Source of the DNA: Isosphaeraceae bacterium
Lineage (GTDB): Bacteria; Planctomycetota; Planctomycetia; Isosphaerales; Isosphaeraceae
Direction: 5' to 3'
Assembly: GCA_025356475.1 (NCBI GenBank)
Contig: JANXSX010000142.1
Coordinates: 1-60,786 of the forward strand
DNA length: 60,786 nt
Made by a program: the position numbers and the translations under genes. Numbering within the stretch: the first letter of the stretch is position 1; each line of letters begins with the position of its first letter. Positions 1-60,786 of this stretch are shown in pieces. Under the pieces are notes generated by a model. It was given only the letters and a program-made list of their open reading frames with translations. It did no database searches and was not told the origin of the DNA.

Positions 1-100
1 TCCAGTGCCACCCAGAAATGTTCACCAGTGCCACTTGCCGTCAAATGCATGAAGACACTGGTCGAGTACGTCCAGTGCCACTCAGCAATGTTCACCAGTG
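1..100. repeat. Left-edge tandem and palindromic repeat
   Basis: A 30-nt segment at 1-30 recurs at 71-100 with two differences (CCAGTGCCAC..AG.AATG core), giving a 70-nt period that is cut by the window edge. Between the copies, 56-77 forms a near-perfect inverted repeat (CACTGG.CG, short loop, CG.CCAGTG). Positions 37-85 match 39085-39134 at about 82% identity with one indel, so this is a dispersed element. It lies just past the stop of the minus-strand gene ending at 141. The function is unknown; a REP-like element or degraded mobile-element end is possible. Confidence 0.75.
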
Positions 101-140
101 CTAGACGCTACATAGCTAGACCTCTTGTTACTCACATGAC

Positions 141-1859
141 TCAACCCTCCGCCCAATACGAGAGTTCCGGAAACAACTCCAACGGAGACCCCCGAAACGC
201 CGCGTCATGCGGGCAGGAAGCGACACACGGGGGTGCACCACCGTTCGTGGTGAGACAGAGGTCACACTTGGTCGCGACGGTGTTGAGTTTCTGCGCAAGG
301 CTGTCGGCCTCTTGAGGGAAGAGCGGGGCGGACATCTGGATGACGTCGAAGGGACAAGCGTCCGGGCATTTTCCACATCCAATGCACCGATCGCGATCGA
401 TTTGCACAGCCCCTGTATCCACGCGACCGATCGCACCGACGGGGCAAACCGACTGGCACGGCGAGTCGGTGCAATGAACGCAGGCCCCGGCCACTTCCCA
501 CTTGCCGAACCGATAGTCGGGGTTCGATCGCTGGAATCTCGGCACACCATGGTGAGTGTCTGCGCAAGCGGCAACGCACTCATCGCAACGCGTACACTTC
601 TCCATGTCGATCACCAAGAGATTCTGGGCCAGCAGGAGCTTTGACGCAAGGTGTTCCGGAGGATCGAGCGGAGGTTGCCGACGTCGTTCGGCGATCGCTT
701 CATCAATATCTTCGTAGAGAGAACGCTTACCCCGCAGTACGGATTCGATGACCTGGAATTCGGGCATGCTCAACAGGTCCAGCATCGTCGCTTGCGAGAT
801 CATCAAGAGGCGCAATTCGCAGGCAGCCACAACCCGAGCAGTTCGCTTGGAGCCGGGGTCGATACACGTCTCTCCAAATGAGTCACCCCGCGACAGATGA
901 TTGACGAGACTCTCGACCCCAGACATGTTCCGATAGACCTTCACCACGCCACTGATGATCAAGTAATACGCATCCGAAGGTGAATCGAATTCGCAGACAA
1001 TCTTTCCCTTCTTAAATTCCAAGAACGATTCACCCGATTGAAGAGACGGCGCCAACACCTGAGCCAGCGTTAAAAAATCGATCGGCAACCCCTTGAGTAA
1101 CCGACTCTCCGACAGCAACGGAGGCAAGACATAATCGGCGAAGTGATTCATAAACTCAGCGCGGTATGCAGGGTTCTTTTCTTTATCTACAAATTCCCGC
1201 ATCGCCTTACTCTTCACCAACAGAACGTCGACATGCGAGTCATGAGCCACAAGCGAAGCGGTCCGAGGAGTATTCCAAAGTGCGCTCGCCGTTCCCAAAA
1301 TTCGGTCAGCCCTGCGAGTATTCCCGTCAGGCGGAGTAATGACGTGACTTGGGGTTAGTGTGCCCTTTGGACTCTCGCTCGAACTTGCGACCGGATTCGA
1401 AATTGTCTCGAAATCCTGCTTGCTTCCAAACTCCAGCAGACGACGCAAGACTCTGGCCACACGCGCCTTCCAAGGAGTATCCACCGCTTGAGCGACAAAG
1501 AGTGGGTGGAGCGTGACACCCGTTTGGGGAGCGTATTTGTTCACCCACGCTTCAATCCGCAACCTCAAACGCCCTTTATTGCTCCAGCACGACGGCAACG
1601 GTCGGAGTTCACCCCCCGGCGCACTTTCCTGGTAAACCCCGATCGACCCACTCAAACGAATCGCAGCGTAGTCGCTGAACGCCCCTTTCGACATGATCAC
1701 GTCACCAGGGTCGTACCGAATCTTGAAAAAGTGAGTCCCCTTCTTTCCCAGCCCTTCCTCGAAATATTTGCTCGCGATTGACTCGATTTTGGGGATTTCA
1801 GGAAAGACCGTTTTGAGAATTTCCACGATTTCCGCTAACGACACATCGAGATTCTGCAT
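141..1859 (-). CDS. Cyclic-nucleotide-binding / 4Fe-4S ferredoxin fusion protein
   Basis: This 572-aa cytoplasmic protein joins ligand-sensing folds to an electron-transfer module. Residues 45-80 look like the start of a cNMP-binding fold (PGDVIMSKG) that resumes near 187-222 after about 100 inserted residues. Residues 280-365 form a complete second cNMP fold with a phosphate-binding-cassette-like RGDSFGE and a later RTA. The C-terminus has sixteen cysteines in four groups (422-432, 460-472, 492-502, 532-549), the pattern of DmsB/NrfC-type polyferredoxins with four 4Fe-4S clusters. No matching oxidoreductase is next to it, so its electron partner is unknown. The start at 1859 is the first ATG of the frame. 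Redox or second-messenger-gated electron transfer is inference. Confidence 0.85.
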   Translation of the reverse strand: MQNLDVSLAEIVEILKTVFPEIPKIESIASKYFEEGLGKKGTHFFKIRYDPGDVIMSKGAFSDYAAIRLSGSIGVYQESAPGGELRPLPSCWSNKGRLRLRIEAWVNKYAPQTGVTLHPLFVAQAVDTPWKARVARVLRRLLEFGSKQDFETISNPVASSSESPKGTLTPSHVITPPDGNTRRADRILGTASALWNTPRTASLVAHDSHVDVLLVKSKAMREFVDKEKNPAYRAEFMNHFADYVLPPLLSESRLLKGLPIDFLTLAQVLAPSLQSGESFLEFKKGKIVCEFDSPSDAYYLIISGVVKVYRNMSGVESLVNHLSRGDSFGETCIDPGSKRTARVVAACELRLLMISQATMLDLLSMPEFQVIESVLRGKRSLYEDIDEAIAERRRQPPLDPPEHLASKLLLAQNLLVIDMEKCTRCDECVAACADTHHGVPRFQRSNPDYRFGKWEVAGACVHCTDSPCQSVCPVGAIGRVDTGAVQIDRDRCIGCGKCPDACPFDVIQMSAPLFPQEADSLAQKLNTVATKCDLCLTTNGGAPPCVASCPHDAAFRGSPLELFPELSYWAEG

Positions 1860-1893
1860 TGGATCTCCGTCAAAGCCGTGGCTCTAAAGTAGT

Positions 1894-1908
1894 GGTTCGG
1901 CGCGAACC
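1894..1908. promoter_or_regulatory. Short palindrome upstream of the cNMP/Fe-S gene
   Basis: GGTTCG-gcg-CGAACC is a perfect 6-bp inverted repeat 35-49 nt upstream of the ATG at 1859. It could be an operator or a small hairpin in the leader. No promoter boxes are convincing next to it. Confidence 0.25.
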
Positions 1909-1960
1909 GTCGTAACGAGTCTCAGGCCATTCTCTTGGTCAAACAGGAAAGGTCGAAGGG

Positions 1961-1984
1961 GTCAAGTGGTCGCGAGACCTTGAC
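1961..1984 (-). terminator. Hairpin with GCGA tetraloop after the DoxX-like gene
   Basis: GTCAA.GGTC pairs with GACCTTGAC around a GCGA loop (9 bp with a 2-nt bulge). It lies 50 nt past the stop of the minus-strand gene at 2034. There is no T-run, so intrinsic termination is uncertain. Confidence 0.3.
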
Positions 1985-2033
1985 GCTTAACTTCATGCCA
2001 TTCAAGGATGACCCCGTTGCTGCTCGTTGCCCG

Positions 2034-2396
2034 TCAGAGCTTGCGGCTCTCAGGACGCAAGTACCAAGAAGCCATGACAATGCCTGCGATGACGAGTGGG
2101 GCCACGACCTTGTCGACTGGGTCAGAGACTGCGGCGTGCGACGCTGCCGCTCCGGTGAGATCGAAGATCATCCCAGCGTAAGCCCACTCCTTCAGCCTTG
2201 GCAATCGGGGACCTAGGACGACAATACCGCCAAGGATCTTCCAGACGCCCAGGATGATGACGACGTATGTGGGATAACCAAGATGGGTCATGCCTTCCAT
2301 GAGAAATTCAGGCCGGGCGAGGTCAGTAGCACCGCCCGACAGGAAGACGAATGCCGTGAGAGCGGTCGTGATCCAATATGCAGCAAGTCGTTTCAT
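2034..2396 (-). CDS. DoxX-like family membrane protein
   Basis: This is a 120-aa integral membrane protein with about four hydrophobic segments. It has the layout of the DoxX-like family: a first helix ending in SGGATDLARPEF, a second with GVWKILGGIVVL, a third with YAGMIFDLTGAAASH, and a last near the C-terminus. The start is taken at 2396 because AAGGAA lies 7 nt upstream; a start 13 codons earlier has no such support. The family is linked loosely to redox or thiosulfate metabolism, but most members have no known role, and nothing here points to a substrate. Confidence 0.85.
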   Translation of the reverse strand: MKRLAAYWITTALTAFVFLSGGATDLARPEFLMEGMTHLGYPTYVVIILGVWKILGGIVVLGPRLPRLKEWAYAGMIFDLTGAAASHAAVSDPVDKVVAPLVIAGIVMASWYLRPESRKL

Positions 2397-2559
2397 CAAG
2401 TTCCTTTGCTTTAGAGATCTTACAGGATCTGACAATATCGAATCCTGCCTTGTGAAGACGTGACGGTACGAAGAAAGCAGACAGGTTTTACAGCCCTTCG
2501 TTCCAGATTGTCAATGTCGCCCCAGATCGAGGCATGAGGAAATTGAGCATGAGATCCGG

Positions 2560-3750
2560 TTAGCGAGAGTCCCGACGCAATCGCCTCCAATCCCGATATC
2601 GGAGACTTGGATAGTAGAGTAGCCCAACGGTGATGACCCAGAACAGATAGACGGTCGCGAGACTGTGCCCGTAGCAGATCGGAGATTGGAAGGGGGGAAA
2701 CTCAAACATCCAGCCGATCGGATCACCTTGGAGAGCCGCAACGAGGACTGCGAGCCCGTGGGCGAATGGCCATTGAAGCAGATAGAAGAAGAGGGGCACC
2801 TGACCGATCGTTCGCAGGGGGATACCAAGACGACCAATGCCGCGATCCAGGATCGCCAGGCCGATGAACGCAGGGCCTAACGTCATCAAGAGATACAGAA
2901 GTGATGGTGGGTATTTCTGACAGTTCAGGAAAGACAACACCGTGAAGGCCGGGTTTGCCTGCACCATCCAAGGCCCTGGATCGCCATAGACGTTTAGCCA
3001 GCGGAGCGCGACGAAGCCGGCGATCGCACTCAAGCCCAAGCGGAAGAGGAGCCGTCGTCTGATCTCGGCAGGTCGCGAGAAGATCGGCCCCAACGCATAA
3101 CCAACCGCCATTACGCCTACCCACGGAATCAGAGGATAACCCACCAGGATCGGCAAGCCGCCAGGGAAAAATCGCATGCCTGGCGCATGGAGGAAACTCC
3201 AGATCAACTGTGCGATCTCTCCTTGGGGTTGAACGCCGTCGAACAGATTGTGGAGGGCGATCATCGCCACTCCCATCCCTCCCACGACACATCTAGGCAG
3301 GTAAATCAGACCAGCCAGAGCGATCATCGACCAGCCAATGCCCCAGAGAATGAGTCCGAGTACCACATGGGGATACGTGAAGAACATAAAGATGTTTCCA
3401 AGTGTCTGCTCCAAGAAGATTAACCAGAGTCCCCGCTTCACCAGATGCCAAGACTCTTCGCTTCGGGTCCTGCGTGCTCCCGAGAGTGAAGCACTGACCC
3501 CGGCGAGTAGGATGAAGGTGGGAGCACAGAAGTGAGTGATCCAGCGAGTCAAGAAGAGTGCAGGAGTCGTGACCGATAGATTGGTCGGGTCGAGCTTGGA
3601 ATCGCCGAAGAAGTCGCGGACGTGATCGAGCACCATCACCACCATGACGATTCCACGGAGTAAGTCGATCGATTCCACTCGGGTCGGAGGCTCCACAGCC
3701 CGAGGGGCGTCATCGCCAGTACTAGGTTCAAAATTTGGCGGGTGGTCCAT
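2560..3750 (-). CDS. DUF1624 / heparan-alpha-glucosaminide N-acetyltransferase-like membrane protein
   Basis: A polytopic membrane protein of about 396 aa. The signature RVESIDLLRGIVMVVMVLDH.RDFF near the N-terminus is the first helix of the DUF1624/HGSNAT acyltransferase fold, with the His of VLDHVRD as the likely functional residue. Later helices (LLAGVSASLSG, GYPLIPWVGVMAVGYALG, VPLFFYLLQWPFAH) also fit. Family members move acetyl groups across membranes to sugars, and here the acceptor is unknown. The frame stays open for 47 codons upstream, but 3750 gives the normal N-terminus (MDHPPNF) with a GTGGAG upstream. It is divergent from the ion channel gene, with 219 nt shared between them. 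Confidence 0.85.
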   Translation of the reverse strand: MDHPPNFEPSTGDDAPRAVEPPTRVESIDLLRGIVMVVMVLDHVRDFFGDSKLDPTNLSVTTPALFLTRWITHFCAPTFILLAGVSASLSGARRTRSEESWHLVKRGLWLIFLEQTLGNIFMFFTYPHVVLGLILWGIGWSMIALAGLIYLPRCVVGGMGVAMIALHNLFDGVQPQGEIAQLIWSFLHAPGMRFFPGGLPILVGYPLIPWVGVMAVGYALGPIFSRPAEIRRRLLFRLGLSAIAGFVALRWLNVYGDPGPWMVQANPAFTVLSFLNCQKYPPSLLYLLMTLGPAFIGLAILDRGIGRLGIPLRTIGQVPLFFYLLQWPFAHGLAVLVAALQGDPIGWMFEFPPFQSPICYGHSLATVYLFWVITVGLLYYPSLRYRDWRRLRRDSR

Positions 3751-3969
3751 TCGAAGTGCTCCACTGGAAAGCCCTACGCAAGCAAGAATCCATTTTGCCG
3801 AGATTGAGAGGATCTTGGTAGAGGCCGCCCGAGGAAATCTCCTGAAATCAGCCGATTCTGAAAGCTGGCTATTCCTCCCTAACGCGTGCAAAGATAGAGT
3901 GTTGTTCCGATGGAATTCTTGCGGAAGGCTGGGACTCGTTTACCTTCTACCTCGAGTAAAGTCGTATTC

Positions 3970-4986
3970 ATGAACGGTTCCCTGTTCGTTGTTTTTCTTG
4001 CCTTGGCAAGTTATCAACCTGTGGCTGTTGCTGACATACCACCTCGACCCATGAGTTGGCCGGGTGACGATGGCAAGACGGTCGAGGTGCGATTGGGGAT
4101 CTACTTAATCGAATTTGCTCGTCTCAACTCGCGCGACGAGACGTTTGACGTAACGGGGTATCTCGATGTGAGTTGGGTTGATCCCTCGCTGGCCCTAAAG
4201 CCCGGTGAGCCTTCACATGGCGTCAGGCGATTTTCATCACACGCGATCTATCGACCTGAACTTGGATTCGTAAACGCTGTGGAGCCCCAAGCTGAACATC
4301 AAGGGGATGTTTACGTCGATGACGGTGGTCGAGTCTCGGAGCGTCTTCGGTTCGCCCACAAGTTTTCTTCAAATTTGGATTTGCTCCGGTTCCCATTCGA
4401 TCGCCAGATTGTCAGTGTTCGCGTTGCGCCTTTCGAGCCGTTTGCAAGCAATCTCGAGTTGGTCGTTGACCCCGCGAAAGTTGGCAAGTCCTCGACGGCG
4501 TCGGTGACGGACTGGAGCCTGTTGGGGATCGATGCCACGATCCGTCGAGTCGATCCTACCGACCACGAAGATGTCGAATTCGTCTTGGAGGTCGCCCTCC
4601 AGCGCCGTTATACCTTCTACTTTTGGCGTGTCATGTTACCTATGATTCTCATGGTCTGTGCCTCTTGGGCCACGCTCTGGTTTGAGATTCCCAACATTCA
4701 ACCTCAGATCAGTACGGGAGTGTCGGTGCTGCTGTCGATGGTCACCTTCAATTACTCGATCGACTTCTCACTTCCGAAGGTCCACTACCTCACATTTTTC
4801 GACAAGTTTACATTGGCGTCGTTCCTAATGGTTCTGGCCGTGATTCCTTTGGTGACAATCCTTCATTTATTGAGTTTACGGGGTCAATTCGTCCTGGCAA
4901 CCAAGCTCCAGCGCCTCTCGCGGATGGCCTTCCCCGTAGCCTACTTCCTCAGCCTGGCGATTATCGTGTTCGTCACCCTGGGATAG
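3970..4986 (+). CDS. Pentameric ligand-gated ion channel (GLIC/ELIC-type)
   Basis: This is a 338-aa homologue of Cys-loop receptors. A signal peptide (start at 3970, hydrophobic to ADIPP) precedes an extracellular beta-sandwich with VRLGIYLIEFA..., ETFDV.GYLDVSW.DPSLAL and LRFPFDRQ, the region equivalent to the eukaryotic Cys loop. No disulfide cysteine pair is seen, as is usual in bacterial members. Four membrane helices follow: M1 (YFWRVMLPMILMVCASW, with the conserved Pro), pore-lining M2 (ISTGVSVLLSMVTFNYSI), M3 (FDKFTLASFLMVLAVIPL) and M4 at the C-terminus. The ligand and ion selectivity cannot be read from sequence. It stands alone on the plus strand between two minus-strand blocks. Confidence 0.9.
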   Translation: MNGSLFVVFLALASYQPVAVADIPPRPMSWPGDDGKTVEVRLGIYLIEFARLNSRDETFDVTGYLDVSWVDPSLALKPGEPSHGVRRFSSHAIYRPELGFVNAVEPQAEHQGDVYVDDGGRVSERLRFAHKFSSNLDLLRFPFDRQIVSVRVAPFEPFASNLELVVDPAKVGKSSTASVTDWSLLGIDATIRRVDPTDHEDVEFVLEVALQRRYTFYFWRVMLPMILMVCASWATLWFEIPNIQPQISTGVSVLLSMVTFNYSIDFSLPKVHYLTFFDKFTLASFLMVLAVIPLVTILHLLSLRGQFVLATKLQRLSRMAFPVAYFLSLAIIVFVTLG

Positions 4987-4990
4987 CGCA

Positions 4991-5014
4991 CGCGACCTCT
5001 CGGCGGAGATCGCG
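4991..5014. terminator. Hairpin between convergent genes
   Basis: CGCGA.CTC pairs with GAG.TCGCG (8 bp, one mismatch, 6-nt loop) in the 56-nt gap between the channel gene and the convergent acetyltransferase gene. It may serve both strands, but there is no clear T-run. Confidence 0.35.
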
Positions 5015-5042
5015 GGCACTGTTGGCTTGCGGGGCCTGACGT

Positions 5043-5564
5043 TTAGAAGCGCCGTTCGAAGCGGATCGCGTCGGGTTGGCTAGGCTCCCCTGCTCGCTCG
5101 AATCCTGATTTCTCCAAGACTCGAATCGATGCGGGGAGGTGTGCGAAAGTCTCTGCGACAACTTTCTTGAGAGTTGCATCATTTGACGCCCAACCGAGGA
5201 GACCGGCGACGGCCTCGGTCGTGAATCCTTGATTGCGATGGGCTTCGCAGACCGAATAGCCCATCATGGTTTGGCCGTCTTCATCGGGAGATCCACCGAA
5301 GCCCAACGCCCCGATCATCGTTCGCTCACCGACTACATCATGCCGCGTGATCATATATCGCACAATCCAACCTGTCATGCCGGGGTTGGCTTCGAGGATT
5401 CCCAAGAAGAGATTCTGTGCGCCACGATCATATTCGCCGGGAGGCCAATCCGGAGGAAGTTTGGCCCCCAACGAGGTTGCGAAGGCAACTGGGTCCGCGA
5501 TCTCTGAAGCCAACATTTCCGGAGTTGCTGCAATAAGCTCAAGTCTTGGTGTGATAACAATCAA
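5043..5564 (-). CDS. GNAT family N-acetyltransferase (RimJ/RimL-like)
   Basis: A 173-aa cytoplasmic acetyltransferase. It opens with TPRLELIAATPEML, typical of the RimJ/RimL branch. It then has GALGFGGSPDEDGQTMMGYSV..AHRNQGFTTEAVAGLLGWA, with the acetyl-CoA-binding RNQGFTTEA loop, and ends with IRVLEKSGFERAGE. The proposed start is TTG at 5564, with AAAGGA 8 nt upstream. The frame extends to a TTG at 5603 that would overlap the peptidase gene. It is probably co-transcribed with that gene, 23 nt away. The substrate is unknown: ribosomal protein N-termini, amino acids or small molecules are all possible. Confidence 0.85.
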   Translation of the reverse strand: MIVITPRLELIAATPEMLASEIADPVAFATSLGAKLPPDWPPGEYDRGAQNLFLGILEANPGMTGWIVRYMITRHDVVGERTMIGALGFGGSPDEDGQTMMGYSVCEAHRNQGFTTEAVAGLLGWASNDATLKKVVAETFAHLPASIRVLEKSGFERAGEPSQPDAIRFERRF

Positions 5565-5587
5565 GCGATTGATCCTTTGTGAGTCCG

Positions 5588-7429
5588 TTATTGACTGAGC
5601 CAACTCTTCAGAGTGGCCTTGGCCTGGTCTGTTGCGGCAGTGTTCGGCTCAATCACCCAGGTATTCGGTGGTTCGACCCCGAAGGTTGCGTCGAGCCTGA
5701 TCAGGCGATCGCGTCTGGCCACCAGGACTGAGACCTTCTCATTAGGTCGATATTGATCCATCCGGGCTGCCCAGTTCTCAGGTCTGATCCGGAAATCACC
5801 AGTAGCCAGAATCTCATCGTCGGCATTAAAGCCTGCCTCGTATCCAGGGGTATTCCGACGCACCTGTGTGACGATCAGCTTGCCCGCATCGGCTTTAGTT
5901 ACTAAACCCAACCAAGCTTTCTGGGGAGGAACCGGCTCTTTGGGAGGCTCAATCGGTTTGAAACGGAGGCCGAAGACGTCCAGGGCCTCGGAGTAATCCA
6001 ACTCATCGGTTGTCTCAAGTCCTTTGATGAACCAATTCTTCAGGTCGACCCCTGCAACTTCAGATGCCAAAGCCCGAAACTCTGCTGACGTGAAACCATG
6101 AACGCCTGAATACTTACTATAGGCATCGCGCATCAGATCATCGAGCGACTTTTTACCATTGGTTGCCTTCCGGATTCTGGCGTCGAGCAGCCAGCCGATG
6201 ACAGCACCCTTGGTGTAATAGCTCATCGCCGTATTCGCCGAGTTCTCATCAGGACGATAGTATTTGATCCAAGAATCGTACGATGCCGATTCCAAAGGTT
6301 GAACCATCCTCCCAGGCGTTGTCTGAACAACTTCAACATCGTTGACGATTTTGTCGGAACCAGGCAAGGTTTCGCCAGCAAGATATTCGGTCTGTGTGCA
6401 TAAGCCGGCGCGTGTCACGAGCAGTCGGCCATAGTACTCGGTAAGACCCTCGGCGACCCAGAGCCCCTTTGTGGGGTTCTCACGCTCGTAGTCGAATGGG
6501 CCGAGTTCGATGGGGCGAAGCCGCTTGACGTTCCAGGTGTGGAAGAATTCGTGACTAACCAGGTTCAGCCAGCCGAGGTAGGCGGTCCGCGTCCGGGTCG
6601 ACCATCGACTGGCCATCAAGACGGTCGAATTCTTATGTTCAAGGCCCCCACCGGCCTCAACCAATAGGTTGAAGAAAACATACTTATCGTAGGGCAACTG
6701 CCCCCAGAACGCGTGTTGCGTTTTAACGATCGCTTCCACATCACGCGCGGATCGGGGTCCGTCCCAGATTCCACCCTCGCCTTCATTGACCAGATAGTGC
6801 TTCTTGCCATCGACCTCGAATTCGTAAACAGCCGGGTTCCCGGCCAGAATCGGACAATCGACCAAGGTATCGAAGTCGGGTGCGATGAAGTGGTGGGGGC
6901 GTCGGTCGGGCGCGTCGGGAATCCCTGTGATCGACCTCAGCCAACCAGGGGGAAGTCGAAGAGTCACATCATGTGGGCGTGGCGGTGAGTCGACGAGAGT
7001 TAAGAAGGTCGGTGCGCCGTTGAGGAGGGCTACCGACGCGTCGACCCAGTTCGTTCGGACGGTCAACTCTCGACAGTAGACTCGATAGCTGACCGTGATT
7101 TTCGCAGACCCGTTGGTCGAAATCTTCCAACGGTTCTTGCGGGTCTTCTCGATACTGAGAGGTCCTTTTTCATCTTTTGCAGTGACGTTCTCAAGGTGCC
7201 GTGCGTATTCGCGAACCATGTACGAACCGGGAGTCCACACGGCCATGTAGAGTTCAACATCCGGCTTTCCCTCGGTCGGAACTTGGGCTTCCACCTCGAT
7301 GTAGTGCGTTTGGGGATCGGCGATTTTGACCGTATAAAGGATGTGTGCGAGTGCGATTGGGGACGGCTGGGAGAGGTCAGGACTGGTCATAGTCAGGAAG
7401 ATCCCAGTGAAAAGAGCAAGCGAGTGCAT
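5588..7429 (-). CDS. M61 family metallopeptidase with PDZ domain
   Basis: An exported zinc aminopeptidase-like protein of about 613 aa. From the ATG at 7429 there is a signal peptide (MHSLALFTGIFLTM). An N-terminal beta domain follows, then the M61 core: GGGLEHKNST, the zinc site HEFFHTWNVKRLRP (about residues 293-303), and a downstream WVAEGLTEYY carrying the third ligand Glu. The last 110 residues form a PDZ domain (GLVTKADAGKLIVTQV...GYEAGFNADDEIL). Family members are glycyl aminopeptidases acting in the periplasm. The frame stays open 24 codons further upstream, but the signal peptide decides the start. The acetyltransferase gene follows directly. Confidence 0.92.
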   Translation of the reverse strand: MHSLALFTGIFLTMTSPDLSQPSPIALAHILYTVKIADPQTHYIEVEAQVPTEGKPDVELYMAVWTPGSYMVREYARHLENVTAKDEKGPLSIEKTRKNRWKISTNGSAKITVSYRVYCRELTVRTNWVDASVALLNGAPTFLTLVDSPPRPHDVTLRLPPGWLRSITGIPDAPDRRPHHFIAPDFDTLVDCPILAGNPAVYEFEVDGKKHYLVNEGEGGIWDGPRSARDVEAIVKTQHAFWGQLPYDKYVFFNLLVEAGGGLEHKNSTVLMASRWSTRTRTAYLGWLNLVSHEFFHTWNVKRLRPIELGPFDYERENPTKGLWVAEGLTEYYGRLLVTRAGLCTQTEYLAGETLPGSDKIVNDVEVVQTTPGRMVQPLESASYDSWIKYYRPDENSANTAMSYYTKGAVIGWLLDARIRKATNGKKSLDDLMRDAYSKYSGVHGFTSAEFRALASEVAGVDLKNWFIKGLETTDELDYSEALDVFGLRFKPIEPPKEPVPPQKAWLGLVTKADAGKLIVTQVRRNTPGYEAGFNADDEILATGDFRIRPENWAARMDQYRPNEKVSVLVARRDRLIRLDATFGVEPPNTWVIEPNTAATDQAKATLKSWLSQ

Positions 7430-7590
7430 TGGGCCTCGGTTCTGGTCAAACCTCGCGGGCGGAGTCATCCTCCAGATCGTATCAGCCGCGATTTTGACCA
7501 CAAATGTTCCGCTTTGTAAATTTTCGGCATGAGATCAACTCGTGCAACCTGACTCGGAAGTCGCTTCCCCGATGCGCTGACACGATGGCT

Positions 7591-10086
7591 TCAATCATCG
7601 TCGGCATCAACCTGGCCAGGCATCTCATCGGGCCGACCAGGATACTCCCTCGCACCTTTATGAATGCTGTACCAGTTAATCCGATTGAGCCAATAAGGGT
7701 CGGCGGCATCAATGTGACTCCAGTCGAGTTCCATGGTCTTCGCCAGCCAGTATCGGTCGGCTTCGGTCATTGCCTTACCCGCTGGGTTGCGCTCATTGAG
7801 CGGCACATTGTTCGTTGTCGCGACAAAGGGTGTGAGGTCGCTGGTGTCGCTGAAGCAGTCGACCATGGGATAGGACAAGGCATCGAACCGATTCATGGGG
7901 TCAAGGCCGAGCATCATTTCAATTGAGCGGATCATGTGGGTCGTCGTGTAGAATGTTGAATCGAGGTATCTGCGCTTGGTATAGGGGCTAATTGCTGAGA
8001 AGACGGTCCGGTGGCCGTCCACGTGATCGGGCCCCGACTGGGCATCATCTTCAATAACGAAGATACATGTCTCTTTCCACTGCGGGCTTTGGGAGACAGC
8101 CTCGACGATCCTGCCCAAGGCAAGATCGTTGTCGGCCATCATTGCGCGAGGGGTGGGGTAGGCGGGGTTGGTCCCCTCGCCGTGATCACATGGCAAGCTC
8201 ATGATCGTCAGATCGGGCAATGCGTCTTTACTGCTCAGCTCTTTATACTCTTTGATGAAGAGATCTGCCCTGTGTTGGTCAGACATGAAGAGCGGCCAGT
8301 ACTGATACTCAGGATGAATGTAAGGTTTTAGACCTTTAACGCTCGTCTGGGCCTTGAACGTAAACTTGTTGCCGCCGATTTTACGATCTTCCCAGACTTC
8401 GAACCAATCTTTGGGCATGGGCTCGATGATCGCGAGTTTATCGTCGCAGAATTCGCCATAGACCCGAATGGACTTCTTGTGCTTCGCCGCCGCGTCCCAG
8501 AGGGCTCCTCCCGCTGAAAGTGCCATGGGGTCTTCGCCATCGTCGGGATAAGTTCGTGAATATCCCACATAAAAGTGTTCAAGATAGTCGTTTGCCAAGC
8601 TTTGGGTCGACCACTGATGGCCATCTGCGCTATTGGTCCCGCTGACATATCCATTATCGAAGAGGCTGAACTCACGGGCGATCTTGCGGTGGTTGGGCAT
8701 CACAGACTCGCCCAGGCTACAGAGCGACTTGTCGCCATTGCCTTGGGGAAGATCGCCATACACCTCATCATAGGTGCGGTTCTCCTTGATGATATAAATC
8801 ACATGCTTAATCGCGCCCTGATAGACTTTGAGGGGTGGGACCTCGGACTTGAATTCCCAGCGATTGTTTCGCGCGACGATCTGGGTGGCAGCCTTGAGGT
8901 CGGACTTGAGGTCGATGACTGTGACCGTCCCTTGAAAATCGTGCGCGTTCCCAGCCTTTCCCACAACGGTCCGCGCCACCGAGCCGTTTCCTTTCGTATT
9001 GAGCACGAACGCGACTGTTCCGTCGCCATTCAGGCCCATCGCCGTAGGAAAGTAGCCGGCGGGGCGAAAACCTTTGACGACACCGGCGTCGAGATCCAAC
9101 TCGGCGATCGCGTTATCGCCACCATCGGCGACGTAAAGCGTCCGCCCTTTGATCGAAAGCGCGTTCGGCATTCCTCCCAGGAGACGAAGGTCGCCCCATC
9201 GCAGCGTGATTGTCCGTGACACCTTAAATTCGAGCAGGTCGATCTCACTGATCGAGTCGCTCATCGCATTCGCGACGTATGCCTTTGAGCCATCAATCAG
9301 GACTGCGGTTGGATGCAAACCAACGTCTACGTGATTGGTCTTACCAGTGGCTCGGTTGATGATACTCACAGTTCCAGATGCCGGGACGCCACGATCATCA
9401 ATGAGGATCGGAGTCGCAACACTGTTGGCCGAGTTCTCGCCTTCCAGAGGGGGCCGCCCTCCCCAGTTGCTGACCACAAGGGTCGACTCATCGGCAGATA
9501 GCCTGGGCTCGAAGGGAAGATTTTGAACTGGGAACTCGCGAACATACGTGCGGGTTTTCAGGTCGATCTCGCAGACGGAATTACGGTTGGCAGCAGCGAC
9601 AAAGAGCGTAGCCCCATCGCGGGTGATCGCCATCCCTCCGGCGACCGGATTCCCTTTCGCTCCTTCCGGAGCAATCTCGATCACTGGACCGGCAGCGAGT
9701 CTCCCATCGGCATATGCAAACTCTCGCACCTTGCCTTTGTCGGTGCTGGCATAAAGCTTCGCGCCGTTGGGGGACCAGACGAGGCCTCGGAAACCTGCGT
9801 TCGCCCCCAAGAGGACTGCGGTCCCGGGTAGGACATTCTGGGTGTCACCTAAGAAGACATTATCCTTATTGAGGACCGCATAAAATACTCCTGAAGGATG
9901 GACAGCCAACTCGATGGGCCGGCCCCGAAACGCGATCGAGTTCCCTTCAATTCGTTGGCCCGTTGAGACAATGAAACTGCCGTCGGGCTGCTTCCCCATC
10001 CAAAGGGTGACTACCCTCGCCATTCCAAGCGCGACGACCAACACAAGTGGCACAATGCCGAAGCCCATCAACTGGATTCGCTTCAT
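7591..10086 (-). CDS. YVTN beta-propeller / phosphoesterase family protein
   Basis: An 831-aa secreted two-domain protein. The N-terminus is a membrane anchor or signal peptide (MGFGIVPLVLVVALGMARVV). Residues 50-410 form a seven-bladed YVTN/NHL-type propeller with repeated Y/F-VAN.....I.ID units. From about 428 (HVIYIIKENRTYDEVYGD) a PF04185-type phosphoesterase begins, with NRTYDE, NGYVSGTNSADGHQWS, IEDDAQSGPDHVDGHR and other metal-site Asp/His clusters shared with acid phosphatases and phospholipase C. The substrate is likely an extracellular phosphoester. This fusion is common in planctomycetes and acidobacteria. The gene stands alone, with 189 nt of leader. Confidence 0.9.
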   Translation of the reverse strand: MKRIQLMGFGIVPLVLVVALGMARVVTLWMGKQPDGSFIVSTGQRIEGNSIAFRGRPIELAVHPSGVFYAVLNKDNVFLGDTQNVLPGTAVLLGANAGFRGLVWSPNGAKLYASTDKGKVREFAYADGRLAAGPVIEIAPEGAKGNPVAGGMAITRDGATLFVAAANRNSVCEIDLKTRTYVREFPVQNLPFEPRLSADESTLVVSNWGGRPPLEGENSANSVATPILIDDRGVPASGTVSIINRATGKTNHVDVGLHPTAVLIDGSKAYVANAMSDSISEIDLLEFKVSRTITLRWGDLRLLGGMPNALSIKGRTLYVADGGDNAIAELDLDAGVVKGFRPAGYFPTAMGLNGDGTVAFVLNTKGNGSVARTVVGKAGNAHDFQGTVTVIDLKSDLKAATQIVARNNRWEFKSEVPPLKVYQGAIKHVIYIIKENRTYDEVYGDLPQGNGDKSLCSLGESVMPNHRKIAREFSLFDNGYVSGTNSADGHQWSTQSLANDYLEHFYVGYSRTYPDDGEDPMALSAGGALWDAAAKHKKSIRVYGEFCDDKLAIIEPMPKDWFEVWEDRKIGGNKFTFKAQTSVKGLKPYIHPEYQYWPLFMSDQHRADLFIKEYKELSSKDALPDLTIMSLPCDHGEGTNPAYPTPRAMMADNDLALGRIVEAVSQSPQWKETCIFVIEDDAQSGPDHVDGHRTVFSAISPYTKRRYLDSTFYTTTHMIRSIEMMLGLDPMNRFDALSYPMVDCFSDTSDLTPFVATTNNVPLNERNPAGKAMTEADRYWLAKTMELDWSHIDAADPYWLNRINWYSIHKGAREYPGRPDEMPGQVDADDD

Positions 10087-10275
10087 CAGGTTTGTTCCCA
10101 GAGGTTCAGCAAGGGATCGACAAGCCTAACCGACCAAGGAGACGTTCGCCAATGAAGTTTTGATGCATCTCGATGGTCATTAACATCACAAGGGCCGAAC
10201 GCTACTATTGCGAGCTGCCTTGGCTTGCCCCCGAGAGGTCGAGTGCGACAACTGGATTTATAGACGAGGTGAGTC

Positions 10276-11310
10276 TCAGGGCGATATCGAGCAACGCGCG
10301 ATTCGCCCTTCGTCACCGACGGCCCACCCCACCCGAGGACTGGCAAAACCAACGGCGTGGAACCCTATATTTCCATGGGGCTTCCAACTCCGTCCTTCGT
10401 CATGGGAGATGTCGGATCCTGAAGGTCCGACGGCAATCAGAATCGTCGGATTCGAGTTGGGAACCACTACAACCGCCGAACGAAAACCGGCCGGTTGGGC
10501 CTTGTCGACAACCGTTGCCGACTTCCAACCATCGGTCGTCCAGGCAGAAACACCACCGATCAAGCTGGGTTGATCGTAGGCTCCCCCAACCGCGACCGAA
10601 CGGCTCGTGTCGAGAATCGCAAGCGAGAAAACTCCCATCGTGGGCTTGCCTGCCATGAGAGGCGTTGCGTGCGAAGTCCAGGTCTTCCCGCGATTATTCG
10701 ATCGGAAGATGCGGGCCGTTTCTGCTCCACCAGTGCCGAACCAGACGGTGGAGTCGCCTGACGTCACAAGACAGGTTCCACTCGCAGCGAACGCACCCTC
10801 GTTTTTGAGCGCAGTGGGCATTCCCTCACTCGGCATTTTGGTCCAGGTGATGCCGCCATCACTCGTCGATAGGATCAAGAAACGCCAATCGACCGGGTCA
10901 CCAAGCGCGATCCCATGCTGATCATCCCAGAACGCGATTGCGTCGAGAAACGCCTTAGGATCAGTCTCCTTGTAGGCGACGATCCAGGAGTCACCGCCAG
11001 TGACAGTCCGATAAATTCGTGACTTCTCGCCGGGTCCGATCGCCAGCATCACGGCCTTCTCGCTATCGAACGCATGAACATCGCGGAAATCGAGGTCCCC
11101 TGCCCCTTCAACTTGCTTTGCCACCCAGTTTTGGCCGTTGGTCGTGCGGACAAAAGTCCCTTGGGTGCCGCAGGCCCATCCGACTTTTTCGCTCACCACC
11201 GAGAGTCCCCGGAGCCGGGCGGTCGTACCGCTTGGCTGGAGGTCCCACTGGGCAGAAACCTCAGAGGCCAGAACGAGGCAGAGCCAGGTCGAAGTCATGA
11301 ATCTCAACAT
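10276..11310 (-). CDS. Exported Ycf48/BNR-repeat propeller protein
   Basis: A 344-aa exported protein. A signal peptide (STWLCLVLASEVSAQ) is followed by beta-propeller blades of the Ycf48/sialidase-like kind: LRGLSVVSEKVGWACGTQGTFVRTTNGQNW, a blade ending IYRTVTGGDSW, one ending ILSTSDGGITW, and a final HAVGFASPRVGWAVGDEGRI. The xxTxDGGxxW Asp-box repeats are clear. In plants Ycf48 helps build photosystem II, but bacterial relatives like this are generic secreted propellers and no photosynthesis role is implied. It ends 189 nt before the phosphoesterase gene. Confidence 0.85.
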   Translation of the reverse strand: MLRFMTSTWLCLVLASEVSAQWDLQPSGTTARLRGLSVVSEKVGWACGTQGTFVRTTNGQNWVAKQVEGAGDLDFRDVHAFDSEKAVMLAIGPGEKSRIYRTVTGGDSWIVAYKETDPKAFLDAIAFWDDQHGIALGDPVDWRFLILSTSDGGITWTKMPSEGMPTALKNEGAFAASGTCLVTSGDSTVWFGTGGAETARIFRSNNRGKTWTSHATPLMAGKPTMGVFSLAILDTSRSVAVGGAYDQPSLIGGVSAWTTDGWKSATVVDKAQPAGFRSAVVVVPNSNPTILIAVGPSGSDISHDEGRSWKPHGNIGFHAVGFASPRVGWAVGDEGRIARCSISP

Positions 11311-11352
11311 CGTCTTTGACTCAAAAAGTAGAAGTCCCTGTCGAATTTCAAC

Positions 11353-12063
11353 CTAACATTTCGCGGTCTTCCGCTTCTTTCCCAAGGAACCCCGATCCTC
11401 GACCTTCTTGATGTATTCCAGGGCGAGCGGCACTTTGCAGGCGGTTTCGCCCATATTCACCGAGACTTTTCCAACTGATGTCGCTACGCGTTTTGCGTCC
11501 TCAACCAACGGATGAACATAACATCCAACGGCGATCAGGAAGCCGTTCATCGTGTGGCGGACTCGATTGGGCTGCTGGTGAATGGTGTTCGCCACCCGAT
11601 CGAGCAAGGATTTCACTTCGGCGAGGTCGAGTTCTGCGTCTGGCTTGATGGAAACGAGACAGGAGAGTGTCGACCACCCTGAGGCGGCGATATTTTCGGT
11701 CTTCGAGTCGATCCATTCGAGGCCGATCTCTCGCCCGTAATTGCCTCCGGAGGCCACCCATGGAACGGTATACTCGCTGATCATATACCAGTAAGCATTT
11801 TTGGCCCAATGTCGAAGGTCCTTCTTGGTCATCTTGGCGTCATCGGCGATGAGGCCCGCAAGATACATGGCGTCGGAGATTCCAGTGTCATACAGGTCGA
11901 GCGCGAGCTGGTAGTCGGTCTTGACCCGTTTTTGAATCTTCTTGAGATCTTCGACCTTGACCCCAAAGAAAGGCTCTCGGGCACCATGCTTGATGAGGGT
12001 ATTCTTGGTGCTCTCACTCCCCATCGACCTCAGTTCCTCAACCACTTCCTCAGCGGTCATCAT
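11353..12063 (-). CDS. DNA alkylation repair protein (AlkD-like HEAT repeats)
   Basis: A 236-aa cytoplasmic, all-helical protein with no signal peptide. The opening (EEVVEELRSMGSESTKNTLIKHGAREPFFGVKVEDLKKIQKRV), the YLAGLIADDAKMTKKDL segment, and the later W-rich stretch with a conserved NYGREIGLEWI match the AlkC/AlkD-like DNA glycosylase family. This family removes alkylated purines using stacked HEAT-like repeats. The C-terminal KKRKTAK tail is basic. Two ATGs lie in tandem at the start, with GGGAAG upstream. It reads away from the propeller gene across a 366-nt shared spacer. Whether it still has glycosylase activity cannot be judged here. Confidence 0.85.
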   Translation of the reverse strand: MMTAEEVVEELRSMGSESTKNTLIKHGAREPFFGVKVEDLKKIQKRVKTDYQLALDLYDTGISDAMYLAGLIADDAKMTKKDLRHWAKNAYWYMISEYTVPWVASGGNYGREIGLEWIDSKTENIAASGWSTLSCLVSIKPDAELDLAEVKSLLDRVANTIHQQPNRVRHTMNGFLIAVGCYVHPLVEDAKRVATSVGKVSVNMGETACKVPLALEYIKKVEDRGSLGKKRKTAKC

Positions 12064-12345
12064 GCTTGTCTTCCCTATTCAAAAGACATTTGATTTTTGG
12101 TCAATGACATCATTTCAGTTCACGTCGGCAATTATGGATTTTATTATGGCTATCCCGAGCAAGCAGACAAGAGGATCATAGCGCGTCGGCTGATCCCTGT
12201 CCAGCGAGTCGAGTATCTCAAAACGGTGCTTGACGGTGTTGGTCACACGGAGATTGCGGGGGCTTTCTCACAGAATCGCCAGAACATCTGGATTCTTGGG
12301 CCATTGCCAATCCGTTTGTCGGCTCTTACCTGGGGATGAATTGTC

Positions 12346-12374
12346 TTGGCAACGGCGTGGCGGGCTCTGATAAT
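12346..12374 (+). promoter_or_regulatory. Sigma70-type promoter of the propeller gene
   Basis: TTGGCA (12346-12351), a 17-nt spacer, and GATAAT (12369-12374) preceded by a T. Each box has five of six consensus bases at optimal spacing. The expected transcript start is near 12381, about 50 nt before the ATG at 12430. It is the clearest promoter in the window. Confidence 0.65.
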
Positions 12375-12383
12375 GAGACCCGA

Positions 12384-12397
12384 CGGTCGTGCGACCG
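12384..12397. promoter_or_regulatory. Operator-like palindrome at the expected transcript start
   Basis: CGGTCG-tg-CGACCG is a perfect inverted repeat that begins a few nt past the predicted transcription start. It could be a repressor site, or a 5' hairpin that stabilises the mRNA. Confidence 0.35.
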
Positions 12398-12429
12398 CCC
12401 CGCACCTCACTTCTTCGAGGATAGGCACC

Positions 12430-13524
12430 ATGAGAACGCGTTCGATCGGAATGGCGACGCTCGTCGCCGCACTGGCCATCGGCAGCTTCGCCCAGGCGGA
12501 TGATCTGACGGCAAACCTCCAAAAAGGGACGCCTGAACTGAAGTCGGCGGGCATTTTGACGTTCGGCCCGGACGGACTCTTGTTCGTCGCGGACACACAA
12601 GGGGCTGCGATCTACGCGATCGCGACGGGCGACAAGACCCCTGCTCCTGCCCACAGCCACCTGAAAGTTGCCAAGATCGACGAGTCGATCGCAGCAGCGC
12701 TTGGCACCACGTCGAAGGCGATGAAGATCAACGACCTGGCGATTAACCCAGCCTCCGGTAACGCTTACCTTTCGGTTTCGCGAGGCACTGGGCCCGCCGC
12801 CGCCCCCGCGATCGTCAAGGTTGACGGGACCGGCAAAGTGGAGATCCTCACCTTGAAGGATGTCCCGTTCGCCAAGGCGTCCATTCCCAACCCTGCCAAT
12901 GGCGAAAACCCCCGCAGTGGCCGGGCAGAAGCCATCACCGACCTCGCCCTTGTGGGCAAGACGTTGTTTGTCGCCGGCCTATCGAACGAGGAATTCTCGT
13001 CTCGACTGCTCGCCATCCCGTTCCCGTTCGTTGAGAGTGGCGACGGAACCAGCCTGGAAATCTTCCACGGGGCACACGGCGGGTTCGAAACCAAGTCGCC
13101 GATCCGTACGTTCGCTCCCTACATGATCAAGGGCGAACCCTTCCTGATGGCTGCCTACACATGCACGCCTCTGGTCAAGATCCCCGTGGCGGACCTGAAG
13201 CCGGGTGCCAAGATTCGCGGTACCACAGTCGCTGAACTCGGCAACATGAACCGTCCGATCGACATGGTCGCCTACAGCAAAGATGGAAAGGACTTCCTGC
13301 TCCTTGCCAACAGCGCGCGCGGGGTCATGAAGATTCCCGCCGAAGGCTTGGACAAAGCTGCCGGCATCTCCACACCCGTGAAAACCAAGACCGAAGGCGT
13401 GCCTTACGAGACAATCAAAGAGCTGACCAACGTCGAACAGCTTGACGGTTTCGATAAACAGCATGCTGTCATATTGATTCGTCGCGATGGCAACTTGAAC
13501 CTCGAGACGATCGACCTCCCCTGA
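12430..13524 (+). CDS. Exported beta-propeller protein of unknown function
   Basis: A 364-aa protein with a clean signal peptide (MRTRSIGMATLVAALAIGSFAQA). The ATG at 12430 has GAGGATAGG just upstream. The mature part looks like an NHL/SMP-30-like propeller: GILTFGPDGLLFVADTQGAAIYAI, then INDLAINPASGNAYLSVSRG, AITDLALVGKTLFVAGLSNEEFSSRL, and later IDMVAYSKDGKDFLLLANSARGVMKI. No catalytic motif is recognised. The gene is a stand-alone unit with a strong promoter and a long terminator stem, which suggests high, independent expression. A structural or binding role in the periplasm is a guess. Confidence 0.85.
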   Translation: MRTRSIGMATLVAALAIGSFAQADDLTANLQKGTPELKSAGILTFGPDGLLFVADTQGAAIYAIATGDKTPAPAHSHLKVAKIDESIAAALGTTSKAMKINDLAINPASGNAYLSVSRGTGPAAAPAIVKVDGTGKVEILTLKDVPFAKASIPNPANGENPRSGRAEAITDLALVGKTLFVAGLSNEEFSSRLLAIPFPFVESGDGTSLEIFHGAHGGFETKSPIRTFAPYMIKGEPFLMAAYTCTPLVKIPVADLKPGAKIRGTTVAELGNMNRPIDMVAYSKDGKDFLLLANSARGVMKIPAEGLDKAAGISTPVKTKTEGVPYETIKELTNVEQLDGFDKQHAVILIRRDGNLNLETIDLP

Positions 13525-13531
13525 TCCGGCA

Positions 13532-13565
13532 AAGCCGCCCCTCGCCCACCTTGGAGGGGCGGCTT
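13532..13565 (+). terminator. Strong intrinsic-terminator-like hairpin
   Basis: A perfect 12-bp GC-rich stem (AAGCCGCCCCTC with GAGGGGCGGCTT) and a 10-nt loop start 8 nt after the propeller gene's stop. The tail is TGTCTG rather than a T-run, so it may work as a terminator or as a 3' end stabiliser. Confidence 0.7.
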
Positions 13566-13591
13566 GTCTGCGCCAAGTCCCTTGCGGAAGG

Positions 13592-14722
13592 ATGGTCACC
13601 GTGTCGAGGCTTCTCCAGATCGCGTTGGCTGCCGTACTCTTGACCAGCCCTTCTCAAGCAGGCGACGCGAAACTCCAGCTCGCGAAAGATCGGTCGGTCG
13701 AAGTTATCGGACTTGATTCTCACCAAATCAAGGTCCTCAAAGAGTCGGAAGGCGATTGGCCCAGGATCTTCGTCGTCCGCGTTGACCAGGCGGAATCGGC
13801 GAGCCGACCCTCCATTGTCGGTACCTATGAACTTCAAGCCGATCGACTGACGTTTCGACCTCGGTTCCCCTTCGAATCGGGTCTCCGTTATGAGGCCAGG
13901 CTGGAGAGTCGGGGCCTCTTAAACTTCGCAAGCACGGCCCCTACGCGGTTGGTGTTCGAGATCCCCTCGCCGCCGGAAGGTCCCCGGGCTCAGATTGAAC
14001 GTGTGGCCCCAACAGATGAAGTCCTTCCTGAGAATCTCCTTAAATTCTACCTTCACTTTTCTCAACCAATGGCACGCGGCGAAGTCTATGAACGTGTGCA
14101 TTTGCTGAATTCAAAACGAGAAGCAATTGTCGTCCCATTTCTCGAACTCGGCGAGGAACTCTGGAACCCCATCGGCACCCGGGTCACGATCCTGTTCGAT
14201 CCAGGTCGAATCAAGCAGGGACTCAAGCCTCGTGAGGAGTTGGGCCCCGTACTTGAGGCGGGGCATACCTATACTCTGGTCATTGACCAAGGTTGGCCCG
14301 ACGCCCAAGGACGTCCACTCCAGGCCGGTTATCAACGAATCTTCAAGACGAAGGCGGCCGACACAACCTCGCCGGACCCGAGATCGTGGCGTATCGTGCC
14401 GCCGAGCCGTGGGACTCGCGAACCACTCCAGATTGAGTTCAACGAGTCGCTCGATTCCGCGTTACTGGTGTGGACGATTTCGGTGAAGGACAACGCAGGT
14501 ACTTCTTTGTCTGGCCAGATCGATGTGGCTGTCGATGGTCGGTCGTGGAAGTTTACTCCTGAGATCGATTGGACCTCCGGCACCTACAGCCTCAACATCA
14601 AAACGATCCTCGAAGACCTGGCGGGCAACAGCATTGCGCGGACCTTTGAGGTCGATCAGCTCAGGACTGTGGAGCGACGCATCGAAGCCGAAGTGGTCGA
14701 GCGTCGCTTCATCATCAAATAA
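13592..14722 (+). CDS. Exported protein with bacterial Ig-like (Big_5/SbsA-type) domains
   Basis: A 376-aa protein with a signal peptide (LLQIALAAVLLTSPSQA). Two or three Ig-like units are visible: about 60-125 (YELQADRLTFRPRFPFESGLRYEARL), 135-255 (VLPENLLKFYLHFSQPMARGEVYERVHL ... LEAGHTYTLVID), and 275-355 (PLQIEFNESLDSALL ... WKFTPEIDWTSGTYSLNI). The phrases FSQPM and FNESLD at the start of units, and FTP...W..G.Y.L near their ends, are typical of SbsA Ig-like domains. The likely role is cell-surface or periplasmic scaffolding. It lies behind the propeller gene's terminator, so it may have its own promoter. Confidence 0.8.
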   Translation: MVTVSRLLQIALAAVLLTSPSQAGDAKLQLAKDRSVEVIGLDSHQIKVLKESEGDWPRIFVVRVDQAESASRPSIVGTYELQADRLTFRPRFPFESGLRYEARLESRGLLNFASTAPTRLVFEIPSPPEGPRAQIERVAPTDEVLPENLLKFYLHFSQPMARGEVYERVHLLNSKREAIVVPFLELGEELWNPIGTRVTILFDPGRIKQGLKPREELGPVLEAGHTYTLVIDQGWPDAQGRPLQAGYQRIFKTKAADTTSPDPRSWRIVPPSRGTREPLQIEFNESLDSALLVWTISVKDNAGTSLSGQIDVAVDGRSWKFTPEIDWTSGTYSLNIKTILEDLAGNSIARTFEVDQLRTVERRIEAEVVERRFIIK

Positions 14723-14755
14723 TGCTGATAGATTGGGTTGACGATCGGATAAGTC

Positions 14756-15457
14756 TCAGAACTGGGTGTTGTTTCCAAGTCCTGTCGTGCTAATCGAGCC
14801 CTTAAAGCTCACATAAGCGCGACCCGAGGTCGAGGCCCGAATCGGTCTCTTGAGGTTTCCAAAGCCGTAGGAAATCTCAAGGGTCCCCTGACCGACAGCA
14901 TTCGTGTAAATGCCGCCTGAGGAGCCGTTCACGGTCCAGGTGTAACTTGTGGGGGGCTTGCTCGGATCTTGTCCCGGACTCGATGAGAGGTCGAGGACCA
15001 ATACGTTTCCCGTATTTCCAGAATTCTTGTCGAACAGAGCAGCGCCGCCTGTAAACGGAGCGGTAGGATCACTGGGGTTGGTGATCACGACCGATATGTT
15101 CGAGTGCTTGAACTGATTCGACGTTCCAGCCCCACGGATCTGGGTCCGGAGCGACTGCAAATTAGTCTGGCCTGGCCCTGTGAAGAAGTTGCCAACGTAG
15201 TTCGCAGTAAACCCACGTCGTGCGGCTTCATGAGGGGTGGGAACGCCGAGCGTGTCGAGCGCAGAGACGTTTACGCTCGGGGTGATTGACGCCTTCTGGG
15301 TCACTGCCGCGATGTGATTGGCAAGATCCGCCTGGCGCGAGTACAGCATGACGGCAGTGGTCAGGAGTTCACGCGATTCCAGACATTCTACCGAGATTCG
15401 CCGTCGATGTTTCGATCCTGGAAGAGAATGGTGAGACATGGCCGAACAGGCTCCCAT
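14756..15457 (-). CDS. Secreted LExRxLL protein, paralogue of the gene at 21561
   Basis: A 233-aa protein without a recognised domain. The N-terminus has a basic stretch (KHRRR) followed by ECLESRELLTTA, the planctomycete-style LExRxLL segment seen at the start of many exported proteins of the phylum. The core (IRGAGTSNQFKHSNISVVITNPSDP...GGAALFDKN) aligns closely with the protein at 21561-22199. The Gly/Ser/Thr-rich C-terminus with alternating hydrophobics suggests beta structure. The start may be 15457 or ATG 15439 (GGGAG upstream). It faces the Ig-like gene across 33 nt. The function is unknown; a surface protein is likely. Confidence 0.75.
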   Translation of the reverse strand: MGACSAMSHHSLPGSKHRRRISVECLESRELLTTAVMLYSRQADLANHIAAVTQKASITPSVNVSALDTLGVPTPHEAARRGFTANYVGNFFTGPGQTNLQSLRTQIRGAGTSNQFKHSNISVVITNPSDPTAPFTGGAALFDKNSGNTGNVLVLDLSSSPGQDPSKPPTSYTWTVNGSSGGIYTNAVGQGTLEISYGFGNLKRPIRASTSGRAYVSFKGSISTTGLGNNTQF

Positions 15458-15484
15458 GCGGGTCGAGTTGCCACTGGAATGGAA

Positions 15485-17080
15485 TCAAGGCATCACGCGA
15501 GTGCCTACTGCGGTGTTCAGGTCAAGCATAGCACGACGGTGGCGGACAAGAGCATCGCGGTAGATCTTGATCACGTCGTTGTAATCTTTCTGAGCTTCGA
15601 TAAATTGAATCGCGCTCGTTTCACCCCCTTGGTAGCGTCGACGAGCCGCTTCGCGAACCTTCCTGGAGGAGGGAATGATTTCGCGTTCGATCTGCAAAGC
15701 ACTATCCAAGCTCAGATTGAACTCGCGGACCGCACCGTCAACGTCGTAGGCGACCTGTCGCTCAAGTTGAGCAAGCTCGATCCGAGTTTGCGTTCCGTTG
15801 AGACTCGCTCTCGCAATGTTGCCCTGATTGCGGTTGAAAAGGGGCAACTCAGTGGTCACACCCAAGGCGTACGAGATCGGACTCTTGAGACCGAACGGGC
15901 GGTTGTCCTGCAAGGTAAACGGCTGCACCAGCACATAAGGGTTTGCAATCCGGTTCGCCCGCGCAAGCCTGGTGTCTGCCTCTGCCCGAGGCACTGCCAA
16001 CCGATAAGCCAGGAGGTCGGGACGTGTGTTCAACCCCATCTGAATCAAAGCATCGCTCGAGGTGGGCAAGGGACGCTCGTCGCGGAGCGAGGCTCGCAAC
16101 CGAATCGATTCCGCCTCTTGAGGAGATAGGTTGAGCAAAAGGCCAAGCGAGCGGGCATTTCGGGTGACTGCCGCCGTCGCCTCACGGATCTGGAGCCTCG
16201 CCTGTTCAAGCTGAGCACGAATCGCATCGACAACGTCCGGAGTGACCTGGCCTTTGGTCAAGAGTTCTTCATTAATCGTCAGCAAACGCTCAACACCGAC
16301 GAGAAACGCCTTGCTGAATCGAACGGTTTCATCTGAGGCATCAAGGTCGACAAAAACCGTGTACAAATTATCGATCTGGATCCGTACGGCATCTTGAAGC
16401 TGCGCTTCTGTGACCTTCTTGGCCCGTTGAGAAACCTCAGTTCGTTTCTTGCGCTTGCCGGTGACATCAATTGGATAAGTGATGTTTACATCGTACTGGG
16501 TTTGACCGCCAGGACGCGCTGGGGAATATCGTCCAAACGGCACAAGTTGGGCGTCCGCATAGAAGATCGGATTCGCCCGAAGGCTGGCGGTCAACACATC
16601 GGCCTGCGCCATGGGAATCTCGAACTTGAGAGCCTGGAGACTCAGATTCTCGCGCACCAGCCTGTCGATCGCAGCTTCGAGTGTGAGGCCATCCGGAGGG
16701 CCTTCGTCCTCAAGGATATCGGGCAGGTCGAGGTCACCATAACTTGGGACTTGCGCAGGCAGGAGCACGGCTGGACGAAACGAGGCTGTGATCGGCTCAA
16801 TCGCCGGTCGGGATGACCGATCAAACGCATCGCGAGGTGCCCGGCTCGTTGTCGTACCGGCTCGGCCACCAACGGGTGCCAGGTTGGTCGCATCTAACCC
16901 CGTAGTTCCCGAGGAACCTAAGGACGGGCCGAGTTTCCCACGACCGTCGGGGATACCGGGAGCGCCCTCAACACTCACCTGTGGCCCCTGAGCTCGAGAG
17001 CCCGGAGTCAGTATCGTCCCCAGCAACCCGAGGGCCAGGGCCGCTCTCGGAGCGAGGCCCATTCGCCTCCGAATGTTCAT
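15485..17080 (-). CDS. TolC-family outer membrane efflux protein
   Basis: A 531-aa outer membrane channel protein with a signal peptide (APRAALALGLLGTILTPGSRA) and a low-complexity linker to about 105. The TolC/OEP fold comes in two related halves: LTLEAAIDRLVRENLSLQALKFEIPMAQADVLTA... and RPDLLAYRLAVPRAEADTRLARANRIANPYV..., with IELAQLERQVAYDVDGAVREF and RRYQGGETSAIQFIEAQKDY near the end. The third of three consecutive ATGs (17080) is preferred because AGGAG lies 6 nt upstream of it. It would export solutes together with RND or ABC pumps, but no pump or adaptor gene is adjacent. Confidence 0.9.
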   Translation of the reverse strand: MNIRRRMGLAPRAALALGLLGTILTPGSRAQGPQVSVEGAPGIPDGRGKLGPSLGSSGTTGLDATNLAPVGGRAGTTTSRAPRDAFDRSSRPAIEPITASFRPAVLLPAQVPSYGDLDLPDILEDEGPPDGLTLEAAIDRLVRENLSLQALKFEIPMAQADVLTASLRANPIFYADAQLVPFGRYSPARPGGQTQYDVNITYPIDVTGKRKKRTEVSQRAKKVTEAQLQDAVRIQIDNLYTVFVDLDASDETVRFSKAFLVGVERLLTINEELLTKGQVTPDVVDAIRAQLEQARLQIREATAAVTRNARSLGLLLNLSPQEAESIRLRASLRDERPLPTSSDALIQMGLNTRPDLLAYRLAVPRAEADTRLARANRIANPYVLVQPFTLQDNRPFGLKSPISYALGVTTELPLFNRNQGNIARASLNGTQTRIELAQLERQVAYDVDGAVREFNLSLDSALQIEREIIPSSRKVREAARRRYQGGETSAIQFIEAQKDYNDVIKIYRDALVRHRRAMLDLNTAVGTRVMP

Positions 17081-17244
17081 CATCATCTCCTAATCCATCA
17101 GGAGTCGCTATCGGGACTCGTCCACACAGGCAGGGGGACGCCAGGGGAGCAATCACTCCGGATCGCTAAAGAGTGCTATCGGGAGATTCCGCGAATGAAC
17201 TTTAGAAGATTGGGATTTTAACTAGGATGGGGGAGATGGAGGAT

Positions 17245-18144
17245 TCAGTCAATATTGCGGGTTGTAACAAGTGCGAGTACCGCCCAAGCGGTGGTTGACA
17301 CCCTCTGCGCGAGGCTTTCCGAGCCACTGGGGCGGGTCGTTTCTGGCCAGCTCCCATCCTCAAGCTGTTGTCCGATCAGGTACTTGCGTCCTCTGCGAAT
17401 CAGACTGCGAGCCGTGGCATCCTGTGCCTGCACGGAGAGCGCCCAAAGAACAACTGAAGTGTCAAAGACTTCGGGCGATGAGCTTGGATACGGACCCCAG
17501 CCCCCCTCGACGGACTCTCCTTTAATCAACAACTCCATTGCTTTCGTATTGCTCGCTTCCTCGCGAATGACTACTGCGGCATCAAGGGTCGAGCCCAATG
17601 GTCGTGAGAGGATCCATCGCTGGGCTTTAGCGATCGCGGCGTCATAGGCTTTTGGATCTGCGCCACTCAGGGTTTCGATCGCCAGAATCGTGGCGAGCGA
17701 TCTCCCTCGCGTGACCGGCGTGCCGAGGACGTCAACCTCACCCACCGACCATGAACCGTCCTCAGCCTGATCGGCGACAAGGCGTTGGGCGACCCAGTTG
17801 AGTCCTTTCGTCTCCAGAATGGACTTGGCTTTGACTGCCGAGGTCAACGCAGACGCGAATTGAAGCCGGGCCACACGCTGATCGTTGAACGGCCCGTCCG
17901 GCCCATTTCGATCCCAATCCTCGGGCTTGGCGAGCCAGGCGACCGCCTCGAGAAGAGCATCGTCTGCAACTTTCAGACCCGCAGCCTTGGCCTCGAGCAA
18001 GGCACGAGCACCATCTCCTTGGTGATGGCAAGACCGACATTCATGACCCACCCGCCAGCGCGGCACCTCCGCCGAAAGATAAGTCACCCCTTTCTCAAGA
18101 GGTGACTCCTGGATGACCATCAGTCCAAACAGGAGAACGAACAT
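17245..18144 (-). CDS. Exported prenyltransferase/squalene-cyclase-fold protein with CxxCH motif
   Basis: A 299-aa protein. A signal peptide is followed by WRVGHECRSCHHQGDGARALLEA, a CxxCH heme-c-type motif at residues 36-40. Then come alpha-barrel repeats of the squalene-hopene cyclase/prenyltransferase kind (WVAQRLVADQAEDGSWSVGEV, VEGGWGPYPSSSPEVFDTSVVLWAL, KYLIGQQLEDGSWPETTRPSG...STTAWAVLAL). QxxDGSW is the QW-like motif. No DxDD cyclase motif is seen, so enzymatic cyclisation is unlikely. It lies 16 nt downstream of the PVC cytochrome gene on the same strand and is almost certainly co-transcribed. A role in heme-linked periplasmic chemistry is inferred. Confidence 0.85.
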   Translation of the reverse strand: MFVLLFGLMVIQESPLEKGVTYLSAEVPRWRVGHECRSCHHQGDGARALLEAKAAGLKVADDALLEAVAWLAKPEDWDRNGPDGPFNDQRVARLQFASALTSAVKAKSILETKGLNWVAQRLVADQAEDGSWSVGEVDVLGTPVTRGRSLATILAIETLSGADPKAYDAAIAKAQRWILSRPLGSTLDAAVVIREEASNTKAMELLIKGESVEGGWGPYPSSSPEVFDTSVVLWALSVQAQDATARSLIRRGRKYLIGQQLEDGSWPETTRPSGSESLAQRVSTTAWAVLALVTTRNID

Positions 18145-18160
18145 GGGCCAATACCTCAGA

Positions 18161-21100
18161 TTAAGGCCTCTTGACTTCTTGGGACTTCAGATATGCATAC
18201 AAGTCGCCAAGCTCAGTTTCGCTCAGGCCATCCAGCAGCCCTTCTGGCATCAACGAACGATCACCAGCCTTTCGGCTCTCGATTTGATCGCCTGCGACCC
18301 GCATCATTGTTGAGGCACCTGTCTGGATCATGACACCATCTCCCGATTCGAAGAGGACCATCCCTTCGAGGATCTCGCCATCCCGAGTCGCTATCACCGT
18401 GGTCTGATAGGCAGGTGCCACATTACGATGGGGATCCAGGATCGAAACAAAGAGATCTTCCCTCGATAGACGACTCGCCGCGCCGCCCAGGTCCGGCCCC
18501 AGTGCACGAGTCCCTGCGTGACACGTCAAACAGTTCTTACCCTTGGCGACGACCTCACCTCTGGTCGCATCTCCCTTCAACCAATCGATTCGATCGAGCT
18601 TGGCTTTAATCTCGCGAACACTTGCCGGAGGCTTCGGGACTAGGTCGGGATAGGTGGAGGCGAACCAGTCCGTCGCTCGCATCAATGTCTTGGGATCTTT
18701 GGGTGTGTTGAAGTCATGCCCAGACTGTCTCGCGAGCAACTTGAGCAGATTTGCACGTTCTTCGTGCCGTTTGGAATTCGACTCGATCTTCTTGAGTGCG
18801 TTCAGGATTGGCAACAGGCGTTCAGGTTGTTCATCCTTCGGTAGTTCCAGAAGCACGGATACTGAACGGTCGACCACGTTGCGATTGTTCGAAGCGAGGC
18901 CACGTAAGAAGATCTCACGATACGTCACATCCGCAGGGAACTGCACGTCAGTAATCATCGCATCCGTCAAACTCGGATCGCTGAGAGCAAGTTTGTGAAA
19001 GGTGGCGAATCGTTGTTCGCTCGGTAGTCCCGGCGCTACGATCTGGATAAGTGCGGGTGACCAGGCAAAGTCGGGGTCGGCTTTTGCGAGGGCGAGAATC
19101 TTATGAAGTCCGATCGCCTTGGCCTCGCCTCTGAAGTAGCTCACCAGGGAAATGGTTGAGGGTTGAGGGAAGGCCGAATCATTCGCGAGTGCCAGGTCAA
19201 GCGCAGGGTTCGTGGTCTGAAGTCGAAGATAAAGACTCTCAAGTTGCCCCATCCAGCTCTGTTTGAGACGGAGATTGCGTCCTGCTAACTTGCGATCGAG
19301 ATTCTGGAGAGCAACGACGGTGAGTCGGGTGACTTCAGAATTCGGCTTCCCCTCAAGCAGTGACAGGACGATGAGATCATGGAAATCTCGGGTTGGCGAT
19401 GAAGTCGAAGTCCACCTTGAGGCAAGCTTCGCAGGGAGTTCGGCGTCGCGATCCCTCAGCATCGCCAGAACACGGCCGGTCTCGAAATCGTCGCGATCCT
19501 CACCTCGTGGGAAACCGGCTCGAACTGCCACCGCAAGTCGATCTCGATCGGGCCCAGGAGCGAGGTCTCGTTCCGGGAGGTATCCCCAAGCGGAATTCGG
19601 AAAGGATTCTGGAAAGGCCTCTCCGCCCATCGCCAAAGCCGCGAGCCTCAATGCCTGGAGGCGAATTCCCGGCTGACTTGGGACTGTCAGCCCCTCGATC
19701 ACCGGACCCAACGGAGTTACCTCTCCTCGCCAGGTTGAGGCCAATGCAAATGTTAATCTGGCCTGAAGTGGCTGGCGATCGACCTCAGTGACGATGGCCC
19801 TCCATTCGTTTGCTGAGAGCATCGTCAAGAGCCGGGCTGTCGCCTGACGCACCTTGGGCTCTTGGTGGAGTCCGTTCTCCAACAGGTTGACCCGTACCAC
19901 ATCTCGCTTGCCTGGCAGCCTACGTTCGGTCAGAGCATTTAGGGCTGCGAGCCGAACCGAGGATTCGGCATCAATGGCCAGTCGATGTAAGGTCGTCGCG
20001 TCTTTCTCGTTGGTCCAGCGAGCCCCTCGCCCGATCGACCATGCAACTCGGGCGCGTACCGACGGGTCTGGATCCTCTGCAGACTCAATCATGAGTTGAT
20101 CACTGAGTGCCCCGAACTTTTCGGTGAGAATCTCGATCGCACGTACGCGCTGGGGGGCGGGTGCATCGATAAGGGCACGCTCAAATGGTTCTTTTCCCAT
20201 GTGTTCGACCAGAGGTTCCCAGACGGCTCGTGAGTGGGCTTCCAGTGGCGTAGGCATGTCGAGAACCAGATCTCGTGACGTCGATTTCGCTGCGATCGCT
20301 TGCTTCTTGGTGGACACGATCCGATAGACTGCTCCTCGTGATTTCCTACCACCGATCGCAATCAAGAGCGCCCCGTCAGGTGCGACCACGGCATCGACGG
20401 GGGCAAAGCCGCCATTTCCTCGCGGTTCCAAGAAGACTTCGGCTTCGGTCGAACCTTCCCCAAGCGCGAGGAAGAAAACCTTTCCGAACGTCCAATCCAG
20501 TGCAAATAGTCCGTTCTGATAACGCTCAGGAAAGGCGTGGTGACGATAGATCACCACTCCGGTTGGCGAGCCTCGACCGATCGGCCGAAGGGCCTTCACT
20601 GCGTCTAGCATATCGTCGGGCACGGGATGGGACCGTTGGTAGCCTGGCAATCGCCAACCGTGGTGAGCACCCACGGCCACCTGGAAAATTCGCGTCGGAG
20701 ATCCCCAAGGGAGAAGCTCGTCACGCTCACAATCGCTATCGTAAGTGAAGAGATCGCCATTGCGATCGAAATCGAAATCATACGGGTTTCGGAAGCCATG
20801 CGCGACGACTTCACGCTCAGTAAAGTTGGGCGAGAATCGTACGATTGCTCCGCATTGGGGGGTTTTGACGGGTGAACTCGCCGTCGTCACGAAGTTCCCG
20901 TCGATCTTGGCATCGTTGCCGCCGATCACGTACCACCAGCCGTCGGGCCCCTTTCGAATCGCGTGTCCCCCGTGTTCGCCATAGGCAAAAGGAGCGATGC
21001 GTTCAGGGGTGCCGTCGGCCCTGCCATCCCCATCGGCGTCTCGATACCTTGAGAGCCAGCCATCGCCCATAAAGAGGAGATCGTTGCCGTCGAAACAGAG

Positions 21101-21382
21101 GCCCATGCCCCCAGTTCCTGTGGTGGCGAAAAGTGTCGAGCGATCGGCGCGGCCATCAACATTATCATCGTGTAATATCTTAATATATCCTGGTCCGGTA
21201 ACGACGACTCTGCCGTGAGAATCGAGCGTCATCGCCTGAATGTCGTTCGCCAGATCGAGGTCGGCGTAGAGGCTAATCGCGAATCCGTCGGCAAGCCGCA
21301 AATTCGGCTCGTCCGCCCGCACAATCGCGGAGATCGCCAAAATCAGAACAAGCAGCGTGGGCTGGATCATGAGATTCTTCAT
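18161..21382 (-). CDS. PVC-type dehydrogenase / HEAT-repeat / cytochrome c protein
   Basis: A 1073-aa exported protein of the family found almost only in Planctomycetota and Verrucomicrobiota. After the signal peptide (LLVLILAISAIVRA), residues 30-355 form a glucose/sorbosone dehydrogenase-like propeller (GFAISLYADL..., GHAIRKGPDGWWYVIGGND, HGFRNPYDFDFDRNGDLFTYDSDCERDE). Residues 380-900 are helical HEAT-like repeats (SVRARVAWSIGRGARW). The C-terminus carries one heme c site, C951-x2-C954-H955, with GPDLGG after it and a likely distal Met near 1045 (SLMPEGLL). The probable job is oxidation of a sugar-derived substrate with electrons passed to its own heme. It leads a two-gene operon with the CxxCH protein at 17245. 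Confidence 0.93.
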   Translation of the reverse strand: MKNLMIQPTLLVLILAISAIVRADEPNLRLADGFAISLYADLDLANDIQAMTLDSHGRVVVTGPGYIKILHDDNVDGRADRSTLFATTGTGGMGLCFDGNDLLFMGDGWLSRYRDADGDGRADGTPERIAPFAYGEHGGHAIRKGPDGWWYVIGGNDAKIDGNFVTTASSPVKTPQCGAIVRFSPNFTEREVVAHGFRNPYDFDFDRNGDLFTYDSDCERDELLPWGSPTRIFQVAVGAHHGWRLPGYQRSHPVPDDMLDAVKALRPIGRGSPTGVVIYRHHAFPERYQNGLFALDWTFGKVFFLALGEGSTEAEVFLEPRGNGGFAPVDAVVAPDGALLIAIGGRKSRGAVYRIVSTKKQAIAAKSTSRDLVLDMPTPLEAHSRAVWEPLVEHMGKEPFERALIDAPAPQRVRAIEILTEKFGALSDQLMIESAEDPDPSVRARVAWSIGRGARWTNEKDATTLHRLAIDAESSVRLAALNALTERRLPGKRDVVRVNLLENGLHQEPKVRQATARLLTMLSANEWRAIVTEVDRQPLQARLTFALASTWRGEVTPLGPVIEGLTVPSQPGIRLQALRLAALAMGGEAFPESFPNSAWGYLPERDLAPGPDRDRLAVAVRAGFPRGEDRDDFETGRVLAMLRDRDAELPAKLASRWTSTSSPTRDFHDLIVLSLLEGKPNSEVTRLTVVALQNLDRKLAGRNLRLKQSWMGQLESLYLRLQTTNPALDLALANDSAFPQPSTISLVSYFRGEAKAIGLHKILALAKADPDFAWSPALIQIVAPGLPSEQRFATFHKLALSDPSLTDAMITDVQFPADVTYREIFLRGLASNNRNVVDRSVSVLLELPKDEQPERLLPILNALKKIESNSKRHEERANLLKLLARQSGHDFNTPKDPKTLMRATDWFASTYPDLVPKPPASVREIKAKLDRIDWLKGDATRGEVVAKGKNCLTCHAGTRALGPDLGGAASRLSREDLFVSILDPHRNVAPAYQTTVIATRDGEILEGMVLFESGDGVMIQTGASTMMRVAGDQIESRKAGDRSLMPEGLLDGLSETELGDLYAYLKSQEVKRP

Positions 21383-21560
21383 CGTTTGAAACTACCCCTT
21401 CTTGCGGTCGTTCACAAGACTGTCGGCGCGATTGTGACGGTTGTCGAACTCGCGAGGAGCGACCGTGCCCTTCTTCACCCGGTTCCACTGAATTCGGGAT
21501 GGGACTGACGACGATTACGACGAAGAGGCATGGAATGTCCGACGATTGGGAGGGAATCCG

Positions 21561-22199
21561 ATGCGACGCCGACAACGCATGATCACGTGGGATACTTGTG
21601 AGCGTCGGGAACTTCTCTCGGGCATTACCGTACCGCAGACGGACCAGGCGACCGTCGTGAATTACCTGCTGGACCCATCGGGCAAGCCGAGTGCCCACCA
21701 GATGCGCAAGCTTCCGTTCAATGCCTCCTTTACGGGTCCGTTCACGGTCGGCAAAGGTCGATATGCCACGGAGGCGAACCAGATTTATATCCGCGGCATC
21801 GGGACGTCGAATCAGTTCCTCCATGGCGATGTCCAGCTTCGACTCATTACGCCCACGGATCCTTCAATCCCGCCAGCAGGTGGATTGACCACGTTTGACA
21901 AGAACATCAACTCAAATTCCACGTTGGGGTTGTTACTCCAAGCCGATCCGACATCGATCGACCGAGCCGGTCGACCGACCCGACTGAACATCTATTCGCT
22001 TGACCCGAACGTCAGCTCTGGATCTTATGTTGAGGGTCAGGCGACCGGCACAGTCGCGATCCACTACAGCCCCAAGAGTAATAACAAGCCTGGGCTTCTG
22101 AGCTCGGGAATGGCGACAATCAAGATCAAGGCCGAGGTCTATACGATCGGCACCACATTCATCCTCACGAACGCACCGCTCTATAGTCGTGGGCACTAA
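21561..22199 (+). CDS. Secreted LExRxLL-type protein, paralogue of the gene at 14756
   Basis: A 212-aa protein. The start at 21561 is preferred over an upstream TTG because GGGAGGG lies directly before it. The N-terminus MRRRQRMITWDTCERRELLSG is a basic stretch plus the LExRxLL-like segment. The core IRGIGTSNQFLHGDVQLRLITPTDPSIPPAGGLTTFDKN matches IRGAGTSNQFKHSNISVVITNPSDP...GGAALFDKN of the protein at 14756. No catalytic motif is recognised. The two paralogues flank TolC and the PVC cytochrome operon. It is divergent from the cytochrome gene, with 178 nt between starts. The function is unknown. Confidence 0.75.
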   Translation: MRRRQRMITWDTCERRELLSGITVPQTDQATVVNYLLDPSGKPSAHQMRKLPFNASFTGPFTVGKGRYATEANQIYIRGIGTSNQFLHGDVQLRLITPTDPSIPPAGGLTTFDKNINSNSTLGLLLQADPTSIDRAGRPTRLNIYSLDPNVSSGSYVEGQATGTVAIHYSPKSNNKPGLLSSGMATIKIKAEVYTIGTTFILTNAPLYSRGH

Positions 22200-22302
22200 G
22201 AGTTAGCCCGATCTGGGGGCTCTCTTGAACCCCGTTGCAAGATGCTACAATGCTGCCCGGCCCGACCAATTTGCAGACCTCGATGGGCCGGGAGCTTCGA
22301 TC

Positions 22303-24228
22303 ATGCACCGACGGCGATTTGCCACCATTTTAATCTTGCCACTCCTGGCAACAACCTGCTGGGCTCAAACCGCCTTCCCCGAGCCTGCCAAGGTCGTGCC
22401 AACGGATCAGGACCTCGGTCAAATTCGGGGTGAGATTGCCCAACTCGGAAAACTCATCGAATCGCTGCCGAAGCTGGGTGAGGACCACTTTGCCGACATC
22501 GCGATCTTTCACAAGGCCGCCGAGTGGATTGACCGACATCACGAGTACTATAACGACAAATATGCAGGAATGACGCTTAAAGTCCTCGGTCGAGGACGCG
22601 AACGAGCCCAGCAAGCCAAGCTTGACAACTTGGAGTGGGACCAAGCGGAAGGCTCGATCGTCCGCGGATTCATCTCCAAGGTCGATAGCTCGGTTCAGCC
22701 GTACTGTATCATCGTTCCAAAAGGATACGATGGGCTCAAGAGACAGCGACTCGACGTGATTCTCCACGGTCGAGGCGCGACCTTGAACGAGGTCAGCTTC
22801 CTGGCTGGCCACGATGGGAAACCCGCCCCCGCCGCCGGCACACCACTCACCCTCCATATCTTTGGCCGAACCAACAACGCCTATCGCTGGGCCGGCGAGA
22901 CGGACGTTTTCGAGGCCGTCGAGGCGGTCAAGCGGCACTATCCTGTTGACGAGTCGAAGATCGTTCTCCAAGGGTTCTCAATGGGAGGCGCAGGAGCTTG
23001 GCATCTAGGACTCCACCACCCAAACTCCTGGAGAACGGTCGAGGCGGGTGCCGGGTTCACCGAGACCAAGAATTACGCCAAGCTCAAGGAAACTCCCGAG
23101 CCAATTCTCAAAGGCTTGCATATCTACGACTCGACCGACTACGCCACGAATGCGGCGAATATCCCGATGGTAGGCTACGGCGGAGAGGACGATCCCCAAC
23201 TCCAGGCCTCCAGCAACATCATTGAGGTACTCAAGAATTCAGGGGTCAAGTTCACGACCGAGGGACTCCTGACCAAGGCGGAAGGGCTCGACTTCCTTCG
23301 AATCGTCGGGGCCAAGATGGGGCACAAAGTCGACCCTGCGAGTCGGAAGTTGATGGATGTCTTTCACAACGAACGCGTTGATAAGCCTCGCCCAACCGAC
23401 ATCGACTTCGTGACCTATACCCTCAAGTACCCCAAAGCGGGCTGGCTAAGATTGGTAGGGCTGCGACGCCATTATGAGCTAGCCCGCATCCAAGGTAAGA
23501 TCAGCGGCGAGACCGCGATTGTCACCGCGAATGACAACATCACCCTGATCGCGATCGACCGCCAGGTGGCAGAAACCGTCCGAATCAACGGGCAGTCGTT
23601 GCCGCTCCGCGCGGCGGCCAAGGGCCTCTTGCCGGACGTGTACTACCAAAATGTGGATGCCCAATGGCGGCTCCTTGAGCACCAATCGTCCCTCCAAATC
23701 GAAGCCAATGGCGATCGCCGCAAAGTGCCAGGGATTCAAGGCCCGATCGACGACGCCTTCACCAGCTCGTTCCTGATCGTTAAGGGGACAGGCAAGCCGA
23801 CAAGTCCTCAGGTGCAGGAGTGGGCGGATCGCCGCCTGGAACAATTTGCCAAGGACTGGGATAAGTGGCTCCGAGGGAAGGTTCGGATCAAGAATGACGT
23901 TGATGTGACCGACGAGGACATCGCCGCCCATCACCTCATTGCATTCGGCGACCCGGGCTCCAATGGAATCATCGCTCGAACCCTGGCAGACCTGCCCCTG
24001 AAATGGCCGAGTGACGCGTCGATCACGCCCACATTGATCACGGCGAATCCGCTGAACCCCAGGCGTTACCTTGTCATCAACAGCGGCCACACCTTCGGTT
24101 CGAAGGAGTTTTCGGGGACCAACGCGCTGCTCTACCCCAGGATGGGCGATTGGGGCACCTTTTCACTGGAAGGCAACTCCGAGAAACTGATTGCGACGGG
24201 GTACTTCGACGAGGGCTGGAAGCCGTGA
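22303..24228 (+). CDS. Exported alpha/beta hydrolase (prolyl-oligopeptidase/esterase-like)
   Basis: A 641-aa exported hydrolase with a signal peptide (RRRFATILILPLLATTCWA); the start at 22303 has GGGAG upstream. A helical N-terminal part (to about 140) precedes an alpha/beta hydrolase core: YCIIVPKGYDGLKRQRLDVILHGRG, then IVLQGFSMGGAGAWHLGLHHP with the GxSxGG nucleophile elbow. A candidate His is GHKVDP, near 355. The C-terminal 300 residues hold beta-rich segments and a second Rossmann-like part (HHLIAFGDPGSNGIIARTL), similar to that in other planctomycete peptidase/esterases. The substrate is unknown: carbohydrate esters or peptides are possible. It lies 103 nt behind the LExRxLL gene. Confidence 0.82.
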   Translation: MHRRRFATILILPLLATTCWAQTAFPEPAKVVPTDQDLGQIRGEIAQLGKLIESLPKLGEDHFADIAIFHKAAEWIDRHHEYYNDKYAGMTLKVLGRGRERAQQAKLDNLEWDQAEGSIVRGFISKVDSSVQPYCIIVPKGYDGLKRQRLDVILHGRGATLNEVSFLAGHDGKPAPAAGTPLTLHIFGRTNNAYRWAGETDVFEAVEAVKRHYPVDESKIVLQGFSMGGAGAWHLGLHHPNSWRTVEAGAGFTETKNYAKLKETPEPILKGLHIYDSTDYATNAANIPMVGYGGEDDPQLQASSNIIEVLKNSGVKFTTEGLLTKAEGLDFLRIVGAKMGHKVDPASRKLMDVFHNERVDKPRPTDIDFVTYTLKYPKAGWLRLVGLRRHYELARIQGKISGETAIVTANDNITLIAIDRQVAETVRINGQSLPLRAAAKGLLPDVYYQNVDAQWRLLEHQSSLQIEANGDRRKVPGIQGPIDDAFTSSFLIVKGTGKPTSPQVQEWADRRLEQFAKDWDKWLRGKVRIKNDVDVTDEDIAAHHLIAFGDPGSNGIIARTLADLPLKWPSDASITPTLITANPLNPRRYLVINSGHTFGSKEFSGTNALLYPRMGDWGTFSLEGNSEKLIATGYFDEGWKP

Positions 24229-24458
24229 CAGCTCGATTGATCCCTTGCTCTTAAGACAGGCCTCTCATCAAAGGCGAGCAGGTCCAGATCGTAGAACAGT
24301 CCTGTTGACCGACAACATGCTCCCCAATCCGCCCATTCTCACTGAACTCCGTTGTCTCTCATGCTGCTCGTTGCCCGATCCGATAAATCACTCTGGTAGG
24401 TTCGCATCCTGAATTGGGGTGATCGGATCGTCCTAAGGCGGCACGGAGGCCGGGTTGC

Positions 24459-26477
24459 ATGGCGGTTCGTCGGTCACGTATCGCGCTCGAACTACTGGCG
24501 TTGGCTCTGGTGATTGGGGCGATTGGGGCTACCGTCGCCTCAATCGTTGCGATCCAACAAAATAGTTTGGACCTCGCACGATTGCGGTCAAAGCCGCCGA
24601 CGGTGGTATTGCCTAGCATCGTCGAGACCAAAGTTGAGCCTGCACCCGTACCGCCCCCCTTGCCTATCCCACTTCCGCCGATCGACCCGACCCCTGAGCT
24701 TGTTGCCAAACTGGCCAGTGCGCGAGACGAAGAACGGAAGGCGGCGCTCGACCTTGATGCGAAAGCGATCGGGTTGGAAGAGGCCAGACGCAGGGCAGAG
24801 GTCGAGACGAAAGCCTTACAACGCCATGAAATGCTCGCCCGAACCCAGCTCGAGAGCCTCGATCAGAAGGCTCGACGTCTCGAAGAACAAGCATCAATGT
24901 TCGAGCTCGAACGAGATGTGCTCGCCATGGAGCGAGACGAAGCCAAGGCAGCGCTCGTCAAAGCTCAGCACCGGTCGAGTCACGCCGTGATGCCCCATCG
25001 CGGTTCCAACGGTACCTGGCAACGCCCTATTGTGATTGAGTGTGTGAATGGCGAGGCAATCGTCGCGCCCAACGGCCCAAGATTCACGCTCCTGGAACTT
25101 GCCAGCCTGGCCAATGTTCGGGGAAGTCGATTCGCGGAACTCATCTCTCGGCTGGCACTCGATACCCAGAGAAGCTCCGCCCCCGACGGCAGCGCTGTTG
25201 TGCCTTACATCTTCTTTCTCGTCCGGCCTGACGGGGTCCGGCCCTTCTACGAGGCACGATCCTGTCTCGAACCGCTCGGAATCGCTTTCGGTTACGAGCT
25301 TGTTGATCAAGACTGGGAGATCGATGTCCCGAATCTTGAGAAACCGGCGGATTGGGGGGAGGAATTTGCCAAGCCAACCAAAGCTCCCAGACTTGCGGAA
25401 TCCGCTCGACCCACAACGGACAGTACCGGCGACGGCCCAGGATCATACGTCTGGCCGAGTCAACGCGCTGCGACCCCTCGCTTGTTCAGTTCGGTTGACC
25501 CCGCCCATGCGACCGTAAATCGGAGAGCGCCCGGCCTGGTGGCGCAGGCCGATACTCGACCTCAAGGGAGGGGTTCAGGTACGGGCTCACAACAGGCAAG
25601 TGCCGATGGGAAGTTAACGAGGCAAGTCGGCAGCAAGCACGACGGATCACCCGCGAGCTTGGATGATCTAAAGCAGGGCGATTCGTCTGGAAGTTCTCGA
25701 CTCGGACCAAGCCAGCGAGGAGGTTCCGTTTCGGGTAGATCACTCTCAGGGTCGGAAGAGGGAAGCGATGACAGCCCGACTCCTTTCCTCTCTCCAAGAG
25801 AAATCGCCGAGATCAATGGGGCTCCCAGATCACGCGGAGGCCCAGAACTTTCAGAACTCGGCCTCTCCGCGTCGGGATCTGAGACGACTCGCTTCGAAGA
25901 CGCCAAGTCCGATCCGAACCCAAGTCGAACGGGAGGTTCCGCAGGCAAGAGTGGGTCCGGCAAATCGAACTCCCAACGCGCGGTCACATCCCGCGAGAAT
26001 TCGGAGGCCCAAGGGTCGGGCAGTCCCTCAGGTGGTCAACCGGGAGGCTCTCCGGGTATCCCTACCCTGTCCTTCGACGCGGGTCCAGAATCAGACTCGG
26101 CGCCCGCCCGAAGTCGTGGTTACAAGGAGTCTGAGCCACTACCTCGTCCGACGCGAACACTCGAAATCCAGGTTGTCTGCGGCCCGGATGGCGTCCTTCT
26201 CTACCCTGGCGCGTACAGATTGACCGCGGCCGCCCTTGCCGCCGATCCTGAGCGATTGCCCAAGCAACTGGCTGCGATTTTGAACGAGCAAGCGCTTCGG
26301 TATCAAGAGATTCGCTGGCGTCCCTCTTTGGTCTACAAGGTCGGTGCCGGGGGCAATTCCATCTATTGGGACGTAAGGCGGCAAACGATCATCGCCGCAG
26401 CAAGTTGGCCAAGTCGAGTCGAAATGGCTGAGACGACCAACACGGCATTCGCGCCAGGGGGGCGACTTCTGAAATGA
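24459..26477 (+). CDS. Membrane-anchored coiled-coil, Ser/Gly-rich protein (first of pair)
   Basis: A 672-aa protein I cannot assign to a named family. Residues 8-30 are a membrane anchor (LLALALVIGAIGATVASIVAI). A Pro-rich stretch (PAPVPPPLPIPLPPIDP) and an Ala/Glu/Arg coiled coil (about 85-165) follow. A globular part from about 185 (RPIVIECVNGEAIVAPNG ... VPYIFFLVRPDGVRPFYEARSCLEPLGIAFGYELVDQDW) comes next. A 270-residue Ser/Gly/Pro-rich linker leads to a C-terminal part (LEIQVVCGPDGVLLYPGAYRLT) that resembles the start of the first globular unit. GGAGG lies upstream of the start. It overlaps the next gene by ATGA, so the two are coupled and probably form an envelope complex. Confidence 0.75.
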   Translation: MAVRRSRIALELLALALVIGAIGATVASIVAIQQNSLDLARLRSKPPTVVLPSIVETKVEPAPVPPPLPIPLPPIDPTPELVAKLASARDEERKAALDLDAKAIGLEEARRRAEVETKALQRHEMLARTQLESLDQKARRLEEQASMFELERDVLAMERDEAKAALVKAQHRSSHAVMPHRGSNGTWQRPIVIECVNGEAIVAPNGPRFTLLELASLANVRGSRFAELISRLALDTQRSSAPDGSAVVPYIFFLVRPDGVRPFYEARSCLEPLGIAFGYELVDQDWEIDVPNLEKPADWGEEFAKPTKAPRLAESARPTTDSTGDGPGSYVWPSQRAATPRLFSSVDPAHATVNRRAPGLVAQADTRPQGRGSGTGSQQASADGKLTRQVGSKHDGSPASLDDLKQGDSSGSSRLGPSQRGGSVSGRSLSGSEEGSDDSPTPFLSPREIAEINGAPRSRGGPELSELGLSASGSETTRFEDAKSDPNPSRTGGSAGKSGSGKSNSQRAVTSRENSEAQGSGSPSGGQPGGSPGIPTLSFDAGPESDSAPARSRGYKESEPLPRPTRTLEIQVVCGPDGVLLYPGAYRLTAAALAADPERLPKQLAAILNEQALRYQEIRWRPSLVYKVGAGGNSIYWDVRRQTIIAAASWPSRVEMAETTNTAFAPGGRLLK

Positions 26478-27517
26478 ACACTTCACCATCATATTCATCA
26501 TTGATCCGCCTGACGACCGCGACGCTTGGACTGTCGGCGTGGGCGTTCTGGAGTTGGTTCGTACTCGAGAAACCATTGCCAGTTCCTGAAATTGTGATAT
26601 CAATACCAATTCCTGTTGAGCCGCCGGCTAAGGTCGTGGAAACCCCTGCCCCGCCTCTACCGGCAATCGCACAGGTCCTCCCGCCCGATCGTGTTTTGAT
26701 GGAGAGGGCCGAGGCCGATCTCGACGCAGTGAGCCGAGATCGGGCTCGGGCGGAGGCTCGCGCGTCGGATGCCGATCGTGCATTGCAGGCGGCTCTCGCG
26801 AAAACACGTGTGGCTTCGACCTCAGTCAAGACTCTCGCATATAAGGTACGCGACCCCTCAACTCGGATCGCACAGGCTTCGTCTCGAGGCGGATTTCTGA
26901 AGGCGGAACGCGACAAGCTTGAAGGCGAAGTGGCCGCAATCGCCTCAGCCCCCAGGCCGAAGCCTAACTCCATCATCTCCAAAAGCCCTGTGGCACGACC
27001 GACCCGAGGTAAGGAATATCATTTCGAGATCAGACGCGACCGGGTCACGACGATCGACCTCGAACGCATGCTCGAATTGATTAAATTGGATGCCAAGGTC
27101 AAGATGAGGCTCTCAAGCGGACGCAACGGTGTGATCGCGTCAAAGATCGGGCCGGTCGGTGCCTTCTCTCTCAACTACGAATTGCAGAGGTCCGGTGGCG
27201 GGTTGGAAGACTTGCTGGATAGCCGAGGAGGGGGTACGTACGACCTGGCTGGCTGGGAACTTATTCCCGAACGAGAAAATCGGGGCGAAACCCTGGAGAT
27301 CGCCCATCAGCCGACCTCGGAATATACACGATCCATCCATCGACTCTCGCCGAGTTCGGCAACGATCACCATGTGGGTTTATCCCGACGGCTTCAAGCTC
27401 TATCGGGCCCTACGCGATGAGCTGCACTCGCTGGGATTCACGGTCGCAGCCCGACCCATGCCCGAAACCATGACAATTCGGGGAAGCCCCTCCGGCTCTC
27501 ATTCGGCGGGGCAATGA
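26474..27517 (+). CDS. Membrane-anchored coiled-coil protein (second of pair)
   Basis: A 347-aa protein with the same plan as its upstream partner. It has one membrane segment (TLGLSAWAFWSWFVL), a Pro-rich stretch (PVEPPAKVVETPAPPLP), an Arg/Ala/Asp coiled coil (about 75-120) and a globular part from about 175. The end of that part (ATITMWVYPDGFKLYRALRDELHSLGFTVAARP) resembles VRPDGVRPFYEARSCLEPLGIAFGYELV in the partner. It starts at the ATG that overlaps the partner's stop. No enzyme motif is visible. The paired anchors and coiled coils suggest a hetero-oligomer spanning the periplasm; this is inference. Confidence 0.75.
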   Translation: MNTSPSYSSLIRLTTATLGLSAWAFWSWFVLEKPLPVPEIVISIPIPVEPPAKVVETPAPPLPAIAQVLPPDRVLMERAEADLDAVSRDRARAEARASDADRALQAALAKTRVASTSVKTLAYKVRDPSTRIAQASSRGGFLKAERDKLEGEVAAIASAPRPKPNSIISKSPVARPTRGKEYHFEIRRDRVTTIDLERMLELIKLDAKVKMRLSSGRNGVIASKIGPVGAFSLNYELQRSGGGLEDLLDSRGGGTYDLAGWELIPERENRGETLEIAHQPTSEYTRSIHRLSPSSATITMWVYPDGFKLYRALRDELHSLGFTVAARPMPETMTIRGSPSGSHSAGQ

Positions 27518-27810
27518 CCGACAATCAACGAAGTGACATTATCTTATAAGCGAGCTTGTTTATGGCACACTGGCTAAGGATTTCGATCCGGTTCGTGGTC
27601 GTCGCCCTTATGCTCATCCGTAGTGCTGAGCCGGCACGGGCTGGCGAACACTTGCTGCGATGATCTTCGGTTCCCAATCGTGTTCCTGTCGAAGTCATTG
27701 CGCCCCGGCAGATCTTAAAACGAGATCGCTTCCTGTGCATCTTGCCGGATTGAGGATCGAAAAGAAGGTTGGAACATCCAGATTGACCCGGATGCTCCAA
27801 CCTGGATTGG
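27518..27810. other. Spacer between convergent units
   Basis: This stretch lies between the coiled-coil pair and the convergent SPFH/RHH operon. Apart from the terminator at 27766-27803 I see no gene or RNA in it. Short open frames have no ribosome-binding sites or recognisable sequence. Confidence 0.6.
27766..27803 (-). terminator. Intrinsic terminator of the SPFH/RHH operon
   Basis: On the minus strand, AGGTTGGA.CATCC pairs with GGATG.TCCAACCT (13 pairs, one mismatch, 10-nt loop). It starts 8 nt after the RHH stop and is followed by TTCTTTT. This is the most complete Rho-independent terminator in the window. Confidence 0.75.
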
Positions 27811-28011
27811 TCACGGTTGGCGATGCTCAGTGACATCGGGCGGAGATTCTTCGTCCGGGAGGCGTTTTCCGAGACGCCTCATGGCATCCTTGAGCAGGTA
27901 CTCAATCTGACCGTTTAGACTGCGGAACTCACGCGCTGCGAGAGCTTCCAGAGCTTCGTGCAGCTCCGGGTCGATTCGCAGCAGGAAGCTCTTGCGTGGC
28001 TTGCTTGCCAT
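27811..28011 (-). CDS. Arc/MetJ-type ribbon-helix-helix protein
   Basis: A 66-aa DNA-binding protein. KSFLLRIDPELHEALEALAAREFRSLNGQIEYLLKDAMRR is the ribbon-helix-helix fold: a short strand (FLLRI), helix A (PELHEALEALAAREF), then S-LNGQIEYLLKDAM for helix B. It would dimerise and bind palindromic DNA. The start at 28011 has a perfect AGGAGG 7 nt upstream; an ATG at 28035 overlapping the SPFH stop is the alternative. It lies directly behind the SPFH gene and before a strong terminator. RHH proteins of this size are often autoregulators or antitoxins, but no toxin-like partner is seen. Confidence 0.85.
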   Translation of the reverse strand: MASKPRKSFLLRIDPELHEALEALAAREFRSLNGQIEYLLKDAMRRLGKRLPDEESPPDVTEHRQP

Positions 28012-28034
28012 GCCCCTGCCTCCTCTCTTCTCCA

Positions 28035-28940
28035 TCAGTTGAACAACGTACCCGTATTCAGGACAGGGTGCGCTTCGCCCTCGCCGCAGAGAATGACCAG
28101 CAAGTTGTTGACCATGGCCGCCTTACGATCATCGTCGAGTCGGACGATATCTTTGTCAGCAAGCTCGGTGAGAGCCATCTGAACCATGCTGACTGCTCCA
28201 TGCACGATCTTCTGTCGGGCCGCGATCACAGCCTCAGCCTGTTGACGACGGAGCATCACTCCCGCAATTTCGGGTGCATAGGCCAGGTGGGTCAATCGAG
28301 CCTCCTCGACATGAACACCCGCCTTCGAGAGTCGGTCTTGAAGTTCGGCACGGAGGGCGGTCGAGACCTCATCGACCCCACTTCTCAATGTGATTTCATG
28401 TTCCTCGCCATGGTCGTATGCATAGCTATTGGCCAGGTGCCTGACTGCGGTCTCGCTCTGGATCTGGACGAACTGTTCGTAGTTTTCGACGTCGAAAACC
28501 GCCTGAGCGGTGTCCTCCACCTTCCAGACAACGACAATCCCGATCTCGATAGGGTTGCCTTGCTTGTCATTGACTTTGAGTTTTGCCCCTTCAAGACTGC
28601 GGGACCGGAGTGACAGCTTTCGCTTGGTCATGAACGGGTTGGCCCAGAAGAACCCACTCTCCCGGACAGTCCCCCTGTACTCGCCGAACAGGCTCAACAG
28701 GCAAGCACCATTGGGCTGTAACGTGAAGAACCCCGCTGAGAGGACCAGTCCCCACGCGAATCCGACCACCCCCAAGAAGAGACAAATTAAGCCTGCGAAT
28801 GCCCCCGGAGTCGCCCCCTCGGAATTCGCCATCAGCCCAACTCCCGTGAAGAGCACGATTGGGCTCCCCAACAGAAACATCAAGGCCTGACCAAGCTTGG
28901 TCCAGCCACTCGACACCTTCACCGTCATCTCGCGACTCAT
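28035..28940 (-). CDS. SPFH/band-7 domain membrane protein
   Basis: A 301-aa protein of the prohibitin/stomatin/flotillin superfamily. Two N-terminal membrane helices (LMFLLGSPIVLFTGVGLM, GLICLFLGVVGFAWGLVLSAGFF) precede an SPFH domain. The domain has NPFMTKRKLSLRSRSLEGAKLKVNDKQGNPIEIGIVVVWKVEDTAQAVFDVENYEQFVQIQSETAVRHLA, and continues with a helical segment of the kind LSKAGVHVEEARLTHLAYAPEIAGVMLRRQQAEAVIAAR. These proteins form large membrane-bound rings that organise or protect other membrane proteins. The start has GGAGG 5 nt upstream. It is co-transcribed with the RHH gene, an arrangement I recall from other bacteria. Confidence 0.92.
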   Translation of the reverse strand: MSREMTVKVSSGWTKLGQALMFLLGSPIVLFTGVGLMANSEGATPGAFAGLICLFLGVVGFAWGLVLSAGFFTLQPNGACLLSLFGEYRGTVRESGFFWANPFMTKRKLSLRSRSLEGAKLKVNDKQGNPIEIGIVVVWKVEDTAQAVFDVENYEQFVQIQSETAVRHLANSYAYDHGEEHEITLRSGVDEVSTALRAELQDRLSKAGVHVEEARLTHLAYAPEIAGVMLRRQQAEAVIAARQKIVHGAVSMVQMALTELADKDIVRLDDDRKAAMVNNLLVILCGEGEAHPVLNTGTLFN

Positions 28941-28985
28941 GAGATCCTCCCCAAAATCGGGCCGTTCGATCGTAATGACACCACG

Positions 28986-28995
28986 ATGATATCAT
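28986..28995. promoter_or_regulatory. Palindrome upstream of the SPFH/RHH operon
   Basis: ATGATATCAT is a perfect 10-bp palindrome 46-55 nt before the SPFH start. It lies inside a looser dyad (CACC.CG ... CG.GGTG). Position and size fit an operator for the operon's own RHH protein; this is inference only. Confidence 0.3.
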
Positions 28996-29021
28996 TCTGA
29001 TGTCGCGGTGAAATATTTAAG

Positions 29022-29043
29022 AGTCTCATTCTTTTGTGAGATT
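29022..29043 (-). terminator. Weak hairpin after the ATP-grasp operon
   Basis: TCTCA pairs with TGAGA (extendable by A-T and G-T pairs, 8-nt loop) about 35 nt past the stop at 29077, followed on the minus strand by CTCTTAAATATTT. The stem is short; it may separate the glycan operon from the SPFH operon. Confidence 0.3.
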
Positions 29044-29076
29044 GACTGCTAAATGAGCAACTAGCCATGCACTCAA

Positions 29077-30792
29077 TCAGACGGATTCGACAGACTCGAA
29101 CGCCTTAGAGATCAGCCCATAGCAGTCCTGGAATTGCTCAATGGTGCCACCCCAGGGATCCTCGATATACAGGGGGCCACTTGGGTTGAGGGCACCCACG
29201 AAATGGATCCGCCCGCGCGGGCACTGGAACTCGTTGGAAACGCGATCGGCATTCTCGGCATCGAAGACGAACACGGCAGCCGCTGCATGAACCATCTGTT
29301 TGGTCAGGAGTTGCGAGCGATGCCCTGTCAGGTCCACCCCCCATCTGGAGGCGGCGGTGATGGCATTGTCGGGAGAACTCCGACCGGGGCGAGGGTAGTA
29401 ACCTGCCGACATGATACTGCGGTTGCCACCCAGCTTCTGGCAGGCCAATTCCTCTGCGAACGGGGAGCGACAGATGTTCCCTTTGCAGATAAAGAGGAAC
29501 GAGCCCTCACCCCGCAGAGCCTTATGTGCGCGCTTGTAGAAGTGACGGCGAACCATGCCAAACTGAATAAATTTGCGAGCAAGCTTCCGACCAATGCCTC
29601 TTCGAATCCGGCCCACAACCTCCGCCAGCTCGGCAAAGCCGGGCCTCGGATCGTCGAGTGTGAGAGTGTCCCACCGCTCGCGGAGAAGCACAACGTTCGA
29701 GATCGTCTCACCGAGGACCGTCAGCAACGGTCGAGTCGACAAGGTCGGGTCGGACCGATCGGCACGCAAGTTCGAAATCTGCCAAGTGAAATCACTGTTT
29801 AGGTTTCGAGAGCAGATGCCTTTGCGATATGACTTCGGGAACTCTCGCTTACCGTCGACCAGAAACTGGACAAGTGCCAAAGGAAAATCGGCCCCCGATG
29901 CCACGGCTAGGGGCAGCGACCCCCAGAACCGACAGTTGACTTCGATCAAGACCCAATCTCCGGTCTTGGGTTCAACCTTAAACTCCACCATTGCGACGCC
30001 GGTGTACTTCAAAGCCTTCATGAGCTTCAGCGAGGCATCAAACAAAGCGGGTGTCAGCGTCACACTCTTACGATAGGAGCTACCCCCGCCGTGCAAAGGC
30101 TCATGCAAGCGGACATGTTGAAACGCCAACAGGGGCTCGCCCTGATCGAGCAGCAACTCGACACCGACACCCTCACCAATGAAGTTTTCCTGAACAGCAA
30201 CCGGGCCAAGCTGACTCATGCTGGCCAGGTGGGTATGGAATTCATCCCAGGTGTACGCTTTTCGCACCATCCGCTTGACGTCTGGCTTCGAAGCATCGAA
30301 CGATGTAGGGGGTTTGAGAACGACCGGTAAGTGCAAAACGCTGGTCACAGAGTGAGTGTCGCCAGGTCCAGCGACAACAACCTCACGAGGGACTCGAACG
30401 CCGACCGATCGGGCGAGTTCATTGGTTTGAAGCTTATCGGAAAAAACCTCAAATGATCGATCGTCCAGGAGATAGATCCGCCCATGGGGCTCGAAATCAG
30501 CTCGATTTCGCTGGAGTGGAACGAGAACCGGGTCGCTACACGGGATGATCAGATCGAACCGCTCGCGGACCATCAATTCAATGAGTGCATCTTTCCAAGC
30601 ATGATCTAGCGACGATGGCAAAGGGAGGTCATGAGCTTGCGAGATATAGCGAGACCGTAAAGGCGGTCCCCCTTGATGCCAGGCCACATGAACATCAAGG
30701 CCTCCGCGTCCCAGTGAGCGGATCACACTCAGGAACGACCGGGTGTCGTCGCCCAGGACCAAAACCTTATGTCTCGGAGTCACTAAAATCAT
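29077..30792 (-). CDS. ATP-grasp protein fused to low-molecular-weight protein tyrosine phosphatase
   Basis: A 571-aa cytoplasmic fusion. Residues 1-400 form an ATP-grasp ligase with a pre-ATP-grasp Rossmann part (KVLVLGDDTRSFLSVIRSLGRGG), an ATP lysine in LPVVLKPPTSFD, and the metal/phosphate region GDWVLIEVNCRFWGSLPLAVASGADFP, like carbamoyl-phosphate-synthase-type ligases. Residues 430-571 form a complete LMW-PTP: P-loop C436-KGNIC-R442-S and general acid D545 in DPWGG. Stand-alone LMW-PTPs control capsule kinases. Here fusion to a ligase suggests dephosphorylation or regulation within a glycan or peptide-modifying pathway. The start overlaps the deacetylase stop by ATGA. Confidence 0.9.
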   Translation of the reverse strand: MILVTPRHKVLVLGDDTRSFLSVIRSLGRGGLDVHVAWHQGGPPLRSRYISQAHDLPLPSSLDHAWKDALIELMVRERFDLIIPCSDPVLVPLQRNRADFEPHGRIYLLDDRSFEVFSDKLQTNELARSVGVRVPREVVVAGPGDTHSVTSVLHLPVVLKPPTSFDASKPDVKRMVRKAYTWDEFHTHLASMSQLGPVAVQENFIGEGVGVELLLDQGEPLLAFQHVRLHEPLHGGGSSYRKSVTLTPALFDASLKLMKALKYTGVAMVEFKVEPKTGDWVLIEVNCRFWGSLPLAVASGADFPLALVQFLVDGKREFPKSYRKGICSRNLNSDFTWQISNLRADRSDPTLSTRPLLTVLGETISNVVLLRERWDTLTLDDPRPGFAELAEVVGRIRRGIGRKLARKFIQFGMVRRHFYKRAHKALRGEGSFLFICKGNICRSPFAEELACQKLGGNRSIMSAGYYPRPGRSSPDNAITAASRWGVDLTGHRSQLLTKQMVHAAAAVFVFDAENADRVSNEFQCPRGRIHFVGALNPSGPLYIEDPWGGTIEQFQDCYGLISKAFESVESV

Positions 30793-31802
30793 GACCGAGA
30801 ATCCTTCGACGCGACGAAGTGGTCGTGGTACTCGCCCATCGTCCGCCCGATAAACGAGCCACGAGTCATCTCGAATAAGGCCTCGAGCGACTCGTAGAGG
30901 GTCTCGATTGCTCGCTCATCAGGGAAGGTGGGGCTTCCCCCCGGCATTAACTCCGACGAATGGATCATGAACTCAGCGTAGTCTCTTCCTTCATGGGTTG
31001 TGACATTGACCACCGAACGTAACCGTGACCCCGACCCACTCCGAGGTCGGAGCCAGGCACGTTCTGGGAGCAGCCGATTCGCGACGGCCGCCCCTAAACG
31101 GTTCTTCACCAGCAGTCGCCTCGTTGCCCTCACCGGTGGTGAGTAGGAGAACTCAACGATAGTCACAGGGACTTCTAACAAAGGTGAACTCCCGGCCAAG
31201 CAGATATCCATTGGATCGAGAAAATAGGCCGACTCCGGGAACCGGCGGTAGTCGGTTCCTCCCGACCTCAAGGGGTCACCTTTTTGTGCTGCCCACGACA
31301 CATGCGGAGTCACCGAACAATCAACCCGATATCCATATTCTACAAGTGCGCGGGCATATGTTTCGTTAAAGCTCCAACGACCTGCCCTGTGGCTGATCAT
31401 GTCCACCTCGAAGGTTTCCTCGAGCAATTCCGTCATGAGCTTGACCTTGGCGCGGATCTGGTCCTCAGGGTACTCGATCAGGTAGGGTTGGTGGATGTCG
31501 TCATTGTCGGTCAACGGCACGATTGGTGGTGCATTCCACGCATGCAAGTGCATACCAATCTCACCGACTTGACGCGCCACTACATCCCGTCCAAAATCGC
31601 GGAAGTCGGGGCACCGAGCCATCTCCCAGTTCGTCAGATACGTGGGCTTGAGGCTGAACTTTTCGCAGAGGGCCTGGAACCTTGGCAGGCTCCGTGAGTT
31701 CCGTGTCGTTACCTCACGAGGCTTCGACCAGAGGTTATCCCCCTCCGTATCGATCGTGATCAAGAACGACGGAAGCCGTTTGATCGAAATCTGATTACTC
31801 AT
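30789..31802 (-). CDS. WalW-type polysaccharide deacetylase
   Basis: A 337-aa NodB-fold hydrolase without a signal peptide. SFLITIDTEGDNLWSKPREVTTRNSRSLPRFQALCEKFSLKPTYLTNWEMA holds the first catalytic motif (TIDTEGD). VGEIGMHLHAWNAPP supplies the metal His-x-His motif, and FEVDMISHRAGRWSFNETYARALVEYGYRVDCSVTPH supplies the R.GRWSF motif. This matches the WalW family found in LPS and capsule gene clusters, where it would remove N-acetyl groups from a cytoplasmic sugar or lipid-linked intermediate. It lies between the TylF-like gene (59 nt upstream) and the ATP-grasp/phosphatase gene (4-nt overlap). Confidence 0.88.
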   Translation of the reverse strand: MSNQISIKRLPSFLITIDTEGDNLWSKPREVTTRNSRSLPRFQALCEKFSLKPTYLTNWEMARCPDFRDFGRDVVARQVGEIGMHLHAWNAPPIVPLTDNDDIHQPYLIEYPEDQIRAKVKLMTELLEETFEVDMISHRAGRWSFNETYARALVEYGYRVDCSVTPHVSWAAQKGDPLRSGGTDYRRFPESAYFLDPMDICLAGSSPLLEVPVTIVEFSYSPPVRATRRLLVKNRLGAAVANRLLPERAWLRPRSGSGSRLRSVVNVTTHEGRDYAEFMIHSSELMPGGSPTFPDERAIETLYESLEALFEMTRGSFIGRTMGEYHDHFVASKDSRS

Positions 31803-31861
31803 TTATGTAGATTCCGAGGTCTCAGGTCTGGATGCCGGAGCAGCATTTCCCGCAAATACGT

Positions 31862-32671
31862 TCAGACGATCCGATTCTGACGGAACTTCTCACCTTGAGG
31901 TGTAATCATTCGACTGTATGATGGATGATCAAATTCGTGATGAACATAGATTTGTTCATTCCATCGTGCCGGATGTGGACGCATCCATGTAAGGTTCGCA
32001 AGCTTGGCCACCTTACGTCGGTCCTGCTCCTCGTTGTATTCCCGGATCGCGCAGAGTTCGCCGGTAAAGTCGTTATGACATGCATGCTCGGGCCAAACAA
32101 CGTCATCGAAATAGCAATAAACCCTCGGCAACCGTGTCTCGCAAGGACCATCGAAAACGCCGAAGGCCGTCTTGGTCGAGCTATAATAGTCGAGATCGAA
32201 CGAAACGAAGGCGATAGGTGCAAGGTCCGTGCGATTGAGGAACTGGGGCAGAGTGTCTTGGAGATTTCCAAGGACCAACTCCGCTTTGCGAAGACGCGCT
32301 CGGAGTTTTTCGGGCTCCATCCTGTAGAATCCTTCCTCCCAAACGTACGGAAGGTCACGATAGTCTACGGGCGGTGGCATACCGGTCCCCGTGTCGAACC
32401 CGTATACCTGAATGTTGATACCCAACTCGTCGCTGACCTGACGGGCGATCTCTTCAAGCTGCAAGAGCCCGTTTCCACCGGCTACACCGAATTCGATGAC
32501 GCTGATCTTGTCGAGACCCAAAGTCTTCGCGAGCTTCGCCGAGGAATAAACCCCGTAGGCATAAGCCTTTCGATCCCAAATATCGTGCTCAGTCCGTAAC
32601 GCGACCGAACCGATCGGGAACTTCAACCAGAGCCGGCGAAAACCTGGAATGCGAGACAGTAGGCGAATCAC
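31862..32671 (-). CDS. TylF/MycF-like SAM-dependent methyltransferase-fold protein
   Basis: A protein of about 269 aa. VIEFGVAGGNGLLQLEEIA corresponds to the SAM-binding motif I, YGFDTGTGMPPPVDYRD to motif II with an acidic residue, and SFDLDYYSSTKTAF and YCYFDDVVW resemble the metal-binding Asp region of TylF/MycF sugar O-methyltransferases. Such proteins are frequent in exopolysaccharide clusters. The GTG at 32671 with GAGG 8 nt upstream is preferred; the frame extends to a GTG at 32719 without such a site. It leads the three-gene operon with the deacetylase and the ATP-grasp/phosphatase. The acceptor is unknown and catalysis is unproven. Confidence 0.72.
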   Translation of the reverse strand: MIRLLSRIPGFRRLWLKFPIGSVALRTEHDIWDRKAYAYGVYSSAKLAKTLGLDKISVIEFGVAGGNGLLQLEEIARQVSDELGINIQVYGFDTGTGMPPPVDYRDLPYVWEEGFYRMEPEKLRARLRKAELVLGNLQDTLPQFLNRTDLAPIAFVSFDLDYYSSTKTAFGVFDGPCETRLPRVYCYFDDVVWPEHACHNDFTGELCAIREYNEEQDRRKVAKLANLTWMRPHPARWNEQIYVHHEFDHPSYSRMITPQGEKFRQNRIV

Positions 32672-32965
32672 AAACTTAACCTCAGAAGGACAATAATGAG
32701 AACGCTCCGGCCTGAACACGAGCCGTGAGATCAGGTCGCTTCCCCCGACCCAAACGAAGCATAAGATTCAGGGAACTTGTGCGGCAATGTCAAGGGTTAT
32801 GGCGAGGTTAAGCCAATTTTAACAAGGCCTGACTCACCTGAGCGATTGAGCAATCGGCTGTGCGACCAATCGAAACGACTGCGGTACACCTACACAGTGG
32901 GGGTCGTTTCGGGTAGATTCTGCTGAGGGTTGCTTCGATTCTTTTTTCGCGGTTGGACCTACCTG

Positions 32966-33820
32966 ATGCGGGCCACGTTCATCGTTCGACATGGTCAGAC
33001 TCGGCTCCTTGGCGAATTTGTCGCCCCGCCGGGTTGCGACTACGGTCGCGAACAGAAGGTGATCATCCGCACAGAGCGGGGGACGGAGATCGGTGAGATC
33101 CTCTGCCTCGCTACAGAGCGATCCGCCCGGTTCCTTGAGAATCCAGGCCGGGGCGAGATTCTTCGGGAGGCCGACGAGACTGACCTCGCCCCTCTGGAGG
33201 AATTGCGAAAACGGCAGGCCGAGGCGATGACAGCGTGTCAGGAGTTGATCGACACTCGCAAGCTTCAGATGAATCTGGTCGATGTCGAAGCGATTCTCGG
33301 CGGCGAGCGGATCATCTTCTATTACCTTGCCGAGAAACGAGTGGACTTCCGCGACTTGGTCAAGGACCTCGCTCGGGCGTTCCATAGCCGAATCGAAATG
33401 CGTCAGGTTGGGATTCGCGACGAGGCCAAACTCCTGGCCGATTATGGTGATTGTGGCAAGCCGGTCTGTTGTAACACCCACCTCTCGCGGATGCCCCCAG
33501 TCTCGATGCGGATGGCCAAGGTCCAGAAGGCGACCCTCGACCCATCCAAGATCTCAGGACGGTGTGGAAGACTCAAGTGCTGCCTGCGCTACGAGTACGA
33601 TACCTACCAAGAACACGAACGCGAGCTACCCCCCATCGGCTCAATGGTCCTCACAGACCGAGGCCAGGGACGGGTACTCGCACTTGAGTTACTCGCGAAG
33701 CGAGTGGTGGTCGAGTTCGAAGACCGGCGGCGTATCGTGATGACGCCCGATGAGATCAAGGGGGTCGAACGCCCTAAGGGCCGACCTGCCAAAGATGACG
33801 ATGATGATCGAGTTGAGTAA
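32966..33820 (+). CDS. ricT: RicT-like PSP1 domain protein
   Basis: A 284-aa cytoplasmic protein of the PSP1/YaaT family. Its hallmark cysteines are present: YGDCGKPVCCNTHL and SGRCGRLKCCLRYEYD, which in Bacillus RicT help hold Fe-S clusters of the RicA-RicF-RicT complex that directs RNase Y maturation of mRNAs. The preceding LVDVEAILGGERIIFYYLAEKRVDFRDLVKDLA is also typical. The C-terminus is Asp-rich (KDDDDDR). The start is set at ATG 32966, since the upstream part is not family-like. No ricA or ricF is nearby. It heads a plus-strand trio with the Minf_1886 protein and a small membrane protein. Confidence 0.9.
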   Translation: MRATFIVRHGQTRLLGEFVAPPGCDYGREQKVIIRTERGTEIGEILCLATERSARFLENPGRGEILREADETDLAPLEELRKRQAEAMTACQELIDTRKLQMNLVDVEAILGGERIIFYYLAEKRVDFRDLVKDLARAFHSRIEMRQVGIRDEAKLLADYGDCGKPVCCNTHLSRMPPVSMRMAKVQKATLDPSKISGRCGRLKCCLRYEYDTYQEHERELPPIGSMVLTDRGQGRVLALELLAKRVVVEFEDRRRIVMTPDEIKGVERPKGRPAKDDDDDRVE

Positions 33821-33862
33821 TCCAAGCCTCAGAAAACGCGAACGACTTGAGGAGACGAACCG

Positions 33863-34273
33863 ATGAGTCTACGTGACGACCTAGTCCGGGTTCTCGCTCG
33901 CGACTCACGGTTCCCGATTCAGGCTTATGCCTTCATCTTTGAAACGATTGAATACACCAAACGGCTCAGAGACCGAGCGCGGTCACGAAAGCCAAAGGTG
34001 AAGGCGACCGCAGGCAAGAAACACATCACTGGGCAAGAGCTCTGCGAAGGGGCTCGACGGCTCGCCCTTCGAGAGTACGGACTCATGGCTGAGACTGTAC
34101 TCGCCCAGTGGGGATTGCGGTCGACCTCCGACTTGGGAGACGTGGTCTACAACTTGATTGAGGCCGGCGACCTCGAGAAAACCCCCGAAGATCGACGATC
34201 TCACTTCGACAACGTGTTTGACTTTCCGACCGCGTTCCGAGACGGACACTCGTTCGTGCTCGACCCCGTCTAA
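33863..34273 (+). CDS. Minf_1886 family protein
   Basis: A 136-aa soluble protein matching the uncharacterised Minf_1886 family: RVLARDSRFPIQAYAFIFETIEYTK near the N-terminus, HITGQELCEGARRLALREYGLMAETVLAQWGLRSTSDLGDVVYNLIEAG in the middle, and a C-terminal DFPTAFRD. The function is unknown; presence in many PVC and other bacteria suggests a basic cellular role. It is 42 nt behind ricT on the same strand and probably co-transcribed with it. Confidence 0.88.
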   Translation: MSLRDDLVRVLARDSRFPIQAYAFIFETIEYTKRLRDRARSRKPKVKATAGKKHITGQELCEGARRLALREYGLMAETVLAQWGLRSTSDLGDVVYNLIEAGDLEKTPEDRRSHFDNVFDFPTAFRDGHSFVLDPV

Positions 34274-34298
34274 TTCTCATCCCAGCGAGGCAGCCCGC

Positions 34299-34436
34299 AT
34301 GGATTCGCGTCGAGCCTTCTTCACTCTCGCTGCAACTGTGTTTCTCGGCTGGGTCATCGCCCTCATCGTGATGGCCGCAACCTCCGCAAGGCGACCTCCC
34401 GACAAGAGTACGCCCGCAGCTTCGAGGGACTCGTAG
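34299..34436 (+). CDS. Small single-pass membrane protein
   Basis: A 45-aa protein: a basic start (MDSRR), one strong membrane helix (AFFTLAATVFLGWVIALIVMAA) and a polar tail (TSARRPPDKST). GAGG lies 9-12 nt before the ATG, and the gene starts 25 nt after the Minf_1886 gene. This layout, with the Arg-rich flank on the N side, supports a real translated protein. No family is recognised. It could equally be a short signal-anchor peptide with a role in the same operon. Confidence 0.6.
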   Translation: MDSRRAFFTLAATVFLGWVIALIVMAATSARRPPDKSTPAASRDS

Positions 34437-34498
34437 GCAAACGAGCTTTGGTAGGATGGAGACCACCCTACCAAAGTCATTGAGCGATTCTCCGACAA

Positions 34499-35503
34499 TT
34501 ACTTTGCCTGAGCGTCGGCAAACGCACTATCAAAGCCACGACCGCTGGCCGTGAAGCTCATCTTCTCTTTGACGAACTTGGCGGCTTCGGCTGCGCCATA
34601 TTCGCGATCCATGCCGGGGTCTTCCCACTCGACAGAGAGCGGCCCCTCATAGCCAATCGCGTTCAGTGCGCGGGCAATGTCGTCAAAATTGACCTGACCA
34701 CGGCCCGGTGAGCGGAAGTCCCAGCCCCGGCGGGGGTCGCCAAAGTTGAGGTGACTACCGAGGATGCCGGTCTTGCCGTCCAAGGTTCGGGCAGCGTCTT
34801 TGACGTGAACGTGATAGATCCGGTCTGGGAACTCGCGGATAAAGGCGACCGAATCGACCATCTGCCAGTGCAGGTGACTCGGGTCGAAATTGAAGCCGAA
34901 CGCGGGCCGATGGTCGAGAGCCTCCAGGGCCATCTTCGCCGAGTAGAGGTCAAACGCGATCTCGGTCGGGTGAACTTCCAGACCGAACTTGACACCACAC
35001 TCGTCAAACACGTCGAGGATCGGGTTCCAGCGCTCGGCGAGCAGCTTGAATCCGTCCGCGATCATCTTGTCCGAGACCGGCGGGAACGAGTAGAGCAAAT
35101 GCCAGATCGACGAGCCTGTGAAGCCATTGACGACCTTCACGCCCATCTTCTTCGCGGCTCTGGCCGTATCCTTCATCTCTTGGATCGCCCAATCGCGTTT
35201 CTTGGCACTGTTGCCCCGGATCGCGGTCGGAACCCAATCGTCGGTGCGCTCGTCGAGGATGTCGAGCACAAGCTGGCCTGTCAGGTGATTCGAGATCGCC
35301 CAGCACTTCAGGCCATACCGACCTAGGAGGTCGTGCCGCTCCTGGCAATACCCGTCGTCGGTCAGTGCCTTCTGAACATTAAAGTGGTCGCCCCAGCAGG
35401 GCAGCTCAATGCCGTCATATCCCCACTGGCTGGCCTTCTGACAGATGACTTCGAGAGTCAGATCGGCCCACTGGCCAGTGAACAGCGTCACGGGACGCGC
35501 CAT
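34499..35503 (-). CDS. Sugar phosphate isomerase/epimerase (xylose-isomerase-like TIM barrel)
   Basis: A 334-aa cytoplasmic TIM-barrel protein. [37 protein letters not shown] is the opening strand-helix unit. Metal-ligand regions are visible at [19 protein letters not shown] (Glu), [16 protein letters not shown] (Asp/His), IYHVHVKDA (His) and [15 protein letters not shown] (Glu). It lacks a signal peptide. The family interconverts sugars or polyols, and the substrate cannot be named. The start has TGGAG 9 nt upstream. It reads away from the HAD phosphatase gene across 144 nt, and the two may serve one sugar pathway. Confidence 0.9.
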
Positions 35504-35647
35504 CGCAGAAGCTCCAGGAGAGTTGGACGGGTAGTTGAATCGGCAACGATAGCGCCGAAAGCGTCCGATGTCAACGATTTGACGCCGGGAGTTGTCCCCT
35601 TAGATAATTGGAGGGTCGGCCCCAATCACTCGCTCGGAAGTAAGCTC

Positions 35648-36298
35648 ATGCCCCTAAAAGCTGTCCTCTTCGACTTTGACGGGGTACTCGCCGACACGGA
35701 GAACATCCACATCACTGCCTGGCAGCGGACTCTGAGCCAGATGGGAATCGACCCCGACGACTCGCTCTGCCTCCCAGCCGCAGAGACCGACGACCGCAAG
35801 TTCCTCACCGAGATCCTCGCCGCTCGGGGAATCACCGAGGGTGACACTGAGGGCTGGGTTGCCCGCAAGCAAACCCTAACTCGAACCCTGCTTGCCGACC
35901 ATCCCCGGCTCTACCCCGGCGTTTTGGAACTTGTGAAGGCGCTCCAAGGAACAGTTAGGCTTGCCGTCGTCTCCGGGAGTTGGCGGGAGAACATTGAAAC
36001 CGTGCTCAAGTCGGCAGGGCTCGCCGATGCCTTTGAAGTCATCGTGGGGAAGGAGGACTTCCAATCCTCGAAGCCTGATCCCGAGGCCTACTTATTGGCG
36101 TTAGCACGTTTGGGTGTATCCGCTCAGGACGCGGTTGCCCTGGAAGATTCGCCTTCTGGAGTGGCGTCAGCTTACGGAGCTGGGATTCGGACAATTGCCG
36201 TTGGGCATCGACACCCCCAAGGAGATTGGTGTGGCAACGCGGTCTTTCTTGCAAACCTTCGAGACAACGAGATAAGTATGCGTCATATCTCTGGATAA
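35648..36298 (+). CDS. HAD-superfamily phosphatase (beta-phosphoglucomutase-like)
   Basis: A 216-aa protein with all HAD motifs: KAVLFDFDGVLADTE (motif I, nucleophile and acid Asp), RLAVVSGSWRENIETVL (motif II), SSKPDPEAYLLALARLG (motif III Lys) and AVALEDSPSGVASAYGAGIRTIAV (motif IV). A helical cap lies between motifs I and II, as in beta-phosphoglucomutases and phosphoglycolate phosphatases. The substrate is unknown. The frame stays open far upstream, but translation from 35648 gives the standard N-terminus. It may work with the adjacent divergent sugar isomerase. Confidence 0.88.
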   Translation: MPLKAVLFDFDGVLADTENIHITAWQRTLSQMGIDPDDSLCLPAAETDDRKFLTEILAARGITEGDTEGWVARKQTLTRTLLADHPRLYPGVLELVKALQGTVRLAVVSGSWRENIETVLKSAGLADAFEVIVGKEDFQSSKPDPEAYLLALARLGVSAQDAVALEDSPSGVASAYGAGIRTIAVGHRHPQGDWCGNAVFLANLRDNEISMRHISG

Positions 36299-36420
36299 AC
36301 CATTCGTCATGCTATTAACGTACAAGTTCAGTGGCAACGCCCGAAAACGTGTCGGTCATCGGCCCGACGCGCGTAAGTTTAGAGGGTCTCCTAACTCCGA
36401 GAAGCCCAGTAGCTTGATCA

Positions 36421-37599
36421 TCAAAGGGGGCTCGCGGGTGGGCTTCCGATGGCAGGTGCGGTGGGTGCGGCGGGCGGCTGGCCTCCCCGACCCGCGCCGC
36501 CGCGGCCCTGACCGGCGGGGCGAGGTGGGTTGGCCAAGTAGTCGGCCACGTCCTTCGCGGCCTTGGTCGGGATGCCGGGCTTCTGGAGGAAACCGAGGTC
36601 TCGCGCCCAGTCGATGAAGCGATACTGCCAGGTCCCGAAAGGGATTCCATTACGGTCAGTCAAGCCACCAGTCATGCGGCTTCCATCCGGTAGGGTGTCG
36701 CCGGGGTGGCGGCCGTTGCCGTAAAGGTGCAACTCCACGTTGGGAACTCCGGCCATCAGCATGGCCTCGTAATACTCGAGAGCCCAGACGGTGTGGACCC
36801 GGTCGCCGGCGCTCCCGCAGACGAGGAACGCGGGAGGGACGTCCTTGGGGATCGGCGGTGCAGTGCGGTTTCGCGCGAAAGGCGTCGGACCGGGGTAGAT
36901 GATGCCCGTGAAGTCCGGGCGCGAGGAGATGCCCGCGAACGGGTCGGAAGGCTCGTTGTTCTTCTTGTCCCAGTCCTCATACAGGACGGCGGCTGGGGCG
37001 GAGAGTTCAGCACCTGCGGAGAAGCCCATGACGCCGATCCTGCTCGGGTCGATGCCCCATTCCTTGGCGTAGGCGCGGACGACGCGGACCGCCTGCTGCA
37101 CGTCGTGGACGGCATCGACCTCAGCAACATAGCCGTCGGCACGCAGCCGGTTCCGGAGGATGACGGTGTTGATTCCGTAGTTATAAAAGAAGGGGACGAA
37201 GTCGGCGGCCTCACCGCCCACGTTCAAGGTCCGGTGGCCACCACCGGCGATGACGATGATCGCGGTGCCGGTGTTGATCGACTTCTCGACCCTGTGAACC
37301 TCAATGGAAGGGTTGTGGATCGAGACGATACTACTGATCCGTCCGGGGACGGCCTGACTCATGTTGTAAACCTCGGGCACGTGGAGATTGTCACCCTTGA
37401 GGTAGGGCGAGTCCGGCGCATACAGCGGCACAACGACCCCGCCAGGCAGGATGGCCGTAGGAGCATAGGGCTGGCCGTTATCGGCAGCCGCCTTAGGCAC
37501 GGACTGAGGTGCCGGAAGTGGAGGTAGAGGAGCCTTCGTCTGCCCAACCGCGGCCGAGCCGATCAGGGCCCAGGCGGACAGGAATAGGATTGCTTTCAT
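36421..37599 (-). CDS. Exported alpha/beta hydrolase (acetyl-esterase/xylanase-like)
   Basis: A 392-aa exported esterase-like protein. A signal peptide (KAILFLSAWALIGSAAVGQ) starts at 37599. Core motifs are AIIVIAGGGHRTLNVGGEAADFV (oxyanion region), IGVMGFSAGAELSAPAAVLYEDW (GxSxG nucleophile), PPAFLVCGSAGDRVHTVWALEYYEAM (acid Asp) and LYGNGRHPGDTLP (His). This fits BD-FAE/acetylxylan-esterase-like enzymes. The C-terminus is Gly/Pro/Arg-rich (PRPAGQGRGGAGRGGQPP). Base composition is visibly more GC-rich than its neighbours, especially the next gene. Removal of acetyl groups from plant or algal polysaccharides is the likely role. Confidence 0.88.
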   Translation of the reverse strand: MKAILFLSAWALIGSAAVGQTKAPLPPLPAPQSVPKAAADNGQPYAPTAILPGGVVVPLYAPDSPYLKGDNLHVPEVYNMSQAVPGRISSIVSIHNPSIEVHRVEKSINTGTAIIVIAGGGHRTLNVGGEAADFVPFFYNYGINTVILRNRLRADGYVAEVDAVHDVQQAVRVVRAYAKEWGIDPSRIGVMGFSAGAELSAPAAVLYEDWDKKNNEPSDPFAGISSRPDFTGIIYPGPTPFARNRTAPPIPKDVPPAFLVCGSAGDRVHTVWALEYYEAMLMAGVPNVELHLYGNGRHPGDTLPDGSRMTGGLTDRNGIPFGTWQYRFIDWARDLGFLQKPGIPTKAAKDVADYLANPPRPAGQGRGGAGRGGQPPAAPTAPAIGSPPASPL

Positions 37600-37865
37600 C
37601 GGTTGTGTCGTCCTTCTGTTCGTCACTGAACCATTCGCCTGACATCGAGCGATGAGGTGATCTTATCAGGTTCAGCGTCTGCGCAAACGGTAACGAACCG
37701 GAGGAATTTCCGTGAAATGGGTGGTAGCTTGCGGACACGTCCGGTTAGGGACCTTGCAATTCTCGTACCGTTGCCGGATCCTCCAGTTGCGTTCCAGGAC
37801 CTCGAGGAACATAGTATACTAAAAGTCAGTTAGAACGGGTCTTCAGGCTACAGCAGAGGACGGCG

Positions 37866-39059
37866 ATGATAGATTCAAACAGTGATCTTGGGCCTTTGCC
37901 CCAAGCCGATAGCAATTCCTTGTTACAGACCGAGAGCTTTACTGCGCTCAGGGGTGCCTTGCCGTCGGATCGCTTTGTTCTCAGATCCGAGCCAAGCCCG
38001 GACGCCGGTGTTGACATCTGTGTCGAGTTACTGATAGACGGTTGCTACAGCAACATACGTTTCTTTATCCAGGTCAAGGCAACCGAGGACGCCAAGTACA
38101 ATACCGACGGATCGATATCATTCTCTGCGGATGTGTCCAATATTAATTACTTGCTCAATGGATTGCGTCCTCTTTATGTCCTTTATATCGCCAATTCAAG
38201 AAAATTACGATATGTATGGATCAATGATGAGGTTAAAAGGATTGAGAAGGATACACCAGGCTGGATACGTCAAAAAACGGTGACTCTCCGTTTCCAATGC
38301 ACTCTCGACCAGACGGGTTGTCAAAACATCTATGACCGCATCAAAGCTGAGGCCAAAAGCGACAAACCCAGAGTTACACCCGACTCTGCAAAACCTCCAG
38401 CCGGAGGCGAGAAGGGAGAGAAAAAGGCCCTCGGGCTTGTACAAACAAAACCCACCAACGATTGCATTACTGCCATTCGTGCGAAAGTGGACAATGATCC
38501 AAAGCCCCCAGACTGGCGAGCAAACCCAACCACAGACGAAGTCAAATATCAAAGAGATCTCGACACGCTTCGACACCTCCTACGATACTTCCCACTTGGG
38601 GAAATCGACAGATATATTGCAGGTCTTCCATGCAGTTTGCTTCAAACAAACACCCATTATTTTGACGGTTTTACATCTGTCTGGACAGCAAGCGCTACAC
38701 ATATTTATAACCCTACTCTTAAGAAGATTTTGACAGAACTCTTTGAGGCTTGGAAAAATACTCGGAAGCATCACGACTTATTCCACTGGTTAAGCCCCTC
38801 TCTCGCCGTCTGGGACGGAGCGAAACATGGTGCAGAGGGAGAGCGTGCCTATAAAACAACTTACGACGACTCCCTCAGATTTCGGGAGCATATTGTTGAA
38901 TTTGCAAAGCAGATTAAGAATGAATATCTTGAAATTGATTTGGACGAGACAAGCCGAACGGCACTGGAGGACTTCTGGGCATTCGAGTCAACGCCCCTTC
39001 CAGGCGAAGAAGGATTGGGCTCTGATCGAAACCCTCCGCCGGTTCATGAGTTGACCTGA
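37866..39059 (+). CDS. DUF4365-type restriction-endonuclease-like protein
   Basis: A 397-aa cytoplasmic protein. The first 150 residues fit a DUF4365-like PD-(D/E)XK fold: E23 in a helix (QTESFTALRGAL), SEPSPDAGVD50ICVEL, then FFIQV-K71 as the QxK active-site strand, followed by VSNINYLLNGLRPLYVLYIAN. Residues 155-205 are a polar linker. The rest (RHLLRYFPLGEIDRYIAGL...HHDLFHWLSPSLAVWDG) is a helical domain I do not recognise. The gene is more AT-rich than its surroundings. Its left spacer is empty, and a dispersed palindromic repeat lies 25 nt past its stop, so lateral acquisition is likely. A defence or DNA-processing role is inference. Confidence 0.75.
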   Translation: MIDSNSDLGPLPQADSNSLLQTESFTALRGALPSDRFVLRSEPSPDAGVDICVELLIDGCYSNIRFFIQVKATEDAKYNTDGSISFSADVSNINYLLNGLRPLYVLYIANSRKLRYVWINDEVKRIEKDTPGWIRQKTVTLRFQCTLDQTGCQNIYDRIKAEAKSDKPRVTPDSAKPPAGGEKGEKKALGLVQTKPTNDCITAIRAKVDNDPKPPDWRANPTTDEVKYQRDLDTLRHLLRYFPLGEIDRYIAGLPCSLLQTNTHYFDGFTSVWTASATHIYNPTLKKILTELFEAWKNTRKHHDLFHWLSPSLAVWDGAKHGAEGERAYKTTYDDSLRFREHIVEFAKQIKNEYLEIDLDETSRTALEDFWAFESTPLPGEEGLGSDRNPPPVHELT

Positions 39060-39084
39060 GACTTCTATTCTTAGCTCTCGCCTG

Positions 39085-39134
39085 GCCGCCAAACAAATCA
39101 AGACACTGGTCGAAGTACGACCAGTGGCACCCAG
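39085..39134. repeat. Dispersed palindromic repeat, second copy
   Basis: This aligns to 37-85 with about 82% identity and one indel. Its centre, 39104-39126, is a perfect inverted repeat (CACTGGTCG, AAGTA loop, CGACCAGTG). It begins 25 nt after the DUF4365 gene's stop. On the plus strand it could also act as a terminator for that gene, and on the minus strand it reads into the tail of a small open frame. Confidence 0.75.
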
Positions 39135-39268
39135 ACATAATCAGAAGTTCCATACGTCGTCTGATTCTTGGCGTGACCAAGCCATAATCCCACGGCGAAG
39201 ACCAGGCCGATGAAGACCCGGACGGACATTGTCCAACGTCCACGACGAGGCTTGGGCTTATGGGTCAC
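39098..39268 (-). CDS. Possible small membrane protein with repeat-encoded C-terminus
   Basis: A 56-codon frame. GTG at 39268 has GCGAGG about 8 nt upstream. The product would have a basic start (THKPKPRRGRWT) and one membrane helix (VFIGLVFAVGLWLGH). The last dozen residues (YVWVPLVVLRPVS) come from the dispersed palindromic repeat, so the end is probably a secondary fusion created by insertion of the element. Nothing similar is recognised. It lies between the DUF4365 gene and the convergent transporter ATPase gene. It may be real or chance. Confidence 0.35.
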   Translation of the reverse strand: MTHKPKPRRGRWTMSVRVFIGLVFAVGLWLGHAKNQTTYGTSDYVWVPLVVLRPVS

Positions 39269-39343
39269 GGCAGAGCCTCGCAATTGGGTGAAGCGATTCC
39301 TCGGGGAGAGAACGAGATCCGCCCCACGAGGAAACCCATTAGC

Positions 39344-40090
39344 TCATGCAACTTGGACTTCTGCAAGCAACAGGCGTGTCGATGCCTGCTGGGGATCTTC
39401 GAAGATTTGGGCGGGCGACCCGCTCTCGATGACCAGCCCTGCACCAAAAACATGCACGACGCTTGCCACTTGACGGGCAAACTTCATTGCATGTGTCACG
39501 ACCACCATCGTAAGGCCATCGCGAGCTAGGTCGGTCATCACCGCGAGGACCTCGGCGGTCATTTGGGGGTCAAGTGCCGAGGTGGGCTCGTCGAAAAGGA
39601 TCGCACGCGGCTCCATCGCCAGAGCCCGAGCGATAGCGACGCGCTGTTGCTGGCCTCCCGAAAGTTGCCTCGGTCGGCAATGAATTTTGTCAAGCAAACC
39701 AACCCGGTCCAGCAGTGTACGAGCCCGCGCCTCGGCATGTGCAGGGGCGAGCCGAAGGACCGCGATTGGGCCTTCGGTCACGTTCTGGAGCACGGATCGA
39801 TGCGGAAACAGGTTGAAGCTCTGGAAGACCATTCCCACTGTGGAACAGACCTTCCGCAATGTCTCAGCTCGTTCGGTCTTGGGGGTGTTCGCATCGATAC
39901 TCATCCCGTCAACGGTGACCCGACCGGCCTGGAAAGTCTCCAGCCCATTCAGGCAGCGCAGGAAGGTGCTCTTGCCGCTGCCGGATGGACCGATGATCGC
40001 GGCAACTTCGCCGGGGGTGATCGTCATGTTCACACCGCGCAAGACCTCGAGCGAACCATAGCGCTTGATCAAACCTGATGCCTCGATCAT
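39344..40090 (-). CDS. Polar amino-acid ABC transporter ATP-binding protein
   Basis: A 248-aa ABC ATPase of the GlnQ/HisP branch: Walker A GPSGSGKST, Q-loop GMVFQSFNLFPH, signature LSGGQQQR, Walker B AILFDEPTSALDPQ, and the H-loop VVVTHAMKFA. The preference for NLFPHRSVLQN and the 248-aa length match amino-acid importers. Its start codon overlaps the stop of the binding-protein/permease gene (ATGA), so the two proteins are translated together and form one importer. It powers uptake of a polar amino acid or a related compound. Confidence 0.95.
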   Translation of the reverse strand: MIEASGLIKRYGSLEVLRGVNMTITPGEVAAIIGPSGSGKSTFLRCLNGLETFQAGRVTVDGMSIDANTPKTERAETLRKVCSTVGMVFQSFNLFPHRSVLQNVTEGPIAVLRLAPAHAEARARTLLDRVGLLDKIHCRPRQLSGGQQQRVAIARALAMEPRAILFDEPTSALDPQMTAEVLAVMTDLARDGLTMVVVTHAMKFARQVASVVHVFGAGLVIESGSPAQIFEDPQQASTRLLLAEVQVA

Positions 40091-41598
40091 CAGACGAGCC
40101 CTCCCTTCGGCGTATCACCCCCTAGACCAAGTTTCCGTTCCGACCAACGACTGAACACACTCAGCGGTACCGACATCATCATGTAAATCGCCGCTGTCGC
40201 CAGCGCGAACTCGAACATCCCATCGGTCGAGTTCCCTAACATTGAATATTGCTTGGTCAATTCCACTATAGTAATGACGGAACAAACAGACGTATCTTTG
40301 AACAATGCGATGAAATCATTTGTCACTGCGGGGATGACAATGCGCACAGATTGCGGGACAATGATCCTCCCAAGTGCCTGCCATTTCGACATCCCAAGCG
40401 CCATCGCAGCCTCCATCTGGCCTGCAGGAATGGCTTGCAAGCCTGCGCGATAGATCTCGGCCTCGTAGGCGGAATAGTTGATCGCAAGCCCTGCCACCGC
40501 AGCGACGGGCGCTGGTAACTTCAAGACGAAGTAAAGGACATAGAGCTGCAACATCAATGGAGTGCCGCGAAGAATCTCGACATACCCGCCGAGAATTCCA
40601 GCCAGCCAGCTCGGGCCATAGAGCCGACCGAGCGCGACGATGAGACCGATCGCCATCGCCAGCGGCATCGACATGACGGAAATCCAGAACGTCATCCAGG
40701 CCGCATCAAAGAGCGACCAACGGTACTGCCACACCAGTGCTAAACCTTGCTTCGGAACATCCACGGCGGGTAACACGGGGTCGACATCGAGAAGTTCCTC
40801 CTGCAAATCGGTCCAGATGTTGTACTTGTCATAGATGCGTTTGAGGTCGCCGTTCGAGATCAAGTCGCCGATTGCTCGATTCAGTGCCTCGACGAGTTGT
40901 GCGTCTTCTTTACGGCAATAGATCACATAGTAGCCTCGGCCCACGGGAGGTCCTGCTGCCACCAGGGTCGAGAACCGGGGGAGGTAGAAGCGACTGGCGG
41001 GTAGGTCCTGAAGGGTGGCATCGACTTGGCCGTTCACGGTCGCCATCATCGCGTCGGTCGCCCCTTCAAAGGAGACGACCTCCACATGCGGCCCCGCTTC
41101 GTCATTGGCGAAGATGTCTCCGGAAGAAAGGCCGAGTACGCCGATCCGCCACTTCCGCCCATCCGACCGAGGTTTCTTGACGTCGTCCCAAGTGGTGATC
41201 GCCCCGCCGGTGGGGACCATCAGTTGAAGCTGATAGATGTAGTAGGGGCGTGTCGGCAGATACTCGCGCTTGCGATTGGCTGTTAGCTCATAGCCGTTGA
41301 AGACGACATCGACGTCGCCGATCCTAAGGACCTGGAGCAATGTATCCCAACGCGCATACGTGTAAACCGGCTTGGGACCAAGCGCGCCACACAGTTTAGC
41401 GATCAATTCGGGCTCGAACCCGGTGACCTCCAACGGATTCTTGGGATTGGCATAGATGAATGGACCGCCCCCTTCGGCGTCGCTTCCGTAGCGAAGAATC
41501 CCTCGCTCGCGGATCTTTGCGAGCGAGTCGGCATGAGCAAACATGGGGGTGAGAAGTAGCAAGCCAATGACGAGGTGGCTTAGTCTTGGGATGCTCAT
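40090..41598 (-). CDS. Amino-acid ABC transporter, binding protein fused to permease
   Basis: A 502-aa fusion. A signal peptide (LSHLVIGLLLLTPMFAHA) precedes a periplasmic binding domain (about 25-260) with IRERGILRYGSDAEGGGPFIYANPKN...TGFEPELIAKLCGALG and the matching second lobe VEVVSFEGATDAMMATVNGQVDATLQDL. A HisM/GlnP-type permease domain (about 300-495) follows, with the EAA-like loop EIYRAGLQAIPAGQMEAAMALGMSKWQALGRIIVPQS. Fusion tethers the binding protein to the membrane; such fusions are known for Gln/Glu importers. The start at 41598 gives the signal peptide, although the frame opens 19 codons earlier. The ATPase gene follows with a 4-nt overlap. Confidence 0.93.
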   Translation of the reverse strand: MSIPRLSHLVIGLLLLTPMFAHADSLAKIRERGILRYGSDAEGGGPFIYANPKNPLEVTGFEPELIAKLCGALGPKPVYTYARWDTLLQVLRIGDVDVVFNGYELTANRKREYLPTRPYYIYQLQLMVPTGGAITTWDDVKKPRSDGRKWRIGVLGLSSGDIFANDEAGPHVEVVSFEGATDAMMATVNGQVDATLQDLPASRFYLPRFSTLVAAGPPVGRGYYVIYCRKEDAQLVEALNRAIGDLISNGDLKRIYDKYNIWTDLQEELLDVDPVLPAVDVPKQGLALVWQYRWSLFDAAWMTFWISVMSMPLAMAIGLIVALGRLYGPSWLAGILGGYVEILRGTPLMLQLYVLYFVLKLPAPVAAVAGLAINYSAYEAEIYRAGLQAIPAGQMEAAMALGMSKWQALGRIIVPQSVRIVIPAVTNDFIALFKDTSVCSVITIVELTKQYSMLGNSTDGMFEFALATAAIYMMMSVPLSVFSRWSERKLGLGGDTPKGGLV

Positions 41599-41694
41599 CA
41601 GGCGTCGACCGTCAAGCTCCGGGTTGGGAGCGCAACCGTCGTTCTTGTCCATCAAGAGAACCTCTTTCTTCGAGAGTTACCACAAAAAGCTTGG

Positions 41695-42924
41695 TTAACT
41701 GCCAGAGCCCTGTTCCGACTTCGTATGTCTCGCCCGAATCCTGTTGACCCGACGGACCCTCCTACGGACGCTTCGGCCCACCGGGGCACGACGCAAACGC
41801 GTGTAGCGACCGATCACCAGCCGATGCCCTCGCCAGAAGACGCGTTTGTTTAACAAAGCGTCGAGCCAGACCGGGAGCAAGAATAGATCCTTGATCGGGC
41901 TCAGGAGCAAGTGTTTGGCCTTGGGAAAGGTCCCACGCAGCCGTTTGGTCTGCAAGGCTTCACGAGCCATCCCCAGCCCAAACAACAAAAGCATGCCGCC
42001 CCAAGCGATTCCAGAATCACCAGAGAGAGCCCAGACAACGCCGAGACTCCCAAGGTTCGCCACCGGCTCCAAGATAAACGCAGGGAGCGCCAACCGTCGA
42101 CGGATCTTGAACCAGCGCGAATGGCGGTTGAGGAACCAGCGCAGGTCACGCCTGGAGTTCACGTTCTCGATCACGTGATGACTCAGTTTGACCGAGTAAC
42201 CCGCAGCTCGCACTTTCAGCCCGATGACCTGATCTTCCGCCAGCAGATTTCGGACTGCTGCGAATCCACCAATGGCCTCAAGGGCCTGGACTGGCATCAT
42301 CATACTCTTGCCGACCACACAGGTCACCCGGAAAACGGTGGCCATCGCCACGCCGCCCGAGATGAACCCATTGAGGGCGAGATTCTCCATCGCCGCCCCA
42401 GCCCGCTCCTCGCCAACTCCTGCGAACAGGTTCGACACCAGACCGACACCTGGATCGGCCAGGTAGCAGGCCGTCTCCCGGAGGTAGCTTGGTCGGACTC
42501 TCACGTTCGAGTCACTGATCAGAATTACCCCATGCTTACGATACCGCTCCATTGCAGCAAGGTTTTCCACCTTGGGGTTGAGACCGAACGCCGGACAGCC
42601 GACCACGAGCTTGGCATCTTGCCGTGGATACTCGAGCAAGAGCCGCTCGACGACGGCAATCGCCGGGTCGTTAAGGTCTGCAACACCAAAGAGTAGCTGA
42701 TAAACTGGGTAGTCCAGGCAAAAGAAGGTGCGGAGATTCTCCTCCAAGCCTTCATCAACCCCTTTGAGTGGTTTGTAAATCGTGACGGGGGGAGTGTGGT
42801 TCGGCAGGTTCTTTCGTGGGCGAGTTACCCAGTAAAGCGAGCCGAGCGATACCAGCGTGGTCGCCACCCCCATGATGGCGGCGATCCCGAGGATCAGATT
42901 TTCGTTGACCAGGGCGAACGCCAT
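41695..42924 (-). CDS. Ceramide-glucosyltransferase/HpnI-like family 2 glycosyltransferase
   Basis: A 409-aa membrane glycosyltransferase. The N-terminal helix (NLILGIAAIMGVATTLVSLGSLYWV) leads to a GT-A domain: PPVTIYKPLKGVDEGLEENLRTFFCLDYPVYQLLFGV, GVILISDSNVRVRPSYL (the DxD equivalent), GGFAAVRNLLAEDQVIG and RHSRWFKIRRR (the QxxRW-like site). C-terminal hydrophobic helices follow. These match ceramide glucosyltransferases and the HpnI protein of hopanoid synthesis. No other hop genes are adjacent, so the acceptor lipid is uncertain. GGAGGGG 8 nt before 42924 decides the start. Confidence 0.9.
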   Translation of the reverse strand: MAFALVNENLILGIAAIMGVATTLVSLGSLYWVTRPRKNLPNHTPPVTIYKPLKGVDEGLEENLRTFFCLDYPVYQLLFGVADLNDPAIAVVERLLLEYPRQDAKLVVGCPAFGLNPKVENLAAMERYRKHGVILISDSNVRVRPSYLRETACYLADPGVGLVSNLFAGVGEERAGAAMENLALNGFISGGVAMATVFRVTCVVGKSMMMPVQALEAIGGFAAVRNLLAEDQVIGLKVRAAGYSVKLSHHVIENVNSRRDLRWFLNRHSRWFKIRRRLALPAFILEPVANLGSLGVVWALSGDSGIAWGGMLLLFGLGMAREALQTKRLRGTFPKAKHLLLSPIKDLFLLPVWLDALLNKRVFWRGHRLVIGRYTRLRRAPVGRSVRRRVRRVNRIRARHTKSEQGSGS

Positions 42925-43038
42925 CAGAGGTCCCCTCCGGAAGGCAAAATGATTCGATGTGGGAGGAGCCGCCAGTGGCGACGGCGGGGGTCGGAGGTGT
43001 CGATCGTGTTGCAAGCATCGCGAGAGAGGGCCAAGCTG

Positions 43039-43527
43039 TCAATCGGCCTCGGGCTTCATCCGAAATTCCATGTCACCCTGGCAACATGGGCAAACCTGCG
43101 GATAGCGAACACTAATCGTGCAGATGTCACAATAGTATTCGGGCGTCCGCCACTTTCCTTCATGACGAACCCGAAAGCTGACAACTTGGAGGTAGGGTAA
43201 GCCTGGGTATCTGCGAGCTTGAACCTCAAGGTCGCGATTGCGGAGACGTTCGTCCAGAAAAAGCGCCCGGCTGGCCTCATCGCGCAGGATTGGCCGGATC
43301 GCCCCACCAGGTTCGACGAGTACAACCTGGAGCGTCGTCATCTCTAAGTCTGCGGGGATCTTCCGACTCTTGAGGGCATCGGACAGCCACATCGCCTTGG
43401 CCTGTAGACGGATCGGCTCGGGGTCCTCGGCTGCAAATGCTGGTCGGACGAGGATGAGGGCCACTACGGCCAGGAGCAGAGCCATCCCACGAATTGCAGA
43501 GTTCCTACCGAACGAAAGCGACACCAT
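43039..43527 (-). CDS. Exported protein with C-terminal zinc-ribbon-like cysteines
   Basis: A 162-aa exported protein. The ATG at 43527, with GGGAG upstream, opens a signal peptide (IRGMALLLAVVALILVRPAFA). The mature part is a compact alpha/beta domain (PEPIRLQAKAMWLSDALKSRKIPADLEMTTLQVVLVEPGG). It ends in YYCDIC...VCPCCQGDM, where C133, C136, C146 and C149 form a CxxC-x9-CxxC ribbon with C148 extra. A zinc ribbon outside the cytoplasm is unusual. No named family is recognised. It lies 115 nt upstream of the HpnI-like gene on the same strand and may be part of that unit. Confidence 0.7.
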   Translation of the reverse strand: MVSLSFGRNSAIRGMALLLAVVALILVRPAFAAEDPEPIRLQAKAMWLSDALKSRKIPADLEMTTLQVVLVEPGGAIRPILRDEASRALFLDERLRNRDLEVQARRYPGLPYLQVVSFRVRHEGKWRTPEYYCDICTISVRYPQVCPCCQGDMEFRMKPEAD

Positions 43528-43708
43528 CGGTAGGACTCCCACAACCCTGACGAATCTAACTTGAATTCTAGCCGACTCCTTACGAAGAACCAACCCGATT
43601 CCTGAGCCGGGGAGGATTCCTTTTTGACTCATCTTATCAACGAGGGCGGATTGAGGGCCCCTCGGTGGGTGGCTACGAAGCCCAGGAAGCTTGGGAGGTT
43701 CAAGAGGT

Positions 43709-44272
43709 TCAGGCGGGGCCAAGTCCGATTCTCTTCGCAACGTAGGCGATGACTCGATCAAAGTAGGTCTTGTCATAGCCGGACAAGAACGCAAGAAACG
43801 AGCCTAAAAAGGCGAGTGTCGTGTAGTTCTGTTGTCCCCTCCCGTCACTTCCAGAACGCGAGAGATCGAAGAGGCTCGTCATCTGCCCAAAAATCGATGG
43901 GAGGCCAACCGCGATCCCGGACATCACGGCCCCACCAATCCCAGCGGAGGTATAGGCAAGATACCAGGCAACCCGGTTCGCTTCGGTGGCATCTTGGTTT
44001 CGCTTCCGCCAGGTCCCCAGGCAGGAAGCAACGATTCCCAGTAGAAGAATGCTCGACTCGCGAAGTGTTAGGACAAACATCATGAACTCGTATGGCGAGC
44101 GAAACTCCTTGAAGGCCGAGCTCGGGACCTGACTGCCGAGCGTGAAGAGAGCCAGATAAAGCGACAGCAAGAATAGCCCAAACAACGCCGACTTGATCGA
44201 GCCTGGACCTGTACCAGGTCCGTCCGTCGCGACCGTGGTAGGAGCTTGCACAGAGGCCATGATTTCACCCAT
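43709..44272 (-). CDS. Hypothetical multi-pass membrane protein
   Basis: A 187-aa protein with about four hydrophobic segments: ALFGLFLLSLYLALFTLGS, EFMMFVLTLRESSILLLGIVASCLG, VAWYLAYTSAGIGGAVMSGIAVGLP and YTTLAFLGSFLAFLSGYDKTYF. Between the last two lies a polar loop (FDLSRSGSDGRGQQN). The closing YDKTYFDRVIAYVAKRI is amphipathic. I recognise no family. The start may be 44272 or the ATG at 44260. It is divergent from the exported methyltransferase gene, with a candidate promoter for that gene in between. Confidence 0.7.
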   Translation of the reverse strand: MGEIMASVQAPTTVATDGPGTGPGSIKSALFGLFLLSLYLALFTLGSQVPSSAFKEFRSPYEFMMFVLTLRESSILLLGIVASCLGTWRKRNQDATEANRVAWYLAYTSAGIGGAVMSGIAVGLPSIFGQMTSLFDLSRSGSDGRGQQNYTTLAFLGSFLAFLSGYDKTYFDRVIAYVAKRIGLGPA

Positions 44273-44392
44273 GCCTGTTCAGGAGAGTCGTATAGGGTTC
44301 GTAGTCCTAACAACTAACACTGGGGCCGGTCGGTCGCAACCAAGGACCGAATGCCTTGCACCGCTTAGCCAAGATCGATCGTGCGTGTACCA

Positions 44393-44420
44393 TTGACACA
44401 CTAGACCGCTTACGGATGAT
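44393..44420 (+). promoter_or_regulatory. Candidate promoter for the exported methyltransferase operon
   Basis: TTGACA (44393-44398), a 16-nt spacer and GATGAT (44415-44420, four of six consensus). The start codon lies 51 nt further. It would drive the methyltransferase, glycosidase-like and epimerase genes. Confidence 0.45.
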
Positions 44421-44471
44421 GGGGTTGAGTGTGGTCTGGCTCGTCACCGCATGGCCAAAAGGAGTGAGACG

Positions 44472-45260
44472 ATGAACTCGCGCGTGGGTCGCTCTTGGTT
44501 CATGATAATGTCGGCGGTCCTGACTTCCGGAGCATTTGGCTGGGCCTGGGCACAAGACCCGGCGTTCGATCCGACCGAAACAGCTCGCCTACGCATGGTC
44601 GAACGGCATCTGGTCGAACGAGGGATCAAGGACCCTGCGGTCCTCAACGCGTTCCGGACCGTCCCCCGGCATAAGTTCCTACCGCCCGACTCGCGAAGGC
44701 TCGCTTACGACGACGAGTCGATACCGATCGGCGAAGGCCAGACGATCACCCCGCCCTATGATGTTGCCTTTATGACCGAGGCGCTCGCTCCCAAGCCGAC
44801 AGATAAGGTCTACGAAGTGGGAACTGGTTCTGGATACCAAGCGGCGATCCTGTCCAGATGCGTTAAGGAAGTCTACTCAGTTGAGATTCACAAGCCGCTG
44901 TCTGAGAGGGCGACTCAGGTTTTGAAGGATGTTGGTTACGACAACGTCAAAACACGAGCAGGTGATGGATACGCGGGCTGGCCCGAGGCCGCCCCCTTCG
45001 ACGCGATCATCGTCACGTGCGCACCGGAGAAGATTCCAGAACCCCTAATAGAGCAGCTCAAAGAGGGGGGAAGGATGGTGATCCCGATCGGTTCAAGGTT
45101 CGACCAGAAGGTCTACCTCATGATCAAAAAGGATGGCAAACTCAGCCAGAAGGAGTTGCGAACGACGCTGTTCGTGCCTATGACTGGTAAGGCGCAACGT
45201 GATGCAGCCGAGGAGCGAGCAAAGGCGAAGGCCGGCACAAAGGAGACTCCCAAGTCGTGA
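44472..45260 (+). CDS. pcm: Exported protein-L-isoaspartate O-methyltransferase
   Basis: A 262-aa Pcm homologue with a signal peptide (SWFMIMSAVLTSGAFGWAWA). Motifs are VPRHKFLPPDSRRLAYDDESIPIGEGQTITPPYDVAFMTEAL, motif I KVYEVGTGSGYQAAIL, and FDAIIVTCAPEKIPEPLIEQLKEGGRMVIPIG. Pcm methylates isoaspartate residues formed in aged proteins. Most bacterial versions are cytoplasmic, so the leader implies action on exported proteins, where SAM supply is unclear. AGGAG lies 7 nt before the ATG at 44472. Its stop overlaps a possible GTG start of the next gene. A long Lys/Ala-rich tail (AKAKAGTKETPK) closes it. Confidence 0.93.
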   Translation: MNSRVGRSWFMIMSAVLTSGAFGWAWAQDPAFDPTETARLRMVERHLVERGIKDPAVLNAFRTVPRHKFLPPDSRRLAYDDESIPIGEGQTITPPYDVAFMTEALAPKPTDKVYEVGTGSGYQAAILSRCVKEVYSVEIHKPLSERATQVLKDVGYDNVKTRAGDGYAGWPEAAPFDAIIVTCAPEKIPEPLIEQLKEGGRMVIPIGSRFDQKVYLMIKKDGKLSQKELRTTLFVPMTGKAQRDAAEERAKAKAGTKETPKS

Positions 45261-48127
45261 CCCACTCCACACACGGCCCCTCCATGAGATCGATGGGAAT
45301 CCTTGGCCTCGTGCTCGTCCTGTCGTTGAAGGCCAACGCGCAAGATGAGAGCCTGATCGAACGCGTAGGGCCCCCTGCCCTCGAGTCCTTCGAGAAGGAC
45401 ACGAACGGCGATCTAACTCCCGACGGCTGGTATAACCTACGAGATGCTCGACTCGTCAGCGGTGGTGTCGGTGATAGTAAACAATGTCTCCGGTTCGAGA
45501 ACCAAAAACCAGGCCGACCGGCACGCGCCAGCCGCGCCTTCGGGCTCAATGGCCGAGTCCACGAAGCGATCATCATCGGCATGTGGCTCCGATTGCCCGA
45601 TCAGACTCGGACCGGAGAGCGGGTTGGCGACGATCCTGGCCTGATGATCGACTTCTTGGGCGACGGTCTTAAAGCCCAACGTCGAGGGATCATGGGGCCG
45701 TGGACCAATAAGCTGCTCGGCTCAAAATGGGTTCATGTCGCCAAGAGAATCGCAGTTCCACCCGGCACACGCGACGCGATCATGTCGATCGGCTTGCTCG
45801 GCGCGATCGGAACCCTTGAGGTCGATGACCTCTCGATCGAACTCGTTCCTGTCGGTGGCTCCCCCTCGAATAACCTCATTGTGAATGGTGGGTTTGAGCT
45901 GGGAGAGGCCGCCCCCGCCGGCTGGGTCCTCGATAAGAACGCGATTAAAATCACACCTGGTTATCAGTCGAATACCGCGATCGAACTCAAGAGTTCCGGG
46001 GCTCTCGCAATCCTAGGCCTGGCATTGCCGGTCGACACGTTGCGTCAGATCGAAGTATCCGTGATGGCCAAGGCGACCCAGCTCCGAGGTACCGGTGGAG
46101 CGTCCTCGACAATCTTCTTCCTCGATATCGATGGCCAACCCGTACGCGACCAAGAGCAGAGCCTGTTTGAGTGGTCGGGATCGTCAGACTGGCGAGCCTC
46201 GCGGCAGGTCGTGAATGTCCCGGGACGGGCAGTCCGCGCGGTCCTCCAGTTCGAGAAATACGACCCCGCAGGTTCTTTAAGACTCGACGACGTCGTTGTC
46301 AACACAGCCCCCGATCGTGAAGTGGGCCGCTGGATTCCTTACCATGTCGCAACCGACACAAGCACATGGGTTCCCATCGAGCCTTGCCCCCAGATTACAG
46401 TGGGCTCGGCTCTTGATGCCTCTACATGGTTTGAACCTATCACCGGGCCGATCACGATCAAGAGTGGTCGCTTTTTCGACGCGGTCGACAACCGAGCCCG
46501 CTTCTTTGGAGTCGCCCTCCTCGCCCCAACGGCGTTCTCGAATCCGAGTGAGAGCGATGCCCTGGCGGAACGGCTCGCACGGTCCGGGGTAAACCTGGTG
46601 CGGCTTGGGGATCTCGACACCCCACTTGGTCCCGGGCGCTGTTTGTTCGACGATACACGCGACGACACCCAGGGGCTCGATCCCCTGGCACTTGCGAATC
46701 TGGATCACCTGCTCGCCGCTCTCAAGAAGCGATCAATTGCTTATGCAATTGAGTTCCACTCGGTCAGACGGTTTCGTGAGGGTGACAAGCTAACCTTGGG
46801 CCCGATCCCACCTGGCGGGGGTCCTGCTTCATCCTTCGACCCATCCATTCGCAAGTTGCAAATCCAGTCTGCGTTAGCTCTGCTCGATCACGTCAATCCC
46901 TTGACGAAGCTGGCAATCAAGAATGATCCAAGTCTTGCCTGGGTGACTTTGGCAGGTGAAGTCTCGATCTTCGATCAACTGAGCGATCCATCGGCGCTGA
47001 CAAGCGAGTCGACGTTGTCCCTTCGAGAGGCTCTAAAAAAGCATCTAGGAAGCACGGGTCGGAAGGCTTGGGCTGCGACCGAGGGAGGTCATTGGAAAGA
47101 GATCGCTGATGCTCTACGAGCAGGAGGGCTCAAGGCACCGATCGCCAGTGTTTCTCACTGGCGTCGAGAGCCCGATTACGTTGCTACCTTGAGCCACACC
47201 GGCCTCGACTTGATTGACGACCGACTTTACTGGAACCCCACAACCTGGGTCGATCCTGACCACAAGAGTCAGCTCTGGACGAAGGACGGTGGTCTCGCGG
47301 CTGGAGCGATTCTCAAACGAAAATACGAGCATCCTTATGTTGTGGGACAGTGGTGTGCCCAGACGCTCGGAGCCTGGGCGATGCCCTACGAAGGGGCTGA
47401 TGCTCTACTCGCAGCACGGATCGCCGCGAGCGAAGATTGGGATGCGCTCATCCGTCGTGGGATCTTCGTTCAACCCGCGCTCTGGGGTGCATCGGCGGCT
47501 GGAACCGGTGGGCTCGACGACATCTTTCAGCTTCCCGAAGTGATCAATGGCTCGCCTCAGATCTACGCCTTCTTCCCCCACGCCGCCTCGATCTACCGAC
47601 GGGGGCACGAAGACGCGAAGGGTGCCTCATTGGCACATGCAAAGGGAGCAAAGCCGAAGGCGGTTCCCATCAATGGCTGGGAGCCGGATCGCGGTCGGTT
47701 GGTCATCGACACCCCATACTCGCAAGGACTGGCGGGTTGGCCGGGTGGGGATGCCGCTGGCGGTACGGATCTCGCCTTCTCGATCGTGAATCATTACGGC
47801 ACGGTCATGGCAAGCTCAGCCGGACCAAAGCCTATTTCTGAGTCGAAACGACTGCTAGTCACAGCGTTGGCTCGCATCGAACCAACGGGTCTGAAGTGGG
47901 TCGATACGTATCGTCGCGAAGTCGCTGACCCCGGCACAGCCCCTCTTCTGATGGAACCGATCGAGGCATCGGTCACGTGGAAGCATAAAGGCAACATCAA
48001 AGCGTACGCACTCGATGCGACTGGTAAGAGGTTGGCAGAAGTAAAGCTTGTCGATACGGGCGAAGGCGTCAAGCTCGTGCTCGACGGCAAGCAGACCGTC
48101 ATGCATTGGGAACTAGTGAACGAGTAA
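45257..48127 (+). CDS. Large secreted glycosidase-like protein with two CBM-like domains
   Basis: A 956-aa exported protein. The signal peptide is SMGILGLVLVLSLKANA. Residues 35-200 and 205-355 look like jelly-roll carbohydrate-binding modules (LIVNGGFELGEAAPAGWVLD... is typical of CBM4/9/16-like folds). From about 395 a TIM-barrel-like region begins (GRFFDAVDNRARFFGVALLAPTAF...LARSGVNLVRLGDLD), with later AYAIEFHSVRRF and LDLIDDRLYWNPTTW. A beta-rich C-terminus follows. It resembles GH5-clan enzymes, but I could not place the two catalytic Glu residues. The GTG at 45257 overlaps the pcm stop; ATG 45284 is an alternative. The substrate is probably a polysaccharide. Confidence 0.75.
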   Translation: MTHSTHGPSMRSMGILGLVLVLSLKANAQDESLIERVGPPALESFEKDTNGDLTPDGWYNLRDARLVSGGVGDSKQCLRFENQKPGRPARASRAFGLNGRVHEAIIIGMWLRLPDQTRTGERVGDDPGLMIDFLGDGLKAQRRGIMGPWTNKLLGSKWVHVAKRIAVPPGTRDAIMSIGLLGAIGTLEVDDLSIELVPVGGSPSNNLIVNGGFELGEAAPAGWVLDKNAIKITPGYQSNTAIELKSSGALAILGLALPVDTLRQIEVSVMAKATQLRGTGGASSTIFFLDIDGQPVRDQEQSLFEWSGSSDWRASRQVVNVPGRAVRAVLQFEKYDPAGSLRLDDVVVNTAPDREVGRWIPYHVATDTSTWVPIEPCPQITVGSALDASTWFEPITGPITIKSGRFFDAVDNRARFFGVALLAPTAFSNPSESDALAERLARSGVNLVRLGDLDTPLGPGRCLFDDTRDDTQGLDPLALANLDHLLAALKKRSIAYAIEFHSVRRFREGDKLTLGPIPPGGGPASSFDPSIRKLQIQSALALLDHVNPLTKLAIKNDPSLAWVTLAGEVSIFDQLSDPSALTSESTLSLREALKKHLGSTGRKAWAATEGGHWKEIADALRAGGLKAPIASVSHWRREPDYVATLSHTGLDLIDDRLYWNPTTWVDPDHKSQLWTKDGGLAAGAILKRKYEHPYVVGQWCAQTLGAWAMPYEGADALLAARIAASEDWDALIRRGIFVQPALWGASAAGTGGLDDIFQLPEVINGSPQIYAFFPHAASIYRRGHEDAKGASLAHAKGAKPKAVPINGWEPDRGRLVIDTPYSQGLAGWPGGDAAGGTDLAFSIVNHYGTVMASSAGPKPISESKRLLVTALARIEPTGLKWVDTYRREVADPGTAPLLMEPIEASVTWKHKGNIKAYALDATGKRLAEVKLVDTGEGVKLVLDGKQTVMHWELVNE

Positions 48128-48150
48128 ATCAGGACAAGAGGAACTCACGG

Positions 48151-49113
48151 ATGCGGATACTGATCACCGGGGGGGCTGGATTCATCGGCTCAACCCTGGT
48201 CGACCGCTTGCTTCTTGAGGGGAACGAAGTCACGGCGATCGACAACTTCGACCCCTTCTATCCAGCGAGTCTCAAACGAGCCAACCTCGCCGCCGCAACC
48301 TCCCAAGAGCGTTTCCAGCTCGTCGAAGCCGACATCCGCGACCGGACCAAGATGCATTCCGTTGTGGCCGAGATCAAACCCGAGGTGATCGTACACCTGG
48401 CCGCGCGTGCGGGTGTTCGACCAAGCATCGACGATCCTGCACTCTATAGTGACGTCAATGTGACAGGGACCGTTCACTTGCTCGAAGCCGCTTGCCGGCT
48501 GAGTGATCGGCCCAAGTTCGTCTACGCCTCAAGTTCGAGCGTCTACGGCGACCGCCCCAATTCGCCCTTTCGCGAGACCGATTCGGTGGATCTCCCGGTG
48601 AGTCCGTATGCGGCGACCAAGAAGGCCTGTGAGCTTCTTGCCCATACCTTTCACCATTTGTACGAGCTTCCTGTCACGGGACTGCGATTTTTCACCGCCT
48701 ATGGGCCGCGGAACCGACCCGACCTGGCGATCTCCAAGTTTACGAGCCTTATCGATCAAGGCAAACCCATACCCATGTTCGGTGACGGTAGCACCAGACG
48801 CGATTATACGTACGTCGGCGACATCGTCGATGGGATCTGCCGAGCGATGGATCACTGCTCAAGCTACCACATCTACAACCTTGGCAATTCCAATCCCATC
48901 GACCTAAAATCAATGATTGCGACGATCGCGGCCGCACTCGGAAAACGACCGATCATCGAGCAACTTCCCGAGCAGCCGGGCGACGTTCGCCAAACCTATG
49001 CCGATATCAGTCGGGCTCAGAGTGAGTTGGGGTATGAGCCGACCACGCCCTTCCCCAAAGGAATCGAGACGTTCGTTGCCTGGTATCGGGGTCAAGCCGT
49101 TTCTCATTCATGA
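48151..49113 (+). CDS. NAD-dependent nucleotide-sugar epimerase (UDP-glucuronate 4-epimerase-like)
   Basis: A 320-aa cytoplasmic SDR: NAD site TGGAGFIG at the N-terminus, then VIHLAARAGVRPS, catalytic ASSSSVYG and Y-AAT-K (SPYAATKKACE), and the substrate loop GLRFFTAYGPRNRPDLAISKF. AGVRPS and YGPRNRPD are typical of UDP-glucuronate 4-epimerases and GalE-like proteins that supply sugars for surface polysaccharide. ATG 48151 with AGAGGAA upstream is the start. It lies 23 nt behind the glycosidase-like gene, and a hairpin follows its stop. Confidence 0.92.
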   Translation: MRILITGGAGFIGSTLVDRLLLEGNEVTAIDNFDPFYPASLKRANLAAATSQERFQLVEADIRDRTKMHSVVAEIKPEVIVHLAARAGVRPSIDDPALYSDVNVTGTVHLLEAACRLSDRPKFVYASSSSVYGDRPNSPFRETDSVDLPVSPYAATKKACELLAHTFHHLYELPVTGLRFFTAYGPRNRPDLAISKFTSLIDQGKPIPMFGDGSTRRDYTYVGDIVDGICRAMDHCSSYHIYNLGNSNPIDLKSMIATIAAALGKRPIIEQLPEQPGDVRQTYADISRAQSELGYEPTTPFPKGIETFVAWYRGQAVSHS

Positions 49114-49119
49114 TTGAGC

Positions 49120-49138
49120 ATCGTTGAACTGCAACGAT
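49120..49138 (+). terminator. Hairpin after the epimerase gene
   Basis: ATCGTTG, a 5-nt loop (AACTG), CAACGAT: a perfect 7-bp stem 6 nt past the stop at 49113. No T-run follows, and the M24 peptidase gene starts 30 nt later. It may attenuate read-through rather than end transcription. Confidence 0.4.
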
Positions 49139-49168
49139 CTCGAATCCGTTGATACATAGGGGTCTCTT

Positions 49169-50350
49169 ATGTTTGATCTTTCTGCGATTCAGGCGGCTCT
49201 TTGTGAATTCCAGCTCGATGGTTGGTTGCTCTACGACTTCCGGGGAAGCAACCCTCTGGCGCGTAAGGTGCTCGACCTCGAAGGACGCGGGATGGGTTCC
49301 AGGCGAGTCCTCTACGCGATCCCCGCGCATGGGGAACCTCGCAAGCTTGTCCACCGGATCGAGTCTGGAGCACTCGACCACCTACCGGGTTCCAAGACGA
49401 TCTATTTGAAGTGGCAAGAGCTCGAAGCAGGGGTCCAACACCTGGTCGACGGTATGAAGAATGTCGCGATGGAGTACTCGCCCCGCAACGCAAATCCCTA
49501 TGTCTCTCGAGTCGATGCCGGCACCGTCGAGCTAGTCCGGGCCTTCGGAGCCGAGCCAGTGAACTCTGGCGACTTGATCCAGCTCTTTGAGGCGTCCTGG
49601 TCGGATCAACAGATCTCGCTCCACCTTGAGGCGGAGGTCTGTACGACTGCTGCTTATGACATGGCGTGGAAGCTCATCAAAGAACGGGTCCTCGCAGGTC
49701 AAACGATCACGGAAGTGCAGGTTCAAACGGCGATCATGGAACACTTCGAGACGCACGGGATGACCTCGCACCATGGCCCGATTGTCGGTGTGAATGCTCA
49801 TGGGGGTGACCCTCATTACGAACCGTCGCTTGCCCACGATACACCAATCCAACGAGGCGACTTTGTGTTGCTCGACCTCTGGGCCAAGAGCAAACAGGAC
49901 GGAGGGGTCTACAGCGACCTCACGCGAGTGGCCTATGTCGGCGAAGTGGTTCCCGAGAAATATGAAACCATCTTTCAGATCGTCGCCAAAGCACGCGATG
50001 CGGCTATCGCGATTGTTCGCGATGCGTTTGCCAATGGTCGAGCCTTACGGGGTTGGGAAGTCGACCGGGCTTGCCGTGATGTGATCGATGCGGCGGGCTA
50101 TGGAGATAAGTTCGTCCATCGCACCGGCCACTCCATCGGCACTGACACCCATGGCAACGGCGCGAATATGGACGACCTCGAAACCCATGAGGAACGCAGG
50201 GTCTTACCTCGGACTTGCTTCTCAATCGAGCCAGGCATCTATCTCGATGACTTCGGGGTCCGCAGCGAGGTGAACGTTTATATCGACGGAGCAGGTCAAG
50301 TTCATGTGACGGGCGGACTCCAAACCGAGGTCCTGGCCCTGCTCGCGTGA
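49169..50350 (+). CDS. M24 family Xaa-Pro-type aminopeptidase
   Basis: A 393-aa cytoplasmic metallopeptidase. The N-terminal 150 residues are the creatinase-like domain. The pita-bread domain shows the five metal ligands: Asp in FVLLDLWAK, Asp in YSDLTRVAY, His in HRTGHSIGTDTHG, Glu in CFSIEPGIYL and Glu in VRSEVNVYI. It trims Xaa-Pro dipeptides or N-termini. The start at 49169 follows an A/T-rich leader (GATACATAGGGGTCTCTT). It probably belongs to the same plus-strand run as the epimerase. It faces the next gene across 23 nt. Confidence 0.93.
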   Translation: MFDLSAIQAALCEFQLDGWLLYDFRGSNPLARKVLDLEGRGMGSRRVLYAIPAHGEPRKLVHRIESGALDHLPGSKTIYLKWQELEAGVQHLVDGMKNVAMEYSPRNANPYVSRVDAGTVELVRAFGAEPVNSGDLIQLFEASWSDQQISLHLEAEVCTTAAYDMAWKLIKERVLAGQTITEVQVQTAIMEHFETHGMTSHHGPIVGVNAHGGDPHYEPSLAHDTPIQRGDFVLLDLWAKSKQDGGVYSDLTRVAYVGEVVPEKYETIFQIVAKARDAAIAIVRDAFANGRALRGWEVDRACRDVIDAAGYGDKFVHRTGHSIGTDTHGNGANMDDLETHEERRVLPRTCFSIEPGIYLDDFGVRSEVNVYIDGAGQVHVTGGLQTEVLALLA

Positions 50351-50373
50351 AACCCGGCGCGTTCCTACTCAAC

Positions 50374-51783
50374 TCAACGCCCGAGTCGATCGAGAATGTT
50401 CTTGGTGATCCGCTCGACGGCGGGTTCCCCGCCACGAAGTCCATGGGCCCAGTCCGTCGTGCCTGCCGTCACGACGGTTCCTCCACGGGTGTAGATTCCC
50501 ATCACGGCTGCCCCCATCCGACCTTTCGGAAACCGGTCGTACCAGTCACTGTCATCCGGGTGCCATTTTGCTGGCGCTGTGGCAACGATCTCAAACGTGC
50601 GAGGCGTGTCATCGGTGTACGTTGGCACGGGCCTCCCATCTTTCATCACGAAATCACACCCATCGCATTCGTACCCAACAATCGTCTGCTTGGCCCCAAA
50701 CAGATCGCCTGACTTTAATTCCGTCCCAGCGAAGAGCCAGTGATCGGGTTGATAAACGGTAAATGCACCTGTGCCATCCATGAATTGATCGTGGCTCTTG
50801 TGATAGCCACCGGCCAAGAAACCGACTCCGGTTAACCGATTCTCCGGGCGATCGACAAGGTGATGACTCCAAAGTGTGCTCAAAAGCTTATGATCTGAAC
50901 TCTTATAGATCGGGTCCTGTTCAAATGCTTGTTTCCAACAGACGAGGGCTCGCCCTCCCTCCTCGGATCGGACCTGCCAGCAGACCGAATTCCCGCTCAG
51001 AAATGCGACGTTCCCCCCTGCCCCGATGAACGCTTCGAGACTGTCACGCATCGGGCTTGACCAGTATTCATCATGACCCACCGAGAGCACCAGTTTGTAG
51101 TCCTTGAGGATCTCCGGGTGGAATTCCAGGTCAGAATTCACAGCGTAGTCGATGGTGTAACCTGATCGTTCAGCCCACACGACAAACGGTTGCTCCCAAT
51201 TAGGGAACTGACTCGCGGGAGGCCGGTCAAACGAGACGCGGCGACCCTGGACCTTCTGTTTAGCGTTGTACGCATACAGGCTGTAACCACCCCAGTTGTT
51301 GTATGCATTATACGTGTTGGTCGAGAGTTGTAAGAGGATCTTGGTATCATGGCCAGGACGAGAAGACCGGACCACAAAGAAAGCCGAGCCTTCAGCCGTA
51401 CGCGTGTTCTTCTGAGTGTACATTCCACCGTTATCTTTAACACGCAACTTGATCGTATAATAACCCGACTTCCATGTTGCGGGTATCTCAAGTTTGAACG
51501 TCTCCGGCCAGTTGCAGCCGCGTGATGACGCATCGGCAGGAATGAGATGTTCGCGCCCAGGGAGACCAGTTTTGGTCCAGACGACCTGACGTTCCTTGCC
51601 TTCTCTCGCGACCTCAACCTCAAAGGTTGCTGCGCTGGTCGAGACTCGGACTGAGATCGACTCGCCCGCGACGACACTGATTTGATCGGTGTAACCTTCG
51701 ACAAAAAGGCTGCGGGGGTCCTGAGCCGAGGCAGTCGCGACCACCAGGCTGACACAACTGAATATTCCGAGCAGGGTCTTCAT
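50374..51783 (-). CDS. Exported N,N-dimethylformamidase-beta-like protein
   Basis: A 469-aa exported protein with a signal peptide (KTLLGIFSCVSLVVATASA, start 51783). Residues 25-140 are a beta-sandwich (QISVVAGESISVRVSTSAATFEVEVAREG...WKSGYYTIKLRV). The rest matches the large subunit fold of N,N-dimethylformamidase: TNTYNAYNNWGGYSLYAYN, YKLVLSVGHDEYWSSPMRDSLEAFIGAGGNVAFLSGNSVCWQVR, and GTVVTAGTTDWAHGL near the end. True DMF hydrolysis is unlikely in this setting. Planctomycete relatives are secreted proteins of unknown substrate, perhaps acting on carbohydrate amides. Confidence 0.83.
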   Translation of the reverse strand: MKTLLGIFSCVSLVVATASAQDPRSLFVEGYTDQISVVAGESISVRVSTSAATFEVEVAREGKERQVVWTKTGLPGREHLIPADASSRGCNWPETFKLEIPATWKSGYYTIKLRVKDNGGMYTQKNTRTAEGSAFFVVRSSRPGHDTKILLQLSTNTYNAYNNWGGYSLYAYNAKQKVQGRRVSFDRPPASQFPNWEQPFVVWAERSGYTIDYAVNSDLEFHPEILKDYKLVLSVGHDEYWSSPMRDSLEAFIGAGGNVAFLSGNSVCWQVRSEEGGRALVCWKQAFEQDPIYKSSDHKLLSTLWSHHLVDRPENRLTGVGFLAGGYHKSHDQFMDGTGAFTVYQPDHWLFAGTELKSGDLFGAKQTIVGYECDGCDFVMKDGRPVPTYTDDTPRTFEIVATAPAKWHPDDSDWYDRFPKGRMGAAVMGIYTRGGTVVTAGTTDWAHGLRGGEPAVERITKNILDRLGR

Positions 51784-51997
51784 CGATCGCTCTCTGGTGA
51801 TAGTGTCGCATGAGTGCTGGATCCGCATTCTCCGCAGACGATCCTGCGATTGCAACCGCCCACCCATCTTTCGACGACTGTCTGCACCCGCTACGATACC
51901 GCAAGACCGTGGACGAGAACTCTCCCAGGATATCAGACCATGACCGAGTGACCATCACGTCGACAGATGCTCAAATTTGCTGGGACATGCCTCGGGT

Positions 51998-53368
51998 TCA
52001 ATTCCTCAGACTCGACAATGGCGCGGGAATGCGTCCACCGTGGCGGACGAACTCGGTGGACCCTCCTGCGGCATGGATCGGCAGGATGACCGTCTGGCCG
52101 AACAGGCCTCCGAAAACCGCCATCTCCCCTGCCTTCTTGCCAGGTACGGGAATGACACGCACCGCCGTTGTCTTATGATTGATCACTCCAATCGCAACCT
52201 CGTCGGCGATCAATGCGGCGAGGGTCTCTGCGTCGGTGTCGCCGGGAACGGCGATCATGTCGAGGCCCACCGAACAGACCGCTGTCATCGCTTCGAGCTT
52301 CGCCAGAGTGAGATCCCCGCGCTCGACCGCGTCGGCCAATGCGCAATCCTCGCTCACGGCAACAAACGCTCCCGAGAGGCCACCAACGCTCGACGAGGCG
52401 AAGCTTCCGCCCTTCTTGACGGCATCGTTCAGGAGCGCAAGAGCCGCCGTGGTCCCAGGGGCTCCCAATCGCTTGACGCCCATGGCCTGAAGGATCTCGC
52501 CAACGCTATCGCCGACTTGAGGCGTAGGTGCCAATGAGAGATCGACAATCCCGAATGGAACACCCAACCGAGCGGCGACCTCGCGACCAATCAATTCGCC
52601 AACCCGAGTGACACGAAACGCAGTGCTCTTGATCTCCTCGGCGATCTCGCCCAACGTCGGCTTTGAGTTCGCGACCAGGTCCTCGACCGCCCCTTTGACA
52701 ACCCCGGGGCCGCTCACGCCGATGTTGATCACACAGTCGGGTTCGCCCGCGCCGTGAAAGGCTCCGGCCATGAAGGGATTATCGTTGGGAGCATTGCCAA
52801 AGATCACCAACTTCGCACAGCCGAATCCGTCGTGCGACCGAGTCCGCTCCGCTGCATCTTTGAGGATATACCCCAGCCTGAGAATCGCATCCATATTGAT
52901 GCCCGCTGCAGTCGTACCGACGTTGACGCTCGAACAGACCCGTTGGGTCGTTGAGAGAACTTCGGGCAGAGCCTCGATCAGGCGGCGGTCCGACTCGGTC
53001 CAGCCCTTCTGAACGAGTGCGGTGAATCCACCGACGAGGTCGACTCCAATCTCCTCGGCGACACTGTCGAGAGTCCGCGCAACCGCCAAGATCCCCTCAG
53101 TCGAATGCCCAGCCGCCACTGAGGCGATCGGGCTGACGGCAAGGCGACGATTGACGATGGGAATCCCGTAGCGTGCCTCGACTTCCTTACAGACTTCGCG
53201 GAGGCGTCCCGCGTACTTGATCATGCGAGCACGTATCTGGTCACAAAGCACTTTGGGATCGGGCGATGCGCAAGGCTGGAGGTCGAGACCCATCGTCACG
53301 GTGCGGACATCGAGCTTGTAACTACGGACCATGCCCAACGTGGCGAGAACATCCTCAGTGCGATACAC
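51998..53368 (-). CDS. PFL family / UPF0210 protein
   Basis: A 456-aa cytoplasmic protein of UPF0210 (pyruvate-formate-lyase-like fold). Typical stretches are LDVRTVTMGLDLQPCAS at the N-terminus, VCSSVNVGTTAAGINMDAI, FGNAPNDNPFMAGAFHGAGEPDCVINIGVSGPGVVKGAVE, and MTAVCSVGLDMIAVPGDTDAETLAALIADE. No glycyl-radical loop is seen, so classic PFL chemistry is not implied. The GTG at 53368 with AAGGAG 6 nt upstream is preferred to a TTG at 53383. It overlaps the end of the ACT-domain gene, its usual genomic partner. The biochemical role is unknown. Confidence 0.9.
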   Translation of the reverse strand: MYRTEDVLATLGMVRSYKLDVRTVTMGLDLQPCASPDPKVLCDQIRARMIKYAGRLREVCKEVEARYGIPIVNRRLAVSPIASVAAGHSTEGILAVARTLDSVAEEIGVDLVGGFTALVQKGWTESDRRLIEALPEVLSTTQRVCSSVNVGTTAAGINMDAILRLGYILKDAAERTRSHDGFGCAKLVIFGNAPNDNPFMAGAFHGAGEPDCVINIGVSGPGVVKGAVEDLVANSKPTLGEIAEEIKSTAFRVTRVGELIGREVAARLGVPFGIVDLSLAPTPQVGDSVGEILQAMGVKRLGAPGTTAALALLNDAVKKGGSFASSSVGGLSGAFVAVSEDCALADAVERGDLTLAKLEAMTAVCSVGLDMIAVPGDTDAETLAALIADEVAIGVINHKTTAVRVIPVPGKKAGEMAVFGGLFGQTVILPIHAAGGSTEFVRHGGRIPAPLSSLRN

Positions 53369-53963
53369 CGGCGGCTCCTTCAATACTGGGATGCGTCATG
53401 CGGGATTGACCCACGCGAACCGGGCCAGGTTCACTGGTGGCGAGGAAGATATTCTCATGCTGGACGAACGCTTCGAGACCGAGACCTTTGCCGAACTGTT
53501 CGAGGTCGGCCTTGAGTTCGAGTGGAGAGAGGTCACTCGGCAAAAACGCCTCCATCACCATCGAAAAACGAGGTCCGTCGGTTCGAGCATGGAGATCGAC
53601 GATGTTCACCCCTCGGGAAGCGAGTCCACCCGCAATTCCGTGGATGTTGCCCGGGTGGTCGTCACCCAAGACCGTCAGGATAAAGCGTTCCCCCTTGACC
53701 GGAGCAACGACATCGCGTGGGTTTGCTTCGATCACGGCGACAGTGAGTTCAAACTCACGCCCTTGGTAGGCGATGACCGTGCGAAGCTTCTCGACGTTCT
53801 GGGGCTTCTCGAACTCAACCGCGAGGATAATCGTGAAGTACCCCCTCATGACGGTCTGACTGAGTTCAATGATGTTTCCTCCCTGGTCGCGGAGGGCTCC
53901 GGTCACCGCGTGGACGATCCCCACACGGTCGGCCGATGTGACGGTCACGATATAGGTTGACAT
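53355..53963 (-). CDS. Two-ACT-domain protein (UPF0237/GcvR-like)
   Basis: A 202-aa cytoplasmic protein. The first ACT domain is at 1-80 (STYIVTVTSADRVGIVHAVTGALRDQGGNIIELSQTVMRGYFTIILAV) and the second at about 95-175 (RFILTVLGDDHPGNIHGIAGGLASRGVNIVDLHARTDGPRFSMVMEAFLP). ACT domains bind amino acids and regulate enzymes or transcription, as in GcvR of glycine cleavage. The start is ATG 53963. The 3' end overlaps the UPF0210 start, so the two are co-translated. UPF0237/UPF0210 pairing recurs in distant bacteria, suggesting an amino-acid-controlled partner for the PFL-fold protein. Confidence 0.9.
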   Translation of the reverse strand: MSTYIVTVTSADRVGIVHAVTGALRDQGGNIIELSQTVMRGYFTIILAVEFEKPQNVEKLRTVIAYQGREFELTVAVIEANPRDVVAPVKGERFILTVLGDDHPGNIHGIAGGLASRGVNIVDLHARTDGPRFSMVMEAFLPSDLSPLELKADLEQFGKGLGLEAFVQHENIFLATSEPGPVRVGQSRMTHPSIEGAAGVSH

Positions 53964-54104
53964 CGTCGAGTAATCATTTCCTGGGCTATCACGGAAGGTC
54001 AAGCTCGTTCCATCACGCGTTAATCGTAACCAAGTTACCCGCCGGCTGGCGAGGTCAACCCGATGGTCGTCGATGGTGGATGGACGTCACTCCTTCACGT
54101 TGGT

Positions 54105-54965
54105 TCATGGGCGACTGATGTACTGACCACCCGAATCGGCGGAGATCTTCTTGAGCTGGTTGCCCCCGGCTCCTCCCGAAAGATCGACGCAGTTCACGGG
54201 AATCCGACCGGTATTGGACTTGGCGATCGCATCAGCAGCTCCTTCCGGGTACTCGCCGTCGGAGAGGAGAAAAATCGCGTCTGGGCGAAGTGCCAGAGCC
54301 AGCTTCATCGCGGCTCGGGGGTCGGTCTCTCCGTTGGGCTCGATCGCGCTCATCCAGCGGAGCAATTGGTCCTTGCCGGCAAGGTCCGCCGATTTGGGAG
54401 CGTCGCCCGGGCTTGGAAGCGGAGCCTCGTTGTAAAAGATCACCTTAAATCTTTGGGGATACTGCAAGGCCATGATCGAGCGACGCACTTCGATCTTGGC
54501 CCTCGCCAATCTGGCATCCTCGATCATACTTCCCGAACAATCGACGACGTACACAAAGACTTGACCTTGCGAGCGAATCCCATAGAAGGACGCCTGACGC
54601 CAAGGTGGGATATTGGCCCAGTCGACTTTGGGGCCGTACCGATCGGATCCGGGAGCCCGGAGTTTGTCGGCGGCTGATGCGGCGTCAACTAGTCGGGGTG
54701 GCGGCCCACTGTCGGCTGCCTTAGGTTCCTGGGCGAGAGCCTGCAACGTGGAGACCAACCCACAAACGAGGGCGGCAAGCCGCACTGAGGCGACGACGAC
54801 CTGCCAGCCGTTCACCGACCCAAGCACCAAGCCAGTGGTTTGCCTGCGATGCGGAATTATTGAGCTCCTGAGCGGAATATCCTTAAAACTACTCCATGGT
54901 TGGCTGGTAAACCAGCCCTGTCTAGGCTCGAAATCGATCTGACTGACTTGACCCCTGGGCTTCAT
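54105..54965 (-). CDS. Exported von Willebrand factor A domain protein
   Basis: A 286-aa protein. After a long polar N-terminus and a hydrophobic segment (LAALVCGLVSTLQALA, about 63-78) comes a VWA domain with its MIDAS motif VYVVDCSGSM (142-147), the second-site Thr in NGETDPRAAMKLAL and Asp in AIFLLSDGEYPEGAADAI. A Mg2+-dependent protein-protein contact domain outside the cytoplasm is expected. The true start may lie closer to the hydrophobic segment: the first 48 residues look unlike a leader and no good ribosome-binding site is seen. The gene reads away from terC. Confidence 0.85.
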   Translation of the reverse strand: MKPRGQVSQIDFEPRQGWFTSQPWSSFKDIPLRSSIIPHRRQTTGLVLGSVNGWQVVVASVRLAALVCGLVSTLQALAQEPKAADSGPPPRLVDAASAADKLRAPGSDRYGPKVDWANIPPWRQASFYGIRSQGQVFVYVVDCSGSMIEDARLARAKIEVRRSIMALQYPQRFKVIFYNEAPLPSPGDAPKSADLAGKDQLLRWMSAIEPNGETDPRAAMKLALALRPDAIFLLSDGEYPEGAADAIAKSNTGRIPVNCVDLSGGAGGNQLKKISADSGGQYISRP

Positions 54966-55033
54966 GTCCCCAAGATGTTTTTTGGCAATAGCCGCCCGAC
55001 CCTTCCCCCCCTGCTTGCGGAGGAGCCCCCGGC

Positions 55034-55960
55034 ATGTGGGGATTGACCCTACCTGATGTTGTCGCCTTGCTCAGTGCGATCCTAACCTTGGTCGTACTCG
55101 AAGGGCTCCTGAGCGCCGACAATGCGCTCGTCTTGGCCGTGATGGTCCGCCACTTACCCCGGGACGCGCAGAAGCTCGCCCTGCGGTATGGGATCATTGG
55201 GGCATTCGTCTTTCGACTGATTGCTGTGATTCTCGCAGCCTCGCTTCTTTCGTATTGGTATCTCAAGGTGTTTGGAGGAGCCTATCTCTTCTACCTCTCG
55301 ATTTCCCATCTACTTGCCCCTGAAGACTCAGAGGGCGAAACCAAGCCACGCTCCGGTCGAAGTTTTTGGGCGACCGTCGCAGCGGTCGAACTTGCAGATA
55401 TCGCCTTCTCCATCGACTCGATCCTTGCGGCCGTTGGGATGGCCGAGCAACTGCCCGCGAATCTCAAAGCGATGACATTGATCAACCTCCCCGCCTTGGG
55501 GATCGAAGTGGGGTTGAAGCTCTCGGTCGTTTATATTGGTGGAATCCTTGGCATCATCACAATGCGGTATGTTGCTGGGTACTTCATCATTCTCATCGAC
55601 CGCTTTCACGGACTTGCCACAGGTGCTTACATCCTCGTTGGCTGGATCGGGCTCGACCTGATCGGGGGCGGGTTACATAACGCGATTCATCCGGTCATCG
55701 ATCCCACCCCGGCAGATTGGCAGAGCCGACTTCCCGCCTGGTTGCATGATGCCCCACTCGAAATGCCGACCTGGCTGTTCTGGGGGGGGATGGGCCTGAT
55801 CGTCGTGGTGAGCATGCTCTACAACCCCAAGAAACCGAAGCGACAGGAAGAGGAACTGGGGCGGATCGACAAGGAAATTCAGTTTGCGATCGATGGAATC
55901 GAGGTCCGCGAAGCAAGGGTCGCACTCACCGACCCGAGCCAAACCAAACCGGACGCATGA
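55034..55960 (+). CDS. TerC family integral membrane protein
   Basis: A 308-aa membrane protein with about seven to eight helices. TerC motifs are TLVVLEGLLSADNALVLAVMVRHLP near the N-terminus and VAAVELADIAFSIDSILAAVGMA in the middle, each with conserved Asp residues placed for metal binding. Relatives export Mn2+ or assist metal loading of secreted enzymes, and tellurite resistance is not implied. The C-terminal tail is charged and cytoplasmic (NPKKPKRQEEELGRIDKE). I see no yybP-ykoY-like Mn riboswitch in the short leader. GGAGGAG lies upstream of the ATG at 55034. Confidence 0.9.
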   Translation: MWGLTLPDVVALLSAILTLVVLEGLLSADNALVLAVMVRHLPRDAQKLALRYGIIGAFVFRLIAVILAASLLSYWYLKVFGGAYLFYLSISHLLAPEDSEGETKPRSGRSFWATVAAVELADIAFSIDSILAAVGMAEQLPANLKAMTLINLPALGIEVGLKLSVVYIGGILGIITMRYVAGYFIILIDRFHGLATGAYILVGWIGLDLIGGGLHNAIHPVIDPTPADWQSRLPAWLHDAPLEMPTWLFWGGMGLIVVVSMLYNPKKPKRQEEELGRIDKEIQFAIDGIEVREARVALTDPSQTKPDA

Positions 55961-56098
55961 ACACTCCTGTTTCCTGCGATTTGATGGTCTCCGATCTCCA
56001 GCGTGTGGATAGACTTCCTACGTACGGCTTTGCTACTCTAATTGATCACGATTGGCCGCCAGACGGCCTCCTCGACTCGACCACAGGACTTGCGGAAA

Positions 56099-58348
56099 AT
56101 GGCCGGAATCGACGCATACGCCTCTTGCCCCTGCGGCAGCGGGCAGAAGTATAAGTGGTGCTGTCAGAAGGTCGAGGCGACCGTTGACCGGGCCATGCGT
56201 CTCTACGAGACAGGCGCACCTGAGGCTGCGGTCGAAGCGATCGATGAGGGGATTAAGAAGGACGGCGATGTCCCTCTGCTCCTGACACGGAAAGCATTGC
56301 TCCTTGCCAGGTTGGGGAAACCGTACGAAGCCAAGCATGCCCTTGAGACGATCCTCCTCAAGCAGCCTAAGCACGCGGGTGCGCGGATGCTTTTGACTCG
56401 GATCACGCTCGAGATCGAGGGGCCACAGGCAGGGGTCGCCCAGCTTCAGGAAGCACTGGCCCACGCTCCTGAGGGGGGGGCAAAGGCTCTCTCACCACTG
56501 ATTCGACTGGTCGGTGGAATCCTTGGTGAGATGGGGTTCGCCCCGTCAGCCCGGGCACATCTGGAGCTGGTGGAACGATTAGGCAATGACGCGGAAGGCT
56601 CGACCGCCCAGGCGATTCGCACCCTTGACCGGGCACCGGGCTTGATGCCCTGGCTCAAGCAGCCCTATCGCCTCTCGCCCGCTCCCGAGGATCTCGACCC
56701 GGCAACTCGGGCGGACTTTGACGCCGCGCTCAGCCTCTCGAATGAAGGACGTTGGTCTGCAGCCGCGACGGCGTTTGACCTGCTGACGGGTTCGCCGGCC
56801 GCCCGAGTCTTGGCGGAGCGGAACCTTGGTCTTTGCCGACTCTTCCTTGCCGACGACCGAGGTGCGGTCGAAGCCCTCCGACGGTACGCTGGGACGTTAG
56901 GCCCGGTCGTTGAGGCCGTGGAAATTGAAGCCCTCTGCCAGCAGATCGCCCCTGCCGGCCCCGAGCAACTCGTTGAGCGAGTTCAGAAGATCTGGACCTT
57001 AAGGGATCGAGCCAAGTTGCTCGCAAACCTAAGGGCTCTCGGCGATGTGATGGATGAAGGGCGAGGGCCGGCGAATCCCGATGATGAGGATTCGCCCGAG
57101 GTCGATCAGTTCGCGCTGATGGACATGGTCGGGGCCAACCTCGAGACGATCGACTCCGCCACCGTTGATCAGATTCCGACCGTGATCGGTCGAGTTCTGG
57201 TCGGGCAGGAAATCGCGATTCTCGAGACCTACGATGATGGACGCCTCGACGCCCTGGTGGATCGGTTCATGGGGCTCGCTGGAACTTCGATCCCACCCGC
57301 CCACCCTAAGACCAAACCGATCGGCAAGGTCGACCGCGCCAGTCTCGCCCTCACCTGGGAATGGGTCCTCCCTGAAGGGACCCCACCCCCTGCCGCCGAA
57401 CGACTGCATGCCGAGAAGCGGACCCGGATGATCCGTGAGTCCTGGCCCAAGACGAACCAAGCCTATCTCGGCGGTCGAACCCCCGAGGCAGCAGCCAAGG
57501 CCGGCGACGCGGAGATTCCCTTGCGGGCTGCCCTGCTCGCCTTCGAAATCCAGCGCGGTTTGGGGGACCAAACGGACTTGATCGCCGTGCGAGATGCACT
57601 CAAAGTTCCGAGCGAGCCCGAGGTTGATCCCGCCACAGTCAACATCGACACCCTACCGATCGTCCGTTTCCATCGGGTTCCAGCCGAGCAACTCAGCGAC
57701 GACAAGCTGGTGGCATTCTATCGTCAATCGCGCAAGTTTATGATCGCGACCGCGATGGAACGAGCCTCACGGGCCTTGGTCGACCGGCCTCAAACTTGGG
57801 GCAACGCGGGGTCGGGAATCTCCTCGATCGCTCTGTTTGCAGACCTTGCGAGCCTTGCGGCCAACGCAGGACGATTGCCCGAAGCATTCGACTGGATTAC
57901 GAAAGGTCGACAGGCCGATACCCCGGTCACCAAAGCAATCAACGCCCCAGTCTGGGATATGCTTGAAGTCCGTTTCAAAGCCAGAGGCGAGGCCCCCGAG
58001 GTTTGGGTCCCTGAACTCGCGGTGGTTCTTGACCGATATCGTGAGAACCAGGCGGCGAGCCAGGCGATATTGCTCAACCTCGTGGAAATGGGTTTGGTCC
58101 AGGTTCAGCCCAATCCCGACCGACCCGACGATCTCCTTCTCGATAGCCGTCCCCTCCAGGCGCTTCTGACTCGTTATGGCCCCAAGGTGACGACCGCATC
58201 TGGCCGGCTCGGTGTCAGCGCGACAAAGGGTGATCTCTGGACCCCTGGAAGTCAGGGGGGTGGTGCCGGAGGCGGCCTTTGGACTCCCGGATCTCCCCAA
58301 GGTGGCAAGCCTGCGGAAAAACCGAAACTCATCATTCCGGGTCGCTGA
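56099..58348 (+). CDS. SEC-C zinc-motif / TPR protein
   Basis: A 749-aa cytoplasmic protein. The N-terminus C10-P-C12-GSGQKYKWC21-C22 is a SEC-C zinc-binding motif like the SecA tail. TPR-like helix pairs follow (about 30-130: AMRLYETGAPEAAVEAIDEGIKKDG, ALLLARLGKPYEAKHALETILLKQP). A middle region at 440-480 contains WPKTNQAYLGGRTPEAAAKAGDAEIPLRAALLAFE, a segment often found with SEC-C motifs. More helical repeats follow, then a Gly-rich tail. A chaperone- or adaptor-like role near translation or secretion is plausible. The start at 56099 follows an AGGA. The next gene is a diverged relative. Confidence 0.82.
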   Translation: MAGIDAYASCPCGSGQKYKWCCQKVEATVDRAMRLYETGAPEAAVEAIDEGIKKDGDVPLLLTRKALLLARLGKPYEAKHALETILLKQPKHAGARMLLTRITLEIEGPQAGVAQLQEALAHAPEGGAKALSPLIRLVGGILGEMGFAPSARAHLELVERLGNDAEGSTAQAIRTLDRAPGLMPWLKQPYRLSPAPEDLDPATRADFDAALSLSNEGRWSAAATAFDLLTGSPAARVLAERNLGLCRLFLADDRGAVEALRRYAGTLGPVVEAVEIEALCQQIAPAGPEQLVERVQKIWTLRDRAKLLANLRALGDVMDEGRGPANPDDEDSPEVDQFALMDMVGANLETIDSATVDQIPTVIGRVLVGQEIAILETYDDGRLDALVDRFMGLAGTSIPPAHPKTKPIGKVDRASLALTWEWVLPEGTPPPAAERLHAEKRTRMIRESWPKTNQAYLGGRTPEAAAKAGDAEIPLRAALLAFEIQRGLGDQTDLIAVRDALKVPSEPEVDPATVNIDTLPIVRFHRVPAEQLSDDKLVAFYRQSRKFMIATAMERASRALVDRPQTWGNAGSGISSIALFADLASLAANAGRLPEAFDWITKGRQADTPVTKAINAPVWDMLEVRFKARGEAPEVWVPELAVVLDRYRENQAASQAILLNLVEMGLVQVQPNPDRPDDLLLDSRPLQALLTRYGPKVTTASGRLGVSATKGDLWTPGSQGGGAGGGLWTPGSPQGGKPAEKPKLIIPGR

Positions 58349-58440
58349 TGGGTGTGACTCTGGATGCGTTTGATGTCTTCGTCAGCTCTTCATGACTTCG
58401 CCGGGGTCCTGATGTTTTCCCAGACAACTCGACCCCCTAC

Positions 58441-58461
58441 CCTCCCGCGACATAGGGAGGG
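58441..58461 (+). promoter_or_regulatory. Hairpin that hides the ribosome-binding site of the next gene
   Basis: CCTCCC (58441-58446) can pair with GGGAGG (58455-58460). The latter includes the Shine-Dalgarno GGAGG of the gene starting at 58471 (10-nt spacing). Such a stem would lower translation until it is opened, for example by ribosomes or a bound factor. This is read from sequence only. Confidence 0.45.
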
Positions 58462-58470
58462 AAAAGCAAT

Positions 58471-60210
58471 ATGAACAATTCTGTATCCGATTCGGTCGCC
58501 TCTGCGACTCTCGCCGCCGAGGGGCACCGGCAATTCGTCAATCAGGCCCCTCTGGCTGCGTGGTCCTACTGGCAACGCGCATTGCGACTCGAACCGGACT
58601 GCCAGGCCGCGCTCGATGGCCTCAAATGGCTGGAGAACTCGGGGAATTGGCCGATCGTCGCACGAACCCAGCCCAAGTTCCGCAACCCGGTCGGTGAAGA
58701 TCGTCGAGCCCGTTGGGACCAAGCACTCCAGGGTAAAGACCTTGCGGAGATCGAACTCGCATCCACGGTGTTCGAGACAATTGCTCAAGAGGACCCCCTT
58801 GATGCTGATGCGATCTTCAACCAGGCTCTCTGCTTGGCCTGGCAAGCGAAGAACATCCAGGCGATCGAGGCGTTGGGTCGGTTTGTGACTTTGACCGCTG
58901 AGAATGACTTCGAAGTGGCTGCGGACGCTTGGACCCTCGCCGAACTCCTGCGACACGCCGAAGACGCTGCTCCCGTGGCCGATGACGTGAGCTTTGCATA
59001 CTTCCTCAACGGACCACTGATGCCCGATGGCTTACCGGGAATGGTCCGGGCGATTGAGTTCGGCCCAACGCCTGGGGAGTCAGCCCCCGGCTGGCCCGCA
59101 GGCTCTCGACTCTTTGAGTGGCTCACTCAGATGCCGGTCGGTACTGAGCCCGCAGTTCTCCTCGCGACCTTCGTCGTAGGCCCCGACTCGACCCGGATCT
59201 TTAGCCCCGACGCTGAGGTCTTGCCCAAGGCCTGGGGTGTTCTCGAACAAGGGAGGGACCTTTCGGCCTTCTCGATCGAGATGCGCGTCAGTCCGCTGCG
59301 GATCGAACTCTCCGATATGGATGTCTGGACGATTCGGACCGACCCGGACCTTGACCTCGAGTTAGCGGCAGAAATCCGTCGCCAGCACGTCGAGCGGTTT
59401 TACGAGACGCGCTGGATGGCCCGAAATCGTCATGGCCTGGCGGACTCCGACGGCGTTCCGGTCACTCCACTGCAAGCTTCTCGCGGCAACGCAGCTTCCA
59501 AAGCTCGGCTTGAGGGCCTGATCCGGTTCCGGGAACAGCTCGCGATCCGACCGGTGGTGACCCACCTCTACTCGGGCTACCTCTTCGACCGGCTTCGTCG
59601 ACGTCTTGGGCTAGAGACGCGTGATCCCGCCTTCGTCGAGGTCGAAGAACTTGCCTTGCTGTCGGAGCGTGAACTCGAATCCCTTGATGCGAAATCTCTC
59701 GACGATGCCAAGCTAGCCGAGGCCTTCGAGTCGGCGGCCGCTCTCGGTCACGACGCTCGGACCGGGCGTTTCGCTGCGGAACTCGTCGAGCGTGACTCGG
59801 CAGCTCTCGGTGGTATCGATCGTCACGCCTTATTCGCGGTCCTGGTCCGGAGAGCCATCGCTGAACACGACGATGAGCTCGCCCTGAAGCGATTGGACCA
59901 GGCTGTTGCGGTCGACGCCCAGCACGGGGGGGGGCACCAAAGGCCGATCTTCCAGGCATGGAAGGCCGAGTACCTTACTCGAATCGGCGAACCCGACGCA
60001 GCGTCCGTTGTCTATCGAGAGATCCTCTCCGAGGCCCCGCCCGAACTCGCCCCCGAGTTGGCCCTGGATGCGGCTGAGACCCTCGAAGATAACGAGCATT
60101 TTGGCCAGGCCCTCATCATGGCCCGACACGCCCTCGAATTGGCGATCAACCAATCCAACCCTCGCATTGAATCCCTGGTTCGAGCCATGCTCGAAGAGCT
60201 TGACGGATGA
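58471..60210 (+). CDS. TPR-like protein, diverged relative of the SEC-C protein
   Basis: A 579-aa cytoplasmic protein without the SEC-C cysteines. TPR-like units occur at both ends (AAWSYWQRALRLEPDCQAALDGLKWL; AWKAEYLTRIGEPDAASVVYREILSEAPPELAPELALDAAETLEDNEHFGQALIMARHALE). The middle part RWMARNRHGLADSDGVPVTPLQASRGNAASKARLEGLIRF aligns by eye with WPKTNQAYLGGRTPEAAAKAGDAEIPLRAALLAFE of the upstream gene, and the following FVEVEELALLSERELESLDAKSLDDAKL with VNIDTLPIVRFHRVPAEQLSDDKL. It is therefore an ancient tandem duplicate that lost its zinc motif. The hisI start overlaps its stop (ATGA). Confidence 0.78.
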   Translation: MNNSVSDSVASATLAAEGHRQFVNQAPLAAWSYWQRALRLEPDCQAALDGLKWLENSGNWPIVARTQPKFRNPVGEDRRARWDQALQGKDLAEIELASTVFETIAQEDPLDADAIFNQALCLAWQAKNIQAIEALGRFVTLTAENDFEVAADAWTLAELLRHAEDAAPVADDVSFAYFLNGPLMPDGLPGMVRAIEFGPTPGESAPGWPAGSRLFEWLTQMPVGTEPAVLLATFVVGPDSTRIFSPDAEVLPKAWGVLEQGRDLSAFSIEMRVSPLRIELSDMDVWTIRTDPDLDLELAAEIRRQHVERFYETRWMARNRHGLADSDGVPVTPLQASRGNAASKARLEGLIRFREQLAIRPVVTHLYSGYLFDRLRRRLGLETRDPAFVEVEELALLSERELESLDAKSLDDAKLAEAFESAAALGHDARTGRFAAELVERDSAALGGIDRHALFAVLVRRAIAEHDDELALKRLDQAVAVDAQHGGGHQRPIFQAWKAEYLTRIGEPDAASVVYREILSEAPPELAPELALDAAETLEDNEHFGQALIMARHALELAINQSNPRIESLVRAMLEELDG

Positions 60211-60626
60211 TCCCAACACCTGAAATCAGGATGAATCCCGGCGATCTTCTCGCCGCGATCAAGTGGAACTCGGACGGGCTTGTCCCAGTGATCGTCCAGG
60301 ATCATGTGTCTCGGGACGTGTTGATGATGGCCTGGATGGATCGATCTGCCGTGATCGCGACCCTGGCCACCGGTCAGACCCATTTCTACTCCCGTTCGCG
60401 TCAAGCGGCGTGGCATAAGGGCGGGACGTCGGGCCATGTCCAGCAAGTTGTCGAACTCAAGCTCGACTGCGATGGTGACACCCTGTTGATTATCGCCCAG
60501 CAGGTCGGAGGAGCGTGCCACGAGGGCTATCACTCGTGTTTCTTCCGTTCGTTAGGTGACACCGGATTGTTGCAAGTCACTGCAAGTAAGGTCTTTGAGG
60601 CCGAAGCGGTCTACGGGACCAAGTGA
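60207..60626 (+). CDS. hisI: Phosphoribosyl-AMP cyclohydrolase
   Basis: A 139-aa enzyme for the third step of histidine synthesis, opening the purine ring of phosphoribosyl-AMP. Family motifs are all present: LVPVIVQDHVSRDVLMMAWMDRSAV, THFYSRSRQAAWHKGGTSGHVQQVVELKLDCDGDTLLI, and GGACHEGYHSCFF with the zinc-ligand cysteines. It is the stand-alone cyclohydrolase without the HisE pyrophosphohydrolase domain. The start overlaps the preceding TPR gene's stop, an odd operon partner for a histidine gene; other his genes are not in the window. Confidence 0.95.
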   Translation: MIPTPEIRMNPGDLLAAIKWNSDGLVPVIVQDHVSRDVLMMAWMDRSAVIATLATGQTHFYSRSRQAAWHKGGTSGHVQQVVELKLDCDGDTLLIIAQQVGGACHEGYHSCFFRSLGDTGLLQVTASKVFEAEAVYGTK

Positions 60627-60720
60627 GGGTCGAGCCTTTCCCCAGAGCGATGCCCAGGCTGATTTGTCACGCTCCTTCGGGGCAAAGTCACTCGGATGTA
60701 ACACCTGATCCAAATCCAAA

Positions 60721-60786
60721 GCTCGTTCCCATGCTCATGCGTGGAAATGCCGTCCCGGACGCTCCTGCGTCCCCTGGTCAAGCCCT
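60721..60786. repeat. Right-edge double-hairpin repeat element
   Basis: Two adjacent stem-loops are visible: 60726-60747 (TTCCCATGC with GCGTGGAAA, one mismatch and one wobble) and 60757-60772 (GGACGC, TCCT loop, GCGTCC, perfect). I recognise this as a common intergenic repeat of Isosphaeraceae-type planctomycetes, whose usual form is CGTTCCCACGC.CCTGCGTGGGAA. Read through, one frame gives LVPMLMRGNAVPDAPASPG. It lies about 95 nt past hisI and runs off the window. Confidence 0.6.

Follow-up and report, generated by a model that had tools for sequence, protein, structure and literature searches.

The window (the whole stretch of DNA analysed here, a 60.8 kb contig) carries an ATP-grasp/low-molecular-weight protein tyrosine phosphatase (LMW-PTP) fusion whose family is widespread, is often found in surface-polysaccharide clusters and is apparently unstudied. 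Our favoured reading, held with somewhat less than even confidence, is that the fusion is a bifunctional surface-glycan enzyme combining ATP-grasp amide ligation with LMW-PTP control of assembly. The family would thereby unite ligase and phosphotyrosine phosphatase on a single chain within surface-polysaccharide loci, many of them of the exosortase system. The preliminary description named the fusion and two adjoining genes (Table 1) the best local candidate for an undescribed system. A self-contained three-gene system was not upheld, since fusions are widespread and have varying neighbours; the trio represents one local form of a broad family.

Table 1. Features of the fusion locus in the window
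Feature	Positions	Strand	Basis
ATP-grasp/LMW-PTP fusion, 571 aa	29077..30792	(-)	ORF
ATP-grasp carboxylate-amine-ligase-like domain, residues ~5-396	29605..30780	(-)	Pfam/NCBIfam, fold, alignment
LMW-PTP domain, residues ~431-566, P-loop C436-R442, acid D545	29095..29502	(-)	Pfam, alignment
WalW-like polysaccharide-deacetylase-fold protein, 337 aa	30789..31802	(-)	alignment, model, Foldseek
ATGA, 4 nt shared by the deacetylase stop and the fusion start	30789..30792	(-)	sequence
TylF/CalS11-like putative sugar O-methyltransferase, 285 aa	31862..32719	(-)	CalS11 partial match, Gemmata homologue

The fusion of an ATP-grasp ligase to a complete LMW-PTP was confirmed by Pfam. PF15632 and PF02786 match the protein, each above its own cut-off, PF01451 (LMWPc) covers residues 432-565 (E 2.3e-18, 67.2 bits against a cut-off of 23.2), and both catalytic sets are intact, with C436-X5-R442 and D545 present as previously claimed. 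In the 66-row fusion alignment (A4, from the best 80 loci of at least 541 relatives), C436, G438, N439, R442, S443, D545 and P546 are invariant in 66/66. The same is true of K160, E284, N286 and R288, and K120 is found in 65/66 with one gap; we take these conserved Lys, Glu, Asn and Arg residues to be the ATP-grasp catalytic positions. The best PDB sequence matches are low-molecular-weight protein phosphatases, AmsI and Wzb among them, and the predicted domain plausibly has phosphotyrosine phosphatase activity. The AlphaFold2 model (mean pLDDT 93.9, pTM 0.88) predicts a helical linker between the two domains. Among the listed fold matches, which span residues 4-399 of the model, the closest to the predicted ATP-grasp half are 2pn1 (Z 26.9) and PylC (Z 26.7). 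The L-amino acid ligase 3vot (Z 25.2), PurK and biotin carboxylase lie within two Z units of these top matches, and because PylC is tied with PurK, the fold leaves the reaction of this half unfixed.

The fusion was found in 66 of the 80 best loci of at least 541 confirmed relatives, obtained from a scan of one genome per species in 84,980 species, and the fusion-bearing loci among these 80 carry about ten phylum labels. As the best-scoring relatives, these loci are picked for similarity, and they include duplicates (identical fusions in L033 and L119, near-identical ones in L070 and L091). Their genes were called by an ORF rule with homology support and no gene finder, and their families are profiles from our own clusters, of which the representatives alone were checked with Pfam/NCBIfam. 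The relatives in other genomes ruled out a fusion special to the window genome. Phage or viral origin was also rejected, as 43 pattern matches among viral contigs included no relatives. Unfused forms exist as well: three Nitrospira loci have a split version, in which a stand-alone LMW-PTP gene begins 3 nt past the stop of the ATP-grasp gene, and there are PTP-less ATP-grasp relatives such as L067, which is 58% identical to the window protein over 384 ATP-grasp columns. The survey of the window's phylum, with three candidates scored per genome and both strands scanned, found the PTP in five loci. A quick tree without bootstraps, with 22 of its 79 inner branches open, gave eight fused/unfused changes, a count possibly inflated because some unfused rows (L118, L131 and L136) stop at, or close to, the limit of the available sequence. 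In the plasmid records examined, the fusion is annotated as 'ATP-grasp domain-containing protein' only. The earlier statement that no characterised equivalent was known agrees with our search, as none was found in the open-access full-text literature, judged by titles and abstract openings; the ATP-grasp operons in the available text of PMC12419801 are other than that of the fusion.

The trio had been called a tight operon. Three close minus-strand genes with exact coordinates agree with this, and 59 nt separate the TylF-like gene from the deacetylase gene, whereas the promoter scan (two found against 2.0 expected) and the terminator scan (seven terminator-like sites, all within genes, against 3.7 expected, sd 1.9) gave no clear operon boundary. 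The ATGA overlap likely couples translation of the deacetylase and the fusion, and the three genes would be co-transcribed. For the proposed methyltransferase fold of the TylF-like protein, the picture is faint: no Pfam family, methyltransferase included, matched at E 0.1, and one partial PDB match by phmmer, to the TDP-rhamnose 3'-O-methyltransferase CalS11 (E 9e-4, residues 145-189), hints at it. In Gemmata sp. IIL30, a TylF-like gene 65% identical to that of the window is followed by the fusion and then a NodB-type deacetylase. Judged by sequence, the TylF-like/fusion arrangement exceeds chance because this gene directly precedes the fusion in Gemmata too, which is the only TylF-like partner besides the window in the 86 loci scanned. 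Two further TylF-like homologues at E <= 1e-30 occur in 392 genomes, with no ATP-grasp/PTP profile match beside them in 20 and 12 kb; the second lies 1.5 kb from a contig end, and one of its sides is mostly unseen. These two homologues ruled out the TylF-like gene as a fixed fusion partner.

The name WalW deacetylase received no Pfam support for the window protein (no family at E 1, PF01522 included), and PF01522 matches three of the 17 members of its alignment A3, with a best E of 0.0042. The predicted fold, however, matches solved polysaccharide deacetylases: with the model (pLDDT 87.7), Foldseek returned 3rxz at the top (E 7.8e-10), ArnD 8t0j (1.1e-8) and HP0310 3qbu (1.5e-7), with WbmS also among the matches. 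The CE4 metal site is Asp-His-His. In the 17-row alignment, the window protein has an HxH motif and a C-terminal HS motif, H85, H87 and E20 are invariant, and the motif-1 Asp is present in the window and is His in 5/17 rows. WalW-like genes were found in 33 of the 392 genomes of the window's phylum (five candidates scored per genome), and among the listed places compared only that of the window adjoins a fusion. Such deacetylases are not confined to fusion loci, and a two-way pairing was unsupported, since many genomes have a WalW-like gene without an adjacent fusion.

Seen from the other side, 30 of 72 fusion loci have a polysaccharide deacetylase gene directly beside the fusion on the same strand. 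This gene occupies 30/139 slots at ±1, 8/241 at ±2 and 3, and 7/306 at ±4 to 6. It is the most frequent partner without being a constant one, because 35/72 loci lack it among the three nearest same-strand genes, and further glycan genes are frequent at ±1 (GT2-type glycosyltransferase in 16 slots, flippase in 13, sulfotransferase-like in nine). Across the loci the neighbours include two deacetylase types, flippases, glycosyltransferases, sulfotransferase-like genes and exosortase A genes, and the deacetylase label (NodB, WalW or none) switches 11 times or more across the 68 fused rows of the tree. Unrelated neighbours in other genomes had been named as a finding that would speak against the first interpretation; the neighbours do differ, but those that can be named are mostly glycan-assembly genes. 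The suggested glycan pathway is retained in part: a ligase and a phosphatase in one chain, linked to glycan genes, argue for it, and the varied neighbours argue against a self-contained three-gene system.

The glycan-assembly neighbours recur across phyla, which makes it improbable that they are coincidental and that the ligase makes a free peptide-like metabolite or a lipid unrelated to glycan, as its fold likeness to L-amino acid ligases could suggest. Fusion loci also contain relatives of the XrtA amidotransferase, which makes amidated uronic acids plausible there. The ATP-grasp half might accordingly couple the carboxylate of a uronic acid to an amine while the deacetylase acts on another sugar of the polymer, and the 35/72 loci without a deacetylase nearby would fit; we consider this unlikely, as deacetylases become scarcer with distance from the fusion, which suggests a closer link. 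FemAB-like genes, analogous to VimA, are present in several fusion loci, so the aminoacyl step could be theirs.

Of the 13 genomes with an over-cut-off kinase (23 searched), 11 have a TIGR03018 BY-kinase gene within ~18-50 kb of the fusion and on its contig. Four of those 11 also have a stand-alone LMW-PTP at 14-33 kb from the kinase, and therefore the fusion is not the sole candidate phosphatase. The company of BY-kinases would also suit a phosphatase of Wzb type with an ATP-grasp half that senses nucleotides and is no ligase; this is highly improbable in view of the ATP-grasp catalytic residues invariant in 66/66 and of the PTP-less relatives such as L067. It is rather unlikely that the PTP half is instead catalytic in a small-molecule pathway, stripping phosphate from the sugar or the acyl substrate, either ahead of ligation or following it. 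The single chain with constant domain order in the fusions seen, the pTM of the model and the absence of a BY-kinase match from the window contig favour such a role, whereas the P-loop and DP loop are of LMW-PTP type, the best PDB matches are protein phosphatases and the fusion is near BY-kinase genes in most kinase-bearing genomes. A profile search found neither BY-kinase nor exosortase on the window contig; those of the window genome are on other contigs. Elsewhere, the fusion is within ~45 kb of an exosortase in 10/15 Pseudomonadota genomes checked, and on one contig in 11/23 genomes; 3/23 lack an exosortase. In one order (95 genomes), 4/4 fusions lie 12-16 kb from one. In the window's own relatives, exosortase presence was dropped as evidence because 51 of the 59 genomes searched, a set that includes its own, carry one (E <= 1e-20).

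Returning to the bifunctional surface-glycan enzyme, we infer its substrates, chemistry, kinase target and cellular place as follows. The fusion would work in the cytoplasm, in exopolysaccharide or surface-glycan assembly. Its ATP-grasp half would use ATP to activate a carboxylate and attach it to a glycan building block through an amide bond; the most plausible case is an amino acid, or a similar acid, placed on the amino-sugar nitrogen exposed by the neighbouring deacetylase. In the window, O-methylation would fall to the TylF-like partner. The LMW-PTP half would dephosphorylate tyrosine on an assembly protein, a BY-kinase being the most plausible, and ligation and polymer assembly would be tied together.

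Several known systems resemble parts of this scheme. In the available text of PMC7468200 (Veith 2020), the exosortase attachment partner is termed unidentified, and the fusion is a concrete gene to test for this question. There, VimE (a putative CE4 deacetylase) and VimA (which adds Ser or Gly) are the proposed makers of 2-N-aminoacyl sugars for C-terminal anchoring, and the proposed pathway includes an AsnB-like amidotransferase; genes similar to these are noted there beside exosortases. This Wbp/Vim linking-sugar pathway of the T9SS shares with our scheme deacetylation, attachment of an amino acid to the amine so exposed and AsnB-like amidation, all as proposed; it differs in assigning the amino acid to VimA, an N-acetyltransferase/FemAB-like protein, and 'ATP-grasp' is absent from the text available. 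The ATP-grasp/PTP enzyme and the deacetylase might make an amino-acid-bearing sugar to which exosortase A joins cleaved PEP-CTERM C termini. We regard this as a long shot; if true, exosortases would use an aminoacyl sugar as attachment partner, under the control of tyrosine phosphorylation. Like the XrtA/PEP-CTERM loci of Haft 2006 (PMC1569441), many Pseudomonadota fusions lie among hydrolase 1/2 and O-glycosylation ligase genes, and also among amidotransferase-like, FemAB-like, flippase and deacetylase genes; in contrast, 'ATP-grasp', 'phosphatase' and 'ligase' are absent from the available 2006 main text, and the contig of the window fusion has no exosortase. PRK12767 ('carbamoyl phosphate synthase-like') is an ATP-grasp match (E 1.2e-18), but at 67 bits against a cut-off of 390 the fusion is not a member. 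PylC and the L-amino acid ligases share the predicted fold of the ATP-grasp half, but at ~15-16% identity and with that half only aligned. The capsule-locus LMW-PTPs Wzb and AmsI have the same domain and catalytic residues as the PTP half; in the PDB, each consists of one domain of 150-170 aa, whereas the fusion adds a ligase-like domain.

The three genes of the window lie on contig C124 of a 5.92-Mb draft genome in 232 contigs. The deacetylase-fold gene overlaps the gene of the ATP-grasp/LMW-PTP fusion by ATGA and is separated from the TylF-like gene by a gap of 59 nt. A PSP1-domain gene is located upstream of the trio on the opposite strand. At 24459-27517 (+), two long ORFs of 672 and 347 aa stand side by side, with no Pfam match at E 0.001.

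Genes of the trio and the adjoining downstream gene in the window
Gene	Position	Strand	Remark
TylF-like gene	32719-31862	minus	
WalW-like deacetylase-fold gene	31802-30789	minus	
ATP-grasp/LMW-PTP fusion gene	30792-29077	minus	
Band-7 protein gene	28035-28940	minus	next gene downstream of the fusion

In the window fusion, Pfam placed LMWPc at residues 432-565 and ATP-grasp models at 205-326 and 249-298. The preliminary description had pointed to C436, R442 and D545 in the phosphatase, and these positions were borne out in the sequence. An alignment of the window protein with 65 fusions (66 rows; the frame-broken L133 was omitted) showed that C436, G438, N439, R442, S443, D545 and P546 of the PTP part, K160, E284, N286 and R288 of the ATP-grasp part and D381 of the linker were identical in all 66 rows, and the mean identity to the window was 39% in the ATP-grasp part and 33% in the PTP part. 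Neither half looks decayed, and this is a real, conserved domain fusion of a recognisable kind. The predicted model (mean pLDDT 93.9, pTM 0.88) matched 2pn1 best in VIA-align 2 (Z 26.9, rmsd 2.6, 288 aligned), followed by PylC (Z 26.7, rmsd 3.0, 295 aligned), and PurK, biotin carboxylase and L-amino acid ligase were at most 2 Z units from these top matches. Because rows within 1 of each other are tied, the fold leaves the ATP-grasp reaction unfixed.

A scan of one genome per species over 84,980 species gave at least 541 confirmed relatives of the fusion, and the 80 best loci among these were retained. ATP-grasp and PTP matches share one open frame in 66 of these 80. The other 14 comprise four loci with a separate, co-directional adjoining PTP gene (L122, L128, L129, L138), two with an adjoining PTP gene on the opposite strand (L132, L137), three that stop where the available sequence ends or close to that point (L118, L131, L136) and five with ATP-grasp alone (L067, L085, L139, L140, L141). 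The separate PTP of L128 (PF01451 in Pfam, E 1.6e-32) starts 3 nt past the ATP-grasp stop. Besides its fused gene, L121 has a stand-alone LMW-PTP-like gene three genes downstream.

The fused rows, many of which are metagenome bins, are labelled Planctomycetota, Pseudomonadota, Acidobacteriota, Nitrospirota, Gemmatimonadota, Myxococcota, Poribacteria, Krumholzibacteriota, Rokuibacteriota and Calditrichota. The Calditrichota row is near-identical to one Myxococcota row, and one of the two labels is therefore doubtful. This near-identical pair, the loci L070 and L091, comes from bins labelled Deltaproteobacteria and Calditrichaceae, and the upstream GNAT-like genes are near-identical too; one of these taxon labels is probably wrong. 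The fusion of genome G180, a member of the phylum set of the window, is identical to that of a bin labelled Planctomycetota (L033 = L119), and on this basis we place the window genome in Planctomycetota. The fusion is uncommon in the phylum set of the window: ATP-grasp matches at E <= 1e-25 were found in 27 of 392 genomes, with a PTP in the same frame in five of those 27, the window's included. Among 59 relatives searched, two in addition to the window genome have the fusion, which in G008 is interrupted. The ATP-grasp part there (L004:869-2634) and that of L035 (G248) are each spread over two frames, through sequencing error or a real split.

The middle protein of the trio (337 aa) had no match in a Pfam search, and the best Foldseek matches of its model (pLDDT 87.7) were the deacetylases 3rxz, ArnD and HP0310. 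Neighbours were counted in 72 fusion loci (the 66 of the best 80, the window and five others). In 30 of them, a gene directly next to the fusion on its strand encodes a deacetylase; 37 have a deacetylase within three same-strand genes, and 35 have none. By slot, in counts that are raw as to operon strand and kinship, deacetylases occupy 30/139 at ±1, 8/241 at ±2 and 3 and 7/306 at ±4 to 6. On the ATP-grasp tree, the deacetylase label (NodB, WalW or none) changes at least 11 times over 68 fused rows; the type or presence of the deacetylase has thus switched repeatedly, in a count blind to gain versus loss. WalW-like genes were found in 33 of the 392 phylum-set genomes, and among the listed places compared, at the thresholds used, only that of the window adjoins a fusion. 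This counts against a deacetylase specific to the fusion. The TylF-like partner was found, among 86 loci scanned, only in the window and in Gemmata sp. IIL30 (65% identical); elsewhere, a Methyltransf_24 gene adjoins the fusion in L033 and L060 (by Pfam) and L035 (by cluster).

Locus genes were called by our own ORF rule and clustered by BLAST, and NCBIfam and Pfam supplied the names of the representative of each cluster. The fusion is largely located in surface-glycan loci. Exosortase A-associated hydrolases 1 and 2, O-glycosylation ligase and acyl-CoA ligase were above cut-off there; the amidotransferase representative is a mere relative of TIGR03108 (261 bits against a cut-off of 817), and one of two sulfotransferase clusters was under cut-off. 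Flippases, glycosyltransferases and FemAB/GNAT-type genes are common too, and the other frequent ±1 neighbours were GT2-type glycosyltransferases (16 slots), flippases (13) and sulfotransferase-like genes (9). A PEP-CTERM protein is encoded directly upstream of the fusion in L098, and L081 has a neighbour from the same cluster. On a 174-kb plasmid of Vibrio alfacsensis (NZ_CP140104.1; L162, 48051-89769), the fusion, annotated 'ATP-grasp domain-containing protein', shares a 4-nt overlap with a 'hypothetical protein' scoring 350 bits with our own WalW-like profile, and is surrounded by PrsT, PrsK, PrsR, PEP-CTERM proteins and exosortase A O-glycosylation ligase. An integrase is also present on this plasmid.

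An exosortase is present in 20 of 23 sampled genomes that have the ATP-grasp/PTP pair fused or split. Around the window, presence alone tells little because 51 of 59 genomes have one; its position says more. In 11 of the 23 (10 of 15 Pseudomonadota and one labelled Acidobacteria), an exosortase is encoded on the fusion contig at a distance of about 45 kb or less. In one order of 95 genomes, an exosortase occurs anywhere in 40 and the fusion in four, and all four have an exosortase 12-16 kb off on the same contig. The TIGR03018 BY-kinase was above cut-off in 13 of the 23, lying 18-50 kb from the fusion on one contig in 11 and on another contig in two. A stand-alone LMW-PTP is located 14-33 kb from the kinase in four of those 11, and none is listed within 50 kb of it in the other seven. 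In the window genome, the exosortases are on contigs C90 and C179, and C124 bears none of the nine kinase matches. The genome has just one further LMW-PTP match, in the C-terminal part of a 386-aa frame on contig C142 (L061:10126-11283), which reads like what we take to be a Sua5/YrdC-PTP fusion; PTP matches in frames of about 370-430 aa were observed in many relatives.

The trio had been put forward as a candidate for an undescribed system that may modify an envelope glycan or a small peptide. The fusion itself is apparently not previously described; the finding applies more broadly, and the trio stands less on its own, than was thought. Full-text searches of open-access papers, with the hits judged from titles and the opening lines of abstracts, showed no account of an ATP-grasp/LMW-PTP fusion. 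We infer all chemical steps of its mechanism: the ATP-grasp half would perform an amide-forming step of the Wbp/Vim kind, and the PTP half would act on the assembly kinase. The linking sugar of the Wbp/Vim pathway is the best precedent. In the published proposal for that pathway, the putative CE4 enzyme VimE uncovers an amine, VimA supplies serine or glycine, and an AsnB-like amidotransferase also takes part; the authors remarked on similar genes beside exosortases and speculated on an amino-acid-modified sugar there (PMC7468200).
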